Positions 1 to 64,000 of a stretch of DNA of 64,000 nt are shown here, one piece after another; position 1 is the first letter of the stretch, and the number at the start of each line of letters is the position of its first letter. The translations under genes were made by a program, and so were the position numbers. The stretch spans positions 1 to 64,000 of the forward strand of contig VHCG01000003.1 in assembly GCA_016871805.1 (NCBI GenBank), in the 5' to 3' direction. The stretch comes from Verrucomicrobiota bacterium (GTDB lineage Bacteria > Verrucomicrobiota > Verrucomicrobiia > Limisphaerales > UBA9464). The notes under the pieces were generated by a model, which did not search any database, had not been told where the DNA came from, and saw only the letters and a list, made by a program, of their open reading frames with translations.

Positions 1-38
1 CGACGGTCAAAGTTTGAAAGAATCCAACTGAACCATCC

Positions 39-302
39 ATGCCCGTTTACATCTACGAAACAGTCCCCACCGACCCGACAGAGCCACCTCGCAGATTTGA
101 AGCAAAACAGTCCATGAAGGATGCGGCGCTGACCCACGAGCCGCAGACCGGGCAACCGGTGCGCCGCCTGATTCAAGGCGGCCATCTCAACATCCGGCGC
201 GCAACCCGGTCGCCCGGCTCTCCGAAGCCCTCCGCTTCTTACGCCGGTCGTGCTTCATGCTGCGGCGTAAACGGTTGCAGCACTCACCGACTCCTAAGAT
301 GA
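39..302 (+). CDS. FmdB-like small protein, Cys-less variant; C-terminus doubtful
   Basis: The first 50 or so residues (MPVYIYET near the N-terminus, then SMKDAALTHEPQTGQPVRR and an IQGG motif) match the FmdB-type regulatory/zinc-ribbon family as seen in planctomycetes and Verrucomicrobia. The usual CxxC pairs of FmdB are absent from this core. After about residue 52 the sequence becomes Arg/Ser/Cys-rich and unlike the family, so the original C-terminus may be lost or frameshifted. Family members are usually about 70-110 residues. It lies upstream of a metal-homeostasis gene group on the same strand, but 600 bp away. The role is unknown; zinc-ribbon replacement is only an inference. Confidence 0.5.
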   Translation: MPVYIYETVPTDPTEPPRRFEAKQSMKDAALTHEPQTGQPVRRLIQGGHLNIRRATRSPGSPKPSASYAGRASCCGVNGCSTHRLLR

Positions 303-921
303 AGGAAGAGGTTTCCGGACCTGTTGCGCTAGCCATGACGGCTTCATCCAGCCTCCTGCGGAACCGCGATTTCGCAGAGGCGGTCGGCGCCCCTCTGACC
401 GAGGTCGCGACCTGCCTTGGCTGGGACGGTACCCACGTACCCGGCGTGGTGGCAGTCGGGGGCTTGGCCGGGTTGCTCGCACATTGCGACTGCACCGAGG
501 GTTCCGCTCGCGTCAACTTTGCCGATAGCTTCGGAAACCAACGTGCCACAGAACATCAACCGGACGCTCTTATCCGAATGCCGAGTTTAGAAAACCGAAA
601 CGCTCGGCGGGATAACAGCAGTGGTCTCTCCATCGAGAACTCAACGCGAGAGCACCGTCGTTCCGTGAGGAACCGTGCCCCGGAACGTATCGACCACATC
701 TGCAGGTCCCTTCTTGGTTAATCTGCCTGAAGCCTGATCCGCATATTCGTACTTCCGTTTCCATCCAGGGAGTTCCGGGTCTTCTGAGCCCCCGACGAAC
801 CTGCTCAATCGCCATGCCAACCCTAACCCTGCTTCCCCCCGGCCGCGTCGACCGTCGACGAGCACCCGTCGCCCGGAAGACGCGTTCTGCACCCCCTGCC
901 ACCGGAGCCGCTTCTACTGCA
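303..921. other. Stretch without a supported gene
   Basis: Several short open frames occur here on both strands, but none resembles a protein family I recognise and their residue composition looks like shadow translation. It lies upstream of the DUF1826/COG0523 pair, so any promoter for that pair should be here. I looked for an obvious AT-rich dyad such as a Zur operator and saw none I would defend. An in-frame ATG at 814 could extend the DUF1826 gene into this stretch. Confidence 0.4.
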
Positions 922-1569
922 ATGACCAGCACCGACCGTGCGGTGCTGCGCAAGATACCGAAATCCGGATTAAATCTTGTTCTCTGGACACGCTCCCTAC
1001 CGGCCCCGGTCACCGCACTCCTACTATCACTGATAGCCCCACGGAAATCGGTCGCCATGGACATCACCGCCGCGCCGGGAGATCCCCTGCTCGCGGTGCT
1101 TTCCCGACACGCCTTTTTCAGGAGTGGCACGTGGGCTGATGGTCGGCACTGGCTCATGCAGGACTTCGCTGCGCTGGCCCAGGACGTCGCAAAGATTCTG
1201 GACTGCGGAAAGGTCCGCCTGCGTTTCAATCGAGTCGCGGATGTTGCCTGCCCGGCTTTCCACGTGGACTCGCTGCCCGCGCGCCTTCTTTGCACCTACA
1301 CGGGTGCCGGTACCCAATGGGCTGATGAACGGCATGTCTGCCCGAACGAACTCGGCTTGAAGGGCCGGACCCCCGCCGAGGCGAATGCGGCAATCGTTCC
1401 AGATCCTGCCTGCATTCGCACCATGCCCACTGGTGCTGTTGCCTTGTTCAAGGGGCGCCTATGGCCAGGTGGCAAAACCATGGGGCTCGTCCACCGAAGT
1501 CATCCTGGGTGTTGCGACCGCCATGCTCGCCTACTCCTTGTTATTGACCCTGCCGGCCACGCCTACTGA
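922..1569 (+). CDS. DUF1826 family protein
   Basis: The 215-residue product matches DUF1826: an early NLVLWTR segment, RLRFNRV, a central [21 protein letters not shown] block, and a final HRSHPG plus RLLLVID segment. The chemistry of DUF1826 is not known. As I recall, the family is found beside COG0523 GTPases in zinc-responsive loci, which is exactly the arrangement here: the stop codon lies 5 bp before the next gene. The ATG at 922 gives a family-like length; the ATG at 814 would add 36 residues rich in Arg and Pro that look non-native. The conserved His and Cys of the middle block could bind metal, but that is inference. Confidence 0.75.
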
Positions 1570-1574
1570 CTTCG

Positions 1575-2843
1575 ATGCCCCTTACCTCCTCCACTCCCGG
1601 CAAACGCCTTCCCGTCACCGTGCTGTCCGGGTTTCTCGGTGCTGGCAAGACTACTTTGCTCAACCATGTCCTCCATAACCGGGAAGGACGCCGCGTCGCT
1701 GTCATCGTCAACGACATGAGCGAGGTGAACATTGACGCTTCTCTTGTGCGTGACGGCGGAGCCGCCCTGCGCCGCGGCGAGGAGCGATTGGTTGAGATGA
1801 GTAACGGTTGCATCTGCTGCACGTTGCGCGAGGACCTAGTCAAGGAGGTTGCAGGCCTGGCACAGGAAGGGCGGTTCGACTACCTCCTCATCGAATCCTC
1901 CGGCATCTCCGAGCCCCTGCCGGTCGCCCAGACATTCAGTTTCCCAGACAATACCGGGCGGCTGCTCTCCGACGTCGCGAAACTCGACACGATGGTCACC
2001 GTCGTGGACGCCTTCAATCTTTCGCGGGACTTCGAATCGCTTGAATCGCTCAAGGACCGGCAACTGCATCGTGATGAGACCGATCAGCGCAGCATCGCGG
2101 ACCTCTTGGTGGACCAGATCGAGTTTGCCGACGTCATCATCCTCAACAAACTCGATCTGGTGGACAACGACCGTGCCAATGACATGGCGCGAATCCTTCT
2201 TGCACTCAATCCCAACGCCCGGTTCGTCCCAACCGAGTTCGGCCGGGTTCCGCTTCAGTCGATTCTCGATACATGCCTCTTTGACCTCGAATCCGCATCC
2301 CGAGGTGCTCGATGGATGAAGGAACTGGAGGGCGAGCATATTCCGGAGACCACGCAGTTTGGAGTCTCGAGCTTCGTCTACCGGTCACGGCGCCCATTTC
2401 ATCCGGATCGTTTTCATCGGTGGCTTGCGACGGCGTGGCCTGGGGTGATCCGCAGCAAAGGTTTCTTCTGGCTGGCAACCCGCATGGACTTCATCGGCGC
2501 ATGGTCCCAGGCCGGCGGAGTCTGCCGCAACCAACCCGCGGGCGAGTGGTGGGACACCATTCCCAAGTCTCGCTGGCCCGATCGCGATGAGGAGGTTCGC
2601 GAAGTGCTCAAACTGATGGAGAAGCCTTGGGGCGACCGGCGACAGGAGATCGTGGTGATCGGCATCGGAATGGATGAAGGCAAAGTCCGGGCGGGATTCG
2701 ACGCCTGCCTGCTCACCGATGATGAAATGGCCCTGGGACCCGACGCGTGGTCGGTGTTTCCCGATCCCTTCCCGCGTTGGACGCGAAAGGTCCTCGCACC
2801 GGAAGAGGCCGAACAACGGTTCCAGACGACTCCGACACGCTAG
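1575..2843 (+). CDS. COG0523 (CobW-like) GTPase, putative metal chaperone
   Basis: This is a 422-residue P-loop GTPase of the COG0523 family, whose members insert or allocate metal ions, often zinc under limitation. Walker A is [10 protein letters not shown] (residues 18-27), the family hallmark CICC is at 79-82, a [11 protein letters not shown] switch segment follows at about 104-113, and the guanine-specificity motif NKLD is at 191-194. A CobW C-terminal domain follows. It lacks the long His-rich linker of CobW proper, and no cobalamin genes are nearby. With DUF1826 upstream and a divergent HisI paralog downstream, the context fits zinc homeostasis (ZigA/ZagA-like) better than cobalamin synthesis. 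Confidence 0.88.
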
Positions 2844-3119
2844 CCCATGCCCATTGGTCTCAACGAAACCGCTGCTGGCGACTCCGGTCGTCCGGTCCGG
2901 TCCATCAAAATGAAGGCGGGCTTCAACCAGTACACCCTCCTTCATCCACAAATCATGATCCCCTCCTGCCTTGTTCACCTGTGGCGCGGTCTGGCAGCGC
3001 TCGTTGCGGCCGCTCTTGGCCGCGATGGACGCCTGATGCCCCGGAGTCGGCGTGACCTTGAGCTCCCTTCATCCGCCCGGTGTCTCCGCCCTCGTCCTTC
3101 CGCCAGACGAAAGCCACCC

Positions 3120-5168
3120 GTGTCTCGCCTTTCCCCCTGGGTCGGTCTTGTTGCCGCGCTTGCCCTCCCGCGTGTCCACGGTCAACAGCCCCGCAAGGCG
3201 CTCCTCGATCAGGCGGAGTCACGACTGCGCGCTGTCTATGATCGGGGTGAATTCCGGCCGAAGAGGTTCCGGGCGGAATGGACGAAGGACAGCTCAGCTT
3301 ACGTCGTCTTGGAATCTGAGCCTGGCACCACAGGAAAGGTTCGCGTGCGCTACGGGGTGGTGGATGGCAAGCGAACCGTGCTCGGTGAGGAGATCACCTC
3401 CGGGGGCTCCGGCCAAACTTCTCCAGATGGCGCAAGCATTGTGATCTCAGAGGCGGGAAACCTCTACGTGCGGCCTGCGGACAGGGACGAGAAGACTCCG
3501 CTGACCAGGAATGTCCCCGATGGACCCATTTCGAATCATGACGCCGCGTGGAGTCCGGATGGAACGTGCATCGCCTTCGTGCAGTCCGACGAGTCGGCGG
3601 TGAAACTCAGGTCGGTGCTGGTTCCCGGTGATCCTTCCTACCCAACCGTACGAGAAGATCGTTTCGCCCGCGTGGGCGGAGCCATCCCGACCCTACGGGT
3701 GGGCGTGGTCGATCCGCAGGGTAAGGAGATCCGCTGGTTGCCGATTCCGATGCCGGCAGAGGGCTTCTACCTCGGGCCGGTGGAGTGGGCGGGGAACTCG
3801 CATGAACTCCTGGTCGAGAAGTTGAGCCGCTTTCGAAATGAACGCGAATTCCTGCTGGCCGACATCCGAACGGGTGCTCTCCAGACCATCTTTCGTGAGA
3901 CCGATCCCACTTGGGTGGACGCCAGCCAGTCCAGCAACGCCGGCTGGACATGGATTCGTGAAGGGAAGGCCTTGCTCATCCTCTCGGAGAAGGATGGCTG
4001 GCGGCACGCCTATATCCGGTCCCGGGAAGGTCAGGAGCTGGCGCTGCTGACGCCCGGTCAGTTCGATGTCATTAAACGGGCGGTCGTGGATGAGGCCGAG
4101 GGCTGGTTCTACTTCTACGCCTCGCCGACCAACGCGACACAGAGATTCCTTTATCGCGTGCAGCTCGACGGGACGAGCGCGCCGGAACGGGTCACACCCG
4201 CGGATCAATCCGGCACGCATGACTATGACTTCTCTCCCAACGCCAAGTGGGCCTTCCACACCTACGCGACCTTTGACAGGCCGCCGGTGACCGAGCTCGT
4301 GAGACTTTCCGACCACAGCCGGGTGCGCGTGCTTGAAGACAACGAGGCCCTGCGAAACAAGATGAAGCCCTTGATCCCGCAACCCACGGAGTTCTTCGGC
4401 CTGGATCTGGGCGGAGGCGTTGTTGCGGACGCCTGGATGATCAAGCCGCCCGAATTTGATCCGTCGAAGAAGTACCCCGTATTTGTTTATGTCTATGGCG
4501 AACCCCACGCCCAGACCGTGTTGGACGATTGGGGGGCGGCGCAGGCTGATTTCCACCGGACGATTGCAGGGCTGGGCTACTTGGTGATTTCCATCGACAA
4601 TCGCGGGACGCCAGCCCCCAAGGGAGCCGCGTGGCGCCGGGTGGTCCATGGCAGCCTTGGCCCGCTCTCGACGGAAGAGCAGGCCGCCGCGATCCAGGAA
4701 CTGGCCCGTACCCGACCCTACGTGGATCCATCCCGTGTCGCGATCTGGGGCTGGAGTGGCGGCGGTTCGAACACGTTGAACGCCCTGTTTCGCAAACCGG
4801 ATGTCTATCACGTGGGCATCGCCGTCGTGCCGAAACCCCAACCCCATCTTTACAACGCATGGTTTCAGGAGATCTACATGAAGACTCCGGAGACGAATCC
4901 CGACGGCTACCGCCGGGCTGCAGCAATCAACTATGCCGAAGGCCTGAAGGGAAAGTTGTTGATCATCCACGGAACGGGCGAGAATAACACCCACCTGCAG
5001 ATCGTGGAGGGCTTGGTGGACCGGTTGATTGAGCTGGGCAAACGGTTCGACTACATGACCTATCCGAATCGCGACCATGGGTTGCGCGAGGGCAAGGGCA
5101 CGACGGTGCACGTGATGTCGTTGATTGCCCGCTATCTCGTGGAACAACTGCCGCCAGGTCCCAGATGA
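3120..5168 (+). CDS. Secreted S9 (DPP-IV-like) prolyl oligopeptidase with altered acid residue
   Basis: The N-terminal half is a DPP-IV-type beta-propeller and the C-terminal half an alpha/beta-hydrolase peptidase S9 domain. The GTG at 3120 gives a clean signal peptide ending near VHGQQ and a 682-residue protein; the longer upstream frame (from 2847) encodes an unlikely Arg-rich lead. The nucleophile is in GWSGGG (Ser546) and the histidine in NRDHGL (His653). The acid site normally reads HGTGDDNVH in this subgroup but here reads HGTGENNTH, so the expected Asp is Glu621, followed by Asn622 and Asn623. It sits inside the metal island but has no evident link to it. It is probably exported to the periplasm to degrade peptides. 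Confidence 0.85.
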   Translation: MSRLSPWVGLVAALALPRVHGQQPRKALLDQAESRLRAVYDRGEFRPKRFRAEWTKDSSAYVVLESEPGTTGKVRVRYGVVDGKRTVLGEEITSGGSGQTSPDGASIVISEAGNLYVRPADRDEKTPLTRNVPDGPISNHDAAWSPDGTCIAFVQSDESAVKLRSVLVPGDPSYPTVREDRFARVGGAIPTLRVGVVDPQGKEIRWLPIPMPAEGFYLGPVEWAGNSHELLVEKLSRFRNEREFLLADIRTGALQTIFRETDPTWVDASQSSNAGWTWIREGKALLILSEKDGWRHAYIRSREGQELALLTPGQFDVIKRAVVDEAEGWFYFYASPTNATQRFLYRVQLDGTSAPERVTPADQSGTHDYDFSPNAKWAFHTYATFDRPPVTELVRLSDHSRVRVLEDNEALRNKMKPLIPQPTEFFGLDLGGGVVADAWMIKPPEFDPSKKYPVFVYVYGEPHAQTVLDDWGAAQADFHRTIAGLGYLVISIDNRGTPAPKGAAWRRVVHGSLGPLSTEEQAAAIQELARTRPYVDPSRVAIWGWSGGGSNTLNALFRKPDVYHVGIAVVPKPQPHLYNAWFQEIYMKTPETNPDGYRRAAAINYAEGLKGKLLIIHGTGENNTHLQIVEGLVDRLIELGKRFDYMTYPNRDHGLREGKGTTVHVMSLIARYLVEQLPPGPR

Positions 5169-5290
5169 TGAACCCCGGAGACTTCGAGTTCCAACGCTTT
5201 CGGAAGCCACCCCTTCACAACGCCAGACTTCCCGCCGCAGCGAAGACCGTGCTGTTCGTGGGGTGGCGGAGTTCAAAACCATCAGAACCC

Positions 5291-5530
5291 ATGTCTGAAG
5301 ACGAATTCATCCCCAGGAGCTACGCCTCATGGCGCCATTGCATCACCGTCAAGTGCCAGATCCTGCTGACACGCGAGTATATCGCCGACCGACTTGTCGC
5401 GTTGAACTACAAGAGGGAGCCCCACACCGAGCAGTTTCTCCGACTTTATGGCGATGCATATCGCCGCCTGGTCATCGAGTGGTTCGAGCGCGCCGAACAG
5501 GAACCCCGGGCGGAAGCGCCCGCAGCATGA
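5291..5530 (+). CDS. Small conserved protein in the metal island, function unknown
   Basis: The 79-residue product starts MSEDEFIPRSYASWRHCIT and has ILLTREYIADRLVALN and an RLVIEWFERAE helix. The pattern (one Cys pair at HCITVKC, then a helix with a conserved RL/ALN turn) looks like a real small helical protein seen in other genomes, but I cannot name it. The ATG at 5291 is preferred over the 5165 start, which overlaps the peptidase gene and adds an unstructured lead. It ends 4 bp before the hisI paralog, so the two are probably translated together. A role in metal sparing is inference from position only. Confidence 0.6.
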   Translation: MSEDEFIPRSYASWRHCITVKCQILLTREYIADRLVALNYKREPHTEQFLRLYGDAYRRLVIEWFERAEQEPRAEAPAA

Positions 5531-5534
5531 CGTT

Positions 5535-6032
5535 ATGAGGTCCGCACCCATAGAGCGGGTTTGGTTTCCGCAGCGCGGCACGTTGCTTGAGATCGAGGAG
5601 GGCGTGCAACTCCAGCCTAGGTCTGACGAGCGGGGCCTCATCCCGTGTGTCACCCAGGACGCCACCACGCTTGAGGTGCGCATGGTCGCCGTGATGAACG
5701 CCGAGGCGCTGGTCCTGACCCTCACTACCCGCCAGGCACACTACTGGTCACGCTCGCGTCAGAAGCTCTGGGGGAAGGGAGAACAACGCCGTCTGGTGCA
5801 GCATGTCGAGCATGTGCTGGTGCACGACGACCAGGATTGCATGCTACTCCGGGTCCGGATCGAAGGCGGCGCGTCGTGCCACGTCGGCTATCGTTCATGT
5901 TTCTTCCGCGAGGTCACGCGTCTCGGCCCTCGCACGGACTTTGCGCTGAACAGCCTGGAAACGAGGAAGGTGTTCGAACCTTCGCAGGTCTACCAAACCG
6001 CTCAGGACGGCACCCCGATGGTGAAACCATGA
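5535..6032 (+). CDS. hisI: HisI paralog (phosphoribosyl-AMP cyclohydrolase-like) with changed metal ligands
   Basis: The core is clearly HisI: LIPCVTQDA, MVAVMNAEALVLTL, AHYWSRSRQKLWGKGE and CHVGYRSCFF. HisI opens the ring of phosphoribosyl-AMP in histidine synthesis and uses a zinc held by three Cys, plus Mg2+ held by a D-C-D-x-D motif. Here that motif reads H97-D98-D99-Q100-D101, so the Cys of the motif is Asp and the first Asp is His; the other two zinc Cys remain (C115, C122). Cys102 might substitute. Such HisI2 paralogs have been reported in zinc-responsive COG0523 loci. The ATG at 5535 follows the previous stop by 4 bp. The stop overlaps the next start (ATGA). Confidence 0.85.
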   Translation: MRSAPIERVWFPQRGTLLEIEEGVQLQPRSDERGLIPCVTQDATTLEVRMVAVMNAEALVLTLTTRQAHYWSRSRQKLWGKGEQRRLVQHVEHVLVHDDQDCMLLRVRIEGGASCHVGYRSCFFREVTRLGPRTDFALNSLETRKVFEPSQVYQTAQDGTPMVKP

Positions 6033-6451
6033 GCACCGCTTTCGTGTTTACCGATTTAGAATGCCTCTTGTCCGATGCCGCGCACGGGATGCCCGCACTC
6101 GTTCCCGTCGACCGTTGTGGGCGAATGCGCAGCGTCACTTTTGAACTGACGGTGGATTGCGTTGGCCCACTTCAGCTGCGCGCCGGCATGTTCATGGCTC
6201 TCGGGAATATCAAGGCCGCCATCCTACGCGGGCCGGCTCAGCTGGATCGCGATCCCCGAGGAACCCACGCGGTCAGAAGATTCTTACGACAGAGAAAACT
6301 GTCCCGTCACTTTGGTGGCGCCTTCCGACCGCCCCATGTTTCCCTCCAAGTTCATGCTGCGGGGGGCTGCGGCGGCGAGGGGCATCTAGCGGGGACTAGC
6401 AGAGCTAACCGGCGGCGGCCGCGGCCGAAGACGAGGCGGGGACACCAATAG
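6029..6451 (+). CDS. Hypothetical protein overlapping hisI paralog; possibly frameshifted
   Basis: The frame opens with an ATGA overlap to the HisI paralog and encodes MSTAFVFTDLECLLSDAAHG, then a plausible beta-rich stretch (RSVTFELTVDCVGPLQL). After about residue 68 the composition becomes Arg/Gly-rich and non-native. Another forward frame over 6232-6389 reads more convincingly (SWIAIPEEPTRSEDSY, then PVTLVAPSDRPMF), so a frame change near 6225-6235 is possible. I do not recognise the protein. Its tight coupling suggests it belonged to the same operon. Confidence 0.35.
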   Translation: MSTAFVFTDLECLLSDAAHGMPALVPVDRCGRMRSVTFELTVDCVGPLQLRAGMFMALGNIKAAILRGPAQLDRDPRGTHAVRRFLRQRKLSRHFGGAFRPPHVSLQVHAAGGCGGEGHLAGTSRANRRRPRPKTRRGHQ

Positions 6452-6477
6452 AATTTTACCAAAACCACTCAAAAGGC

Positions 6478-7251
6478 ATGAACATGAGAATCCACACTAC
6501 CCTCCCACTCATCGTCACACTCGTCACCGGCGCCCACGCAGCCGAGCCCGATAAGGCCAGTTGGCAGACGCTTTTCGATGGCAAGACGCTATCCGGATGG
6601 CATGTCAGCGCAAAGACAGGCCATTCGCAGACGAGCAAGAACACCAGTGGCGGTAAATGGGAGGTTGTGAACGGGGCCATCCACGGCTCCCAGGACATTC
6701 CTGGCAACGGTGGCATCATCATTACTGATGAACATTTCGACGATTTTGAGGTGGTCGTTGAGATGAAAAACGATTTCGGCCCCGACAGTGGCCTCTTCCT
6801 CCGAAGCACCGAAGATGGAAAAGCCTACCAGGCAATGATTGATTATCATCGCGGAGGCAACCTCATGGGGATCTACGGCGAAGGTCTCGGAGGCAAACCT
6901 CACCTGCGGAACTACAACTTTCTCGACCAGGTCACGACCATCGAGTTGAAGAACACCGGCAACCCACAGACGCCACTGCCCGTGCTGCCGGAATCCTGGG
7001 CAAGGTTCTGGCGGCATGGCGAATGGAATGAGCTGCGCGCCCGGATCACCGGAGGTGCAAAGCCAACAATTACCACCTGGATCAACGGAGTGAAGTTTAT
7101 GGAATGGACCGAAACCCAAGCGCGGCACCCGGCTCGCGGAGGCATCGCGTTGCAGGTCCACGGCGGAGGTAGTCCCGAGGATTATGCCGGCAAGTTTGTT
7201 CGCTACCGCGGAATCCGTGTTAAGAAGCTCAACACGGCACCTGCAAAGTAG
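6478..7251 (+). CDS. DUF1080 secreted protein (3-keto-disaccharide hydrolase-like)
   Basis: A signal peptide (residues 1-22, ending GAHAAE) precedes a single DUF1080 domain, a concanavalin-like beta-sandwich: SWQTLFDGKTLSGWHV, WEVVNGAIHGSQ, FDDFEVVVEMKNDFGPDSGLF and the closing VRYRGIRVKKL strand. DUF1080 proteins are abundant in Verrucomicrobia and Planctomycetes; some hydrolyse 3-keto-glycosides and others bind carbohydrate. The next gene encodes a ThuA protein 17 bp downstream, a common pairing, so the two probably act on an oxidised sugar in the periplasm. The second Met (6484) is an equally good start. Confidence 0.85.
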   Translation: MNMRIHTTLPLIVTLVTGAHAAEPDKASWQTLFDGKTLSGWHVSAKTGHSQTSKNTSGGKWEVVNGAIHGSQDIPGNGGIIITDEHFDDFEVVVEMKNDFGPDSGLFLRSTEDGKAYQAMIDYHRGGNLMGIYGEGLGGKPHLRNYNFLDQVTTIELKNTGNPQTPLPVLPESWARFWRHGEWNELRARITGGAKPTITTWINGVKFMEWTETQARHPARGGIALQVHGGGSPEDYAGKFVRYRGIRVKKLNTAPAK

Positions 7252-7268
7252 GCTCTCGTCTTTTCGCC

Positions 7269-8213
7269 ATGAATAACACAGCCATCAATCGTTCCACCTT
7301 CCTGCGCCTGATGCTCACGGGAACCTTGTCCGCCCCCTTGGCCGCACATCGGGCCACGGCGGCCACGGGAGCTCCGCGCAAACTCGTGCTCATCGCGGGT
7401 AAACCCAGCCACGGTCCAGGTCTCCATGAGTTTCGCGCCGGAAACATCCTGCTGGAGACCCGGATGCGATCGGTGCCAGGTCTCCGCGTTGAACTGCACG
7501 AGCATGGCTGGGTGCGCGACGAAGCAACTTTTGCCGACGCGGATGCGGTGGTGATTTTCTCCGACGGTGGAGAAAACCATCCCGCCGTGCAGGATGGACG
7601 GCTCGCGCTGCTGGAAAAGCTTGTCCGGCGCGGCGCTGGCATCGGCATGATGCACTACGGCGTCGAAGTTCCGACGGAGAAAGGCGGCACGGAGTTTCGC
7701 CGCTGGATCGGCGGGCATTACGAGCACCAGTTCTCCTGCAACCCGATCTGGGATGCAGCCTTCGAACGCTTCCACGACCATCCCGTCGCCCGCGGTCTGA
7801 AGCCCTTCACGATCCGGGACGAATGGTATTTCAACATGCGCTTCGCCGAGGGGTTCGATGCCTCAGGTCCGAAGACCATCAATGGAGTGAGGTTCACACC
7901 GTTGCTCGTTGCGAAGCCGTCCGACGCGACCCGCGACGGTCCCTACGTGTATCCCAAGGGACCTTACCCACACATCCAGCAGGCAAAAGGTCGTCGGGAG
8001 GCCATGCTCTGGGCCGTCGATCGACCCGATGGCGGACGCGGTTTCGGATTCACCGGCGGACACTTTCACAAGAACTGGCAGCAGGATGATTTCCGCAAAA
8101 CGATCCTCAACGCGCTGTGTTGGGTGAGCAAGGTCGAGGTGCCCACTGTCGGCATCGCCTCAGCCGCGGTAAGCGACCAAGAACTCATGCAGAACCTCGA
8201 TCCCAAGAAGTAG
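7269..8213 (+). CDS. ThuA-domain protein, exported
   Basis: The 314-residue product has a Tat-like or Sec signal (NRSTFLRLMLTGTLSAPLAA), then a ThuA glutamine-amidotransferase-like fold: KLVLIAGKPSHGPGLHEFRAG, DADAVVIFSDGG, GAGIGMMHYGVE, a RWIGGHYEHQ segment and the closing GRGFGFTGGHFHKNW. ThuA proteins take part in trehalose and other sugar oxidation/utilisation routes, but the reaction is not settled. It is co-transcribed with the DUF1080 gene just upstream. It ends in TAG, so amber is used as a normal stop here. Confidence 0.82.
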   Translation: MNNTAINRSTFLRLMLTGTLSAPLAAHRATAATGAPRKLVLIAGKPSHGPGLHEFRAGNILLETRMRSVPGLRVELHEHGWVRDEATFADADAVVIFSDGGENHPAVQDGRLALLEKLVRRGAGIGMMHYGVEVPTEKGGTEFRRWIGGHYEHQFSCNPIWDAAFERFHDHPVARGLKPFTIRDEWYFNMRFAEGFDASGPKTINGVRFTPLLVAKPSDATRDGPYVYPKGPYPHIQQAKGRREAMLWAVDRPDGGRGFGFTGGHFHKNWQQDDFRKTILNALCWVSKVEVPTVGIASAAVSDQELMQNLDPKK

Positions 8214-8373
8214 TGACCCATCGGAGTTTTACCCCACTAAAGTCGCTGTTCGAGCAAGGAAGATTATTCCTATTCCCCCCACTACTCCGCCCCCCCGGCA
8301 CCGGATCTAACGCCTGCCGCGGTGGCGGGTGCCGCCACGACGACACGGCTCACCCTTCTTCGTCCATTTTGCT

Positions 8374-9459
8374 ATGAGCGGCCCGATGAGTGAACTTGCA
8401 GAACATCTTTGGACCCGGCCCACTTTGGATTACGTCACGGCAGTTGCGTGGTCGTCAGATGGGGCCTACCTGGCATCCACGCTGGGCAACGGCCTCGTGG
8501 AAGTGCGGGCGCTCCAGACCGGCGCGATCGTCGCCACGTTCATGACTCATGTGCGGGGTGCGCTAGGCCTGAACTGGCGTCCGGGCACGCATGAACTCGC
8601 CACCTGCGGACTCGACAGATCGGCCCACGTCTGGGATGCGCTCACCGGTCGGCGTATTCGTTTGCACGAGGGCGGTGGTCGGCAGGTGGAACACGTCGTC
8701 TGGCGGCCTGACGGGGCCCAATTGGCGACTGGCAGTGGACGCCATCTGCGGTTGTGGGGGAAGGATGGCGGCTTGGAATGGGAGTTTGCCGGGCACGAGG
8801 GCACCGTGAATGCACTGGTCTGGTCGCAGATGAAGGATCGGCTCTTTACGGCCACCAATGGAGGTCTCCGCCTCTGTCATGCCGGCGCCGCGCAGCCGCC
8901 ATTTGCGCTCTTGGGAGCGTATCCTTTTGTCGCCCTAGCCGTACGGCGCGCGGAAGATCTCGTTGCCGCCGCTTTGCATGGTGGATCGGTTTTGTTTTGG
9001 TCCGTCAAGGGAGACATTCCCCCGGTACAGACTTCTGTTCGGCACGGGCGAGTCCGCGCCTTGGCATGGAGCCCCTCCCATAAGTTCCTTTGCGCAAATG
9101 GAGGCGACCTTTTGACGTTCTGGCGCTTTCCAGACGCCCGAGCTGACTACCACCACCGTTTTGAAATTGAGGGTCATGTTGAGATGGTCGGTCCACTGGC
9201 ATTTCACCCCCACGCAGACCTACTCGCTTCCGCCGACGCTGCCGGCTTGGTTTTGCTCACGCGACCTGTGCCAGGAACGGATCCGGAGCGACTCCTTTGC
9301 CTTCAAAGCGCGGTGACCGCGCTCCAATGGTCGCCCTCGGGAGATTTTGTGGCGCTGGGCTCCGAAGATGGCCGCATTGCCTGCTGCCGTCTGCTGCGTC
9401 TTCCTGCCGCTTCTCGATCCGAACCAAAGACGCAAGCCATGGACGACATCCCTTTTTGA
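8374..9459 (+). CDS. WD40-repeat protein of the metal island
   Basis: The 361-residue protein is one WD40 beta-propeller with about seven blades, each with the AWSxDG...LAS..., VxVWD-like pattern (for example VTAVAWSSDGAYLAS at the start and VTALQWSPSGDFVALGSEDG near the end). No signal peptide or other domain is present, so it is probably cytoplasmic. As I recall, WD40 proteins of this size occur next to COG0523 GTPases in other bacteria, which makes it likely that it belongs with the genes at 922-6032. The ATG at 8374 (MSGPMSELAEH) is preferred; 8386 is an alternative, and the 8329 GTG adds an unlikely lead. Confidence 0.8.
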   Translation: MSGPMSELAEHLWTRPTLDYVTAVAWSSDGAYLASTLGNGLVEVRALQTGAIVATFMTHVRGALGLNWRPGTHELATCGLDRSAHVWDALTGRRIRLHEGGGRQVEHVVWRPDGAQLATGSGRHLRLWGKDGGLEWEFAGHEGTVNALVWSQMKDRLFTATNGGLRLCHAGAAQPPFALLGAYPFVALAVRRAEDLVAAALHGGSVLFWSVKGDIPPVQTSVRHGRVRALAWSPSHKFLCANGGDLLTFWRFPDARADYHHRFEIEGHVEMVGPLAFHPHADLLASADAAGLVLLTRPVPGTDPERLLCLQSAVTALQWSPSGDFVALGSEDGRIACCRLLRLPAASRSEPKTQAMDDIPF

Positions 9460-9631
9460 CCCAGTTGGACCTTGCATCTTTCATGAATCGGTTTTTGCGG
9501 TCCGGTTAGGGGACCAGGGCCTCAACGCCGTTGGCGTTGAATCTCCCATCAAGGGTTTCCGCACTCCGAGATACGGGGCGCTGACTGATCCACCGCCGTC
9601 CTCAAAACGGCCCCCTTTCGATCTTCCATCT

Positions 9632-9666
9632 CCCCCCGCGTCACCGCGTTGCCGTGTGAGCCCCCT
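9632..9666 (+). repeat. Fragment of interspersed repeat, module III, in a 310-bp gene-free gap
   Basis: The sequence ccgcgtcaccgcgttgccg followed by tgtgagcccc matches the end module found at 11996-12018, 36952-36983 and 45769-45801. The surrounding gap 9460-9769 between the WD40 gene and the lpt operon holds nothing else I can support. The other modules of the family are missing, so this is a solo end fragment. Confidence 0.6.
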
Positions 9667-9769
9667 CTCCCGCCGCCTTCGGCGCCTTGAGCTCACCGAA
9701 CTTCTCGGTCCACATCCCGGGTCACGTCTTGCCTCACCCCCTCGACTCCCTAGCATCCGACCACGCTTC

Positions 9770-10213
9770 GTGAGGCATCTTCCATTCATCCTCGGGGCCA
9801 TCGCCCTGGTCCTCGGTCTGGGTCATGCCCAGTCTCCCGCCGGCCCGACCGCCGCGTCCGGATTCTCATTCCCCTACAAGAAGGCCGGAAAGACCGTGGC
9901 CCTCTTCACCGGCTCCGAGCACAAGCCGTTGTCCGTGACCGTCGTCAAGGTGAAGAACTTCCGCCTCGAGACCTACACGTCCGAGGGCGTGCCCAACCTC
10001 CAGGGCTCCGCCCCGGAATGCGTCCTGGACCTCTCCACCCGCCAGATCACCTCCGAAGGTCCCGTGTCGATCACCCAGGCGGGCGGGGCCTTCACCCTGA
10101 GCGGGGTGGGATTCCAGTGGGACCAAGAGGCCGAGCGCCTCGTCCTCTCCAACCGCGTCCACGCCACGTTTCGCCTCTCCACCCGATCCTCCTCCCTGCT
10201 AAGCCGACCATGA
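9770..10213 (+). CDS. LptC-like LPS export protein
   Basis: From the GTG at 9770 the 147-residue product has a signal or anchor (HLPFILGAIALVLGLGHAQ) and a beta-jellyroll-like region with repeated short strands (LSVTVVKVKNFRLETY, FTLSGVGFQWDQEAERLVLSNRV). Strand statements such as GVGFQWDQ and LVLSNRVHATF are typical of LptC/OstA-fold proteins. Its stop overlaps the LptA-like start (ATGA) and lptB follows, so position supports LptC-like function: passing LPS from the LptBFG ABC transporter to the LptA bridge. Primary sequence alone would be weak evidence. Confidence 0.65.
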   Translation: MRHLPFILGAIALVLGLGHAQSPAGPTAASGFSFPYKKAGKTVALFTGSEHKPLSVTVVKVKNFRLETYTSEGVPNLQGSAPECVLDLSTRQITSEGPVSITQAGGAFTLSGVGFQWDQEAERLVLSNRVHATFRLSTRSSSLLSRP

Positions 10214-10770
10214 CCGCCGCCCGTCTCCCCCTCATCGCCCTCCTGTCTCTCACTCTGCCTCTCACCGCCGCCGAGCAGTCCATTGGCGAAGGCACGCTGG
10301 ATGCCGACCAGGGCGCGCTCGATCTCCGGGAGGGGTTCTACCACTTCTCCGGCAATGTGAAGTTCCGCTATCCGGGCGGCATGGATCTCGACTGCGAGGA
10401 TCTCCGGATCCGACTCCTCCCGGGCACCGACCAGATCGACCGCCTGATCGCCAGCAACAAGGTTGTGATGACCTTCACCGAGGCCGCGTCGACCAACGCC
10501 ACGTCGTCGATTCGCGGCGGTGCAACCAACCGCGTGTACGCCGCGCTCGCCGTCTATTCGGGTACCAACGATTTCGTAACCCTCACCGGCACACCGGCCT
10601 TCGGCCAACCCTGGGTGGAGCGGACCGATGGGTCATTCAAGGCCGACGTGATCACCTTCGACCGCGCCAACGACAAGCTCGATGCCAAGGGGCACTTCAG
10701 GATGGTCATCAAACCCACCGCCCTGCCGAAGGGCGCCACGGACCTGACCCGGCCCGCCTCCAAGCCCTGA
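10210..10770 (+). CDS. lptA: LptA/OstA-like periplasmic LPS bridge protein
   Basis: The 186-residue product has a signal peptide (PLIALLSLTLPLTAAEQS) and OstA-type repeats: a GNVKFRYPGGMDLDCEDLRI strand pair, IDRLIASNKVVMTF, AVYSGTNDFVTLTGTPAF and a final ITFDRANDKLDAKGHFRM. The pattern of 'unmasking' strands (xDCEDLRIRL, then DRLIASNKV) is the LptA signature. The start overlaps the previous gene by 4 bp and lptB starts 4 bp downstream. It should form the periplasmic bridge carrying lipopolysaccharide, showing that this is a Gram-negative organism with LPS. Confidence 0.8.
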   Translation: MTAARLPLIALLSLTLPLTAAEQSIGEGTLDADQGALDLREGFYHFSGNVKFRYPGGMDLDCEDLRIRLLPGTDQIDRLIASNKVVMTFTEAASTNATSSIRGGATNRVYAALAVYSGTNDFVTLTGTPAFGQPWVERTDGSFKADVITFDRANDKLDAKGHFRMVIKPTALPKGATDLTRPASKP

Positions 10771-10774
10771 TCCC

Positions 10775-11509
10775 ATGGCCGACCCGAACCGCCTGCTGAC
10801 CGTCGAGGGCCTGGCCAAGGCCTACAAGGGACGCCGCGTCGTCAACGGGGTGTCCATCCACGTGGACGCCGGCGAGATCGTCGCCCTCCTTGGTCCCAAC
10901 GGCGCCGGCAAGACGACCAGCTTCAACATGATCGTCGGCGCGGTGAAGCCCGACGCCGGCAAGGTTTCGTTCGAGGAAGCCGACGTCACCCGTCTCCCGA
11001 TGCATCTCCGGGCGCGGAAGGGCATCGGCTACCTGACCCAAGAGCCCAGCGTGTTCCGCAAGCTCACCGTGGAGCAGAACCTCCTCGCCATTCTCGAGAC
11101 CTGCGAGGGGAGCCGCGAGGAGCGTGTGACCCGGCTGAAATACCTCCTCGACGAGCTGGACCTCACCCCGCTCGCCAAGAGCCACGCCTACCAGCTCAGC
11201 GGCGGTGAGAAACGGCGGCTCGAAATCACCCGGGCCCTCGTCACCGGGCCCCGTCTCATGCTCTTCGACGAGCCCTTTGCGGGCATCGACCCCATCGCCG
11301 TGCACGAGGTCCAGAAGATCATCCGCCGGCTGAAGGAGCGGAAACTCGGGATCCTAATCACCGACCACAACGTCCGGGAGACCCTCAAGCTCATCGACCG
11401 CGGCTACATCATCCACAAGGGCGAGGTCCTCTGCGAGGGATCGGCCGAGTTTCTGGCCAACGACCCGAGAGCCCGCGAGATCTACCTGGGACCCGACTTC
11501 AACGTATGA
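10775..11509 (+). CDS. lptB: LptB, LPS export ABC transporter ATPase
   Basis: This 244-residue cytoplasmic ATPase has Walker A (GPNGAGKTT, about residues 39-47), a Q-loop segment IGYLTQEPSVFRKLTVEQN, signature LSGGEKRRLEI and Walker B LMLFDEPFAGIDPIAV, followed by the switch His in ITDHNVRETL. The FRKLTVEQN and DHNVRETL stretches are specific to LptB rather than to general branched-chain amino acid ATPases. It powers LPS extraction with LptF/LptG, which are not in the window. It ends the lptC-lptA-lptB operon; a hairpin-rich repeat begins just downstream. Confidence 0.93.
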   Translation: MADPNRLLTVEGLAKAYKGRRVVNGVSIHVDAGEIVALLGPNGAGKTTSFNMIVGAVKPDAGKVSFEEADVTRLPMHLRARKGIGYLTQEPSVFRKLTVEQNLLAILETCEGSREERVTRLKYLLDELDLTPLAKSHAYQLSGGEKRRLEITRALVTGPRLMLFDEPFAGIDPIAVHEVQKIIRRLKERKLGILITDHNVRETLKLIDRGYIIHKGEVLCEGSAEFLANDPRAREIYLGPDFNV

Positions 11510-11521
11510 AGTGTGTTCTTC

Positions 11522-12030
11522 CTCCGTGAAGGGACTCACGCGGGGACGCGGAGTCGTGGAGTCGCGGAGAAAAGGTGGAGGAAGACAGCGACAGAGGGAA
11601 TGCCGGTAGTGCTGTGCTACGCCACGGCCCCATCTCGATCCGCCACGAGTGGCACACCCGTGAAGGGGAACGGGGTCATCTGCAGCGTCAAAGGATCCGG
11701 ACTGGAGGAACAGGTCGGTTCTTCACCGGTGGATGGACCAGTGCTCTGGGCCACTGGGTGACTCCGAGGCACCCACCCTCCCCAGGCTCAACCGCCTCAG
11801 GGCCTCCAGCCCACACCTCCACTCCTACCGGCATTCCCCACAGGTCCGCACCGCCTCACGGAGTGGGCGCTCCCGCGCCCAGCGATGCAGGGCACTGCAT
11901 CACCCACCCCTCGATGCCTTCGGCCACGGCACTGTCATCCTGCCATGCCGTCCGGTGCCCATCACCCTATTCCATTTCCCATTCTTCGTCCGTGTCTTCG
12001 CGTCACCGTGTGAGTCTCCTTCCCCTGCCA
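11522..12030. repeat. Interspersed hairpin-rich repeat, fullest copy (A)
   Basis: This 0.5-kb stretch has no credible gene. Its ends are imperfect inverted repeats: 11531-11553 and 11996-12018 match at 19 of 23 positions when one is reverse-complemented. Inside are module I (11717-11760, with arms CCAGTG 11738-11743 and CACTGG 11752-11757), a segment at 11600-11674 shared with copy B, and module II (11864-11901) made of two adjacent hairpins, TGGGCGC-tccc-GCGCCCA and GATGCA-gggcac-TGCATC. The layout resembles a non-autonomous mobile element or MITE; no transposase is present. Confidence 0.75.
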
Positions 12031-12033
12031 GGG

Positions 12034-13554
12034 TCATGGCTCCGGACGGCCGTAGGTCTGATAGAACCGGTTCTGGAACAGTTCCCCAGGGTCATGGACC
12101 CGCTTCCGTTCGAAGAACCGTCGCGCCTGGGGATAGGCCCGATGAAACTGCTCCGGCGTGGCATGGAGCCGATACGGCAGGTAGTAGCAGCCGCCGAGGG
12201 ACAACGCGGCCTCCACCAGCTCCCGGGTCATGGCCTGCATCGCGACCTCCCCCTGCGGACTCCGCTCCTGGTTGAAGAACATCACGAAGGCGATGACCGG
12301 TTCCCGCGCGTACAGCAGGACCGTGTCCCGATCCTCGGCGACGTCCCGGACCGTCGTGTTCAGCAGATCGCCCCCGTGACGCGTGAGGATGCGATCCGCC
12401 TCGCCCAGGAACCGCAGCGCCACGGACCGGGGCAGGAAGTACTCGTGGAGGATGTCCGTCGCGTTCGTGTGACGGTTCAGATACCAGTCCGGCGTCTCGA
12501 TCAGCAGACGGTTCCGCGAGACGACCTCCGGCAACAGCAGCGGCTGGATCCGGGTCTCCGCAAACCACCTCAGCGACTTCCCAAGGTCGCTCCCGGCCGA
12601 TCCCCGGAAGATCGCCCGGTCCAACGTCGAGGGCACAGGCTCCTCCAGCACCGGGATCGGACCATTCGTGTCCGGGAAGTAGGCGCTGGCCCGGACGGTC
12701 CCGAAACGGTCCCCTGGCGTCAGCTTCAACCGCGCGTAAACGAGGGCGGGACGCGGCTCCCCCGCCAGCCGGTCGAGGATCGGTCCTGACGCGGCCGTCG
12801 GCACCTGTTCCTGGACAAGCCGAAGCCGGACGTTGGGGACAAGCCGGATCTCGGCATCGAGGAGGATTCCGAAGAGCCCGTATCCACCGAGGGCGAGCGA
12901 GAACAGCTCCGGATTCTCGGTCCGACTACACCGCACCACCGTCCCATCCGCCCGCATCAGGCGGAACGACTCGACGGTCGACGCGATCGGCGGAGTGCCG
13001 AACTGCCAGCCGTGGCAGTTCACGCTCAACGAACCGCCCACCGAGAACGCGCTGTCGGACTGCATCACGCCCACCGAGAGGTCGACGGCATCCGCGCGCC
13101 TCAGGACATCGGTCCAGTAGGCTCCCGCTCCCACGGTGAGGAGCTTCCGGTCCGGGTCGATCCGGATGGAACGGAACGGCCGCATGTCGACCACGATGCC
13201 ATCGGGCGCGATCGTGTGTCCGCCCATGCTGTGCCGGGCCCCGGCGATGGACACGCGCTTCCCGTTCGATCGGGCCCGGGCCAGTAGGTCCCGGAGCTGC
13301 GCCTCGGCCTCGACCCCGTCCTCCGGGATCCGCCAGACCTCCGACACCGGCGTGAGGTTCAGCCGGCTGATGTCGTCGACATGCCCCTCCGGCACCGCAA
13401 ACCCACCCGGCGGCGCATCCCGCCAGATCGTCCGGACCAGATGCCCCACCGGAACCGCGAGCACCAGCCCCACACCCACACCCCCCGCACCGATCAGGTT
13501 CCGCATCCAGCGAAAGCCATGGCCCCGGTTCGTGTTGGAAGTGGACGGATTCAT
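12034..13554 (-). CDS. FAD-linked oxidase (VAO/D-arabinonolactone-oxidase-like), membrane-anchored
   Basis: The 506-residue product has an N-terminal membrane segment (IGAGGVGVGLVLAVPVGHLV), then an FAD-binding PP-loop domain: RVSIAGARHSMGGHTIAP, where the His of GARHS is placed like the covalent flavin His of alditol and gulonolactone oxidases; LTVGAGAYWTDVLR; SFSVGGSLSVNCHGWQFG-type second FAD motif; then a substrate domain ending DPGELFQNRFYQTYG, the classic C-terminal motif of sugar-lactone oxidases. It probably oxidises a sugar or lactone in the periplasm. The ATG at 13554 is chosen because the longer frame adds 24 unlikely residues. Confidence 0.78.
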   Translation of the reverse strand: MNPSTSNTNRGHGFRWMRNLIGAGGVGVGLVLAVPVGHLVRTIWRDAPPGGFAVPEGHVDDISRLNLTPVSEVWRIPEDGVEAEAQLRDLLARARSNGKRVSIAGARHSMGGHTIAPDGIVVDMRPFRSIRIDPDRKLLTVGAGAYWTDVLRRADAVDLSVGVMQSDSAFSVGGSLSVNCHGWQFGTPPIASTVESFRLMRADGTVVRCSRTENPELFSLALGGYGLFGILLDAEIRLVPNVRLRLVQEQVPTAASGPILDRLAGEPRPALVYARLKLTPGDRFGTVRASAYFPDTNGPIPVLEEPVPSTLDRAIFRGSAGSDLGKSLRWFAETRIQPLLLPEVVSRNRLLIETPDWYLNRHTNATDILHEYFLPRSVALRFLGEADRILTRHGGDLLNTTVRDVAEDRDTVLLYAREPVIAFVMFFNQERSPQGEVAMQAMTRELVEAALSLGGCYYLPYRLHATPEQFHRAYPQARRFFERKRVHDPGELFQNRFYQTYGRPEP

Positions 13555-13645
13555 GGGTGACGTTGATCGGAGAATTCTAGTCGGTCCAGACAGGACGTCC
13601 ACGGACGCATCGCGCGTCGACCCCAAAGGAGTGGATCCCCCGAGG

Positions 13646-16120
13646 TCATCGGAAGGGCCACACAGGGGTCATCTGCCAGGCCTCCAGCCGCCGCAGGACC
13701 GCATCCTGTCCCTGGGCTCGCAGGGAGACACCGAGACTGTCGCGACGCCCCGGGTAGACATGCTGGGCGAGATAGTGTCGGTCATTGACGAAGACCTCCA
13801 CCACACTGCGGTCGATGCAGACCCGCAGTCTCAGCGGACCGCCCTTGGGATCGTCGGCCCGGCGCTCCACCTGCGTCTGCTCCGGAGGCCGGAGCCAGAC
13901 GTCCGACAGGGTGCTGGACCGGGTTCCGTCGAGGGCGATCGCCGCCGGGGTGTCGTACCAGATGCTCAACTTTCGACCGATGTTGAAGAAGGTGATCGTG
14001 GTCTGCTCCTCGGCATGGGCCGACCGCAGGACGTTGAGCTGGACGGTCCGCGCCTCCATCGGATCGATCTCGAGCGCCAATTCCATCGCATCGCCCCGGA
14101 TGTCCTTCAGCACGATCTCCCGATTCGCCGGCAGCCGCATCCCGGTCACGGTCCTGTGGGCGCGTCGCAGCGATGCGATGGCGTCCACAGAGGCGATCCT
14201 CAGCTGGCCGTCGGACCCCAGGGTCAACCGCTGCGGCAGGGAGAGGATCTGGTCCCAGGCATCGTCATGCCGGCCGTCGTTGATGTTGAGGAGGTTGATG
14301 ACCCCACCCCGCCCATCGGCCGCAGCCGAGGGGGCGTGGACGCCGCCGGGCGAGACCCGTCCGTGATTGAACCGGCCCTTGGCGGTGGGCGTGAAGCGAT
14401 GGGTCGCAGGAGTGTAATCCCCCAGCAGGTACTGGCCTCCGAAGGTGTGGCTGAACGAGAGGAACAGGTGCCGGGCGCCGATCGGGACGAAATTCGGGCA
14501 GGCCGAGGCATCACCCAACGGGAATGGGCTGGCCTCGATCAGACTCCCCAGGCCGGACCAGTCGACCAGATCCCGTGACGTGACCAGTCCGTCCCCGACG
14601 AGGCCGTAGTAGATCTCCCCCTCCCTCCAGAGGCAGGAGTCGCCGGAGGGTCTCTTCACCGGTTTGCCACCGAGCTTCTCCCAGTTCAGCAGGAGCGGAT
14701 CCTTCGCGATCGCCACCATCTGTCCCGCGCCGATGCCCGGGTAGTAGGCAACCACGCGGTTCGACTCGACGAGGGTACTCCCGGAGAAGCACATCCGTTC
14801 GATCCCGGGGTGAATGGCGTAGGGTAGGTCGCGCCAGTGGACCAGGTCCTCACTGACGGCATGGCCCCAGTGCTGGCGGCGTTTCGGGATGTCCTGGGGG
14901 TCGGGGAATTCGTCGGGTGGATAGGCCTGGTAGAACAGGTGCCAGCGTCCCTGCCAGAAGCACAGGCCGTTGGGATCGTTCATCTGGCTCTCGGGACTGA
15001 CGAAATGATAGGTCGGACGGAACCGATCCGCGGCGAGGTCCCGTCGGGATGCGGCAAAGCGCTGCATCAGCGGATCCGTCTTCAGCTCGGCTTCCTGCGC
15101 CGCCAGGGTGTCCGCAAAGACGCGACGCGGCACCGGCGAGGGGAACCGCTCCGGCAGCGACGGCTTCGGCGTGAGCCGCACGGCGACGGGTTTCGAGACG
15201 GTTCCGCCGAGGGACACCGAGTAGTTCCCCGCATCGGCGGGAGTGCAACCCACCCGCCGCAACGTCCGCCGGGTGGCCCCCGGGATCGGGGTCCCATCCT
15301 GGCTCCACTGGATGGCGTCCGTGGATCCGCCGGAGACCGAGAGGGTGAGGTCACTTCCCAGGGCGACCTGGGCCTCCGACGGCTCGATCACGGATGCCGA
15401 ACCCGAATCCGGTTTCCGGGCCGTCATCCGGATGTCCGCCCGGACGATGTCGCCTCCGGGATCCCCGGCCGTGTCGATGTGGAACAGGATCCGATCCCCC
15501 GGCTGCACCCTCAGGCCGTTGAGCTGGTGGGTGATGCCGACGCCGATGTTGGAGAGAGCGACCAGTTCCTCCGACCCGGCCGGTGTCCAGCGCAGGACCC
15601 TCAGGCCCGCGCCATCGCTTCCCTGGGCCGCGAGACCGAAGGCGTGGCGCAGGTCGACAACAAGGGCCCGGGGAGCGGTCCACCCGATCACCAGCCCTGC
15701 AGGGACCTCGCCGCCCTTCGGATGCAGCAGCACCTCACCGGGGCGCCAGGTGGTGCCGTTGCGGGTGGAGACCTGTGCGACGCCGAAATCGTTCCGACCG
15801 ATGCCCCAGTAGCCCTCGGCGTCGGCCCACATCCGTGGTGGCATGGCGAAATCGGATCCCCACAGCTGGTTGGCGTCGCGTTGAGGACCAGAAAAAAACC
15901 GAAGGTTGGCGGGTGGGGCGGAGGGGTCCCCGACCTGGAACGTCCACATCGACAGGGCGTCGTTGCGGTCCATGGAAAGCCCCTCTGCCAGCGAGAAGAT
16001 CTCGATGCCCTCGTCGCCAGACCCGACCGCCGCACCCGCTGCAAGCAGGACACCGAGCACGGGCAACAGTCCGCGACCGCATGCATGGAGACGGGTTTGG
16101 AGATCCTTCAGGAGAGGCAT
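13646..16120 (-). CDS. GH32-like secreted protein lacking the acid/base Glu
   Basis: This 824-residue protein has an N-terminal signal/anchor (LLPVLGVLLAAGAAVGSG), a ~220-residue beta-rich domain, an Ig-like domain (IQWSQDGTPIPG, then ADAGNYSVSLGG) and a GH32 five-blade propeller with C-terminal sandwich. GH32 enzymes cleave fructans and sucrose. The nucleophile motif MNDPNG is present (Asp382), as are FSGST and WGHAVSEDLVHW. The RDP motif is replaced by GDSC near residue 494, and the acid/base EC motif reads AC (Ala540-Cys541). It could be a pseudoenzyme, a binding protein or an enzyme with a different acid. The window's other GH32 (45888) keeps all three motifs. Confidence 0.8.
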   Translation of the reverse strand: MPLLKDLQTRLHACGRGLLPVLGVLLAAGAAVGSGDEGIEIFSLAEGLSMDRNDALSMWTFQVGDPSAPPANLRFFSGPQRDANQLWGSDFAMPPRMWADAEGYWGIGRNDFGVAQVSTRNGTTWRPGEVLLHPKGGEVPAGLVIGWTAPRALVVDLRHAFGLAAQGSDGAGLRVLRWTPAGSEELVALSNIGVGITHQLNGLRVQPGDRILFHIDTAGDPGGDIVRADIRMTARKPDSGSASVIEPSEAQVALGSDLTLSVSGGSTDAIQWSQDGTPIPGATRRTLRRVGCTPADAGNYSVSLGGTVSKPVAVRLTPKPSLPERFPSPVPRRVFADTLAAQEAELKTDPLMQRFAASRRDLAADRFRPTYHFVSPESQMNDPNGLCFWQGRWHLFYQAYPPDEFPDPQDIPKRRQHWGHAVSEDLVHWRDLPYAIHPGIERMCFSGSTLVESNRVVAYYPGIGAGQMVAIAKDPLLLNWEKLGGKPVKRPSGDSCLWREGEIYYGLVGDGLVTSRDLVDWSGLGSLIEASPFPLGDASACPNFVPIGARHLFLSFSHTFGGQYLLGDYTPATHRFTPTAKGRFNHGRVSPGGVHAPSAAADGRGGVINLLNINDGRHDDAWDQILSLPQRLTLGSDGQLRIASVDAIASLRRAHRTVTGMRLPANREIVLKDIRGDAMELALEIDPMEARTVQLNVLRSAHAEEQTTITFFNIGRKLSIWYDTPAAIALDGTRSSTLSDVWLRPPEQTQVERRADDPKGGPLRLRVCIDRSVVEVFVNDRHYLAQHVYPGRRDSLGVSLRAQGQDAVLRRLEAWQMTPVWPFR

Positions 16121-16381
16121 GGAGATCACCGGAGAACTGGGGGACCGCGGATCTCGCGGACTCCGCGGGATTGATGGGCCGGCTTGGACCGAAGATGGAC
16201 CGGGCGCATGTCGGGTTCGAGGCGAAGTTTCGCGCGATCGGTCGGAATGGCTCCACGGAATGGCTCCACGCTTGCCGACCGGAGTCCGGTCGGTTCACCC
16301 TCCCACCATCCCAAACGCGAGCCGGCTGGTTTGAATCCGGGCGAGTGCCCTCACGTCGACCCTCCGAATCCGTCCATTCCC

Positions 16382-17677
16382 ATGAATTCCACCTCGAACA
16401 TCATGCCGGTCACCCGGCGTCGTTTCATCTCGTCCTCCACCGTCGCGACCGCCGGCGCCCTGTCGGCCAGCCGCTTCGCCTTCGCCCAGGGCAGCGACAC
16501 GCTCAAGATCGCGCTCGTCGGCTGCGGCGGACGCGGATCCGGCGCCGCCGCCCAGGCCCTCAGCGTCCCGGGCACGAAGCTCGTCGCCATGGCCGATGCC
16601 TTCCCCGACCGCCTCGAGGGAGCCCTCAACGGTCTCAAGGAGGCCAAGGGCGCCCAGGTCGACGTCCCCAAGGAACGCCAGTTCGTCGGCTTCCAGGGCT
16701 ACAAGGATGCGATCTCCGCCGCCGACGTCGTCATCCTGGCGACGCCTCCCGGATTCCGTCCGATGCAGTTCGCCGAGGCCATCAAGCAGGGCAAGCACGT
16801 CTTCGCCGAGAAGCCGGTCGCCACCGACGCCCCCGGCGTCCGCCAGTTCCTCGCCGCCGCCGAGGAGGCCAACCGCAAGGGGCTCAAGGTCGGCGTCGGC
16901 CTCCAGCGCCATCATGACCCCGGCTACGTCGAGACCGTGAAGAAGCTCCAGGACGGCGCCATCGGCGACATCACCGCCCAGCGCGTGTACTGGAACGACG
17001 CCGGTGTCTGGGTCAACCCCCGCAAGCCCGACCAGACCGAGATGGAGTACCAGATGCGCAACTGGTACTATTTCGTCTGGCTCTGCGGCGATCACATCGC
17101 CGAGCAGCACATCCACAACCTCGACGTCGCCAACTGGGTCAAGAACGCCCATCCGGTGAAGGCCCGCGGCATGGGAGGACGCCAGGTGCTGACCGACAAG
17201 CGCTACGGCCAGATCTACGACCACCACATGGTCGAGTTCACCTACCCCGACGGCAGCATCTGCTTCAGCCAGTGCCGGCATCAGCCCGGATGCTGGAGCG
17301 AGGTCAACGAGCACGCCATCGGCACCAAGGGGACCAGCGCCGTCGGCAGCAAGCTCGTCCGCCCCACCGGCGGCCAGGAGTGGCGCTATCGCGGCAAGTC
17401 GGTCGATCCCTACCAGCAGGAGCACGACGACCTGTTCGAGGCGATCCGCAAGAACACCCCGTACAACGAGGGCTTCTACGGCGCCCACTCCACGATGACG
17501 TCCATCTTGGGCCGCATGGTGACGTACTCCGGCAAGGACATCACCTGGGACGAGGCTCTGAAGTCACAGCTCAGCTATTTCCCCGACGAGCTCTCGTGGG
17601 ACGCCAAGATGAAGGCGTTGCCCGATGCCGACGGCAACTACGAGATCCCGATGCCGGGCGTGGCCAAGGCCTGGTGA
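16382..17677 (+). CDS. Gfo/Idh/MocA family oxidoreductase, Tat-exported
   Basis: The 431-residue protein starts with a clear twin-arginine signal (TRRRFISSSTVATAGALS). It continues into an N-terminal Rossmann fold, KIALVGCGGRGSGAAAQAL, then the ATPPGFRP and GKHVFAEKPVATD motifs of the Gfo/Idh/MocA family, where the Lys of EKP is catalytic. The C-terminal domain has DHIAEQHIHNLDVANWV. Such enzymes oxidise or reduce sugars and inositols with NAD(P). Tat-exported forms are common in Verrucomicrobia. It is divergent from the GH32-like gene, which suggests a shared carbohydrate role, and ends at a strong terminator. Confidence 0.88.
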   Translation: MNSTSNIMPVTRRRFISSSTVATAGALSASRFAFAQGSDTLKIALVGCGGRGSGAAAQALSVPGTKLVAMADAFPDRLEGALNGLKEAKGAQVDVPKERQFVGFQGYKDAISAADVVILATPPGFRPMQFAEAIKQGKHVFAEKPVATDAPGVRQFLAAAEEANRKGLKVGVGLQRHHDPGYVETVKKLQDGAIGDITAQRVYWNDAGVWVNPRKPDQTEMEYQMRNWYYFVWLCGDHIAEQHIHNLDVANWVKNAHPVKARGMGGRQVLTDKRYGQIYDHHMVEFTYPDGSICFSQCRHQPGCWSEVNEHAIGTKGTSAVGSKLVRPTGGQEWRYRGKSVDPYQQEHDDLFEAIRKNTPYNEGFYGAHSTMTSILGRMVTYSGKDITWDEALKSQLSYFPDELSWDAKMKALPDADGNYEIPMPGVAKAW

Positions 17678-17699
17678 TCCGAAGGAGTTCCTGAATCGA

Positions 17700-17737
17700 C
17701 CCGCATCCTCCCCGCGAGGATGCGGGTTTTGTTTTTT
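17700..17737 (+). terminator. Rho-independent terminator after the Gfo/Idh/MocA gene
   Basis: An 11-bp perfect stem (CCCGCATCCTC at 17700-17710 and GAGGATGCGGG at 17716-17726) with a 5-nt loop is followed by a T-rich tail (ttttgtttttt, 17727-17737). It lies 22 bp after the stop codon. Confidence 0.92.
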
Positions 17738-17790
17738 GCGGTCCGGCAGGGAGGGTCCCATGTCGCCCACGACCTGAAGGCCACCGACCC

Positions 17791-18263
17791 GGTTCTTCAC
17801 CGGTGGGTGGACCAGTGCTCTGGGCCGCCGGGTGCCTCGGAGGCCTCCACCCTCCCCAAGCCCAACCTCTCCCACACCCCAGACCTCCCTGGCCTCCATC
17901 CCGGGCCTGCCACCACCGTCGCCAGATCCAGGGATGCAGAGGGAACTCATACGGGGACGCGGAGGCGCGGAGGAAAGGCGGGCGAGATCAGGACAGAGGC
18001 GATGCCGGTAGGGCTGTACTCCGTCACGGCCCCATCTCGATCCGCAGCGGGTGGCGCACCCGTGAAGGGGGACGGGAAGGACCCACGTATCAGAGGATTC
18101 CGGCTAGGCCTATGGATCCGTCAAACCCATCGCGGGGAAGATGGGGACCTCTCCAGGCCTCCAGTCCACCACACCACACCGACCCACTGTCCCCACGGGT
18201 CGGCACCGCCTCACAGGGTGGGTGCTCCCGCACCCAGTGATGCAGGGCACTGCATCACCCACC
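17791..18263. repeat. Interspersed hairpin-rich repeat, copy B
   Basis: Module I (17791-17834) matches copy A nearly base for base over ggttcttcaccggtgg and tggaccagtgctctgggcc. A copy of the end module in reverse orientation lies at 17943-17973, and 18002-18075 matches 11600-11674 of copy A. Module II (18219-18258) has stem TGGGTGC-tccc-GCACCCA, where copy A has TGGGCGC and GCGCCCA: both arms changed together. The second hairpin is GTGATGCA-gggcac-TGCATCAC. The gap 17738-18320 holds no gene. Module order differs from copies A and E. Confidence 0.75.
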
Positions 18264-18320
18264 GCCCTGCACTCGATCACACGCCCGCTGACGCACCGAT
18301 GGGGTTCCTCTGCCCCGTGG

Positions 18321-18998
18321 TCAATAGGCCCCCGACGCCGTCCCGCCGGCAACGATCGCCGGACCGGCACTCGTTCCGAGCCGCGTGGCTCCGGCCTCGA
18401 CGAGGGCTACCGCCGATGCCCAGTCCCGGATTCCTCCCGCCGCCTTCACTCCGATCTTCGGCCCGACGCACGACCGCAGCAGCGCCACGTCCGCGACCGT
18501 CGCACCGCCCGAACCGAACCCGGTGCTGGTCTTCACAAACTTGGCGCCCGACTCCACCGCGAGGGAGCAGGCCCGCCGTTTCTCGTCCTCCGTCAACAGG
18601 CAGCATTCCAGGATCACCTTCACCGGAATCGACTCCGCCGCCTCCACGACGTCCCGGAGTTCCCGGAGGACATACCGATCGTCGCCGTCCTTGAGCCGGC
18701 CGATGTTGAGGACGAGGTCGATCTCCTGGGCACCAAGGTCGATGACGGTCTCGGTCTCATAGCGTTTGGCATCCCCATCGGTGGACCCGAGCGGAAACCC
18801 GACGACCGCGGCGACCTTCACATCGCTGCCGTCGAGGAGGTGAACCGCCTGGACGACCCGGGAGCCCGGGACACAGACCGAGTGGAACCCATGCTTCACC
18901 GCCTCGGCGCAGAGCCGCTGGAAGTCCTCCAGGACGGCATCCGGACGCAGCAGTGTGTGATCGATGAGGCGGGCCATCTGCCCGGGCGTGGTCGACAT
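18321..18998 (-). CDS. deoC: Deoxyribose-phosphate aldolase
   Basis: The 225-residue protein is DeoC, which splits 2-deoxyribose-5-phosphate into glyceraldehyde-3-phosphate and acetaldehyde in nucleoside catabolism. It has the family opening IDHTLLRPDA, SVCVPGSRV, VVGFPLGS, the proton-relay region VILECCLLTEDEK, the Schiff-base Lys in KFVKTSTGF (Lys156) and KAAGGIRDWASA. The ATG at 18998 gives the normal length; upstream codons of the frame are shadow. It is the last gene of a minus-strand run (BioF-like, proC, AI-2E permease, deoC), 31 bp after the permease gene. Confidence 0.93.
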   Translation of the reverse strand: MSTTPGQMARLIDHTLLRPDAVLEDFQRLCAEAVKHGFHSVCVPGSRVVQAVHLLDGSDVKVAAVVGFPLGSTDGDAKRYETETVIDLGAQEIDLVLNIGRLKDGDDRYVLRELRDVVEAAESIPVKVILECCLLTEDEKRRACSLAVESGAKFVKTSTGFGSGGATVADVALLRSCVGPKIGVKAAGGIRDWASAVALVEAGATRLGTSAGPAIVAGGTASGAY

Positions 18999-19029
18999 GG
19001 GTCCACGCTGGCGACAGGCCCCGGCGGAA

Positions 19030-20370
19030 TCAATCCCGCGGCGCGGCGGGCTCGATGGACCGGGATCCCGCCTCGTTGCCCGGGTCGACCCTCCACACGT
19101 AGTGGGCCATGAGCACCCGGAGCGCGGCGGTGAGCGGGATCGCCAGGATGCCCCCGAGAATTCCACCCATCAGGGTGGTCCCGACCATCAGGGCGATGAT
19201 GATCATCACCGGATGGAGTCCGACGCGGTCCCCGATGATCTTCGGCTGGAGCACGAAGCCCTCGATGAACTGGACGACGCAGAACACGGCGACGACGAGG
19301 GCCGGATGCTGCCAATCCCCGAACTGGACCACCGCGATGATCAGGGCGGTCCCACAGGTCAGGGCCGCACCGAGGAATGGAATGATCGTCACCACGCAGG
19401 CCATCAGCCCGATCAGCAGGGCGTAGGGGAGGCCGATCAGCAGAAATCCGACGGCATAGAGGATCCCGTCGCACAGGGCCACGAGCACCTGGCCCCGGAA
19501 GAACACGATGAGCGCATCGTTGATGCTCCTCAGCACAAAGATCGCCTCGCGTTTGAAATCGGCATCCGCCACCGGGAGATAGTCGGTCCAGGTCCGGGCG
19601 ATCCGACGCTCCTCCAGCAGGAGGAAGAAGGCGTACACCGGGATGAGGGACAGGCCGGCCAGGATCCCGGCGAAGGAGGCGAGACGTCCAACCTGTCCGA
19701 GACCCCATCGGAGGATGTCCGGCGTCACCGCGGCCACCCAGGTTCCCACGGATTTCAACGAGTTGGGATCGAGCGCCTTCACCCACCAGGGAGGTTCCGT
19801 GCCCGGTCCGGACTCCTTGGCGATCCACGCGGCCAGCGCGGGGGTCCCATTGGTCGAGACGCCATCCGTCTCGTGCGAGGCATCTGGGAGGAGACCCACC
19901 CGATTGGTGACCGAGGAACCCTCGGGTTGTGGAAGGCGTTCGAGGACCTCCTTGGGCAGGAGGGATCGAAGCGACGCGGGCGGGGACTCGAGCCACGTCT
20001 GGACCCGATGCTGGAGACGGACCACGAGGACCGGGAGATGGCTGGCGAGGTCGCGGGCCTCGACCACGGCCCGTGGGACGAGGCTCCCCACCGCACCCAG
20101 GAGGATCAGGCCCGAACCGGCGAAGACGAGGACGAGGGCACGCATCCGGGGGAGGCCTCGTTGCTCGAGCCAGTCGACCACCGGGGACAGCAGGTAGGCC
20201 AGGACCACCCCGACGGCGAACGGCCACAGGACCGGCGACAGGCGCTGCACGACGATCCCGAGTCCCCAGAGGACGGCGCCCAGCAGGGTCAACCCCAGCG
20301 CGAGGGCGAGGGTTGTCAGGGAGGTCCAGATGATCCGGGCCTGCCTCTCGGATGGGGGCGGGAACTGCAT
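19030..20370 (-). CDS. AI-2E family (PerM/YdiK-like) membrane transporter
   Basis: This 446-residue polytopic protein has about eight transmembrane segments: two early ones (LTTLALALGLTLLGAVLWGL; WPFAVGVVLAYLLSPVVDWL), one at VLVFAGSGLILLGAVGSLV, then a long soluble middle and a C-terminal bundle with the family signature IIPFLGAALTCGTALIIA and IGDRVGLHPVMIIIALMVG. The family includes the autoinducer-2 exporter TqsA and many permeases of unknown substrate; no lux genes are present, so no substrate is assigned. The ATG at 20370 starts 5 bp after the proC stop. Confidence 0.85.
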   Translation of the reverse strand: MQFPPPSERQARIIWTSLTTLALALGLTLLGAVLWGLGIVVQRLSPVLWPFAVGVVLAYLLSPVVDWLEQRGLPRMRALVLVFAGSGLILLGAVGSLVPRAVVEARDLASHLPVLVVRLQHRVQTWLESPPASLRSLLPKEVLERLPQPEGSSVTNRVGLLPDASHETDGVSTNGTPALAAWIAKESGPGTEPPWWVKALDPNSLKSVGTWVAAVTPDILRWGLGQVGRLASFAGILAGLSLIPVYAFFLLLEERRIARTWTDYLPVADADFKREAIFVLRSINDALIVFFRGQVLVALCDGILYAVGFLLIGLPYALLIGLMACVVTIIPFLGAALTCGTALIIAVVQFGDWQHPALVVAVFCVVQFIEGFVLQPKIIGDRVGLHPVMIIIALMVGTTLMGGILGGILAIPLTAALRVLMAHYVWRVDPGNEAGSRSIEPAAPRD

Positions 20371-20375
20371 CGGGG

Positions 20376-21188
20376 TCAGGATTGACCGAGTCGGCACGAT
20401 TTGTCGGCGGCGGCGCGGACGGCGGCGATCAGGGCCGCACGAACGCCACCCTTCTCCAGCTCATGGACTCCCTCGATGGTGGTTCCTCCGGGACTACAGA
20501 CGGCATCCTTGAGGGCGCCGGGGTGTTGACCGGTCTCCAGGACCAGACGGGCCGCACCCAGCAGCGTCTGGGCCGCCAGCCGCTGGGCGATGTCGCGCGG
20601 GAGGCCCGCCGCGACGCCGCCATCGGCAAGAGCCTCGATCATGAGGAATCCGTAGGCGGGCCCGCTTCCGCTGAGTCCGGTCACCGCATCCAGCAGGCGT
20701 TCCTTCACCTTGAGGGCGAGGCCGACGCTGCCCAGGAGACGTTGCGCGAGGACCCCATCCTCGGCCGTCGCCACCGAACCCAGCGCGTAGGCCGAGGCCG
20801 AGGCCCCGACGAGCGCGGGTGTGTTCGGCATGACCCGGATCACCCGCTGTCCCGGAGCCGCCGACTCCAGGGAGGCGATCGAGACCCCGGCCGCGATCGA
20901 CAGGATCCGATGCCGCTGGGGATCGAGCACGTCCCGGACGTCATGGAGCACGCCCGCCACCTGGTCCGGCTTCACAGCCACAATGAGGACGTCGGCCACA
21001 GCGGCAACCTCGCGGTTGCCGGGGAGCGAGCGCCCGCCCGTCGCGTTCGAGAAGGACAGGGCCGCTGCCGGGACGACGTCGCTCGCGAAGAGCCGGGGGG
21101 CATCGACCAGTCCGGCCTTCAGAAATCCCTGGGCGAGGGCCGTCGCCATCTTGCCGGCTCCCAGGAAGCCGATGCTTGGATTGGACAT
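20376..21188 (-). CDS. proC: Pyrroline-5-carboxylate reductase
   Basis: The 270-residue protein is ProC, the last enzyme of proline synthesis (NAD(P)H reduction of pyrroline-5-carboxylate). It opens with the Rossmann motif IGFLGAGKMATALAQGF, has VLIVAVKPDQV, RVIRVMPNTPALVGASA, the substrate loop AVTGLSGSGPAYGFLMIEA and SPGGTTIEGVHELEKGGVRAA. Length matches the family. It is in a minus-strand run and closely followed by the AI-2E permease gene, a pairing without obvious metabolic meaning. Confidence 0.95.
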   Translation of the reverse strand: MSNPSIGFLGAGKMATALAQGFLKAGLVDAPRLFASDVVPAAALSFSNATGGRSLPGNREVAAVADVLIVAVKPDQVAGVLHDVRDVLDPQRHRILSIAAGVSIASLESAAPGQRVIRVMPNTPALVGASASAYALGSVATAEDGVLAQRLLGSVGLALKVKERLLDAVTGLSGSGPAYGFLMIEALADGGVAAGLPRDIAQRLAAQTLLGAARLVLETGQHPGALKDAVCSPGGTTIEGVHELEKGGVRAALIAAVRAAADKSCRLGQS

Positions 21189-21267
21189 TGACGGGAGTGG
21201 TAGCAACGCCGAGCGCATCGACCAAGCGAAACCACGTCCCGCGGGAGGCCGACCCGGTCCCGCACCC

Positions 21268-22383
21268 TCATCCAACCCGACACCACGGCAGACAGTCCAT
21301 GACCGCCTCCCGAAGCCGCGACACCTCCCCCGTGGTGTGGGCGGAGGACAACGCAAACCGGAAGAACCGGTCGGCCGGGCCCTGGGAGTAGCGGATCCAC
21401 GACGGGTAGATTCCCGCGGCCTGGAGCCGTCGCCCGATGCGACGGGTGGCCCGCGGATCCTGGGGTACAAGGACCAAGGTTGGCCCGATGGCATGGCGTC
21501 GGGGATCCGAATCAGGGAAGACCTCCCGCGCCTGCTGGATCCGTGTGGCCAGGGTCCTGCGCCACCCGGTCCCACGCTCCTCGAGCAACCGGAGGGCGGC
21601 ACGCGCCCCGGCCACCCAGGGCAAGGGAGGCGGCGTATTGCCCTGGAAACAGCGTCCCTGCTCCACCACCCGGTCCCGGAACGTCTTCGATCCAAGGACG
21701 AAGCCGCCGTAGCATCCAAAGGCCTTGCTCAGGGTTCCGGTGAGGAGGACCCGCGGATCCCGGACTCCCTGGACCTCCAGAGCCCCGCGGCCTTTCCGTC
21801 CCAGGGTTCCGACACCGTGGGCATCGTCGACCAGCAGCCACCCCTCCTCGGGCAGAACGGAGAGGAGCTCCGACACCGGTGCCAGGGATCCGTCGAGGGG
21901 GGACAACCCGTTCGTCATCACGAGAGGTGTCCCAGGTTTCCGCGGGCGTCCGAGTTGCTTCTGCAGGTCGTCGACGGAGTCGAAGTCGGTCGCGGAAACA
22001 CCCAGCAGATCCGCCGCATCGCGCAGACAACCGTGGGCCGTCCGCGCCCGGTGCACCTGCCCGATCGAGCCGGCCAGTCCCTGCACCGCGACCAGCGGTG
22101 CAAGATACCCGGACGAGGTCAGCACCGCCGAGGGAAACCGGAACATCCGGGCCAGATCCCGCTCCAGTCCAGCATACAACGGATGGTTGCCCGTCGTGGT
22201 CCGACTTGCCGCCACATTGGGGCCGAGGGTGTCGACCGCCCGACGGATCACCCCGCGGATCCCGCGATTCCAGGACAGACGGAAGTAGTCGCTGCCCCCG
22301 AAATAAAGGAGCTCCCGCCCCCGCCACTCCACGGTGGTAGGAGCGATCTGGACGATCCCCGGACCTTCGTTCTCGGATCCCAT
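21268..22383 (-). CDS. PLP-dependent alpha-oxoamine synthase-like protein (BioF-related)
   Basis: The 371-residue protein is a fold-type-I PLP enzyme of the AONS/KBL family: GSDYFRLSWN, ASRTTTGNHPLYAGLERDLA, VDDAHGVGTLGRKGRG and the PLP Lys in TGTLSKAFGCYGGFV (Lys220), with RFALSSAHT near the end. Family members condense an amino acid with an acyl-CoA (BioF, KBL, SPT, HemA). The ASRTTTGNH and AHGVGTLGRKGRG motifs are close to BioF, but there are no other biotin genes nearby and the N-terminus is short, so the exact substrate is open. Start ATG 22383 is chosen over an upstream GTG. Confidence 0.8.
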   Translation of the reverse strand: MGSENEGPGIVQIAPTTVEWRGRELLYFGGSDYFRLSWNRGIRGVIRRAVDTLGPNVAASRTTTGNHPLYAGLERDLARMFRFPSAVLTSSGYLAPLVAVQGLAGSIGQVHRARTAHGCLRDAADLLGVSATDFDSVDDLQKQLGRPRKPGTPLVMTNGLSPLDGSLAPVSELLSVLPEEGWLLVDDAHGVGTLGRKGRGALEVQGVRDPRVLLTGTLSKAFGCYGGFVLGSKTFRDRVVEQGRCFQGNTPPPLPWVAGARAALRLLEERGTGWRRTLATRIQQAREVFPDSDPRRHAIGPTLVLVPQDPRATRRIGRRLQAAGIYPSWIRYSQGPADRFFRFALSSAHTTGEVSRLREAVMDCLPWCRVG

Positions 22384-22432
22384 GCGCCGCGCCCAGCGAA
22401 CCACCGGCGACCGGTCCGACTCAAGGACTCAA

Positions 22433-22472
22433 GATCTCACGCGGGGAGGAGGGCGCACACGGAGACGCGGAG
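22433..22472. repeat. Fragment of interspersed repeat (copy C)
   Basis: The string gatctcacgcgggga, followed after a short insert by cacggagacgcggag, matches the reverse-oriented end module seen at 11531-11553 and 17943-17973. The rest of the 286-bp gap 22384-22669 has a weaker gggcgcacccggcccacgg segment (about 22559-22577) that may be a decayed module II. No gene is supported here. Confidence 0.5.
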
Positions 22473-22669
22473 CACGGGAGGAGAGTGGAGGGGCAGAAGG
22501 CCACCGCACACCCAGTTCTCTCAGGCATTGGGTGTCACCAAGCCCATCCCCTGGAATGGGCGCACCCGGCCCACGGTGATACCGGGTACGGGAACACTCA
22601 CCGGTTGCGTGATCCCCCTGGCTCTCAGGACTTCCTCCGCATTGCCACGCGGGTCCTCTGCCCGTCGCA

Positions 22670-23749
22670 CTAGGCCTTGATCTCAGCGAGACGGCGTTGG
22701 ATGTCCTCGGCCAGGAGCGGACCGATCAGCGGCTCCAGTTCGCCCTCCATGACGGCGGCGAGGTTGTGGAGGGTCAGGTTGATGCGGTGGTCCGTGACCC
22801 GGTTCTGGGGGAAGTTGTAGGTGCGACTCTTCTCGCTGCGCTCGCCGGAGCCGACCTGCTCCTTGCGGGCGGCGGCATACTTGGCGTTCTCCTCGGCGAG
22901 CTTGCGCTCGAGCAGACGGGACCGGAGGACGGTCATGGCCTGCTGCTTGTTCTTCTGCTGGGACCGGCCGTCCTGGCATCGGACCTCGATCCCCGAGGGC
23001 CTGTGGAAGATGCGGACGGCGGAGTCGGTGGTGTTGACCCCCTGCCCGCCATGGCCGGACGCCCGACAGACGTTGATCTCTAGATCCTCGGGCTTGATGA
23101 CGACATCGACCTCCTCCGCCTCGGGCATGACGGCGACGGTGACGGTGCTGGTGTGGATGCGCCCCTGGGCCTCGGTGGCGGGAACACGCTGGACCCGATG
23201 GACGCCCGACTCGAACTTGAGTCGCTTGAAGACCTCCGGGCCCGTGACGCTGACGATGGCCTCCTTGTAGCCGCCGAGATCGGACGGGCTGGCCTCGAGC
23301 ATCTCGAATCGCCAGCCCTCGGCCTCGGCGAACCGGTGGTACATCCGGAGGAGGTCCGCGGCGAAGAGGGCGCTTTCGGCACCCCCGGCGGCGGCCCTGA
23401 GCTCCAGGATGCAGTTCCTCGAATCCGTCGGACTCGGCGGCAGGATTCCTTCCTGGAGCCGTGCCGCCAGCCGGGCTTCCTCAAGGGTGAGCCGCCCGAT
23501 CTCGTCCTGGGCCATCAGCGCCAGCTCGGAACCGGCCGGCTCGGTCGCGACCAGGGCCCTGTTCTCCGCCAGTTCGGTCTGGGCCCTCTGGAATCGATCC
23601 CCTGCCTCGACGAGACCCCGGAGACGGGCGTGTTCCCGGGTCAGCTCCTGTCCGCGCTGTGGCTGGGCAAAGACATCCGGAGCGCTCAGGAGCGATTCCA
23701 CCTCGGCGAAGCGCTCCCGGAAACGGACGATGAAGGGATGAAGATCCAC
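22670..23749 (-). CDS. prfA: Peptide chain release factor 1
   Basis: The 359-residue protein is RF1, which ends translation at UAA and UAG. The PxT-type codon-reading motif is PAT in RVQRVPATEAQGR, marking RF1 rather than RF2, and the catalytic GGQ is in SGHGGQGVNTT (Gly-Gly-Gln 234-236). The C-terminal NFPQNRVTDHRINL block is intact. The GTG at 23749 (VDLHPFI) matches the usual RF1 N-terminus; the longer frame adds 13 unlikely residues. An intact RF1 means UAG is read as stop here, which matters for the amber-interrupted genes at 27322-28446 and 53761-54768. Confidence 0.95.
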   Translation of the reverse strand: MDLHPFIVRFRERFAEVESLLSAPDVFAQPQRGQELTREHARLRGLVEAGDRFQRAQTELAENRALVATEPAGSELALMAQDEIGRLTLEEARLAARLQEGILPPSPTDSRNCILELRAAAGGAESALFAADLLRMYHRFAEAEGWRFEMLEASPSDLGGYKEAIVSVTGPEVFKRLKFESGVHRVQRVPATEAQGRIHTSTVTVAVMPEAEEVDVVIKPEDLEINVCRASGHGGQGVNTTDSAVRIFHRPSGIEVRCQDGRSQQKNKQQAMTVLRSRLLERKLAEENAKYAAARKEQVGSGERSEKSRTYNFPQNRVTDHRINLTLHNLAAVMEGELEPLIGPLLAEDIQRRLAEIKA

Positions 23750-23785
23750 GGTGACGCAGGAGAATGGCGGCGGAAATCCGACCTG

Positions 23786-23832
23786 CAAAAAGCAAACCGC
23801 CCGCCGACCGGCTGAACCGGGCGGCGGGCGGT
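23786..23832 (-). terminator. Rho-independent terminator of rpmE
   Basis: On the minus strand an 11-bp perfect stem (ACCGCCCGCCG, pairing 23796-23806 with 23822-23832) with a 15-nt loop is followed by a T-rich tail (tttgcttttt, 23795-23786). It sits between rpmE and prfA and works only in the minus direction, so prfA probably has its own promoter or is read through at a reduced level. Confidence 0.88.
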
Positions 23833-23845
23833 GTCGACCAAGGCA

Positions 23846-24136
23846 CTAGGCCTTCTTCTTGCCGGAGGCCTTGGCGGCCTGCATCTCGGCAGTCCGGGCG
23901 GCGCGCTGCTGGAACTTGTCGACCCGGCCGGCGGTGTCGACGAACTTCTGCTGGCCCGTGTAGAACGGATGGGTGAATCCGCTGATGCCCATAAGGTACA
24001 GCGGGTACTCCTTGCCGTCCTCCCACGTCGCGGTGAGCGGAGTGGAGGCGCAGGACTTGGTGAGGAACGACTCGCCGGAGGCGGAGTCGCGGAAAACCAT
24101 CAGCCGATAATTCTTCGGATGCGTGTCAGCCTTCAT
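23846..24136 (-). CDS. rpmE: 50S ribosomal protein L31, type B (zinc-free form)
   Basis: The 96-residue product opens MKADTHPKNYRLMVFRD and contains LTKSCASTPLTATWEDGKEYPLY and SGFTHPFYTGQQKFVDTAGRVDKF, the type-B L31 pattern. Type A L31 holds a zinc with a CxxC motif; this protein has a single Cys and no CxxC, so it is the zinc-independent form. Bacteria with both types switch between them under zinc limitation, but no type-A copy is in the window. The C-terminus is a Lys/Ala-rich tail. The ATG at 24136 is fixed by the conserved N-terminus. It is divergent from mutL. Confidence 0.93.
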   Translation of the reverse strand: MKADTHPKNYRLMVFRDSASGESFLTKSCASTPLTATWEDGKEYPLYLMGISGFTHPFYTGQQKFVDTAGRVDKFQQRAARTAEMQAAKASGKKKA

Positions 24137-24275
24137 AAAAGGAATGTGGACAATACCGGTCACAAACTCCAAGACAAGGGCATTCTCATGACGAACGGCG
24201 CACGGCACCCCTCTTCCCTTCCTCGCCTCCATTTTCGCCTTCCCCACACCTCACCCGCGCCGTGAACTCAGGGGA

Positions 24276-26279
24276 GTGAACCGCATCCGTCTCCTCTCCG
24301 AACAGGTCGCCAACCAGATCGCGGCCGGAGAGGTCGTGGAACGGCCGGCCAGCGTGGTCAAGGAGCTGGTCGAGAACAGCCTCGATGCCCGCGCCACCCA
24401 GATCAGCGTGGAGATCGGTGCGGGCGGACGGAGCCTCATCCGGGTGACCGACGACGGGTTCGGGATGGGTCGGGACGACGCCCTGCTGTGTCTTGAGCGT
24501 CATGCCACCTCCAAGATCACCCGTGCCGAGGACCTCCAGGCGATCGAGACGATGGGGTTCCGGGGCGAGGCGCTGCCCAGCATCGCCAGCGTCAGCCGGT
24601 TCCACCTCACCACCCGGGAACGGGGCGACACCTCCGGTGAAGGGACCCAGGTGCTGGTACACGGCGGACGGATTCTCGAGGTCAAGGCTGGGGCTTCGTC
24701 GACCGGCACCGCCGTGGAGGTCCGACAGCTGTTCTTCAACCTCCCCGCCAGGCGGAAATTCCTCCGGAGCGAGGACACCGAACGGACTCACATCGCACAC
24801 TACCTCGACCTCGTGGCCATGGCCCATCCACAGGTCGGATTCCGGTTCATCAGCGACGGTCGCACCGTGTTCCAACGGGCACCGGTCCAGTGGGCCTCCC
24901 CGGCCGATCGGTTCGATGCCCTCCAGGAACGGCTCCGACAGATCCTCGGGGGAGATGTTCCCCTGCTTCGCGTCGACTTCTCGAACGAGGTCGAGGACGA
25001 GTCCGGGCACGACGATCCGGAACTCGAGGCCTTGCCCGGGGCCATGGACACCCCCTCCACGACACCCGCCCCGATCCTCGCCGGACGTGTCTGGGGATTC
25101 ATGGGCAGCCCAGGGGTGTCCCGGTCATCGAGGTCCGACCAGCACCTCTTCGTCAACCAGCGCCCCATCGAGAGCCGCGGAATGAACTTCGCCCTGCTCG
25201 AGGGGTACCACAATGCGCTGATGAAGGGGCGCTACCCGGTCTGCTGCCTCTTCCTCGAACTCGATCCCGCCGGAGTCGACGTGAACGTCCATCCCCAGAA
25301 GCGCGAGGTCCGCTTCCGGAACGAGTCGATCGTCCGGGGATTCGTGACCCAGGCGGTGCGCCGGGCGCTGTTGGACTTCGCCAAGCCCACCACTCCTGCA
25401 ATCTCCCCGCGATTCGCCCCGGAGCCTTCGGGTCTTCCCCTGCAGCGGACTGAGATCCCCCACCCCGACGCGGGCCCCTCGCTCCCCGGTTGGGAGTCGA
25501 TGGTCCCCGCGCCCCCCCCAGCCGCGGCACCCTCGTCGGCGCCGGAACCAGGGGCCGTGCCGTCATTCGGGTTCCCGCTTCCGCCCCGTTCCGAGGAGGA
25601 TCCACGCCCTGCCGGGAACCCAACGATCCGACCATTGCCAATCCCGCACCCCGCCCCTCTGTCCGCCGCACCCGGCACCGCACAACCCCTCCTCCAGGTG
25701 CCGCTCCGGATCCTCGGGGTGATTGGACGGCTCTATGTGCTGATGGAGTCGGATCGCGGACTGGTCCTCATGGACCAGCACGCCGCGCACGAGCGGATCC
25801 TGTACGAGCAGATGCTGGCCCGGATGGAGTCCACGGCCGAGGCGCCGTCGCAGCGTCTCCTGATGCCCGAGACCGTGGAGATGACACTCCAGGACGCACA
25901 CTTCACGACGGAGCATCTGCCCCCCTTCCACCGGCTGGGGGTCGAGCTCCGGGAATTCGGGGACCGGACGTTCCTCCTCGAGTCGGTGCCACCCTTCGTC
26001 CGGTCCCGCAACCCCCGGCAGTTCGTGCTCGGGTTGATCGACGAGCTCCGGGCGTCCGGGGGTGGGATCAACACGCTGCGGTTCGGAGAGGATGTCGTGG
26101 CCAAGACCGTCTGTCGCCACGCCGTGAAGGCCAACGATCCGCTGGCGGGTCCGGAGCTGGAGCAGCTGCTGGCCGACCTCAGGCGATGCCAGATGCCCTA
26201 CACCTGTCCCCACGGACGCCCGACCCTCATCGAGTTCAGCTGGAGGGAGCTCGAGAAGAGGTTCGGTCGCACGGGGTGA
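24276..26279 (+). CDS. mutL: DNA mismatch repair protein MutL (endonuclease type)
   Basis: The 667-residue protein has the GHKL ATPase motifs (VVKELVENSLDA near 27-38, DDGFGM, RHATSKI, GFRGEAL) and transducer domain, a Pro/Ala-rich linker (about residues 375-480), and a C-terminal nicking domain with DQHAAHERI (Asp500), AVKANDPL and CPHGRPT (Cys644). The last three motifs mark the metal-dependent endonuclease form, unlike E. coli MutL, so repair here probably needs no MutH. MutS is not in the window. It starts at GTG 24276. Confidence 0.95.
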   Translation: MNRIRLLSEQVANQIAAGEVVERPASVVKELVENSLDARATQISVEIGAGGRSLIRVTDDGFGMGRDDALLCLERHATSKITRAEDLQAIETMGFRGEALPSIASVSRFHLTTRERGDTSGEGTQVLVHGGRILEVKAGASSTGTAVEVRQLFFNLPARRKFLRSEDTERTHIAHYLDLVAMAHPQVGFRFISDGRTVFQRAPVQWASPADRFDALQERLRQILGGDVPLLRVDFSNEVEDESGHDDPELEALPGAMDTPSTTPAPILAGRVWGFMGSPGVSRSSRSDQHLFVNQRPIESRGMNFALLEGYHNALMKGRYPVCCLFLELDPAGVDVNVHPQKREVRFRNESIVRGFVTQAVRRALLDFAKPTTPAISPRFAPEPSGLPLQRTEIPHPDAGPSLPGWESMVPAPPPAAAPSSAPEPGAVPSFGFPLPPRSEEDPRPAGNPTIRPLPIPHPAPLSAAPGTAQPLLQVPLRILGVIGRLYVLMESDRGLVLMDQHAAHERILYEQMLARMESTAEAPSQRLLMPETVEMTLQDAHFTTEHLPPFHRLGVELREFGDRTFLLESVPPFVRSRNPRQFVLGLIDELRASGGGINTLRFGEDVVAKTVCRHAVKANDPLAGPELEQLLADLRRCQMPYTCPHGRPTLIEFSWRELEKRFGRTG

Positions 26280-26381
26280 GCAAGGCCTGGAGCCCAACGC
26301 AGGCCAGCAGGTCGACGTTCCCGATCCCCGGGTTCTGAAATCAGGCTCGCGACCGAGGGAGATCCGCCGTCTGCTGGGTAG

Positions 26382-27308
26382 GTGTTGTCGGACCTCGTCG
26401 ATGAATTCCTAGTGCACCTTCGCCATGAGCGGGGCCAGGCCGACCACACCCAGAGGACCTACGCCCATGCTCTCGGGCAGCTGGTCGGGTGGCTGGAAAC
26501 CCGGGGCATCGCCGGATGGAAGGCGGTGCGGCCGCAGGATCTCGTCGAATTCCTGACCCATCAGCGCAGCCGGGCCCACCTCGACGACCCGGACTCCCCG
26601 AAACGGCTGAGTGCGTCGACACTGTATCTCCAGGTGGCGGCGATCCGGGCCTTCTGCCGCTTCGCGACCGCGGAGGGATTCGTCGCCGAGAACCCGGCCG
26701 AGAACCTGTCGCTGCCCCGGCGCTGGAAGACCCTCCCGAAGGCGTTGTCGACCGAGGAGATCGAGCGCCTGCTGCGGGCCCCGACCGGGGAGATCACCCC
26801 GCGCGACCTCTGCGACCACGCCGTGCTCGAGGTTGTCTACGCCAGCGGACTCCGCCTTGCCGAACTCCGCACGATCCGTCTCGAGCAGCTCCATCTCGAG
26901 TCCGGCTTCCTCACGGTGGTCGGCAAGGGTGGCAAGGAACGGGTGGTGCCGGTCGGACGGGCGGCGATCGAGGCCCTCAACCGGTATCTCGGATCAGGCC
27001 GTCCGCGACTCGTGGGACCCAGATCCCCCGCCAACGTCTTCCTCACGCAGCGTGGCACCGCCTTCGCCCCGGTCACCCTCTGGCTCCGGATCAAGGCCTG
27101 CGTGCGCCGTGCCGGGATCGAGAAGAACGTCACGCCCCACATGCTCCGACACAGCTTCGCCACCCATCTCCTCGAACACGGAGCCGACCTCCGGGTCATC
27201 CAGGAGCTGCTCGGCCACTCCAGCATCGGCACCACCGAGATCTACACCCACATCGCCGGACAGCATCTCCGGGACGTCCACGACGCCTTCCACCCACGGG
27301 CGCGGTGA
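26382..27308 (+). CDS. Tyrosine recombinase XerC/XerD-like
   Basis: The 308-residue protein has an N-terminal SAM-like core-binding domain ([20 protein letters not shown]) and a C-terminal catalytic domain with all active-site residues: Arg158 (SGLRLAEL), Lys182 (GKGGKER), His253 and Arg256 ([10 protein letters not shown]), His279 (LLGHSS) and Tyr288 (EIYTH). Length and lack of extra domains fit the chromosome-dimer-resolving XerC/XerD pair rather than a phage integrase, and no att-like repeats flank it. The frame begins at a GTG. It lies 102 bp after mutL on the same strand. Confidence 0.9.
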
Positions 27309-27321
27309 CCGTCGGCACCGA

Positions 27322-28446
27322 TCAGGAGCGGACCCCGAGGAACAGGATCGCCAGGTCGATGATGAAGAGGAGCACGATGGTGACCTCGAGGACCATCATC
27401 CATCGGTTGGCCTGGTCGGACTTCAGGATCTGGTGCAGTTCGTCCAGGGTGCGGAGCTTGTCCGAGACCGCCCGATGCCAGTCGGCGAGATGGAACCGCG
27501 CCGCCACCGCGCCGTAGACCCGCGCCAGGTGCCAGTCGCCGAAGAACTTGGTGATGTTCGACAGCTCATCGTTGAACCGGGTCATGTCGATCCGGAGCTC
27601 CCGAAGATCCCTCAACACCTCCGACCGACGCCGCATCGGCGTGGTCCCGAGATCGCGGTAGCTGCGCTCGAGGGCGGCGTCCAGGACCAGGTCGTAGGCC
27701 TCCAGCTCGGCCAGCTGGACGTTGGCCAGTTCCAGGATGTGCAGCGTCTCGTCGAAATCCCGGGCCTAGTCCACGAGGAGCGCCGCGTCCCAGTCGATCA
27801 CCAGGAGATCGTCGGCATAGTAGCTCAGGCTGCGGTTCGTGGACTCCAGCTCCTCCTGGGCCGAGAGGCTGTCGGGATCCTCCTGGGCGAGAAGCGAGGC
27901 GACCTGTCGCCGATGCCCCTCCAGCCAGACCTCGGCGTTCATCGGGACCCCGTCGCCCGCCGTCACCGGGGCCTCGATGCAGAACACAGTGTAGGCCTCC
28001 TCGTGGGCCAGCTGGTCGATGGGACGCAGGATGAGCGGACCCAGCTCCTGCCGGATCGGCTCGGCCAGGTGCCGGACCTCGTGGTGGAGCATCCCGTTGT
28101 TGAACCGGAGGTCGTGGTACGGGATGAGCTGCTCGAGGAGGTCGACCTCGAACGGAACCCGGACGGAGATGCTGATGGCCCCGATGGGCAGGATCTTGAC
28201 GGTGATGTCGACCCAGACCGGTCCGGCGGGGCCCCGCCGTTCCTGGGCGGGAAGCCGGACCATCTGCGGCTGGTGGAACAGGAGGTTCCGCGGGCCGCGA
28301 TGGCTGACATCGACGCTGAACTGGGCCACCGGCTGGCCGAGCAGTTCGCGGAGGGGTTCCCTGCCGAATTCGTAGGCGATGTCGAACGAATAGAGATAGA
28401 CCCCCTTCCCGCGGAGCCGTGGGCCATGTCCGACGGGGCGGTCCAT
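27322..28446 (-). pseudogene. Conserved protein with C-terminal membrane segment, interrupted by an in-frame TAG
   Basis: Translation from 28446 gives 226 residues ending VIDWDAALLVD, then TAG at 27766-27768, then 147 further codons open in the same frame (ARDFDETLHILELANVQLAE onward) ending in [20 protein letters not shown], a membrane segment. The two halves read as one protein: a soluble N-terminal domain, a helical region and one C-terminal anchor, recalling RMD1/DUF155-like proteins, though I am not sure of that family. The amber is a single-base change from Tyr, Gln, Lys or similar codons. It may be a true pseudogene, a sequencing error or readthrough. The rhodanese gene lies upstream in the same direction. 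Confidence 0.6.
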
Positions 28447-28495
28447 GCGAGGGAGGGCGCGTCACCGGAGCGGTTCCAGCCGCCCGGCGGGTGGC

Positions 28496-28918
28496 CTACT
28501 TGGCGGAAGACTTCGCGACGGGCTTCTTGGCGTCCTGCCAGGCCCCCATGCCGCCCTCGAGGTTCACCAGGTTGGTGAAGCCCAGGGACTCCATCTTGGC
28601 GCACGCACGGGCGCTCCGCCCCCCGGCGGCGCAGTGCACGAGGTACAGCTTGGACTTGTCCAGCTTGGCGACCTTTTCGGCGAAGTCCTGCGCGCGGTAG
28701 TCGAGCAGCACGGCTCCCTCGATGGTGCCCTCGGCGAACTCGGCCGGAGTCCGGACGTCGAGGATCACGACATTCTTGCCCGTGCGGAGACGGTCGAATT
28801 CCTGCACGTCCAGGTTGCGGGTCCTGGCGGCGGGTTTCGACGGGGCCGTATCCTGCTGGGCCCAACTGATCCCGGCGAGGAGGATGGCGGTGAGGAAGGT
28901 CCACCGATGCTTTCTCAT
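28496..28918 (-). CDS. Exported rhodanese-like sulfurtransferase
   Basis: A signal peptide (WTFLTAILLAGISWAQQ) precedes a single rhodanese domain of about 100 residues: VVILDVRTPAEFAEGTIEGAVLLD, then the active loop HCAAGGRSARAC with the catalytic Cys right after His, and FTNLVNLEGGMGAWQ. Such proteins move sulfane sulfur or serve as cyanide/thiol sensors in the periplasm. It is 49 bp upstream of the interrupted gene at 27322-28446 on the same strand and divergent from pta, leaving a 78-bp intergenic region with the promoters of both. Confidence 0.9.
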   Translation of the reverse strand: MRKHRWTFLTAILLAGISWAQQDTAPSKPAARTRNLDVQEFDRLRTGKNVVILDVRTPAEFAEGTIEGAVLLDYRAQDFAEKVAKLDKSKLYLVHCAAGGRSARACAKMESLGFTNLVNLEGGMGAWQDAKKPVAKSSAK

Positions 28919-28996
28919 GATGGAGGAATCATTGCGGATCGAAGCCCGAGGGCAAAGGGCATTTGCAGTTTGGAGGCCCGCGGATTAAACCCGGGG

Positions 28997-30055
28997 ATGC
29001 GTTTCATCGGCGGGGTCTACGAGAAGCTCCAGCGTCATCCCAAACGGATCGTCTTCCCGGAAGGCACGGATCCCCGGGTGCTCCAGGCCGCCCGTCAGTT
29101 CCACTCGCTGCGACTGGGGGTGCCGATTCTCCTCGGTGACCGTCAGCAGGTGAAGGCCGCCGCCGACGCCCTCAACGTCAACCTCGAGGGCATCCGCCGC
29201 ATCGACCCCTCGCAGAGCCCGGACCTCGACAGCTTCGTGAAGCGGTTCCTGATGCTCCGCCGCAGCAAGGGCATCGCCGAGGAGGAGGCCCGGGAAGCCA
29301 TGAAGAAGCCGAACTATTTCGGCGCGATGATGGTGGCCATGAAGCAGGCCGACGGCCTGGTCTCCGGCGCCAGCGAGGTCTCCGGCGGCGTCCTGCGACC
29401 CCTCTTCCAGATCATCAAGGTCGCCCCGAAGACCACCACCGCCTCATCCTGCATGGTCATGGAGGTGGAGGACACACGCTTCGGCGAGAAAGGTGTCCTG
29501 TTCATGGGCGACTGCGGCGTCATCCCCGACCCCTCCGTCGACCAGCTCGCGGAGATCGGCCTCAGCGTCGCGCGCCTGGCGAACCAGATCCTCGGAACGC
29601 GACCCCGGGTCGCCTTCCTCAGCTACTCGACGCAGGGCAGCGCCACCCACTCCAGCGTCCTCAAGGTCCGGGCGGCCGCCGCGCTGGCGCGACAGAAGGC
29701 CGACCAGGACCTGTTCGAGGCCGACTTCGAGGGGGAGCTGCAGGTCGACGCCGCCCTTGTTCCCGAGATCGCCGCCCGCAAGGTCCCCGGAAGCCCGGTC
29801 GCCGGCCGGGCCAATGTCCTCGTATTCCCCGACCTCAACTCCGGCAACATCGCCCACAAGCTCATCCAGCACATCGCCCGCGCCAACGCCTACGGACAGA
29901 TCCTGCTCGGGCTGGATCGTCCCGCCGCCGACCTCTCCCGCGGCAGCACGTCACACGACATCCTCGGCGTGGCCGCCATCACCGGCCTCCAGAGCATCGA
30001 GTACCAGAAGCTCTACCCCGGCGCCGGCGACACGCTGCCCGGCGACGCCGTCTGA
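28997..30055 (+). CDS. pta: Phosphate acetyltransferase
   Basis: The 352-residue protein is the short Pta form (PTA_PTB domain only), interconverting acetyl-CoA and acetyl phosphate. Typical segments are KRIVFPEGTDPRVLQAA, MMVAMKQADGLVSGA, FMGDCGVIPDPSVDQLAEI, RVAFLSYSTQGSA and VLVFPDLNSGNIAHKL. The ATG at 28997 is well placed; upstream codons overlap the divergent rhodanese region. The next gene, 27 bp downstream, encodes the BioD-like/DRTGG half that in E. coli is the N-terminal part of Pta. No ackA is in the window. Confidence 0.93.
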   Translation: MRFIGGVYEKLQRHPKRIVFPEGTDPRVLQAARQFHSLRLGVPILLGDRQQVKAAADALNVNLEGIRRIDPSQSPDLDSFVKRFLMLRRSKGIAEEEAREAMKKPNYFGAMMVAMKQADGLVSGASEVSGGVLRPLFQIIKVAPKTTTASSCMVMEVEDTRFGEKGVLFMGDCGVIPDPSVDQLAEIGLSVARLANQILGTRPRVAFLSYSTQGSATHSSVLKVRAAAALARQKADQDLFEADFEGELQVDAALVPEIAARKVPGSPVAGRANVLVFPDLNSGNIAHKLIQHIARANAYGQILLGLDRPAADLSRGSTSHDILGVAAITGLQSIEYQKLYPGAGDTLPGDAV

Positions 30056-30082
30056 ACCGTCCCGACACACCCGCTTCCACCC

Positions 30083-31177
30083 GTGCTCCTCAACAGCTCC
30101 ACCCCTCGGGTCTTCATCGCCGCGACGCGGCAGAACGACGGCAAGACCACCAACTCCCTCGGGCTCCTGGCCGCCCTCCAGCGGCGGTTCGGACGCGTCG
30201 GCTACATCAAGCCCGTCGGACAGCGCTTCGTGGAGATCGACGCCGAGAAGATCGACGAGGACTCGGTGCTGATGGACCGGGTGTTCCGGCTGAACTGCCC
30301 GCTGGTCGACATGTCGCCGATCGCCGTCGAGCCCGACTTCACCCGGCGCTACCTACAGTCGGCCAACTTCGACGCCCTCGTGAAGCGCATCCACAAGGCT
30401 TTCGACCGTGTCGCATGGGAGAAGGAGTTCGTCCTGTGCGAGGGCACGGGCCACGCGGGGGTCGGCAGCGTGTTCGACCTCAGCAACGCCACCGTGGCGC
30501 GGATGCTCAAGGCCAAGGTCGTCATCGTGTCCCGGGGCGGCATCGGACTGCCCATCGACGAGGTCGCCCTGAACCGCGCCCTGTTCGAGAAGGAGGGCGT
30601 CGAGGTCATCGGCGTCATCCTCAACAAGGTCCTTCCCGAGAAGCTCGACTACATCACCGAGTTCGCCGAGAAGGGCCTCCGCCGCAAGGGACTCAAGCTC
30701 CTGGGCGTCGTGCCCCACCAGCCGATCCTGTCGAGCCCGACCCTCGAGCTCATCCGTGAGGAGCTCAACGCCCGCGTCCTCAACTCGACGCCCCAGATCC
30801 ACAACATCGTGAAACGGGTGGTCATCGGCGCCATGGGCGCCGCCCAGGTGACCAAGCACTTCCTGCCCGGGGTGTTGCTGATCGTGCCGGCCGACCGCGA
30901 CGACCTCATCCAGGCCGCCCAGGACTACCTCAAGTCGGGCGGCCACCTCTCGGGCATCGTCCTCTCCGAGGACATCCCGCCCTCCAGCGCGGTGCTCAAG
31001 CTCACCGGGACCTTCCCCTGCCCCGTCCTGGTGTCGCCACTCGACAGCTACACGGTGGCGAGCCGGGTCCACGATCTCATCGTGAAGATCCGCCCCGACG
31101 ACACCCAGAAGATCAAGCTGGTGCAGGAGTTGATCGCCGCACACGTGAAGCTGGACAAGATCCTGGAGGCGATCTGA
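30083..31177 (+). CDS. BioD-like/DRTGG protein (detached N-terminal part of long Pta)
   Basis: The 364-residue product has a P-loop-like N-terminus (FIAATRQNDGKTTNSLGLL), a BioD-type AAA_26 fold (CEGTGHAGVGSVFDLSNA; VIVSRGGIGLPIDEV; VIGVILNKV) and a DRTGG domain (NIVKRVVIGAMGAAQVTKHF; LLIVPADRDDLI). This two-domain arrangement equals the N-terminal half of the long Pta of E. coli (COG0857). It follows pta and starts with GTG. In long Pta this part regulates the enzyme, so a role as a separate regulatory subunit is the natural inference. Confidence 0.85.
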   Translation: MLLNSSTPRVFIAATRQNDGKTTNSLGLLAALQRRFGRVGYIKPVGQRFVEIDAEKIDEDSVLMDRVFRLNCPLVDMSPIAVEPDFTRRYLQSANFDALVKRIHKAFDRVAWEKEFVLCEGTGHAGVGSVFDLSNATVARMLKAKVVIVSRGGIGLPIDEVALNRALFEKEGVEVIGVILNKVLPEKLDYITEFAEKGLRRKGLKLLGVVPHQPILSSPTLELIREELNARVLNSTPQIHNIVKRVVIGAMGAAQVTKHFLPGVLLIVPADRDDLIQAAQDYLKSGGHLSGIVLSEDIPPSSAVLKLTGTFPCPVLVSPLDSYTVASRVHDLIVKIRPDDTQKIKLVQELIAAHVKLDKILEAI

Positions 31178-31439
31178 GGAGTCCCCGGCCGGGATCGGAA
31201 TCCACAGGACTGCGTCGCCTTCGACAACGGTGTCCTTCGGCCTCCATGGGCGAAGAGCTGCCGCCGGATGCAGAACCGTCGGTGGGCGGTGAGCCGTCGA
31301 GGACCCCCGGCTCCCAGAGGTCCCGGGGCACGGATCCAGTGGTTCGTCTCCGCCTGTCGTTCCCTCCGCCGAAGCCGATCCGTGGCCGGTGTCCGCTTCT
31401 TCCTTTACCCCCCGGATCCGTGCGTGCTGATCTCGGTCT
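31178..31439. other. Gene-free stretch between the pta operon and cca
   Basis: This 262-bp stretch has no open frame with family resemblance, no convincing terminator and no repeat module. Promoter elements for cca should lie in the last part (a ctttaccccccggatccg run near 31411), but I cannot point to a defensible -10/-35 pair. Confidence 0.4.
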
Positions 31440-32870
31440 GTGAACGACCTGCTCCCCAGGGCCCTGGCCCATATCCTCGCGCGGGAACCCGCGCTGGAGC
31501 AGGCCCACCTCGTCGGCGGATGCGTCCGGGACTGGCTCCTGGGGGTCCCGGTGAAGGACTTCGACATCGAGGTCTTCGGAGTGGATGAGGACCGCCTCGT
31601 TACCGCGCTCGGACGCTGGGGACGGGTCAGCCTCGTGGGACGTTCCTTCGGGGTTGTGAAGCTGACCCTCGACGGACGGACCCACGACTTCTCGCTGCCC
31701 CGACGCGACTCCAAGGTGGCGCCCGGACACCAGGGGTTCCGGGTCGAGTTCGATCCCTCGATCTCCCCGACGGAAGCCGCCGCGCGACGCGATTTCACCG
31801 TCAACTCGCTGATGTGGCATCCGCGCCGGCAGGAGGTCCTCGACCCCTTCGGTGGCCAGGCCGACCTGCGGTCCCGGATCCTGCGTCACACCAGCGCCGC
31901 GTTCCCCGAGGATCCGCTCCGCGTGCTGCGCGGGATGCAGTTCGCCGCCCGATTCCGACTCACCGCTGCAACCGAGACCCTCGCCCTGTGCCGATCCATC
32001 GTCGGCACCTACCCCGAACTCGCCGAGGAACGGGTCCGGGAGGAATGGTTCAAGTGGGCCTCCCAGGCCGTGGAACCCTCCGCCGGGCTCCGCTTCCTCC
32101 GGGACACCGGCTGGGTCTCCGCCTTCCCGGAAATCGAGGCCCTCCTCGACGTCGACCAGGACCCCGAGTGGCATCCGGAGGGCGATGTCTGGATCCATAC
32201 CGGACACGCACTCGATGCTCTGGTCGCCGGTGGGTTCTGGCAGGCGGCCGACCCCGAGACGCGGATCGTCCTGTCGCTCGCCACGCTGTGCCACGACCTC
32301 GGAAAACCCTCGTGCACCCGACGTGAGATCCGGGAGGGACGGGAGCGGATCGTCTCGCCGGGCCACGAGCCCGCGGGCGGCCCGCTCACCGGAACGTTCC
32401 TGGCCCGATTCAACACCCCGCCGTCGATGGTCGCCCGAATCGTGCCCCTCGTGACGAACCATCTGGCGCACCTGACGGATCCCACCCCGCGCTCGGTCCG
32501 GCGTCTCGCCCTCCGACTCGCCCCGGCCACGATCGAGGAGCTGTCCGCGGTGATCACCGCGGACGCGTCGGGTCGCCCGCCGCGTCCGGGCGGCGAACCC
32601 GAGGGAGTGACCCGACTGAAGGCGGTCGCCACGACCCTCGCCCTCGCGGCCGCCGCGCCACGACCCCTCCTATTGGGCCGTCACCTCCTGGAACGCGGCC
32701 TGAAGCCGGGACCCACCTTCACCCCCATCCTGTCCGCGGCGTTCGAGGCCCAGCTGGATGGTGCCTTCGGGGATGTCGACGGGGCCCGGGACTGGTTGTC
32801 GTTCCATCTCGCAGAGAGCTCCAACGCCCCGGAGGTCCCGCCCACCAACGATCCAGCCTCCCACCCATGA
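31440..32870 (+). CDS. cca: CCA-adding enzyme / poly(A) polymerase family
   Basis: The 476-residue protein is a class-II nucleotidyltransferase: HLVGGCVRDWLLGVPVKDFDIEVFG contains the GGxVRD motif and the catalytic DxD pair, followed by RRDFTVNSLMW and the EDPLRVLRGMQFAARF helix. A C-terminal HD domain is present (SLATLCHDLGKPS). The family adds or repairs the CCA end of tRNA; HD-containing members resemble E. coli Cca, which also has phosphatase activity. Start is GTG 31440. Its stop overlaps the aminotransferase start (ATGA), so the two genes are translationally coupled. Confidence 0.88.
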   Translation: MNDLLPRALAHILAREPALEQAHLVGGCVRDWLLGVPVKDFDIEVFGVDEDRLVTALGRWGRVSLVGRSFGVVKLTLDGRTHDFSLPRRDSKVAPGHQGFRVEFDPSISPTEAAARRDFTVNSLMWHPRRQEVLDPFGGQADLRSRILRHTSAAFPEDPLRVLRGMQFAARFRLTAATETLALCRSIVGTYPELAEERVREEWFKWASQAVEPSAGLRFLRDTGWVSAFPEIEALLDVDQDPEWHPEGDVWIHTGHALDALVAGGFWQAADPETRIVLSLATLCHDLGKPSCTRREIREGRERIVSPGHEPAGGPLTGTFLARFNTPPSMVARIVPLVTNHLAHLTDPTPRSVRRLALRLAPATIEELSAVITADASGRPPRPGGEPEGVTRLKAVATTLALAAAAPRPLLLGRHLLERGLKPGPTFTPILSAAFEAQLDGAFGDVDGARDWLSFHLAESSNAPEVPPTNDPASHP

Positions 32871-33715
32871 ACGTCGTCTGCCTGAACGGAGAGTTGCTCC
32901 CCGCCGGGGAGGCCAGGGTCTCGATCTTCGACCGGTCGTTCCTCTACGGAGACGGCCTGTTCGAGACGCTTCGTGTCTATGGAGGCCACCCATTCGCCTG
33001 GACCGAACACCTCGATCGCCTCGAGCGGTCCGCGAGGTGGATGGGTCTCCAGATGCCGACGACGCGGGACATCCTCCGGTCGACCTCCCTCGAACTCCTG
33101 CGCCGCAACGGCCAGTCCGAGGCCCTGCTTCGCATCCAGATCTCCCGGGGCCAGGGCCGCCGTGGGTATTCCCCAAGGGGAGCGGAGTCCCCGATCTGGG
33201 TCGTCACCACCCACCCGGCCACGCCCCAGGATCCGGCCCGGCCCACGCGCTGGAGACTTGCAACCGCCTCCCTGCGGCTGGCCGCGTCCGATCCGCTGAA
33301 TCAACGGAAGTCCTCCAGCAAGCTACTCCAGATCCTGGCCCGAGCCGAGGCGGAGTCCCAAGGGAGCGACGAGGCCCTGCTGCTCGACACCGCCGGCGAG
33401 GTCGTGGAGGGATCCAGCAGCAACGTGTTCTGGATCGCCGGTCGTCGCCTGCTGACCCCGCCGATCGAATCCGGGGCCCTCCCCGGGGTCACCCGGGATG
33501 CCGTGCTCCGGATCGCCCCGGAACTCGGATTCATCCCCGATGAGAGCCGGTGCACACCCGAGGACCTCCGCGCCGCGGACGGCGTCTTCCTCACCCTCAG
33601 CTCGCTTGAACTGGTGACCGCCACCGCCCTCGACGACACCGCGCTCCGGGAGAGTCCCGGAACACGGGCGCTGCACGAGGCCTACCAACGACGGACCCGC
33701 AGCGGCTCGCATTGA
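32867..33715 (+). CDS. Class IV aminotransferase (PabC/D-amino-acid transaminase-like)
   Basis: The 282-residue fold-type-IV PLP enzyme opens NVVCLNGELLPAGEARVSIFDRSFLYGDGLFETLR, the classic start of aminodeoxychorismate lyase, BCAT and DAAT enzymes. The PLP Lys is in RKSSSKLLQILARAEA, followed by EALLLDTAGEVVEGSSSNVF and GALPGVTRDAVL. I cannot choose between PabC (folate) and an amino-acid transaminase from sequence alone; the length and SSNVF motif suit PabC. It overlaps cca by 4 bp, which looks like operon economy rather than pathway logic. Confidence 0.85.
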   Translation: MNVVCLNGELLPAGEARVSIFDRSFLYGDGLFETLRVYGGHPFAWTEHLDRLERSARWMGLQMPTTRDILRSTSLELLRRNGQSEALLRIQISRGQGRRGYSPRGAESPIWVVTTHPATPQDPARPTRWRLATASLRLAASDPLNQRKSSSKLLQILARAEAESQGSDEALLLDTAGEVVEGSSSNVFWIAGRRLLTPPIESGALPGVTRDAVLRIAPELGFIPDESRCTPEDLRAADGVFLTLSSLELVTATALDDTALRESPGTRALHEAYQRRTRSGSH

Positions 33716-33748
33716 CCCCCGCGCCTGCGCCTTGTCAGGATTCGCTGG

Positions 33749-35128
33749 ATGGCCTTGTCCGAATCCCTCGTCGCCGAGCTCCGCCAGCGGATCGCCCCCG
33801 ACGCCCTCCTGACCTCCACGGAGGATCTGATCCCCTACTCCTTCGACGGCACGGCCGCGATGACCCAGATGCCTGGGGCGGTGGTCTTCGCCCGATCCGC
33901 GGCCGATGTCGTGGCGGTGCTCGAGTTCGCCACGCGCGAGCGGATCCCGGTCGTGACGCGCGGCTCCGGCACCGGCCTCAGCGGCGGCAGCCTGCCCGTC
34001 GCGGGCTGCATCGTGCTGTGCACCGTGCGGATGGACCGGATCCTGGAGGTCGACCGCGCCAACCTGACCATGCGGGTCGAGCCCGGGGTCACCACCCTCC
34101 AGGTCTCCGAAGCCGCCGCGGCCGTGGGACTCTTCTATCCGCCCGACCCGGGCTCCATGAAGATCTCCACCATCGGCGGGAACGTCGCCGAGAACTCCGG
34201 CGGCCTCCGCGGACTCAAGTACGGCATCACCCGCAACTACGTCATGGGACTCGAGGTCATCCTCGCCAACGGCGAGGTGCTTACGACCGGCAACAAGTGC
34301 GTCAAGGACGTCGCCGGCTACTCCCTGAAGGACCTCTTCATCGGCAGCGAGGGCACCCTAGGGGTCATCACCCAGGTCCTGCTCAGGCTCATCCCCAAGC
34401 CCGCCGCCAAGAAGACCCTCGTGGCCACGTTCGACGCGATGGATGCCGCAGCCCAGACGGTGAGCGATTTGATCGCGGCCCAGATCATCCCCTGCACGCT
34501 GGAGTTCCTCGACCGCACCACGATCCAGTGCGTGGAGGACTACGCGAAGATCGGCCTGCCGACGGACTGCGAGGCGCTGCTGCTCATGGAGACCGATGGC
34601 CACCCGGCCCAGGTCGAGGAGGAGGCCCAGGTCATGGAGGAGATGGCACGTCGCAACGGGTGCCGGGAGATCCGGATCGCCCGCGACGAGGCCGAGGCCA
34701 ACCGGCTCGCCAGCGCCCGCCGGAGCGCCTTCAGCGCCCTCGCCCGGGTCGCCCCCACCACGATCCTCGAGGACGCCACCGTGCCCCGCAGCGAGCTCGC
34801 CCATATGGTCCGGTTCGTCGAGCAGATCGCTCAGAAGTACAGACTCCGCATCGGGACGTTCGGACACATGGGCGACGGCAACCTGCATCCGACCTTCCTG
34901 ACCGACGAGCGGAACCACGAGGAGATGGAACGGGTCCACGCGGCGTTCCAGGACATCTTCACCGAGGCGATCCGCATCGGCGGCACCATCACGGGTGAGC
35001 ACGGTGTCGGGGTCGCCAAGCGGGACTTCCTTCCGAAGTTCGCCGGCGACGCCCAGATGCGCGTCATGCGGGAACTGCGACGGGTCCTCGATCCTGCTGG
35101 CATCCTCAACCCGGGCAAGGTGCTCTGA
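33749..35128 (+). CDS. glcD: FAD-linked oxidase, glycolate oxidase subunit GlcD-like
   Basis: The 459-residue protein has the FAD_binding_4 domain ([54 protein letters not shown]) and the FAD-oxidase C domain ([32 protein letters not shown]). It matches GlcD, the catalytic subunit oxidising glycolate or D-lactate. GlcE and GlcF, the usual partners, are not adjacent, so it may be a stand-alone D-lactate or 2-hydroxyacid dehydrogenase that uses partners elsewhere. Start ATG 33749, 33 bp after the aminotransferase. Confidence 0.87.
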
Positions 35129-35190
35129 GATTCGACGGATCGACGGAGTTGGGGGTTGAGGACCGGACGACGAGCGGTGCAAATAGGGCC

Positions 35191-36729
35191 ATGGCGACAG
35201 GACGTTCCCGGATGAACTCGATGCAGCGGCTCCAGGGCGCGACCCTCCTCCCTGTCTTCGCCCTCGCCGGACTCGCCGTCGTCGCCTTCCTCAACCAGCA
35301 CGCCCTCACCCGGGCCCAGAACAACCGGTACACCTCCCAGATGCTCGCCCAGGAACTCCGGGCGAGTTCCGACGACCTGACACGGCTCGCCCGAAACCAC
35401 GTCGTCACCGGCGATCCCCAGCACGAGACGGAATACTGGCGCATCCTGGACATCCGAAACGGGGTGAAGCCCCGGCCCGACGGCCGCACGATCGCCCTCC
35501 GCAGGCTGATGGAGATGCAGGGGTTCACCGAGGCAGAGTTCTCGAAGCTCAAGGAGGCCGAGGACAACTCCAATGCCCTCGTTCGGACCGAGACCATCGC
35601 CATGAACGCCATCAAGGGACGCTTCGATGATGGCAAGGGCGGCTTCACCCGGACCGCGGATCCCGACGCCGAGATGGCACGCCGGATCATGCACGATCCC
35701 AAGTACCATTCCGACAAGGCCCTCATCATGGGGCCCATCGCCCAGTTCGAGCAGATGCTCGACGAACGCACCGCCTCGGTCGCGGCCACCGCGGAACGCC
35801 GCTCCGAGCGCGTCATGCTGCTGGTGCTCGCGCTCTCCATCCTGTCGCCAATCCTCATCTGGACCGGCATCCGCCGTCACGCCCGAGTGCTGCGGCGGTC
35901 CATCTCCGACCTTTCGGCCGCGACCGAGACCGTCGCCAGTGGTGCCTCCCATGTGTCCTCCACAAGCCGCTCCCTCGCCGAGGGGGCCTCCGAACAGGTC
36001 GGTGCGGTCGAGGAGATTTCCAGCTCGGCCCGGGCCTCCAGCAGGATGGCCGCCCAGGGCGCCACGACCCTGAAGTCGGCGAGCGGACTGGTGGCCAAGG
36101 AACAGGAGGGATTCTCCGGGGCGAAGGATCGGCTGGCCGAGATGGTGTCGGCCATGGAGGAGATCGACGCCGCCAGCGGCCGGATCTCCAAGATCAACAA
36201 GGTCATCGACGAGATAGCCTTCCAGACGAACATCCTCGCCCTGAACGCCGCCGTGGAGGCCGCCCGGGCAGGCGAGGCCGGACTCGGGTTTGCCGTCGTC
36301 GCCGACGAGGTCCGCAGCCTCGCCCAGCGCTGCTCCCAGGCCGCCCGCGAGACCGCACTGCTCATCGACGAGTCGATCGCCCGGACCCAGGTCGGACGCC
36401 AGCGGGTCGACGAGGTCTCGGCCGCCATCCAGCTCCTCGTCCAGCGCTCCGCCGACATCCACCGTCTGGTCGACGAGGTCCATCGCGGCAGCGGGGACCA
36501 GAGTCGCGCGGTGGAGCGGATCGAATCGGCGCTGCGCCAGATCGAGCACAGTGCGCAGTCGACGGCGTCGGGCGCCAAGGAGGGATCGGTCGCCGCCGAG
36601 GAGCTGACCACCCAGGCCCACGTGCTGCAGGATGTCGTCGCCACCCTCGAGGCCCTCGTCGCCACTCGGACCCCGACCGAGCCCGTCTCCAGCCGCACCC
36701 TCATCCGTCGGCACCCCGACGTGGCCTAG
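35191..36729 (+). CDS. Methyl-accepting chemotaxis protein
   Basis: The 512-residue protein has an N-terminal membrane segment ([18 protein letters not shown]), a periplasmic sensor of about 180 residues, a second membrane segment ([20 protein letters not shown]) and a cytoplasmic signalling coiled coil with the invariant hairpin tip [37 protein letters not shown]-type core (seen here in pieces [20 protein letters not shown] and [17 protein letters not shown]). No HAMP domain is evident between membrane and signalling parts. No che genes are nearby, so signalling is to CheA elsewhere. Start ATG 35191; ends in TAG. Confidence 0.92.
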
Positions 36730-36848
36730 CGGGCCCGTGAAGACAGATGGAATCCGCTGACACCCCAGAAGATCCCGTCTGGAGCAACCGATCAGCCACA
36801 CCTTCGCGGGTCTAGATGGGGACGCAACGGAGTGCGTTCCCTACCCAA

Positions 36849-36983
36849 TGGGCGCTCCCACGCGCCGTGAGGCAGGGCACTGCTTCACCCACCAACGCCC
36901 CACCCACCGCCTGCCGCCCCTGCCTTCCCCGCCTCCCTCTCTCCGGTCTTCCTCCGCGTCTCCGCGTCGCCGCGTGAGTCCCC
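36849..36983 (+). repeat. Interspersed hairpin-rich repeat, copy D (modules II and III)
   Basis: Module II at 36849-36888 reads tgggcgctcccacgcgcc then gtgaggcagggcactgcttc and ac; the second hairpin GTGAGGCA-gggcac-TGCTTCAC has one G-T pair, and the first stem is slightly broken. Module III (ctccgcgtctccgcgtcgcc, then gcgtgagtcccc) lies at 36952-36983, the same orientation and order as in copy E. Module I is absent. The 276-bp gap 36730-37005 has no gene. Confidence 0.7.
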
Positions 36984-37005
36984 CTCCGCGTGTCTTCAAG
37001 GCGCC

Positions 37006-40000
37006 CTAGAGCGTCGGCGGCACCCTCTTCGCCTTGCGCCACGGACGCGACAGGCCACCGGAGCTGAGGTTTCTCCACGCCCACTTAAGCCATGACAGCA
37101 GGGCGAACGCCAGCCACAGCGCCCAGAACAGCATCAGGATCCGGTACCACCAGATCGAGACCGACACCACCACCGTCGTCGGCAGCGCGGTCGACGACCG
37201 ATCAAGATACCAACGCAGCACCGTGCGACTGGAATCGTTGCCCAGAATGAACATCTCCGGGCTTCCGAGCAGTCCTTCGCCCACCGCGTAGACCAGCACC
37301 CCCAAGGCCGCGGCGGTCATGAGCACCACCCCGAGCTGGACAAGATTGTAGAGCCACGGACCCGTCTCCTGGAACGCCGACCTCCCGCGCCACCGGACGA
37401 GAAACAGCCAGGCGATCACCACCGCCGCCGCCGCCAACGGAACCTGCGTGAGCCCGAGGGCCAGGAGCAGCCATTGCCAGGTCCGAAGGGGCGACTTCGG
37501 CAGCCGTCCCAGCGCGATCGCGGCGAGCAGCGAGCAGACGAGGATGCCCCAGAACCGGACCGCAGGACCCCGGAGCGGACCCCAGGTCAGCAACACCCAC
37601 CGGTTGTCGGGCACCTTCAACACCGTTGTGATGTTGGCGCTGTCGACCGGCAGGCCCACCGCCCCGGAACCCGCATGGAATCCCAGATCGGCACCCACCT
37701 TCCACGAGAGGTCGATCGTCTGCTCGCCGGGCCTCAACGGGACCACCACCTTGCGACCCTCCTTCCGTACCGGGATTCCCTTCCCGGCATGGAGCAATCC
37801 GGTCACCTCCGCACCCTCGGGCAGTTCGATCAGAAAGTCCTCTCCCAGACTGCTCCGGACCGACAGGTTCAGCGTGGAGGTCCGCTGTCGGGATCCCACG
37901 CTGACCTCATGCGTCACACGGTCCACCGTGCGGGTCGCACCCGCCACGGCCGTCGGATGCGTCAGATCGAGGCGAACCGATTCCCCGGGCCACGGATGCC
38001 ACACCGGCAGCAGATCCACCACACCGGCATCGAAGACCGGCGCCAGTCCGGTAAGGGCGACGTTCCAGATCGGGGACGCGCGCAGCTCCCATTGCTCCAC
38101 CCAGGTGTCCGACGGGCGCGTGGACAGCGTCAGCACATTGCTGACCGAGAGCCCGCTGTCCCAGGAGGTGGACGTATCCTGGGCCCCGAGCCGCACCTCG
38201 ATGGCGCCTTCGACGACCGGGGCGTTGGCCGAAAGGACGTTCTCCCCGGGCAGCAGCGGGATCCGAAGGGCGAGGGCCTTGCCAGGGGGCGTGAGCCGGG
38301 TCACGACCGTCCGCACCTGAGCGACGAGACCCAGTTCGACCTGACGTCGCACCAGGGCAACCGACTGGACCTCCTGGCGCTCGTAGGTGGTCGTGGATCC
38401 GACGGACCGCTCCTGCGACACGAAGAGCACCTGCTGTTCCGGAACCCCGTCGTCCCGGATCCCGCTCACCGCCCATCCGGGAGCCTCCACCACGACCCGG
38501 CGTGGCTTGAGCCGGAAGGCCCACTCCCATTCGGACGCCGCCGGGACCAGGCCCTGCCACTGCACCCGATGGACGCCCGCCGGCAGGACGACCCACAGGA
38601 AGCCGTCGTCGCGCCGCAGCGCTGTTTCGGGCTGTCCATCCACCTGCACCGAGACCGGCGACCACGTGGGGAGACGTCCCGGCAGCGGCACCGCCACCCG
38701 CAACGCCGTGTGGATCTCGGCCTCCGCGGTGAGACGCCGACCCTCGACACGCAGCGACAAGCCCGGGATTTCGGCCGCATTTGGGAACGCGTCGGGGACC
38801 TCGAGGACCCGTTCGCGGAGCCTCTCCAGGATGGCGGCATCGGGAATGACCGCGGCCACCGGGGCCTCATCCGCCTCGACACGGGGCGGCTGTGCGAGAC
38901 CGACCCCAAGCAGCACGGCGAGCACGGCGGCCCGCGGGGCGATGTCGGCCAGCCCCGTCGACGACGGCCGACCGCGGCGCAGCAGGACGGCGGCGAGGGC
39001 GAGGATCAGTCCGACCCGGAGCACGGTGAGGGCGCGCTCGATTCCGATGGGAATCAGCACCGGGCGGACCTGCTGGGCGGCCTGGACCGGTCCATTCCAA
39101 CCAAAGCTCACCGCGCGCCAGGTCCATTCCGGGACGCCCGGTCCGGTCTGGATCCGCGCCTCCGCCTCATAGAGCAGGTTCGCCATGACACCATTCCTCT
39201 GGAGGGGTTCCACGGAGGAGGAGGGAATCCTGGAAATCAGCCCGTAGCGTCGGGTCAGGACCGGATCCATGCGGTTGCCGGCGCTGGCCTCCCCCCTTTC
39301 GGCATCGGCGAGCGGCACCTCCTTGGCCGCAGTATCCGACGGGGCGGAAGGCGGCACCGCAGGTGAGGCGAGCGGCGACAGCTCGGGAGCCGGCTGGAAG
39401 TGCCGTGCATCGCGCCCCAGCCATTCCAGCTGGGGATAGATCGCCTGCTGCACCTGGCGTCCGATGAACGGCGCCAGCAGGAAGACGAGCGTCAGGAGGG
39501 CCGCCCATTTCGTCAGCTGGATGACACGATGGAACATTCCGGAACGGACCACCCGCTCGAGCGCCAACGGGATGAGGAGCAATAGCCACGTGTACCGCGG
39601 CGCCCCCGGCTCGTGGAAGGACAGTCCGTACGCGAGGAATGCCAGGACCGCCGGCCCCCAGCCCCACATCCGGAAGACCGTCACGGTGAAGATCAGAAGC
39701 AGGAAGACATCGAGCAGCGTCCAGGCCGTCAGCCAGTCGCCCCGGACCCAGTCGGCACCGAACAGCGCCAGCAGCCGCCAGCCAGGCGGCAGGTGGAGTG
39801 TCACCTGGAGCGACTCCGCATCCGATTGCCACCCCGTCGCGGGAAACCGCCTCGGACGATCCAGCCGCCCGGTCGCCTCGAGATCCAGGTTCCGGGTCCG
39901 CACCTCGACTCCGGCCGCACCGGTCCGGGGGTTGAGCGTGACGAGCTGTCCCTGTCCGCCGATGCGGACCGAACCGAGATCCTCCCCCTCCGCAACATCG

Positions 40001-41187
40001 AGCCGCCACACCTGCTGCATCGCGCCCCGGACGCGATCCCGGAACGTGAGCCCGTTGCCGTCCCCGTCGAGCCACCATTCGCGGCTGATCGCCAATCCCG
40101 GAGGCTTCTGATCCCCCATGCCGCGCATCCGCTCCACCAGACGGAACGGCTTCGCGACGTCCCAGCGATACACCGGGAACCGCCGCCACGCCTCGGGATA
40201 GGTGGTCTGGGAGACGTCGACCGAGGGGGCATCGACGACCTCCACCACGCGCAGCTCCGGACGAGAGGCAAAGCCGACCCATTGGTCGGGCGTGGCCGTG
40301 GCCACACCAGCCGGATACTGCCACGACGTGGGATTGTCGGAACGGAACGAGACAAGACGGATTGTCCACTTGCCCGGACGCACCTGGGCCTTGAGACGAC
40401 CCTGGTCGTCGACCGCGACCGAAATCGGGCTCACCACCGACGCCAGATGCCACCCCTCGGGAACGACCGCACCGAGACTCTCCTCGCGACTCTTGCCCGA
40501 CACCGTCAGCTCGACCTCCTGTCGGAGCCACATCGGGATGCCGTCCTCGACCAGCGAATAGACCTTCGTGGCGAGGTAGTTCTTCTCATCGGTCCCCGCC
40601 GCGCCATCGCGCTTGAGCCAGAGCTGGCCATCGGCATCCCAGGCGGGATTCGGCACCGGCTGGCCAAGCAGGGTCAGGGTGAGCACCCCGATCTCGGGAG
40701 GGATCCGGAGACGCTGCGGCATCTGGTTCCAGCGGAAGGATCCCGTCAGACGATGTCGTCCGGGTTGACCCCACACTCTGTTCCCTCCGGCCACCAGGTG
40801 CACGGCCGGTGCCGAGTCGTGCTCCAGGACGGCGAGCGGGGCCGGTTTGACGTTCCCCACCGCGGCGGAGGTGTCCTCGACCCCGACAGGCCAGACGTCA
40901 CCGCCTCCCGGCAGCGGCACCCAGGTCTCGTCATACACGAGGACGTCCAGGGTGAACCGGGCCCCGTCCGCCGTGACCGCCAGCTCCAGGGTCGAGGGCC
41001 AGAAGCACCGATGGGTCTTGGGATCCGAGTAAGGGGGCGGGCAATTCCGATGCGCGTCCCCCCACGTGGCCCAGGGGATCCAAGGGCGCAGCACCTCCGG
41101 GATGCGGTCCCAGCCTGAGGCGGCATCCACACGCAGACCGATCAGCAGAAGGAGAACGAGGGCCTTGGAGAGGGACGAGGGGATCAT
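37006..41187 (-). CDS. Very large multi-pass membrane protein, unrecognised
   Basis: The 1393-residue product begins with a signal peptide (SLSKALVLLLLIGLRVDAASG), then a ~450-residue exported region rich in beta strands, a first membrane cluster at about residues 478-580 (TLLDVFLLLIFTVTVF; LLLLIPLALERVV; LTKWAALLTLVFLLAP), a second at about 720-770, a second exported region of about 430 residues, and a C-terminal cluster of four or five membrane segments from about 1209. I recognise no catalytic motif or known domain. The ATG at 41187 is chosen because the 120 upstream residues look like shadow. It is divergent from the serine hydrolase gene. Its function is unknown. Confidence 0.75.
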   Translation of the reverse strand: MIPSSLSKALVLLLLIGLRVDAASGWDRIPEVLRPWIPWATWGDAHRNCPPPYSDPKTHRCFWPSTLELAVTADGARFTLDVLVYDETWVPLPGGGDVWPVGVEDTSAAVGNVKPAPLAVLEHDSAPAVHLVAGGNRVWGQPGRHRLTGSFRWNQMPQRLRIPPEIGVLTLTLLGQPVPNPAWDADGQLWLKRDGAAGTDEKNYLATKVYSLVEDGIPMWLRQEVELTVSGKSREESLGAVVPEGWHLASVVSPISVAVDDQGRLKAQVRPGKWTIRLVSFRSDNPTSWQYPAGVATATPDQWVGFASRPELRVVEVVDAPSVDVSQTTYPEAWRRFPVYRWDVAKPFRLVERMRGMGDQKPPGLAISREWWLDGDGNGLTFRDRVRGAMQQVWRLDVAEGEDLGSVRIGGQGQLVTLNPRTGAAGVEVRTRNLDLEATGRLDRPRRFPATGWQSDAESLQVTLHLPPGWRLLALFGADWVRGDWLTAWTLLDVFLLLIFTVTVFRMWGWGPAVLAFLAYGLSFHEPGAPRYTWLLLLIPLALERVVRSGMFHRVIQLTKWAALLTLVFLLAPFIGRQVQQAIYPQLEWLGRDARHFQPAPELSPLASPAVPPSAPSDTAAKEVPLADAERGEASAGNRMDPVLTRRYGLISRIPSSSVEPLQRNGVMANLLYEAEARIQTGPGVPEWTWRAVSFGWNGPVQAAQQVRPVLIPIGIERALTVLRVGLILALAAVLLRRGRPSSTGLADIAPRAAVLAVLLGVGLAQPPRVEADEAPVAAVIPDAAILERLRERVLEVPDAFPNAAEIPGLSLRVEGRRLTAEAEIHTALRVAVPLPGRLPTWSPVSVQVDGQPETALRRDDGFLWVVLPAGVHRVQWQGLVPAASEWEWAFRLKPRRVVVEAPGWAVSGIRDDGVPEQQVLFVSQERSVGSTTTYERQEVQSVALVRRQVELGLVAQVRTVVTRLTPPGKALALRIPLLPGENVLSANAPVVEGAIEVRLGAQDTSTSWDSGLSVSNVLTLSTRPSDTWVEQWELRASPIWNVALTGLAPVFDAGVVDLLPVWHPWPGESVRLDLTHPTAVAGATRTVDRVTHEVSVGSRQRTSTLNLSVRSSLGEDFLIELPEGAEVTGLLHAGKGIPVRKEGRKVVVPLRPGEQTIDLSWKVGADLGFHAGSGAVGLPVDSANITTVLKVPDNRWVLLTWGPLRGPAVRFWGILVCSLLAAIALGRLPKSPLRTWQWLLLALGLTQVPLAAAAVVIAWLFLVRWRGRSAFQETGPWLYNLVQLGVVLMTAAALGVLVYAVGEGLLGSPEMFILGNDSSRTVLRWYLDRSSTALPTTVVVSVSIWWYRILMLFWALWLAFALLSWLKWAWRNLSSGGLSRPWRKAKRVPPTL

Positions 41188-41305
41188 GGAAGGAAGGCCG
41201 AAGCCGTGTGGAGAGTTAAGCGGATTCCGAGGGCGTGGAAACCCCCAAGTCGTGAATCCCAGGCACGTGACATCCCCGGGGTGATTTGGGAGCCTTCTCC
41301 ATCCC

Positions 41306-42628
41306 ATGAACCGTCCCCGTCCCTCCCGATTTCCCGCCCAGTGCGTCTCCCTCGCGGCCCTGCTCGCCCTGGCTGCCGGGGATCTCACGGCCCAGACCCG
41401 GTCCGTGCGCCACTCCCCTCCGCTGCGCGAGGCAGCACCTCGCTCGGTCGGCCTCTCACCAGAGCGCCTCGAGCGGATCGATGCGATGTGCACGGAGGCC
41501 CTCCGCGACGGCAAGATCCCGGGCGTCGTGGCCCTCGTCGCCCGCAAGGGGAAGATCGTCTACCACAAGGCGTTCGGGTCGGCCGACACCACCACGGGTC
41601 GGGCACTGCGCCCGGACGACATCTTCCGGATCGCGTCCCAGACCAAGGCGATCACCGCGACCGCTGTGATGATGCTCTGGGAGGAGGGACGGTTCCGTCT
41701 GGATGACCCAATCTCGAAGTGGATCCCGGAGTTCAAGAACCCGCAGGTCCTGAGGTCCTTTGACGAGAAGAACGGAACCTGGACCGCCGAGCCGGCAGGC
41801 CAGGAGATCACAATCCGCCACCTGCTCACCCACACCTCGGGTCTGGGCTACGGGGTGATCGATGGCGACGCGCGGTTCCGACAGATGTACGCTAAGGCGG
41901 GCGTGGTCGACCTGTTCACGACCGAACCGGTCACGATCGGCGAGAGCGTGCGTCGCCTGGCCAAGCTTCCCCTGCACCACAAGCCGGGCGAGAAGTTCAC
42001 CTACAGCGAGGGGCTCGACGTCCTCGGGTATTTCATCGAGGTCGTGTCGGGCCAGACCTTCGACGCGTTCCTCCAGACCCGCCTGTTCGGGCCACTCGGT
42101 ATGAAGGACACGGGATTCTACCTGCCGGCGGAGAAGGCTGGCCGATTGGTGTCCGTCCAGAAGCCGGAGAACGGCGGCTGGGTGCGCTACCCGGTCACCT
42201 TCTACGATCCGAACTATCCCATCCAGGGCGCCAAGTCGTTCTTCTCGGGCGGCGCGGGCCTCTGCAGCACGGCCCGCGACTACGCGACCTTCCTGCAGAT
42301 GTACCTGAATGGCGGGGAACTCAACGGGGTGCGGATCCTGAGCCGGACCACCGTGGACCTGATCCTGGGCGAGCAGGTCGCGCAGAACCTGTTCGGAGGA
42401 CCGAACAAGTACTACGGGCTGGCGTTCGGGGTGCTGACCCCGAGGGGACAGGCCGCCGGAGGCGAGGGCAGCGCGGGCACCTTCGATTGGGGTGGCTACT
42501 TCAACACCCAGTACTTCGCCGATCCCAAGGAAGGAACGATCGGCATCCTCATGAAGCAGACCCAGGGCGGGAACGACGACACCTCGTGGCGGTTCCGCCA
42601 GCTGGTCGGACAGACGGTCGACGACTGA
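41306..42628 (+). CDS. Exported serine hydrolase, beta-lactamase/class C family
   Basis: The 440-residue protein has a signal peptide (QCVSLAALLALAAGDLTAQ) and a class-C-type serine hydrolase domain (PF00144). The SxxK nucleophile is in FRIASQTKAITATAV, the second catalytic motif (normally YxN) is in FTYSEGLDVLGYF, and HLLTHTSGLGYG is the family's substrate-pocket helix. SxxK enzymes of this kind are esterases, D-aminopeptidases or carboxypeptidases rather than antibiotic-resistance enzymes. The end GTIGILMKQTQGG is typical of planctomycete-type members. A 118-bp gap with divergent promoters separates it from the membrane protein gene. Confidence 0.88.
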   Translation: MNRPRPSRFPAQCVSLAALLALAAGDLTAQTRSVRHSPPLREAAPRSVGLSPERLERIDAMCTEALRDGKIPGVVALVARKGKIVYHKAFGSADTTTGRALRPDDIFRIASQTKAITATAVMMLWEEGRFRLDDPISKWIPEFKNPQVLRSFDEKNGTWTAEPAGQEITIRHLLTHTSGLGYGVIDGDARFRQMYAKAGVVDLFTTEPVTIGESVRRLAKLPLHHKPGEKFTYSEGLDVLGYFIEVVSGQTFDAFLQTRLFGPLGMKDTGFYLPAEKAGRLVSVQKPENGGWVRYPVTFYDPNYPIQGAKSFFSGGAGLCSTARDYATFLQMYLNGGELNGVRILSRTTVDLILGEQVAQNLFGGPNKYYGLAFGVLTPRGQAAGGEGSAGTFDWGGYFNTQYFADPKEGTIGILMKQTQGGNDDTSWRFRQLVGQTVDD

Positions 42629-42645
42629 GCCCTTCGCTTCCCCCG

Positions 42646-43092
42646 ATGCCCGAGGGCCTGTCCCCATCGCCGCCGTACTTCGCCTACGGATCCAACATGG
42701 TCTTGGAGGCCATGCGGGAACGCTGTCCCACAGCCCGGGCCCTGGCGCCGGCGATGCTCCGCGACTGGCGCTACCGGATCAACAACCGTGGCTATGCAAC
42801 CGTGGTACCGGAGGCCGGAGGGATCGTCCACGGACGGCTCTGGGAGATCGACTCCGCGGCCGAGGCCGCACTGGACGCCTATGAGGCGCTCGACGAGGGG
42901 ATGTATCGGAAGACCCGGCTCACCGTGGTGCAGTCGGGACGTCCCCTGACGGCGATGGTGTACCTCGCCACGGGCTCGGATCCCGGTTGGCCGATCCCTG
43001 GTTACCAGGAGGAGATCGTCGGGGCGGCGGCATCGCTGGGCGTGCCCGATGCCTACCTCGAGGAACTGCAGCGCTGGCTCCGGCACCGGTGA
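42646..43092 (+). CDS. Gamma-glutamylcyclotransferase-like (AIG2/GGCT fold) protein
   Basis: The 148-residue protein starts YFAYGSNMVLEAMRERCPTA, where YGSN is the substrate loop of the GGCT fold, and has the catalytic Glu in LDAYEALDEGMYRKTRLTV. GGCT-fold proteins release 5-oxoproline from gamma-glutamyl peptides or amines. The ATG at 42646 fixes the start right before the YGSN segment; the longer frame is a shadow of the serine hydrolase gene, which ends 17 bp upstream, so the two are probably an operon. Confidence 0.88.
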   Translation: MPEGLSPSPPYFAYGSNMVLEAMRERCPTARALAPAMLRDWRYRINNRGYATVVPEAGGIVHGRLWEIDSAAEAALDAYEALDEGMYRKTRLTVVQSGRPLTAMVYLATGSDPGWPIPGYQEEIVGAAASLGVPDAYLEELQRWLRHR

Positions 43093-43114
43093 TGCCGGGA
43101 GGGTGCCGGACCCG

Positions 43115-44465
43115 TCAACGCTGCTGGACTCTCTTGGATTGGGCACGCCCCGATGCGGGCACCATGCCTTCGCTTCCGCCGATGATCAGCCCCACCGAGA
43201 CGAGAAAGCCGAGGATGAGGGGCAGCGCGGCCAGGGGACCGACCTCGTCAACCGCCTCCGGGATCAGGGTCTGCGCCACGAGGGCCAGCACGGCACCGCC
43301 TGCAAAGGCCTCGGCCACGACGAGCAGCGGAGAAAAGTGGGCTCCAATGGTGAGGTGACCCAGGACCGCAGCCAAGCCCGCCAGGAGTGTCACGGCGAGC
43401 CAGGACAGGAGGATCCGTCTCCGGGAGAACCCCGCCCGCAGGAGCATCGACGCACTGGTCGACCCCTCGGGGACATCCGCGATGAAGATGCCCACCTCCA
43501 GCGGGAGCGAGAACTCATGCCAGCCCACGAAGTTGCCCCCGATGACGAACGCCGCCGGGATGACGTCGAGGAAGTTGCCGAGCAGGATCGCCGCCCCTGC
43601 AGAATTCCTGGAGTGGCTCAGCTCCTCGTCGAGCTCCCGCTGGGTGACCGTTCGACGTGCTGCGAGGCAACCGAAAGCCAGCGGCGGACGGCCCGGGTCT
43701 CGTGGTGCAGGTTCGCGAGCGCCCGCTCGTGGCCGAGTCGCTCGAGGGCCGCGGACAAAGCCGGGTTCCTCCGGACGAACTCCACGAAATCCTCCCGTCC
43801 CATCCGGAGAAGCTCGAGCGTCTTCATCGCTTCCACGGTCGCATTTCTGGGCTCGCCGGAAAGCAGGGCCATTTCACCAAAGGAATCCCCCGGTCCCAGC
43901 GAGGCCACCCGTTTCCGATCCCCGTCCTGCTCCAACAAGACCTCGGCACGCCCGGAGACCACCAGATACAGGGCGTCGCCGGCATCCCCCTGCCGGAACA
44001 CGGTCCGTCCGGACGGCACCCGCACCTCCGTCACCCGATCCGCGAACATCCCGACCTGCTCCGGAGGCAGCTGCCCCAGCACCGGGGACCGGGAAAAGCT
44101 CTCCAGGATCCCACGGATCCGTTGCCGTTTCTCGAGCTCCAGCGACTGCCGCAGACGGAACTCGCTCCGGAAGTTGCCACCCATGCGGGCCAGGAGACGG
44201 GTCCCGATCAGATAGACCGTGGCCCCGGCCACGAATCCACCGGCGACATGCAGCCAGCCGCCAAACCGGCTGTAGCCATGCCTCATCAGGACCCAGCGGA
44301 CTCGAAGGCCAGCTCGATGCTGACCGCGGCGATCAGGGCCCCGGCTCCGAAGGCAAGGACCCGACCGAGGACGCGACGCGACAGTCCATACCGCATCCCC
44401 AGCCAGGTCCCGAGCGGACCGCCGGAGGTCACCAGCAGTCCGAGGAGCAGCACGTCCAACACCAT
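43115..44465 (-). pseudogene. ZIP-family metal transporter with embedded cyclic-nucleotide-binding domain, split into three frames
   Basis: Read along the minus strand, three adjacent frames add up to one ZIP transporter. 44465-44286 encodes two membrane segments (VLLLGLLVTSGGPLGTWLG and VLAFGAGALIAAVSIELAF) and stops. The frame of 44286-43618 opens with a third membrane segment followed by a cyclic-nucleotide-binding domain. From about 43650 a third frame without a proper start codon carries the rest: AILLGNFLDVIPAAFVIGG, IFIADVPEGSTSAS, LAVTLLAGLAAVLGHLTIG and VLALVAQTLIPEA. The joints are TGATG (44288-44284) and the TGA at 43620. Joined length is about 450 residues. The original protein would import zinc or another divalent metal, possibly gated by a nucleotide. 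It is either broken in nature or by assembly error. Confidence 0.65.
43618..44286 (-). CDS. Open frame within the split ZIP gene: membrane segment plus cNMP-binding domain
   Basis: This 222-residue frame encodes one membrane helix (WLHVAGGFVAGATVYLIGTRLL) and a Crp/CAP-type cyclic-nucleotide-binding domain: RTVFRQGDAGDALYLVVSG, ASLGPGDSFGEMALL and the phosphate-binding stretch SGEPRNATV with its Arg. No DNA-binding helix-turn-helix follows. As a separate gene it would be a membrane-tethered nucleotide sensor, but the flanking ZIP halves in other frames make it more likely the middle of a single transporter. ATG overlaps the upstream stop as TGATG. Confidence 0.7.
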   Translation of the reverse strand: MRHGYSRFGGWLHVAGGFVAGATVYLIGTRLLARMGGNFRSEFRLRQSLELEKRQRIRGILESFSRSPVLGQLPPEQVGMFADRVTEVRVPSGRTVFRQGDAGDALYLVVSGRAEVLLEQDGDRKRVASLGPGDSFGEMALLSGEPRNATVEAMKTLELLRMGREDFVEFVRRNPALSAALERLGHERALANLHHETRAVRRWLSVASQHVERSPSGSSTRS

Positions 44466-44490
44466 CGGCAGAACCTACGCAGAACCCCGT

Positions 44491-45402
44491 CTACCGCTCC
44501 AGCTTTCGCAGGTGGCGATCGAACCATACCGCGAACCGCTCCACGTCGTTCTCCCAGTCCTTCCAGCCGTGACCCTGACCCGGACGCACCTCGATCTCTC
44601 CAATCCCGCCCATCGCCTTGACCCGTTCGAGGAACAGCTCGGACTGCTGCATGGGCACGAGCGTGTCCCGGTCGCCCACCAGCAGGAACACCGGCGGCAC
44701 CCCGGCCCGCACGTGGTACGCGGGCGAGATGGATTCCGCGAAGCGCCGCCTGGCCTCGGGCTGCGGGGGAACGGCTCCGAACGCCGAGCGGAAGTCCTTC
44801 AGGATTCCCTCCCCGAGGGCCGATTCGCCCGGCTTGCCGTAGTTCAGGAAATCCGTCGGAGGGAAGAAGCCCGCGGCGGCCTGGACGGCACTGCTCTCCC
44901 GGTCGACCGGATCCTTGGCGTCCGCCGTTCCGGATCCGCCCCCGGTGGCCAGCATGAGGGTGAGGTGCGCGCCCGCGCTACCCCCCGCCACCCCAAGCCG
45001 GTGCGGATCGATCCCGTACTCCTTGGCGTGATGCCGGATGAACCGGACCGAGCGCTCCATCTGGGGCACGATCTCGGGGATCGTGTACCGGGGGTTCGAT
45101 CCGTGGACGACTGCGAACACGGTGTAGCCGTGGTCGAGGAGCGGCTGGACGGTCTTCGGTCCGATAAACTCATGGGAGGAATACCAGCCCCCGCTCATCA
45201 CGTAGATCACCCCGAGGCCATTGGGACGCTCGGGTTTGAAGAGATCGAACGTCAGCGCAGTGCCGTCAACGCGGCCATAGAGGAGGTCCCGGGTCCGGGT
45301 GTAGGGCATCGGCTCCGCAGACAGGGACGGGATCCCGAGGCATGCCAGGAGCAGGATCACCCGAAGGAACCGAAGACCCAGGAATGAACACAGGTGGGGC
45401 AT
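44491..45402 (-). CDS. Exported alpha/beta-hydrolase (esterase/BD-FAE type)
   Basis: The 303-residue protein has a signal peptide (RVILLLACLGIPSLSAEP) and an alpha/beta-hydrolase fold: GVIYVMSGGWYSS (oxyanion loop), the nucleophile Ser in RLGVAGGSAGAHLTLML, the acid in LLVGDRDTLVPM and the His in GQGHGWKDW. The GGSAGAH motif and short lids are like those of carboxylesterases and feruloyl-esterase-like BD-FAE proteins. The substrate is unknown. It lies 25 bp from the split ZIP gene (44465) on the same strand but has no functional link I can see. Confidence 0.85.
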   Translation of the reverse strand: MPHLCSFLGLRFLRVILLLACLGIPSLSAEPMPYTRTRDLLYGRVDGTALTFDLFKPERPNGLGVIYVMSGGWYSSHEFIGPKTVQPLLDHGYTVFAVVHGSNPRYTIPEIVPQMERSVRFIRHHAKEYGIDPHRLGVAGGSAGAHLTLMLATGGGSGTADAKDPVDRESSAVQAAAGFFPPTDFLNYGKPGESALGEGILKDFRSAFGAVPPQPEARRRFAESISPAYHVRAGVPPVFLLVGDRDTLVPMQQSELFLERVKAMGGIGEIEVRPGQGHGWKDWENDVERFAVWFDRHLRKLER

Positions 45403-45482
45403 AGACCGATGATGTCGTCAGACCCCCCGTGCAGCAAGGCCAGCGGAGGCCCCGTTGGGAGACCCTCCAGAGGTGAATACCC

Positions 45483-45801
45483 ACACCGGTGGATGCCGCA
45501 GTGCCCTGCGGCGTTAGGTGCGAAGCACCCACCCTCCCCAGGCTCAACTCCCTTCCCTGGCTCAGCACCTCCCCAGGACTTCACCTCCGACAGCCACCCC
45601 CAGGCACCCACCCAGCCCCCACTTATCGGGCTACCCGAGGTGTGCTGTGGGCGCTCCCGCGCCCAATGATGCAGGGCACTGCATCACCCACCCACGCAGG
45701 CCGATGGCCTGCTCCACCGCCTGCCCCCTTCTTCCTTCCCCCTTCCTCCCGTCTTTCTCCGCTTCTTCCTCCGCGTCTCAGCGTCACCGTGTGAGTCCCC
45801 T
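45483..45801 (+). repeat. Interspersed hairpin-rich repeat, copy E (modules I, II, III)
   Basis: Module I (45483-45530) has ccggtggatgccgcagtgcc with its own small hairpins (CGCAG-tgcc-CTGCG and GGTGC-gaa-GCACC). Module II (45648-45686) has TGGGCGC-tccc-GCGCCCA and TGATGCA-gggcac-TGCATCA, both perfect. Module III is at 45769-45801. The same I-II-III order occurs in copy A. The gap 45403-45887 contains no supported gene. Confidence 0.75.
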
Positions 45802-45887
45802 TCGCCTCCTTCACAGGGTCATCCCAATACCAGGTCTTGGATTCCGCTCCCGGGATCCGACAGCCTCCGAAGACTCCAACCACGCCC

Positions 45888-48053
45888 ATGAATCCGCGAA
45901 CCCTTCCCCTCCTGCTGCTGACCCTTCTCCTGCCCCTTGCCGCACGCGCCGCCGAGGACCTCGTGGTCGCCGACTTCGAGGGTGAATCCTACGGAGCATG
46001 GAAGGTCACCGGTGACGCCTTCGGCGCCGCCCCCGCACCCGGAACCCTGCCCGGGCAGATGCCCGTCGACGGGTTCAACGGCAAGGGCCTGGTCAACTCG
46101 TTCAACAAGGGCGACGACGCCACCGGATCCCTCACGTCGCCTCCATTCCGGATCCAGCGGAAATACCTCGCCTTCCTCATCGGCGGTGGCCGCAACGAAT
46201 CCAGGCTCACCTTCCAGCTGTGGGTCGATGGCAAGCCGGTGCGGTCCGCCACCGGTCCCAACTCCCAGTCCGGCGGCAGCGAGTCCCTGGTGCAGGAGTC
46301 GTGGGATGTCTCCGAGTTCGACAGGAGGATGGCCGCCCTCCGCATTGTCGACGACGCCCAGGGAGGCTGGGGACACCTCAACGTCGACCACATCGTCCAG
46401 ACCGACCGCAAGCCCGCCGGTCCCCGCAAGGATGTCACCCGCACCCTCAAGGCCAGACGACCCTACCTGCAGATTCCCATCAAGAACGGCGCCCCAAAAC
46501 GGGTCCTCACCCTATTCGTCAACGGCCAGCGGATTGTCCGGAACGATGTGGAACTCGCCCCGGGCACGCCCGACTGGTGGGCCGTCATGGACATCGGTGC
46601 GTGGAAGGGCAAGGAACTCGTCCTGCAGGTCGACACCCTGCCCGTGGAGTCCCAGGGACTCGACCTCATCTACGAGTCCAGCGTTCCAGCGGACCAGGGT
46701 CCGCTCTACAAGGAGCCGCTCCGGGGACAGATCCACTTCTCCCCGAAGCGTGGCTGGAACAACGACCCGAACGGGATGGTCTACTACAACGGCGAGTACC
46801 ACCTGTTCTTCCAGCACAACCCGTACGGCTGGGGCTGGGGCAACATGCACTGGGGCCACGCGGTCAGCCGGGACCTCGTCCACTGGAAGGAACTCGGTGA
46901 TGTACTCCTGCCCGACGACTTCGGCCCCATGTTCAGCGGCAGCGCCGTGGTGGACTGGAAGAACACCAGCGGCCTCGGCAAGGAGGGCAGGCCCCCGATG
47001 GTCCTGATCTACACGGCCGCCGGGAATCCCACCGTGCAGTGCATCGCGTCGAGCACCGACGGCCGGAACTTCACCAAGTACTCCGGCAACCCCGTGCTGA
47101 AGCAGATCACCGACGGGAACCGTGATCCGAAGGTGATGTGGCACGAACCCACCCAGCGGTGGGTGATGGTCCTCTACGTCGAGCTGCCGAACCGGGGCCA
47201 CACCATCCACTTCTTCACCTCGCCCAACCTCAAGGACTGGACCCTCGCCTCGATCGCGGACGGGCTGCCCAAGTCCAACTACCTGTTCGAATGTCCCGAC
47301 TTCTTCGAGCTGCCGGTCGATGGCACGTCGGATCAACGCCGCTGGGTCCTGCTGGGGGCCAACTCGGAGTACGCCATCGGCACGTTCGACGGCACCCGGT
47401 TCACCCCAGAGCAGTCGCGGCTGCCCGGACATCGCGGACAGGGCTTCTACGCGCCCCAGACCTTCAGCGACATCCGGGCCGAGGATGGACGCCGGATCCA
47501 GATCGGGTGGTTCCAGACCGAGACCAAGGGGATGTCCTTCAACCAGTCGATGACGGTGCCGATCGAGCTCCGGCTGGGCTCCACCGCAAGCGGGCCGCGG
47601 ATGACCTTCACACCCGTGCGCGAGCTGGAAGGGCTTCGGGCGAGGACATTCCAGGCCGATGGACGCACCCTCCACGCCGGGGATTCCAATCCGTTCGCGA
47701 AGGTCCGAGGCGACGCCCTGGAGCTGCGCGCGGACTTCGAGCCGGGCAGCGCCCGGGAGGTGGTCTTCCGTGTCCGTGGCGCCACGGTGGTCTACGACGT
47801 CGCCAAGGAGGAACTCGTGGTCGATGGCCACAAGGCGCCGGCCCCGCTGCGCGAGGGCCGCCAGGCGATCACGATCTATGCCGACCGCACCGGTCTCGAG
47901 GTGTTCGCGAGCGGAGGTCTGACCTATGTGCCCAAACCGTTCCAGCCGAGGGCCGAGGACCAGTCCGTTGAAGTCGACGTGAAGGGCGGCTCCGCGGTCT
48001 TCCGGACACTCCGCGCCTACCCGCTGCGGTCGATCTGGAAGGGGTCGCGATGA
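45888..48053 (+). CDS. GH32 fructan hydrolase (levanase/inulinase type), exported
   Basis: The 721-residue protein has a signal peptide (LPLLLLTLLLPLAARAAEDL), an N-terminal ~250-residue beta-sandwich region of unclear type, and a complete GH32 catalytic propeller plus C-terminal sandwich. All three catalytic motifs are intact: NDPNG with nucleophile Asp293, RDP with Asp413, and ECP with acid/base Glu468. The KRGWNNDPNGMVYYNGEYHLFFQ and DGNRDPKVMWHE stretches are close to levanases and exo-inulinases. It would release fructose from levan, inulin or sucrose. Start ATG 45888; the longer frame adds 17 unlikely residues. Confidence 0.93.
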   Translation: MNPRTLPLLLLTLLLPLAARAAEDLVVADFEGESYGAWKVTGDAFGAAPAPGTLPGQMPVDGFNGKGLVNSFNKGDDATGSLTSPPFRIQRKYLAFLIGGGRNESRLTFQLWVDGKPVRSATGPNSQSGGSESLVQESWDVSEFDRRMAALRIVDDAQGGWGHLNVDHIVQTDRKPAGPRKDVTRTLKARRPYLQIPIKNGAPKRVLTLFVNGQRIVRNDVELAPGTPDWWAVMDIGAWKGKELVLQVDTLPVESQGLDLIYESSVPADQGPLYKEPLRGQIHFSPKRGWNNDPNGMVYYNGEYHLFFQHNPYGWGWGNMHWGHAVSRDLVHWKELGDVLLPDDFGPMFSGSAVVDWKNTSGLGKEGRPPMVLIYTAAGNPTVQCIASSTDGRNFTKYSGNPVLKQITDGNRDPKVMWHEPTQRWVMVLYVELPNRGHTIHFFTSPNLKDWTLASIADGLPKSNYLFECPDFFELPVDGTSDQRRWVLLGANSEYAIGTFDGTRFTPEQSRLPGHRGQGFYAPQTFSDIRAEDGRRIQIGWFQTETKGMSFNQSMTVPIELRLGSTASGPRMTFTPVRELEGLRARTFQADGRTLHAGDSNPFAKVRGDALELRADFEPGSAREVVFRVRGATVVYDVAKEELVVDGHKAPAPLREGRQAITIYADRTGLEVFASGGLTYVPKPFQPRAEDQSVEVDVKGGSAVFRTLRAYPLRSIWKGSR

Positions 48054-48106
48054 GCGGAGGCAAGGTCTGATCCGAGGCGCCAGGACCACGGTCCCGCGTT
48101 CCGCCG

Positions 48107-49558
48107 TCAGGCCAGGATCTGCCGGACCACCTCGCCGTGGACGTCGGTCAGGCGGCGCTTCACCCCGTTGTGGTAGAAGGTGAGCCTCTCGTGGTCGACC
48201 CCCAGCAGGTGGAGGATCGTCGCGTGGAAATCCGGGATCGTGACCTTGCCGTCCCCGACGAAGTAGCCGATCTCGTCGGAACTCCCATGGCGGAACCCCG
48301 GCTTCACCCCGGCACCGGCCAGGAAGCAGGTGAACGCGGTGGGATGATGGTCCCGCCCCGAGGCGTCGATGCCCTGCGTCGCCGGGCTGCGTCCGAACTC
48401 CGTCGCCCACATGAACAGCGTGTCTTCCAGCATCCCGCGCTGCTTGAGGTCCTGGATCAGCCCCGCCACCGGCCGGTCCATGGTCGCCGCCTGGGTGTCG
48501 TGGTTCTCCCGCAGGTTCTCGTGGCCGTCCCAGTTGATGCGCGGACTCCCGAACGCACCGCCGTTGACCACCTGCACGAACCGCACGCCGCGCTCGAGGA
48601 GGCGTCGGGCCATCAGACAGTTCCGACCGAAGCCCTTGGTCGCCGGATCATCCACGCCATACAGGTTTCGGATCCACGACGGCTCCCGGTCGAGGTCGGT
48701 CGCCTCCGGGATGCTCGCCTGCATGCGGGCGGCCAGTTCATAGGACCGAAGGCGCGCGGCGAAGACCTGGTCCCCGGCATGGGCCTCCGAGAACTCGCGA
48801 TTGATCCCCGACAGCATCCGGAAATCCGCCTCACGTCGTGACGGATCGATGGTTTCGGGCGGACGGAGGTCGGCGATGGGATCGCCCGACCGCGTGCGGA
48901 ACGGGACGCCCTGGTGGTTGGCGGGCAGGAACCCGGAGGTCCAGTTGATGGATCCTCCGGCCGGCAGGCCGCGGGGATCGGGCAGGACCACGAAGGCGGG
49001 CAGGTTCTCGTTCTCGGTGCCGAGCCCGTAGCTGATCCACGCCCCCATGCACGGGAACCCGTTCAGCGTGAACCCCGTGTTCATCTGGAACGTCGCCGGG
49101 GTGTGGTTGTTGCTCTTCGCGTACATCGAGTGGATGAAGCAGAGGTCGTCCGCGCATCCGGCGATGTTGGGGAGAAGATCGCTGATCCATGCGCCACTCC
49201 GCCCATGCTGACGGAACGGGTAGACGCTCTTCATCAGCTTCCCCGGCTGGCCGAAGAACCCAAGGTTCTCCCCCTTCCCCTCGAGGGCCTTGCCGTTCAT
49301 CCGCTCCAGCTCCGGCTTGTAGTCGAAGGTGTCGAGATGGCTCACCCCGCCGCAGCAGAAGACCTGCACCACCCGCTTCGCCCGCGGCGCGAACTGCGCC
49401 CCGCCCAGAATCCCAGCCGACCCGGAGGCCCGCGCGGCCTCGCGGCTCATCAGCCATGACAACGCGACCCCTCCGAGTCCTCCGAGGCTGCTCGAGAAGA
49501 AATGGCGACGCGGCAGGAGCGACGACGTGGTGGGGTCCGGGGTGGAGGTGGACTTCAT
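48107..49558 (-). CDS. DUF1501 protein, Tat-exported
   Basis: The 483-residue protein starts with a twin-arginine signal (LLPRRHFFSSSLGGLGGVALSWLM) and is a DUF1501 (sulfatase-like fold) protein: RVVQVFCCGGVSHLDTFDYKPEL, NIAGCADDLCFIHSMYAKSNNH, a WATEFGRSPATQG segment and the closing LGVDHERLTFYHNG. DUF1501 genes almost always sit next to DUF1549/DUF1553 genes in planctomycetes and Verrucomicrobia, as here: the start is 1 bp beyond the partner's stop. The pair is thought to act in the periplasm on complex polymers, but no activity is established. Confidence 0.9.
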   Translation of the reverse strand: MKSTSTPDPTTSSLLPRRHFFSSSLGGLGGVALSWLMSREAARASGSAGILGGAQFAPRAKRVVQVFCCGGVSHLDTFDYKPELERMNGKALEGKGENLGFFGQPGKLMKSVYPFRQHGRSGAWISDLLPNIAGCADDLCFIHSMYAKSNNHTPATFQMNTGFTLNGFPCMGAWISYGLGTENENLPAFVVLPDPRGLPAGGSINWTSGFLPANHQGVPFRTRSGDPIADLRPPETIDPSRREADFRMLSGINREFSEAHAGDQVFAARLRSYELAARMQASIPEATDLDREPSWIRNLYGVDDPATKGFGRNCLMARRLLERGVRFVQVVNGGAFGSPRINWDGHENLRENHDTQAATMDRPVAGLIQDLKQRGMLEDTLFMWATEFGRSPATQGIDASGRDHHPTAFTCFLAGAGVKPGFRHGSSDEIGYFVGDGKVTIPDFHATILHLLGVDHERLTFYHNGVKRRLTDVHGEVVRQILA

Positions 49559-49559
49559 G

Positions 49560-52277
49560 TCAGCGGACATAGACGAATTCCGTGGCGTTGAGCAGCGCCC
49601 AGCACAGGCCTGGGAGCCCGCGATCGCGGACAACTGCCTCGGCGCGATCCCGTTCCGCTGCGCTCGGCTCCCGGCCCAGCGCCAGGGCATACACCCGATC
49701 CACCGCCGCACCAGGATCCGCACCCGCCGCCTCGCGTCGGACCCGCTCGGCAAGTCGGTCGGCCTGGCGCTGCACAAAGGTTCCGTTCATCAGCCCCAAC
49801 GCCTGCAGCGGCGTCGTGGTCACACCCCGGCGCGGGGTCTTCACGGAGGGATCGGGACAATCGAACGCGTCGAGCAGCGGCTCCTTCCCCGAGTTGATGT
49901 TCATGCGGTAGACGGTGCGTCGATTGAACTCCGGGTCCGCCTTGTCGAAGAGATGGTAGAAGGTGGCGCCATACTCGGACGTGGTGAACGGACGGAAGCT
50001 CGGTCCGCCGTACTGGAGGTTGAGCTCCCCGCTGACCGCCAGCATGGCGTCGCGGATGGCCTCGGCCTCGAGGCGCCGGGGCGACATCCGCCAGAGCCAG
50101 CGGTTGTCGGCATCCACCTCGCCCGCCGCCTTCTGGTGGACAGCCGAGCGACGATAGGCCTCCGAGGTCATGATCCGTCGATGCAGGGCCTTGAGGCTCC
50201 AGCCCGAGGCCATGAAGTCCGACGCCAGCCAATCCAGCAGCTCGGGATGGCTCGGGGTTCCGCCGCTCCGTCCGAGGTCGCTCGGGGTCGCCACGAAACC
50301 CTGGCCGAAATGGAAGTGCCAGACCCGGTTGACCATCACCCGTGCCGGGAGGGGATTCGCCGGATCGGCGAGCCAGCGGGCGAAGGCCTTGCGGCGATCG
50401 GCCTCTGGACTGTCGGCAGACAGACCGAACTCGGCCGGAACGGTCCTCACGGCGCCGAGGGCCGCGGGAATGACGACATCGCCCGGGCTCTTCACGTCGC
50501 CACGCTTCAGGATCCGGGCGGGCGACGGCTGCGACCGCGTGCCGGCATAGACCAGCGGCGCGGCGCTCTCGGCCCGCGCCAGCTCGGCCCGCGCCTCCTG
50601 GACCCGCACCAGGGCCGACTCCCGGGCCTGTCGACGCGATCGCGGCAGCGTGTCGAGTCCCCGCGCCAGCTCGGCCCGGGTGACGCTGGATCCACCCGAT
50701 CGGAACGCGGCGGAGACCTCCTCGGGGGTGAGTGCGCGATCATGCAGCGCCACGCTCCGGACGGTGCCCGTCAGCCATGGACGTCCCCCCGCCTCGTGGC
50801 GGCGTCCCACCACGATCCGGGCCTTGCCCGCCGCGAACACGGGCACGGGCGAGCCCGGGGCATAGGCCTCCCCATAGGACTCCCCGTTGCGGAAGAGCTG
50901 GATCCGCTGATCCGCCGTGAACACGGCGACCAGATGGACGAAGGCCCCGGCCGGAGCGTCCTCGACCGGACCCGCTAGGTCACGGGTTCGGGCGAACCCC
51001 TCGCTGCCCACCATCCACTTCCGGGGCTGGCGTTCCGCGAAGACGATCGCGTCGAACGGGGATCCCCCCATCGCCTCGAGCGAGATCGCAGCCCCCCCGC
51101 CCTGCTCAAGGTCGGACAGCGCCACCCAGGCCTCGAGCGACTTCTCACGTAGATCCCGATCGATCGGAGGCGCCTCGAAAAAGTCCCCGGGCGTCGACAG
51201 CTCAAGTCCCCGTGCCCCCCAGCGCGCGCCTCCGCGGAGTCCCGAGGACCACTGGGCACGGTCGGTCGATCGGAAATCCCACGAGAGCCAGGGGGTCGGC
51301 CCCGTGGCGGTCGGCAATTGCGGCCGGGAGGCCGTCACCTTCCGAACCGCCTCACGTTCCACGTCGGCCACGATCCTCGACGCCTCGTCGAGCCGACGAC
51401 GGGCGGCATCGCGACGCGCCTCGCGACCCTGTCGCTCCACCAGGCCCTCGACCGCCCGATCACCATGGCGGACGCCGTCGAACACGGCCCGGACGCGGTA
51501 GTAGTCGGCGAGCGGGATGGGATCGAACTTGTGGTCGTGGCACCGGGCACAGTTGACGGTGAGTCCCAGGAAGGTCTGTCCCACGACGCTGACCAGATCC
51601 TCCATCTCCTCCTCGCGCGTGATGGCCCGCTGGGTCGCGTTGGCCTGGGAGTTGCCCGCCTGATCCCACGGCCCCGACACCAGGAGGCTGGCCGCGATGA
51701 TGCCGTCGTTCGTGACCGGTTCGAGGACATCCCCGGCGATCTGCTCCTGCATGAAGCGATCGTACGGAAGGTCGGCATTGAAGCTGCGCACCACATAGTC
51801 GCGGTAGGGCCAGGCCGTGTCTCGAAGCCGATCATATTCGAACCCCTGGCTCTCGGTGTACCGCACGACGTCGAGCCAGTGCCGTCCCCAGCGCTCGCCG
51901 TACCGCGGGGAGGCCAGGAGCCGGTCGATCCAGCGCGCCTCGCGGTCGGGTGCGGTGTCCAAAAGGAACGCCTCGACCTCCTGGGGCGAGGGTGGCAGTC
52001 CGATCAGGTCGAAATACATCCGCCGGATCAGCTCCCGCGGGGAGGCGGGTGGATTGGGGGTCAGGCCCTGGGACTTCAGGGCGCCCTCGACGAAGGCGTT
52101 GATGGGATGGCGGCCTGTAGGAACGACAGGACGCGCCAAGGGCTGGAGCGACCAGTGGGGTTCCGGGTTCGCGACGGGCTCCTCGGCGCGCGCCCAACCG
52201 ATGCAGAAGACGAGCAGCACCAGTCGGATCCCCCATCGGGTCGGGAAGGACATCCATACTGGGGCACCGGGGTTCAT
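49560..52277 (-). CDS. DUF1549/DUF1553 (PSCyt2-PSD1) protein with LamG insert
   Basis: The 905-residue exported protein (signal GIRLVLLVFCIGWARAEE) has PSCyt2/DUF1549 (RMYFDLIGLPPSPQEVEAF; HWLDVVRYTESQGFEYD; the heme-like motif NCARCHDHKFDPI), a LamG/concanavalin-like domain inserted in the middle (about residues 330-500, FVHLVAVFTADQRIQLFRNG), and PSD1/DUF1553 at the end (NRVWHFHFGQGFVATPSDLG; YRSSAVHQ-type segment; YRMNINSGKEPLLDAFDCPDPS). No upstream PSCyt1 cytochrome domain is present. It is the partner of the DUF1501 protein. The ATG at 52253 is an alternative start. Confidence 0.9.
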   Translation of the reverse strand: MNPGAPVWMSFPTRWGIRLVLLVFCIGWARAEEPVANPEPHWSLQPLARPVVPTGRHPINAFVEGALKSQGLTPNPPASPRELIRRMYFDLIGLPPSPQEVEAFLLDTAPDREARWIDRLLASPRYGERWGRHWLDVVRYTESQGFEYDRLRDTAWPYRDYVVRSFNADLPYDRFMQEQIAGDVLEPVTNDGIIAASLLVSGPWDQAGNSQANATQRAITREEEMEDLVSVVGQTFLGLTVNCARCHDHKFDPIPLADYYRVRAVFDGVRHGDRAVEGLVERQGREARRDAARRRLDEASRIVADVEREAVRKVTASRPQLPTATGPTPWLSWDFRSTDRAQWSSGLRGGARWGARGLELSTPGDFFEAPPIDRDLREKSLEAWVALSDLEQGGGAAISLEAMGGSPFDAIVFAERQPRKWMVGSEGFARTRDLAGPVEDAPAGAFVHLVAVFTADQRIQLFRNGESYGEAYAPGSPVPVFAAGKARIVVGRRHEAGGRPWLTGTVRSVALHDRALTPEEVSAAFRSGGSSVTRAELARGLDTLPRSRRQARESALVRVQEARAELARAESAAPLVYAGTRSQPSPARILKRGDVKSPGDVVIPAALGAVRTVPAEFGLSADSPEADRRKAFARWLADPANPLPARVMVNRVWHFHFGQGFVATPSDLGRSGGTPSHPELLDWLASDFMASGWSLKALHRRIMTSEAYRRSAVHQKAAGEVDADNRWLWRMSPRRLEAEAIRDAMLAVSGELNLQYGGPSFRPFTTSEYGATFYHLFDKADPEFNRRTVYRMNINSGKEPLLDAFDCPDPSVKTPRRGVTTTPLQALGLMNGTFVQRQADRLAERVRREAAGADPGAAVDRVYALALGREPSAAERDRAEAVVRDRGLPGLCWALLNATEFVYVR

Positions 52278-52422
52278 CGGAGGACTGCGGATGACTATGC
52301 CTCAGGGTGAATTCAGTCCCAAGCGCTCAAATCGCGGGAACCGCAGCGCCCGCCCCTCGAGGACGGCGTCACCGATCGGTTCCATCAGCTCCGTGTGTTC
52401 CGCAATCCTGCACCCGCCTTCC

Positions 52423-52471
52423 CTGGTGGGTGGACCAGTGCTCTGGGCCACTGGGTGCCTCCCAGGCACCC
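52423..52471 (+). repeat. Interspersed hairpin-rich repeat, copy F (module I)
   Basis: The string tggtgggtggaccagtgctc then tgggccactgggtg matches module I of copies A and B. It carries two perfect hairpins: CCAGTG-ctctgggc-CACTGG and GGGTGCCT (52453-52460)-ccc-AGGCACCC (52464-52471). Modules II and III are missing. The gap 52278-52627 contains no gene. Confidence 0.7.
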
Positions 52472-52627
52472 ACCCACCCCAGGCCCTACCTCTCGAGGCC
52501 TCCAGTCCACCCCACCCCACCGACCGGCAGACATCACGCCCGCGCCTCCATGACGGCCGCTCCGACCGCTGAAGGCCCTGAACTTCCCTTGCCTCCCCGT
52601 CCCCCGGTCCGTCTCAATGGGTCCCGT

Positions 52628-53620
52628 ATGAGGGCCGCCGTGTTCCGCGCCCAGGGATCCCTGGAGATCGATGACGTGGCCAAACCCGCACCACGCGCCG
52701 GGGAGGCACTGGTCCGGATCCAGGCCGCGGCGCTGAACCACCGGGACCTGTGGATCCGCGGTGGGCAGTATCCGGGACTCCACTTCCCGGTCATCCCAGG
52801 ATCCGACGGTGCCGGCTACGTCGCCGAGGTGGGGCCCGGGGTGGAGGCCTCCTGGATCGACCGTGAGGTGGTCATCAACCCCTCGTTCGACTGGGGACAT
52901 CACGAGTCGGCCCAGGAACCCCGGTTCACCATCCTCGGCATGCCGAGGGACGGCACCCTCGCGGAATACGTGGCCGTGCCTGTGTCCCAGCTCGCCCCGA
53001 AGCCGTCGCACCTGAACTGGCACGAGGCGGCCGCCCTGCCCCTGGCGGGTCTGACCGCCTACCGGGCTGTCTGTGTCCGGGCACGGCTCCAGGCCCATGA
53101 GAAGGTCCTGATCACCGGTGTCGGCGCCGGCACCGGCCTCTTCGCCCTCCAGTTCGCCGTGGCGATCGGCGCGGTCCCGTTCGTCACCTCCGGCAGCGTG
53201 GCCAAGCTCGACCGGGCCAAGCAGTTCGGGGCGCGTCATGGGGCCCTCTACAACGTCTCCAGCTGGGCGAAGGAATTCGGGGACCACTACGGACCCTTCG
53301 ACGTGATCATCGACAGCGCCGGTGGTCCTGGCTTCGGGGATCTTGTGGACATCGCAGCCCCGGGCGGCCGCATCGTCTTCTTTGGTGCCACCCGTGGGAA
53401 TCCCCACGAGATCCCGATGCGCAAGGTCTTCTGGAAGCAGCTCAGCCTGCTGGGCACCACGGGGGGCAGCCCGGCCGACTTCGCCGCGATGCTGGACCTG
53501 GTCAACGGCAAGGCCATCCATCCCACGGTCAGCCATGCGTTCCCGCTCGACCAGGTCGGCGCCGCCTTCGACCTCCTCGAGGCCGGCACCCAGTTCGGCA
53601 AGGTGGTGGTGACGCTGTAA
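52628..53620 (+). CDS. Zinc-type/quinone-type medium-chain alcohol dehydrogenase (MDR family)
   Basis: The 330-residue MDR oxidoreductase has the GroES-like N-terminus (AAALNHRDLWIRGGQYPG; FPVIPGSDGAGYVAEVGPGV) and a Rossmann domain (AALPLAGLTAYRAV; VLITGVGAGTGLFALQFAVA; VIIDSAGGPGFGDLV). It lacks the cysteine-rich structural zinc loop of classical alcohol dehydrogenases, and the HxE-type catalytic zinc site is not evident, so it is closer to the quinone/alkene reductase branch. NAD(P) binding is expected; the substrate is unknown. Start ATG 52628 is chosen over a longer frame through repeat copy F. Confidence 0.85.
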   Translation: MRAAVFRAQGSLEIDDVAKPAPRAGEALVRIQAAALNHRDLWIRGGQYPGLHFPVIPGSDGAGYVAEVGPGVEASWIDREVVINPSFDWGHHESAQEPRFTILGMPRDGTLAEYVAVPVSQLAPKPSHLNWHEAAALPLAGLTAYRAVCVRARLQAHEKVLITGVGAGTGLFALQFAVAIGAVPFVTSGSVAKLDRAKQFGARHGALYNVSSWAKEFGDHYGPFDVIIDSAGGPGFGDLVDIAAPGGRIVFFGATRGNPHEIPMRKVFWKQLSLLGTTGGSPADFAAMLDLVNGKAIHPTVSHAFPLDQVGAAFDLLEAGTQFGKVVVTL

Positions 53621-53760
53621 CCCAGCCGCCAAACCAGGTTCCTGGGTCGCAACTGTCCTGACAGGACTCTTTGGTCCTTGGCTGCCGGGCGGTCCGGTCG
53701 GGAGACGGATCCGATTCCGGATCAGGTTCCGGTTGATCTGGTGACACGGCATGGGAAGGG

Positions 53761-54768
53761 TTGGCGTTCGTGACCCGCCCCGAGTGCCAGGCCAACACCC
53801 TCCGCCGCTCTGCCAGAGCGATCCTCTGGATGCTCGCGGGGCTCGGCCTCGGCTGGGCGATGACCGCCGACGCCCAATCCCCGGGCCCCGCCTTCAGCGC
53901 CATCACGAACACCCCCCGGGCCGACCTCCACCTCGCCGACTTCCGTCGCCTCGTCCTCGAACGCAACGAGACGATCCAGATGCAGCTCCTCGAGTCGGAG
54001 GTGTCCCAGCGTCTTGCCAGGGCCGAGAAGGGCATCTTCGACCCCGTCGCGGTGGGTGGCATCGACTACATCGACACCCAGCGGCCGAACACGCGTCTCG
54101 ACGCCGCCCAGCTGGGGCTGTTTGCCAGCCCGGTGTTCCTCGAGCAGAACACCCTGTACAACGCCGGCATCGAGAACCTGCTCGGCTCCGGCACCAAGGT
54201 CCGCACCGGCTAGGCCCTGCGGCAGCTCAACAACAACATCGGAGCGCCACAGGCCAATCCGGACAGCCTCGTCGGCAACCAATACTCCACCTTCCTCGGG
54301 GTGAACCTCAGCCAGCCCCTCCTCAAGAACTTTGGCCCCACTCCCACCCTCGCCCGCATCCGGATCGCCGCGATGGCGTCGCAGATCGCCTTCCAGCAGT
54401 ACCGACGCCAGACCCTCCTGGTCCTTGCCAGTGCCGAGGCGGCCTATTGGGACCTCTTCCTCGCCCAGGAACAGGTCCGGCTCGGGACGAAGTCCGTCGC
54501 GATCGCCGAGAGGATCCTGGCCGACAAGCAGGAACGGGTGGCCGTGGGAAAGAGTCCCCAGATCGAGGTGCTCTCGGCCGATCGGGGTGTCGAACTGGTC
54601 GTGGACGGTCTGGTGCCGAATACCCGCTATGAGCTGGAGACCAGCCCTCGACTCGACGGATCGACCGAGCGCGAACGGACCCCGATCCTCGCCACCAACG
54701 CCGTCCAACGTCTCTGGTTCCTGTCCTCCCAGCCCGTTCGCTTCTTCCAGCTGCGACGGGTTCCTTGA
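53761..54768 (+). pseudogene. Decayed TolC-family outer-membrane efflux gene with in-frame TAG and foreign tail
   Basis: The N-terminal part is TolC-like: a signal peptide (ILWMLAGLGLGWAMTADAQ), LHLADFRRLVLERNETIQMQ, and SPVFLEQNTLYNAGIENLLG. At 54211-54213 a TAG stops the frame within GTKVRTG-stop-ALRQLNNN, where homologs usually have Tyr. The frame then continues (FLGVNLSQPLLKNFGPTPTL, then AEAAYWDLFLAQEQVRLG). After QIEVLSADRG the sequence changes to a fibronectin-like tail ending FLSSQPVRFFQLRRVP, as in other Verrucomicrobial secreted proteins. So the C-terminal half of TolC has been replaced and the gene carries an amber codon: most likely a non-functional relic of an RND or type-I efflux system. 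Confidence 0.7.
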
Positions 54769-54869
54769 GGATCGGCCGGCGCGACGGCAAGGGGCGACGC
54801 CCCGGAGGAATCCGGCGGGGACCGGGAATTCTTGCCGACACCGTCGCGATTCCGGATAGGTTGCCGGGG

Positions 54870-55295
54870 TTGAAACTCGAGATCTTCACCCTCTGTGAAT
54901 CCGCCGCGGACTACGGCGGCAAGCTGTGCATCCTCGGCGGTTTCGACCGCATCCACTCCTCAGAGGTGCCACTGGTGCTGCCACGCTGCTCCGTCGTGGC
55001 CCGGCTCCGGGTCCATCGGATCGAGGAGGGCGACCACAAGCTGCGCATGACGATCGCCGACGAGGACGGCAAGAGCATCGTCCCGGGCGTCGAGGCCCAG
55101 GTCTCCGTCCGATTCCTCCAGGAGCTCAACAGCGCCACGGTCAACCTGATCCTCCAGGTGAACGGCCTGAAGCTGGAACGCCACGGGGAGTACATGGTCG
55201 ACCTCGCCGTGGACGGCATCCATCAGGGATCCCTGCCCCTCTACTTCAGCCCTCCGCCCCAGGCCCAGTCCGGTTCCGGACAGGCCGCGGTCTGA
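54870..55295 (+). CDS. DUF6941 family protein
   Basis: The 141-residue product starts KLEIFTLCESAADYGGKLCILGGFDRI (from TTG 54870) and has a beta-rich core ending GEYMVDLAVDGIHQGSLPLYF. This N-terminus and the YMVDLAVDG segment match a family of small conserved proteins (DUF6941, as I recall) with no known function, often encoded near hydrolase or acyltransferase genes. A TTG start is assumed because it aligns with the family; the 54765 start adds an Arg/Gly-rich lead. Confidence 0.7.
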   Translation: MKLEIFTLCESAADYGGKLCILGGFDRIHSSEVPLVLPRCSVVARLRVHRIEEGDHKLRMTIADEDGKSIVPGVEAQVSVRFLQELNSATVNLILQVNGLKLERHGEYMVDLAVDGIHQGSLPLYFSPPPQAQSGSGQAAV

Positions 55296-55395
55296 TCTCT
55301 GGAGCCTCGACTGGCACAAGAACCGGGGACGCCCGCGAAGCGTCCGGGCAAATAGCGACTGGGCAACCCACACCCCCGGCTGGTTGGATTGCCCG

Positions 55396-56169
55396 ATGAA
55401 CCTCGATCCCTACGTCGCCGCGCTCCATGAGCTGAGCCGGATCAGTGGCGATGTCATCCTGCCCCACTACGGCCGAGTCGGGCTCGGCGTGGAACACAAG
55501 GCCGACCAGAGCCCGGTCACCATCGCCGACCGCGACGCGGAACTGGCGATGCGAGGCTGGATCGAGGCGCGGTTCCCGGACCACGGCATCCTCGGCGAGG
55601 AACACGGAACGGTCCGGCCCGACGTCGAATTCGTCTGGGTCCTCGACCCCATCGATGGCACCAAGTCCTTCATCACGGGCGTGCCGCTCTTCACGACCTT
55701 GATCGGACTCCTCCACGAGGGACGCCCCCTCCTGGGCGCGATCCACCAGCCCGTGCTCCGACAGCTCATGATCGGCGACGGACGCCAGACCACCCTGAAC
55801 GGATCCCCCGTCCGAGTGCGTCCGACCGCGGATCTGTCGCAGGCCACCCTGGTGACCAGCGATCCCCTCCTGCCGATCCGACATCAGAATCCCAAGGGCT
55901 ATGCGGCGCTGTGTGATCGGGTCCGGCTCTACCGGACGTTCGGCGATGGCTATGGCTACATGCTGGTGGCGAGCGGCTGGGCGGACCTGATGATGGATGC
56001 GGTCATGAACGCCTGGGATCTCCTGCCGCTCGTGCCCTGCATGACCGGTGCGGGGGTTCGGATCACCGACTGGCAGGGCCGACCGCACTCGGGACTGGGG
56101 GAGACGTCGGCGGTGGCGTGTCGTCCCGAGCTCCACGACGAGGTCATCCGGATCCTGAATCCGGGATGA
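55396..56169 (+). CDS. hisN: Inositol-monophosphatase-family phosphatase, HisN-like
   Basis: The 257-residue protein is of the FIG/IMPase superfamily with the metal motifs GEEHG (acid), WVLDPIDGTKSFITG and WDLLPLVPCMTGAG. The segment YVAALHELSRISGDVILPHYG and motif spacing are like the HisN-type histidinol-phosphatase found in actinobacteria and many PVC bacteria. It removes phosphate from a sugar or amino-alcohol phosphate using Mg2+. Histidine genes (the HisI paralog is 50 kb away and divergent) are not clustered here, so HisN is likely but not certain. Confidence 0.8.
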   Translation: MNLDPYVAALHELSRISGDVILPHYGRVGLGVEHKADQSPVTIADRDAELAMRGWIEARFPDHGILGEEHGTVRPDVEFVWVLDPIDGTKSFITGVPLFTTLIGLLHEGRPLLGAIHQPVLRQLMIGDGRQTTLNGSPVRVRPTADLSQATLVTSDPLLPIRHQNPKGYAALCDRVRLYRTFGDGYGYMLVASGWADLMMDAVMNAWDLLPLVPCMTGAGVRITDWQGRPHSGLGETSAVACRPELHDEVIRILNPG

Positions 56170-56259
56170 GGATCGGGACGGGAGGTGGGGATTGGACCCG
56201 TCCGCTCCTGCTTTTGCGATTGAAGTGGTTTTGAACCGCGTGGTTTCTTGAATCCGATC

Positions 56260-57438
56260 ATGTCCACCGGATCCCCGCCCACGGAACCCTGCCCCACCGA
56301 CCTCCGCGGGCGCGTGGTCTGGCTCCCCGGTCGACTGGTCTCCCTCGATGCCCTCCGGGGATTCGACATGCTCTGGATCCTCGGGGGCGACTCGATCGGC
56401 GGGGCCACGGCCGGTCTCAAGGCCGGTCCGGTGGCCGCAGGGGTTGCCCGCCAGCTGGACCACGTCCCGTGGGAAGGGTTCCGGTTCTACGACCTGATCT
56501 TTCCCCTGTTCGTCTTCATGGTGGGCGTCTCGATCGTGTTCTCCATGACGCGGCTGATCGCGAAGGAGGGCAAGGACCAGGCGTTCCAGCGGATCCTCAA
56601 ACGCGGGGTCCTGCTCTATGTCCTGGGGGTCCTCGTCTACAACGCCGACCACCATGACTTCGTGTGGAAGACCGTCGACGACGTCCGACTGATGGGGGTC
56701 CTCCAGCGACTCGCCCTCTGCTATCTGATCACAGGGGTCCTGTTCCTCGTCTGCCGCCTGCGGACCCTGGTGGGGCTCACCATCGCGATTCTTCTCGGCT
56801 ACTGGGCGTTGCTCACGTTCGTTCCCGCTCCCGGACGCGCCTCGGTGTCCTTCGACGAGGGGCAGAACATCGTGAACTGGGTCGACGCCCACTATCTGCC
56901 CTTCCGGAAGTGGGATGGTGACCATGATCCGGAGGGCCTGCTGAGCACCCTGCCGGCCGTGGCCTCGTGCCTGATCGGCGTCTTCGCCGGGATGTGGATG
57001 GTCCGGAAGGAGGTCCCGGACCTCCGGAAGCTCCAGTTGCTCCTGGTTGCAGGGGTGGCCCTCCTGGTGTTGGGCTACGGCGGAGGCCAGTTCTCGCCGA
57101 TCATCAAGAAGCTCTGGACCCCGACGTATGTCCTCGTCGCGGGTGGATGGAGCCTGCTGCTCCTCGGGGTGTTCTTCTGGGTCATCGACATCCGGGGCTG
57201 GCAGCGGTGGGCCCGGCCGTTCGTCTGGATCGGCATGAATCCCATCACCCTCTACCTGCTGGTGCATGTCATGAGCTTCGACGACGTTGCGTCCAACCTG
57301 GTGGGAGGTCCCGTGGCCTCGGCCCTCGATGCGCGGATTCCAGGCCTGGGTGGCGTGGGCATCTCGGTCGTGGGCATCGGACTCTGTCTGGCCCTCGCCC
57401 GGTTCCTGTATCTCAAGAAGCTGTTCCTCCGCCTGTGA
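56260..57438 (+). CDS. HGSNAT-like transmembrane acyltransferase (first of a tandem pair)
   Basis: The 392-residue polytopic protein has the DUF5009/heparan-alpha-glucosaminide acetyltransferase signature: LVSLDALRGFDMLWILGG, then HVPWEGFRFYDLIFPLFVFMVGVS, with the conserved His placed like the acceptor His of HGSNAT. About ten membrane segments follow, including MGVLQRLALCYLITGVLFLV and FVWIGMNPITLYLLVHV. Its stop overlaps the start of a paralog (GTGA). Human HGSNAT acetylates heparan sugars across the membrane; the bacterial substrate is unknown, possibly an exopolysaccharide or lipid-linked sugar. ATG 56260 is chosen over TTG 56248. Confidence 0.85.
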   Translation: MSTGSPPTEPCPTDLRGRVVWLPGRLVSLDALRGFDMLWILGGDSIGGATAGLKAGPVAAGVARQLDHVPWEGFRFYDLIFPLFVFMVGVSIVFSMTRLIAKEGKDQAFQRILKRGVLLYVLGVLVYNADHHDFVWKTVDDVRLMGVLQRLALCYLITGVLFLVCRLRTLVGLTIAILLGYWALLTFVPAPGRASVSFDEGQNIVNWVDAHYLPFRKWDGDHDPEGLLSTLPAVASCLIGVFAGMWMVRKEVPDLRKLQLLLVAGVALLVLGYGGGQFSPIIKKLWTPTYVLVAGGWSLLLLGVFFWVIDIRGWQRWARPFVWIGMNPITLYLLVHVMSFDDVASNLVGGPVASALDARIPGLGGVGISVVGIGLCLALARFLYLKKLFLRL

Positions 57439-58667
57439 GCACCTCCCGCCGACGCCCTTCCGCCCGCAGCCGCGGCCCAGCACAGCCCGAGGGGCGTCTC
57501 CTCTCGGTCGATGCCCTGCGGGGGTTCGACATGTTCTGGATCGCCGGCGGCAGCCTGGTCGTCGGAGCCCTCGACAAGGGGCTCGGCAATCCGGTGGTCT
57601 CGCTGATCCGGCAGCAGCTCACCCACGTCCCTTGGGATGGTTTCCGGTTCTACGACCTCATCTTCCCCCTCTTTGTCTTCCTCGTGGGGGTCTCGATCGC
57701 CCTTGCGATTCCCAGGAGCCTCGAACGCCGCGGCAGGGCCGCCACGGTGCGGCACATCCTCACCCGTGGCGTCCTCCTGTTCGCCATCGGCCTTGTCTAC
57801 TCCGGCGGGATCTCGGATGGATGGGAGGAGATCCGATGGCTCGGGGTCCTGAACCGCATCGCGATCTGCTACACGATCACCGCACTCCTCTTCACCGTCC
57901 TCCCCATCCGGGCCCTCGTGCCGCTCGCCGTCGCCGGACTGGTCGGCTACTGGGCGATCCTGGCCTTTGTTCCCATCCGGGACATCACACTCGAGAAGGG
58001 GGCGATCACCCGTCTCGCGGCGAAACGCGGCGAGACGAATGTCGTCCGGCTCTACGAGACCACTACGAACCACGTGCGGGGCCGGTTCCTGCCCGGACAG
58101 AACGTCGCCCACCACTTCGACTTCGAGCACCTGCCGGGGCGGCGGTATGACACCTACTGGGATCCGGAGGGCATCCTGAGCACGCTCCCGGCGGTCGTCT
58201 CCTGTCTCATCGGACTCTTCGCCGGAGTCTGGCTGGTGGGGGGATCGGCCTCCTCCACCGGGGGCTCCCGGACCTTTGGACTCCTCCTCTCCGGATTCGT
58301 CCTCGTGGTCCTCGGGATGGCGTGGTCGATGCACTTTCCGATCATCAAGAAGATCTGGACCTCCTCGTTCGTGCTCGTGACCGGGGGCTACAGCCTCATG
58401 CTGCTCGGGCTCTTCCATCAGACGATCGACGTCTGGGGCTGGCGTCGGTGGTGCGAACCCTTCATCTGGATCGGCTCGAACGCCCTCACGATCTATCTCG
58501 CCGCGCGCTTCCTGGGATTCGGAAATCTGGGTCAACGGATCGCCGGCGGACCCGTGCGAGCCCTGTTCGGCCCCTTCGGCGATGTGGTGGTGGCCCTTGT
58601 CTCGGTCACCCTGCTCCTGGCCTTCGCACGGTTCCTGTACCGGCGGAAGGTCTTCATCCGGCTCTGA
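57435..58667 (+). CDS. HGSNAT-like transmembrane acyltransferase (second of a tandem pair)
   Basis: The 410-residue protein shares the fold of its neighbour: LLSVDALRGFDMFWIAGGSL, HVPWDGFRFYDLIFPLFVFLVGVS, WLGVLNRIAICYTITALLF and WIGSNALTIYLAARFLG. Between membrane segments 5 and 6 it has an extra soluble loop (about residues 190-240, LPGQNVAHHFDFEHLPG) missing from the first copy, so the two may use different acceptors. It starts at GTG 57435, overlapping the previous stop by 4 bp, which points to duplication and co-expression. Confidence 0.85.
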   Translation: MSTSRRRPSARSRGPAQPEGRLLSVDALRGFDMFWIAGGSLVVGALDKGLGNPVVSLIRQQLTHVPWDGFRFYDLIFPLFVFLVGVSIALAIPRSLERRGRAATVRHILTRGVLLFAIGLVYSGGISDGWEEIRWLGVLNRIAICYTITALLFTVLPIRALVPLAVAGLVGYWAILAFVPIRDITLEKGAITRLAAKRGETNVVRLYETTTNHVRGRFLPGQNVAHHFDFEHLPGRRYDTYWDPEGILSTLPAVVSCLIGLFAGVWLVGGSASSTGGSRTFGLLLSGFVLVVLGMAWSMHFPIIKKIWTSSFVLVTGGYSLMLLGLFHQTIDVWGWRRWCEPFIWIGSNALTIYLAARFLGFGNLGQRIAGGPVRALFGPFGDVVVALVSVTLLLAFARFLYRRKVFIRL

Positions 58668-58693
58668 GCCGATCCGATCCGGCTCCAATCGCC

Positions 58694-59749
58694 ATGAACC
58701 TCGAGGTCCGCGGTCTCCGCAAGCAGCTGGGGGGGACAACGGTCCTCCGGGACGTCCGGTTCCAGGTCGGCGACTCCGAACGGTTCTTCATCCTGGGCCC
58801 CAGCGGCAGCGGCAAGACCACGCTGCTCCGGCTCCTCGCCGGTTTCCTCGAGCCCGATGCGGGCGACGTCCTCCTCGACGGTCGTTCCGTCCTCGGCGTT
58901 CCAGCCCATCGACGGCCCATCGCCCTGGTGTTCCAGCAGCCGGCGCTCTGGCCTCATCTCACCGTTGGGGACAATCTGGGATACGGACTCGATGTCCGGG
59001 GCGTCACCGGAACCGAGCGAAAACGCCGGATCGCCGACGCCCTGTCCCTCGTGCGGCTCGAGGGCTTCGAGGACCGACGCCCGAGGGAACTCTCCGGCGG
59101 ACAACAGCAGCGGGTCGCCCTCGCCCGGGCCGTGGTCATCCGCCCCGGGATGCTCCTCCTCGACGAGCCCCTCTCCCACCTCGACCCGCCGCTCCGTCGG
59201 GGACTTCGCGAGGAGCTGATCGGAATCCAGCGGACGCTCGGGATCCCGATGGTCTGCGTCTCCCACGACCGCCAGGACGCCCTCTCGATCGCCCACCGGA
59301 TCGCCCTCCTGAACGAGGGCTCCGTCCTCCAGGAGGGTCCGCCATCGGACCTGTTCCTCCGCCCCGCGACCCCGTTTGTCGCCGACTTCCTGGGCGAGAT
59401 GAACTGGTGGTCCGGGACACTCATGGCCCGGGGGAGCGATGGACTCGAGGTCGGGTCGCCCCTCGGTATCCTGCGGTCCTTGTCCGATATCCCCTTCGGA
59501 GTCGGCACACCGGTCCGGATCGGCGTCCGCCCCCGCGATCTCCACCCGCTCCAGGCGGGTCCCAACACCCTTTCCGGAACGGTCGTGGAGTCCGTTGGAA
59601 CGGGTGAACATGACGAATCGGTCATCCAGCTGGCGTCCGGAACCCGGATTCGTTGGCATCATCTGATGGGGCCTCGACGCGTGCGGGCGGGCGATGCGAT
59701 CACGCTGGGGGTCGACCCGGAGCACGTGCTCCTGTTCCCGGCGGCCTGA
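58694..59749 (+). CDS. ABC transporter ATPase with TOBE domain (PotA/FbpC/MalK-like)
   Basis: The 351-residue ATPase has Walker A (FILGPSGSGKTTLLRLLAG), Q-loop VFQQPALWPHLTVGDNL, signature LSGGQQQRVALARAVV, Walker B GMLLLDEPLSHLD and the switch His in VCVSHDRQDAL. The C-terminal ~110 residues contain a TOBE domain (VGVDPEHVLLF-type end; IRVRPRD-like), typical of importers of iron, polyamines, sulfate or sugars. No permease or binding-protein gene is adjacent, so it is an orphan ATPase whose substrate cannot be told from the window. Start ATG 58694. Confidence 0.85.
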   Translation: MNLEVRGLRKQLGGTTVLRDVRFQVGDSERFFILGPSGSGKTTLLRLLAGFLEPDAGDVLLDGRSVLGVPAHRRPIALVFQQPALWPHLTVGDNLGYGLDVRGVTGTERKRRIADALSLVRLEGFEDRRPRELSGGQQQRVALARAVVIRPGMLLLDEPLSHLDPPLRRGLREELIGIQRTLGIPMVCVSHDRQDALSIAHRIALLNEGSVLQEGPPSDLFLRPATPFVADFLGEMNWWSGTLMARGSDGLEVGSPLGILRSLSDIPFGVGTPVRIGVRPRDLHPLQAGPNTLSGTVVESVGTGEHDESVIQLASGTRIRWHHLMGPRRVRAGDAITLGVDPEHVLLFPAA

Positions 59750-60165
59750 TTCTCTGGTCGCCGTCCAGCGGAACCCAGGACGCAATCCGGGGCCCGACCC
59801 CGGCCGGGGCCACACCCTGCGGAACCCGCTCGGAGGCCTGGGGGCGTGAGCCGTCGTTGCCTCGACGGGCAACGCAATGACGGTGGATGCGTCACGGTCG
59901 GAAGGGTCCTTGCCGGTGCTGCGATGCGGCTCCGACGGATTCCCACGACGGTGTCCGGGAACCCTTGGAAACCGGGGTTCAGACGGCGTTCGGAGCCTGG
60001 ATTCCGCCCCGTGCCAGGCGGTGGAGGATGTCCGTCTTGTAAGCTGGAATCGGGGGCGGTGTTTCAACCGATCACGACGCGTTGGAGGGCGTCTGACTGG
60101 GCAATGAACGAGGCAAGCCCAGTGAAACCTCGCGAAGCCAACCCAGGAAATCAACCGACATCACC
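59750..60165. other. Gene-free stretch upstream of the sigma-factor gene
   Basis: This 416-bp gap holds small hairpins such as GTTGC-ctcgacgg-GCAAC (near 59854-59871) and GAACCC-ttggaaaccg-GGGTTC (59959-59980), but no open frame I can support and no repeat module. A long untranslated leader or promoter region for the sigma-factor gene is likely, given its housekeeping type. Confidence 0.4.
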
Positions 60166-61344
60166 ATGACACTCATCGCCTCCAAGATCGCCCTCCCCAC
60201 GACAACCCCGCGCCGCACGATCGTTCCGACCCGGAAGCCCGCACCCATGGCGGTGCCGATCGGACGGCGTCCCACGGCTGCCCTCCCCGCCCCAGCCGGC
60301 CATCCCCGTTCCAAGGCTGCGGCCCGGACCGTGGAGCCCACCCGGCCCCTCCCGATCTCGGTGCCCCGCTCCGACGTCGAACCCGCCCCGGTCGTGACCC
60401 GGGACCGGGACTCGAGGGGACTCGCCCGCGACGGCGAGCTGAACCTCCGGCGGTATCTCCGCGAGATCAGCGACACACCGCTGCTCACCCTCGAACAGGA
60501 GGGCCTCCTCGCGGCACGGATCCGCAAGGGCGACGCGGAGGCCCGCGACCACATGATCCGATCGAACCTCCGGCTCGTCGTGAAGATCGCCAAGGACTTC
60601 GACGGCATGGGCCTGCCTCTTCTGGACATGATCAACGAGGGCAACATCGGCCTGATGCGGGCGGTGGAGCGGTTCGACCCGCGCAAGGGGGCCAAGCTCT
60701 CGACTTACGCGGCCTGGTGGATCAAGCAGGCCATCAAGCGGGCCCTCGCCAACCAGGGGAAGACCATCCGGCTCCCCGTCCATCTCGTCGACCGCGTGGC
60801 GAAGATCCGTCGGACCGCCAACCGTCTCCACGAGGAACTCGGACGCGAGGCGACCGATGCCGAAATCGCGGAGGCCCTCGGCATGACCCGGGAACGCGTC
60901 ACCGAGCTGGTCACCGCCAGCTACAGGCCGGCCTCGCTCGATGCGCCGGTGGGTGACGATGCCGAAACCCAGCTCCAGGACATCGTCCCCGACGAGAACA
61001 TCCAGACCGCCTACGAGGACTACGAGGCCCAGACGCGGCTTGAGCTGCTGCGCGAGCTGGTCGCCGAGCTCGACGAGCGGGAACTCACCATCATCCGGTA
61101 CCGGTACGGACTGGATGGCGGACCGGAGCGCACTCTCGAGGAGGTCGGGAACCGGTTCGGCGTTACCCGGGAACGGATCCGCCAGATCCAGGGCACCGCC
61201 CTCGCAAAGCTGCGTCGGATGATGGAGCGGCGCGACACGATCCTCGATCCCGACATGGAGGCCTTCCGTCAGGAGCTGGGCCGGTCACGACTGCATGGAC
61301 GAGCCCTCGCAGGTTGCCCCTGCGGCTCCCGTCCCCTCGCCTGA
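60166..61344 (+). CDS. RNA polymerase sigma-70 factor, primary/RpoD-like
   Basis: The 392-residue protein has a ~85-residue low-complexity N-terminal region, then sigma-70 region 1.2 ([19 protein letters not shown]), region 2 ([36 protein letters not shown] and [18 protein letters not shown], split here into short pieces), region 3 ([17 protein letters not shown]) and region 4 ([22 protein letters not shown]). The promoter-reading regions 2.4 and 4.2 are intact. It lacks a long non-conserved region between 1.2 and 2, so it is either the primary factor of this lineage or a group-2 paralog. The long 5' gap and a strong terminator fit single-gene expression. Confidence 0.85.
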
Positions 61345-61350
61345 GGTGCG

Positions 61351-61389
61351 GTCCACACCCCGGCCGACAGGGCTGGGGTGTGGACTTTT
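61351..61389 (+). terminator. Rho-independent terminator of the sigma-factor gene
   Basis: An 11-bp perfect stem (GTCCACACCCC at 61351-61361 and GGGGTGTGGAC at 61375-61385) with a 13-nt loop is followed by ttttc (61386-61390). It lies 6 bp after the stop codon. Confidence 0.9.
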
Positions 61390-61405
61390 CCGTCGCCCTG
61401 TTCAG

Positions 61406-62071
61406 ATGGGCCGGGTGTCATCGGGATTGAACATCCCTGCCCCCCCCGACACCAGAATCACGGCGGTGATCCGCCGGTTCTGGTGGCCCGTATACGCCGG
61501 GTCCCGCGATGGGGGCCATCCACCGGAGACCAGCCTCCGCCACTGCCACGCGTTGGTCGGCTCGGAACCCGACCGGATCCTCCACGGTCTCCGACAGACC
61601 CACTCCCGCGGGCGGTTGAGGTGCTGGATGGAGAGCGAGCTCCACAACGCCCTTCACGGACGCCAAGCCGACCTCGAGTCCGACCCTCCAGGACAGGACC
61701 CGATCCCAGTCACCCTCGAAAAGGCCGAGTCGCGTGAGCCGATGCGGCTCGCGACACGGACCTCCCGGGAGGACCCACGCCCCGCCTTCCAGCAACGGTG
61801 GTCTCTGATGCTGCTCGAGATGACGCTGAGCCAGCTTTTGGATTCCACCGGTGATACGGTTGCCGCACTGGAGCGTGACGAGCTCCTGGGCTACCTCGAC
61901 CGCCCGCTGCCCTCGGGACCCGCCAACGACTTCACGGGCTGGATCCAAAGCCCACAGATCCTGGGTCTGAAGCGGAGGTTCTGATCGGGCCTTCGGGAGG
62001 CCATCAACGGGACGATCACCGGTCCCCGGATGCTGGAGATCGAGCTCCTCGAACTCTTCCCGCCGCGATGA
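61406..62071 (+). pseudogene. ECF-type sigma factor remnant with in-frame TGA
   Basis: The frame resembles the planctomycete/Verrucomicrobial ECF sigma factors encoded before Ser/Thr kinases: RRFWWPVYAGSRDGGHPPET matches their region-2 helix (YWYPLYAFVRRRGHSPED type), RGRLRCWMESELHNALHGRQ matches the next helix, and QQRWSLMLLEMTLSQLLDST matches the FERRWALTLLERVL block. Region 4 is missing. A TGA at 61982-61984 follows LGLKRRF, after which the same frame continues SGLREAINGTITGPRMLEIE and ends at 62071, overlapping the kinase start (ATGA). Key region-2 residues are eroded, so this is probably a dead gene that once worked with the kinase. Confidence 0.55.
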
Positions 62072-64000
62072 ACCCATCGGACCGCTGCCCCGAGTGTGGG
62101 GGCCCCAAGGACCCCGCGGTTCTCCGGGGACTCTGTCCGACCTGTCTGGTGCGGTGGACCCGGAGTCCCCAGCTGCCGGGAGATCTCCGGGACTCAATCT
62201 GGGTCTGGGATGGCCGGCCGGGGGCGCGGATCCAAGGGTATGAGCTGGGCGAGGAGATCGGGCGGGGAGGTTCCGGGATCGTCTACCGGGCACGACAGGT
62301 GAGTCTGGACCGCGCCGTGGCGGTCAAACTTCTCATCGAAGGCCCCTTCGCCCATTCCGATCAGGTGGAACGGTTCCGACTCGAGGCCAAGGCGGCGGCC
62401 GCGCTCGAACACCCCTCCATCGTTCCCGTCCACGAGATCGGGGAGGCGGACGGGCGGGTCTGCTACAGCATGGCGCTCATCGAGGGCCCCACCCTCGAGA
62501 AGGTCCTCGACCGCTTCTGCCTCCCGGCGACCCGTCAGCGATGTCCCAGCAGTGGCATCGAGGCAGGGCGGATGCTCCAGAACCGGCAACGGGAGATCGC
62601 GCGGTTTCTATCGGAGACCGCGCGCGCGGTGCACCACGCCCACCAGCACGGGGTCCTTCACCGGGACCGCAAGCCGGGCAACATCCTCATCGCCGAGGGG
62701 GATCGCCCGATGATCACCGACTTCGGCCTCGTCTGGGTCGCAGGGTCGCAACACCACAGCGGGGACTCCGGGCGGATCCATGGAACCCCAAACTACATCG
62801 CACCCGAGCTCACCCGGGACCCTGGCCGTTCCAGCGTGGCCTGCGATATCTATGCCCTCGGGGCGATTGGCTATGAGCTCGTGACCGGCGAACCCCCGTT
62901 CGAGGCGGGCAACCCGCTCGAGACGCTGCTTCGCATCCGGAATGGCCATCTCACGCCCCCGAGCGATCTCGAGACCTCGCTGGACCCGGATCTCGAGGCG
63001 ATCCTCTTCCGGTGTCTGGATGCCAGCCCCTCCCGGCGCTACACGACCGCCGGGGATCTTGCCGACGACCTCGACCGCTTCGCGCGAGGCGAGGCGGTGC
63101 GCGCCCGGCATCCGGGCTGGTTCCGACTGGGCCGGGACTGGGTCGTGCAGCATCCATGGACCGTCACGGGCGCCTCCCTCGCAGTGCTGATCCTCGTGGC
63201 GGTGGCGGTCGTCTCTTGGGTGGTCGCGGAGCGGCGCGACGTGGAACGAAGGCGCTCCGACCTCGCGGGCCAGAAGCTCAGGGAAGATCTAGAGGAATCG
63301 GTGATGGCGCGGCTTCAGGCGGAGCGTCTCTCGGGATTCCATGGCGACCGTGCCTCCATCCTGGAAGGGCTCCATCAGCTGCATTCCGCGAAGCCGAACC
63401 CGCGGATTGTCGACGAGGCGATCGCCCAGCTGGCCCGGGTCGAGATGCCGGCACCGCAGCACCTGCACGCCCGCCTTCCTCCCGGCGCCCCAGTGGCCCT
63501 CACACCCGATTTCCAGACCTGCTTCGAGGCCGACACCCAGGGACGTCTCATCGCCACGGACCATCGGACCGGAACCCGTCTGTGGGAGTGGTCCGACGGC
63601 AAGTCCACACCCTTCCTCGAGCTGCACCCGTCTCTCGATGGATGGCACCTCATCGCGATCCGCAAGGGACGAGCCACCCTGCTGGAATGGTCCACACCCA
63701 CCGCCATCGCCGAAATTCCGCTCATGGATCTCGTTGGATTCGGACCCGACGGGGACTGGTTCCTTGCAATGGACTCGGAGCGGCATCTGGACCGCTATGA
63801 GACCCGCACCGGACGCCATCTCGGCCGCCTTCCTGACGGATCCGTCCACCCCGGGAACATCGCAATTTGTCCGGATCCCTCCAGGACCCTGATCGCCACC
63901 ACCGGGGGCGGACAGATCCGGATCATCGACTGGTCCACTGGGGCACTGGTCGCCAGCCGCACCAATGGATTGGCGAACGGAATCGTCCGATGGGTCGGGG
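62068..64000 (+). CDS. Membrane Ser/Thr protein kinase with zinc-ribbon and WD40-like C-terminus (partial)
   Basis: Translation from ATG 62068 is open to the end of the window (644 residues). A zinc ribbon (C7xxC10, C23xxC26) is followed by a Pkn1-type kinase: glycine loop GRGGSGIVY, Lys87 in VAVKLL, catalytic HRDRKPGN (Asp200), DFGL (Asp218) and APE. A membrane segment (ASLAVLILVAVAVVSWVVAE, about 366-387) leads to an extracytoplasmic region with coiled coil and the start of WD40-like blades. This layout is typical of PVC-bacteria kinases, usually paired with an ECF sigma gene, whose remnant overlaps its start. The protein continues beyond the window. Confidence 0.88.
   Translation, partial: MNPSDRCPECGGPKDPAVLRGLCPTCLVRWTRSPQLPGDLRDSIWVWDGRPGARIQGYELGEEIGRGGSGIVYRARQVSLDRAVAVKLLIEGPFAHSDQVERFRLEAKAAAALEHPSIVPVHEIGEADGRVCYSMALIEGPTLEKVLDRFCLPATRQRCPSSGIEAGRMLQNRQREIARFLSETARAVHHAHQHGVLHRDRKPGNILIAEGDRPMITDFGLVWVAGSQHHSGDSGRIHGTPNYIAPELTRDPGRSSVACDIYALGAIGYELVTGEPPFEAGNPLETLLRIRNGHLTPPSDLETSLDPDLEAILFRCLDASPSRRYTTAGDLADDLDRFARGEAVRARHPGWFRLGRDWVVQHPWTVTGASLAVLILVAVAVVSWVVAERRDVERRRSDLAGQKLREDLEESVMARLQAERLSGFHGDRASILEGLHQLHSAKPNPRIVDEAIAQLARVEMPAPQHLHARLPPGAPVALTPDFQTCFEADTQGRLIATDHRTGTRLWEWSDGKSTPFLELHPSLDGWHLIAIRKGRATLLEWSTPTAIAEIPLMDLVGFGPDGDWFLAMDSERHLDRYETRTGRHLGRLPDGSVHPGNIAICPDPSRTLIATTGGGQIRIIDWSTGALVASRTNGLANGIVRWVG

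Follow-up and report, generated by a model that had tools for sequence, protein, structure and literature searches.

In BbZIP, the ZIP transporter of Bordetella bronchiseptica, the loop between transmembrane helices TM3 and TM4 is cytoplasmic and serves as an intracellular sensor that blocks the release of metal, autoinhibiting the carrier when cytosolic zinc rises (PMC10256678). ZIP carriers are thus known to be controlled by metal via the TM3-TM4 loop, and a cyclic-nucleotide sensor at this position would constitute a different kind of control. Cyclic-nucleotide control of a carrier through a cyclic-nucleotide-binding domain (CNBD) has a precedent in the sperm Na+/H+ exchanger SLC9C1 (PMC6052114). 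The window that we analysed, a stretch of 64,000 nucleotides from a Verrucomicrobiota bacterium (contig VHCG01000003.1, positions 1 to 64,000), contains on the minus strand, from 44465 to 43115, three successive frames that together amount to one ZIP transporter with a CNBD between TM3 and TM4. The features of the locus are listed here, where L015 is the corresponding locus of a sister species of the same genus, and L016 and L017 are distant one-frame fusions from a Bacteroidia and a Planctomycetota metagenome-assembled genome, respectively.

44289..44465, minus strand: piece 1, ZIP-domain helices TM1 and TM2, aligning with TM1-TM2 of intact fusions
44286..44294, minus strand: frame break 1, a one-base indel relative to the sister (near 44292, with a gap at 44293 in the DNA alignment with L015), which creates TGATG
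43621..44286, minus strand: piece 2, TM3, a linker helix and the CNBD, from PF00027 and the alignment with L016 and L017
43765..44025, minus strand: CNBD core, residues 88-174 of piece 2, Pfam match to PF00027
43840..43881, minus strand: phosphate-binding cassette (PBC) FGEMALLSGEPRNA, in which the cyclic-nucleotide-contacting Glu and Arg are both present
43643..43650, minus strand: frame break 2, a one-base indel relative to the sister (gap at 43648 in the DNA alignment with L015)
43118..43642, minus strand: piece 3, ZIP-domain helices TM4-TM8, from ORF translation, Pfam and homologs
43550..43567, minus strand: TM4 metal motif DVIPAA, in which alignment with homologs indicates that the ligand Glu is replaced by Ala

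The first ORF (44465-44286, 59 aa) has its own stop, which shares TGATG with the next ATG at 44286; the second (44286-43618, 222 aa) encodes TM3 and the CNBD, and overlaps the third frame in a CTGA at 43618. All three lie on the minus strand, and the arrangement of frames and overlaps is as the first-pass annotation of this DNA had described it. The third frame is open from 43873 to 43115, and the first ATG, GTG or TTG after its upstream stop is GTG 43528, located downstream of TM4, so that to speak of three ORFs exaggerates the coding potential of the third frame. The joined frames are not the product of chance, given that they are 92.5% identical to the sister species, are 24-37% identical to one-frame homologs over about 415 columns, and show the dN/dS of a protein in the family frame (see below).

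Piece 2 matches PF00027 with an E value of 3.4e-25 (88.3 bits against a cut-off of 27.5). The cassette FGEMALLSGEPRNA is common to the window and the sister and retains the PBC residues FGE and PR, the role of the Arg being named here as in PMC2246266. The match of piece 3 to PF02535 is weak (E 7e-4; 19.3 bits, below the curated cut-off of 35.1), and the ZIP fold of the window's own pieces, TM1-3 plus TM4-8, was matched by alignment alone; among intact homologs, L016 scores 38.1 bits, above that cut-off, and L017 18.6 bits, below it. Membership in TIGR03896 (cyc_nuc_ocin) was ruled out, since only the CNBD region matches and the score of 48.9 bits falls short of the required 161 (L016 and L017 score 29.2 and 20.4, respectively). 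Matches reported by PADLOC (PycTIR and others) were likewise dismissed as similarity confined to the CNBD.

The ZIP-CNBD fusion is a real protein family. L016 (466 codons) and L017 (449 codons), which came from a scan of public genomes with piece 2, each contain TM1-TM3, the CNBD and TM4-TM8 in a single frame. The first-pass annotation had proposed a search for homologs with the full fusion, and a profile of L016 and L017, run on phylum samples around both genomes (296 and 294 genomes), brought the number of open single-frame fusions to 15 with L016 and L017 included (seven in the Bacteroidia-centred sample, eight in the Planctomycetota-centred one). Thirteen of these have a single CNBD and two (L115 and L125) have tandem CNBDs; in one more copy, L114, the frame does not include the first helices. 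In alignment A2, PF00027 is found in all 12 proteins and PF02535 in nine of them (E 0.01). The window shares the family's domain order, with the CNBD between TM3 and TM4, and differs from it in not being one open frame. A tree built on the fused columns places the window and sister with L016-type proteins, on a long branch. Since at least 15 other genomes carry the gene intact, the fusion defines a family that could be tested as second-messenger-controlled metal transporters.

Among Verrucomicrobiota, samples of 145 genomes (searched with TM4-TM8) and 387 genomes (searched with the fusion profile) yielded the fusion in the window's genus only. Searches found no second intact copy elsewhere in the window's genome, no fusion copy in the other two genomes of the genus and no full-length fusion in a plasmid collection, and the gene neighbourhoods of L016 and L017 offered no functional clue. 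ZIP relatives that have a short TM3-TM4 loop and no CNBD co-occur with the fusions, for example L003 in the same order. Homologs with independent ZIP and CNBD genes had been named beforehand as evidence against a fusion: stand-alone ZIPs such as L003 do exist, but the fused state is the normal one in the family. The cassettes of the tandem-CNBD proteins L115 and L125 and of L124, which has a single CNBD, are without the phosphate-binding Arg, and judging from their sequences may possibly bind other ligands or none.

An AlphaFold2 model of L016, made with 11 homologs (pLDDT 80.5, pTM 0.58), was compared with known structures by VIA-align. The top matches are eight BbZIP entries (Z 23.3-24.9, about 220-250 residues, starting at residues 1-4 and extending to 438), the best of which (Z 24.9, rmsd 3.1) covers 251 residues spanning 1-438, and the next are the CNBDs of HCN, SthK and MloK1 (Z 18-19, about residues 112-256). 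BbZIP matches across both halves with CNBD matches between them indicate a ZIP fold into whose TM3-TM4 loop a CNBD is inserted, although the pTM of 0.58 makes the orientation of the CNBD relative to the membrane domain unreliable in this model. When a stand-alone ZIP sequence was compared to the PDB by phmmer no match was found, although the structural comparison of the L016 model did match BbZIP. The model and the 15 one-frame homologs bear out the earlier suggestion that the pieces correspond to a single ZIP protein with a sensor in its TM3-TM4 loop.

Alignment of the DNA of the locus with that of the sister species (L015; G001 contig 322, SYEM01000044.1) indicated that the sister is in frame at both of the window's breaks; TGATG is absent from it, and it reads through the junction of frame break 1 in frame. 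The sister has lesions of its own: near L015:4230 its frame is broken by a single base, and at L015:4810-4812 it carries an in-frame TAG; at these places it is the window that is in frame. Lesions at different positions in the two species suggest that their common ancestor had one open frame. The pieces are under purifying selection in the family frame, in which dN/dS between window and sister is 0.12 (dS 0.42, dN 0.05), whereas the two wrong frames give 1.7 and 3.8. There is no clear relaxation in dN/dS, as is expected only if decay was very recent. Divergence is low in a patch at the gene's 5' end, which is unexceptional given that conservation is higher in other 350-bp stretches of the locus.

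The neighbouring genes (alpha/beta hydrolase, GH32, beta-lactamase-like and GGACT) align to the sister without a frameshift. The syntenic coding DNA compared comes to 22.4 kb, about 21 kb of which lies outside the ZIP-CNBD gene and contains one clearly uncompensated mid-gene frameshift, near 21237 and in the sister; the remaining gaps either form compensated pairs or fall close to the 5' end of frames read from stop to stop. This 1-nt gap lies in the window frame 20379-21728 (minus strand) and may represent decay, an error or a position outside the true gene. We note two other features of the window: a 1513-aa frame at 37006-41547 (minus strand) that is conserved in the sister, contains several stretches of hydrophobic residues and matches no Pfam family at E 1e-4, and segments 18001-18270 and 36730-36993, for which the sister genome has dozens of matching places at ~70-95% identity and which form a dispersed repeat family.

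As the broken state of the ZIP-CNBD gene in the window was the reason for choosing it, a fair comparison has to use the sister alone, in which two of the three clear lesions fall within 6% of the DNA compared. The chance of such clustering is about 1 in 100 by a rough estimate in which nonsense codons elsewhere were not tallied systematically. The clustering favours, and does not prove, separate recent decay over sequence error.

Where every other aligned member has the metal-ligand Glu of TM4, in most of them within DGIPES, both the window and the sister have Ala; P312 and E313 are among the invariant columns of alignment A2. By our reading of the motif this Glu would correspond to Glu181 of BbZIP. 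Glu181 belongs to metal site M1 (PMC10256678). The Glu of TM5 is retained in the window lineage, though TM5 differs otherwise, and the other members of the family keep DGIPES together with the TM5 NxPE and TM7 PEA motifs. The replacement of the TM4 Glu by Ala in both species suggests that in this lineage the loss of classical metal binding may have preceded that of the frame, and that the ZIP part was perhaps no classical transporter already when the frame was still whole. The protein of this lineage was nevertheless under constraint despite the loss of the TM4 Glu.

Taken together, the two frame breaks in the window and the two other lesions in the sister suggest that the gene is most likely a recent pseudogene in both species, with real decay the probable cause instead of sequence error. 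The opposite reading, that both genomes carry an intact gene encoding a working one-piece transporter and that the four lesions all arose as errors of assembly or sequencing, is one we find unlikely while granting it real weight: the sister is a metagenome-assembled genome, the window's assembly is fragmented (124 contigs), purifying selection is intact and the lesions are single-base events, but only one clearly uncompensated mid-gene frameshift occurs in the ~21 kb of other syntenic coding DNA, the sister has both a frameshift and a nonsense codon within 1.3 kb, and the lesion sites are not long homopolymers. Functional readings of the broken frames fare far worse. The first-pass annotation had thought coupled translation conceivable, with three subunits made separately and assembling into a split ZIP-CNBD transporter. 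Tight as the TGATG and CTGA overlaps are, the breaks fall at different positions in the two species, the sister lacks TGATG and is in frame across that junction, a product of the third frame started at GTG 43528 would miss TM4, and complete distant homologs use a single frame. We rejected this idea, which we regard as scarcely credible, because the third frame has no start before TM4 and the lesions are elsewhere in the sister. Programmed ribosomal frameshifting at two sites, giving a full-length protein, would account for purifying selection across the junctions; it too was rejected, as very improbable, since the sister's break positions differ and include a nonsense codon, and inspection by eye revealed no obvious slippery heptamer at either site.

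A different alternative concerns function instead of the frames, namely that the ZIP-fold part, at least in this genus, is a membrane anchor or receptor and the CNBD serves signalling. In its favour are the altered TM4 and TM5 alongside persistent purifying selection, but the retention of DGIPES, NxPE and PEA in other members and the match of an intact member's model to BbZIP over nearly the whole membrane domain make it improbable. On balance we consider it likely that the locus descends from a one-piece ZIP-CNBD transporter, nucleotide-gated when intact, that was inactivated recently and separately in two species.

On this reading of a one-piece transporter, the ancestor would have been a protein of about 435 aa, a ZIP-fold metal transporter with eight TM helices in which a CNBD replaces the cytoplasmic TM3-TM4 loop. 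In intact members the CNBD would most likely bind cAMP or cGMP, and the nucleotide-bound domain would shift the linker helices adjoining TM3 and TM4, altering the elevator movement of TM4-TM6 and thereby raising or lowering the flux of divalent metal. The CNBD might therefore be regarded as a nucleotide-operated counterpart of the autoinhibitory TM3-TM4 loop of BbZIP. A ligand is plausible, given that the PBC residues are retained and that the window's genome encodes a class III cyclase (E 4.7e-65) as well as several further proteins with a CNBD; gating by cAMP or cGMP, like the metal transported and the direction of flux, is inferred. Tentatively, we suggest that a family of ZIP-type carriers dispersed among bacteria could be gated directly by cyclic nucleotide via a CNBD standing in for the zinc-sensing TM3-TM4 loop, and that this genus could have lost first the metal site and later the frame.

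The interest of these findings lies in the family, the window's copy itself being most likely a pseudogene. Were the proposed gating to hold, the level of a second messenger, and not the level of metal alone, would set metal uptake, providing a direct link between signalling and uptake in bacteria and a parallel to SLC9C1 in another carrier fold. The family offers both soluble-domain and whole-transporter constructs for testing how an elevator carrier is gated. The two domains are well known separately, and their combination is apparently undescribed: in the open-access literature, to which our search was limited and which is therefore no proof of novelty, we found no paper describing a ZIP-CNBD fusion, and the words 'zinc' and 'Zip' are absent from the text of a survey of CNB domains (PMC2246266). 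We expect that sequence databases hold such fusion proteins already.

Each of the known systems resembles the family in part. The channels SthK, MloK1 and HCN have the closest solved CNBDs, but they are ion channels in which the CNBD follows the pore and is not inside a transporter loop. SLC9C1 differs in having another transporter fold and a voltage sensor and in belonging to animal sperm, and its CNBD is not known to occupy a TM3-TM4 loop. Stand-alone DGIPES ZIPs (L003, L116, L126 and plasmid matches annotated 'ZIP family zinc transporter') have the same TM helices and motifs, and the plasmid ZIPs among the matches listed are 41-52% identical to L016 over TM4-TM8, but in these stand-alone bacterial proteins the TM3-TM4 loop is short and without a CNBD. 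BbZIP (PDB 8ght, 5tsb), with the same ZIP arrangement and a regulatory cytoplasmic TM3-TM4 loop, shows 17% identity and differs in that a short, His-rich sensor of zinc forms its loop where the family has a folded CNBD, and in that, by motif, its TM4 ligand is His where the ZIP-CNBD family has Asp.
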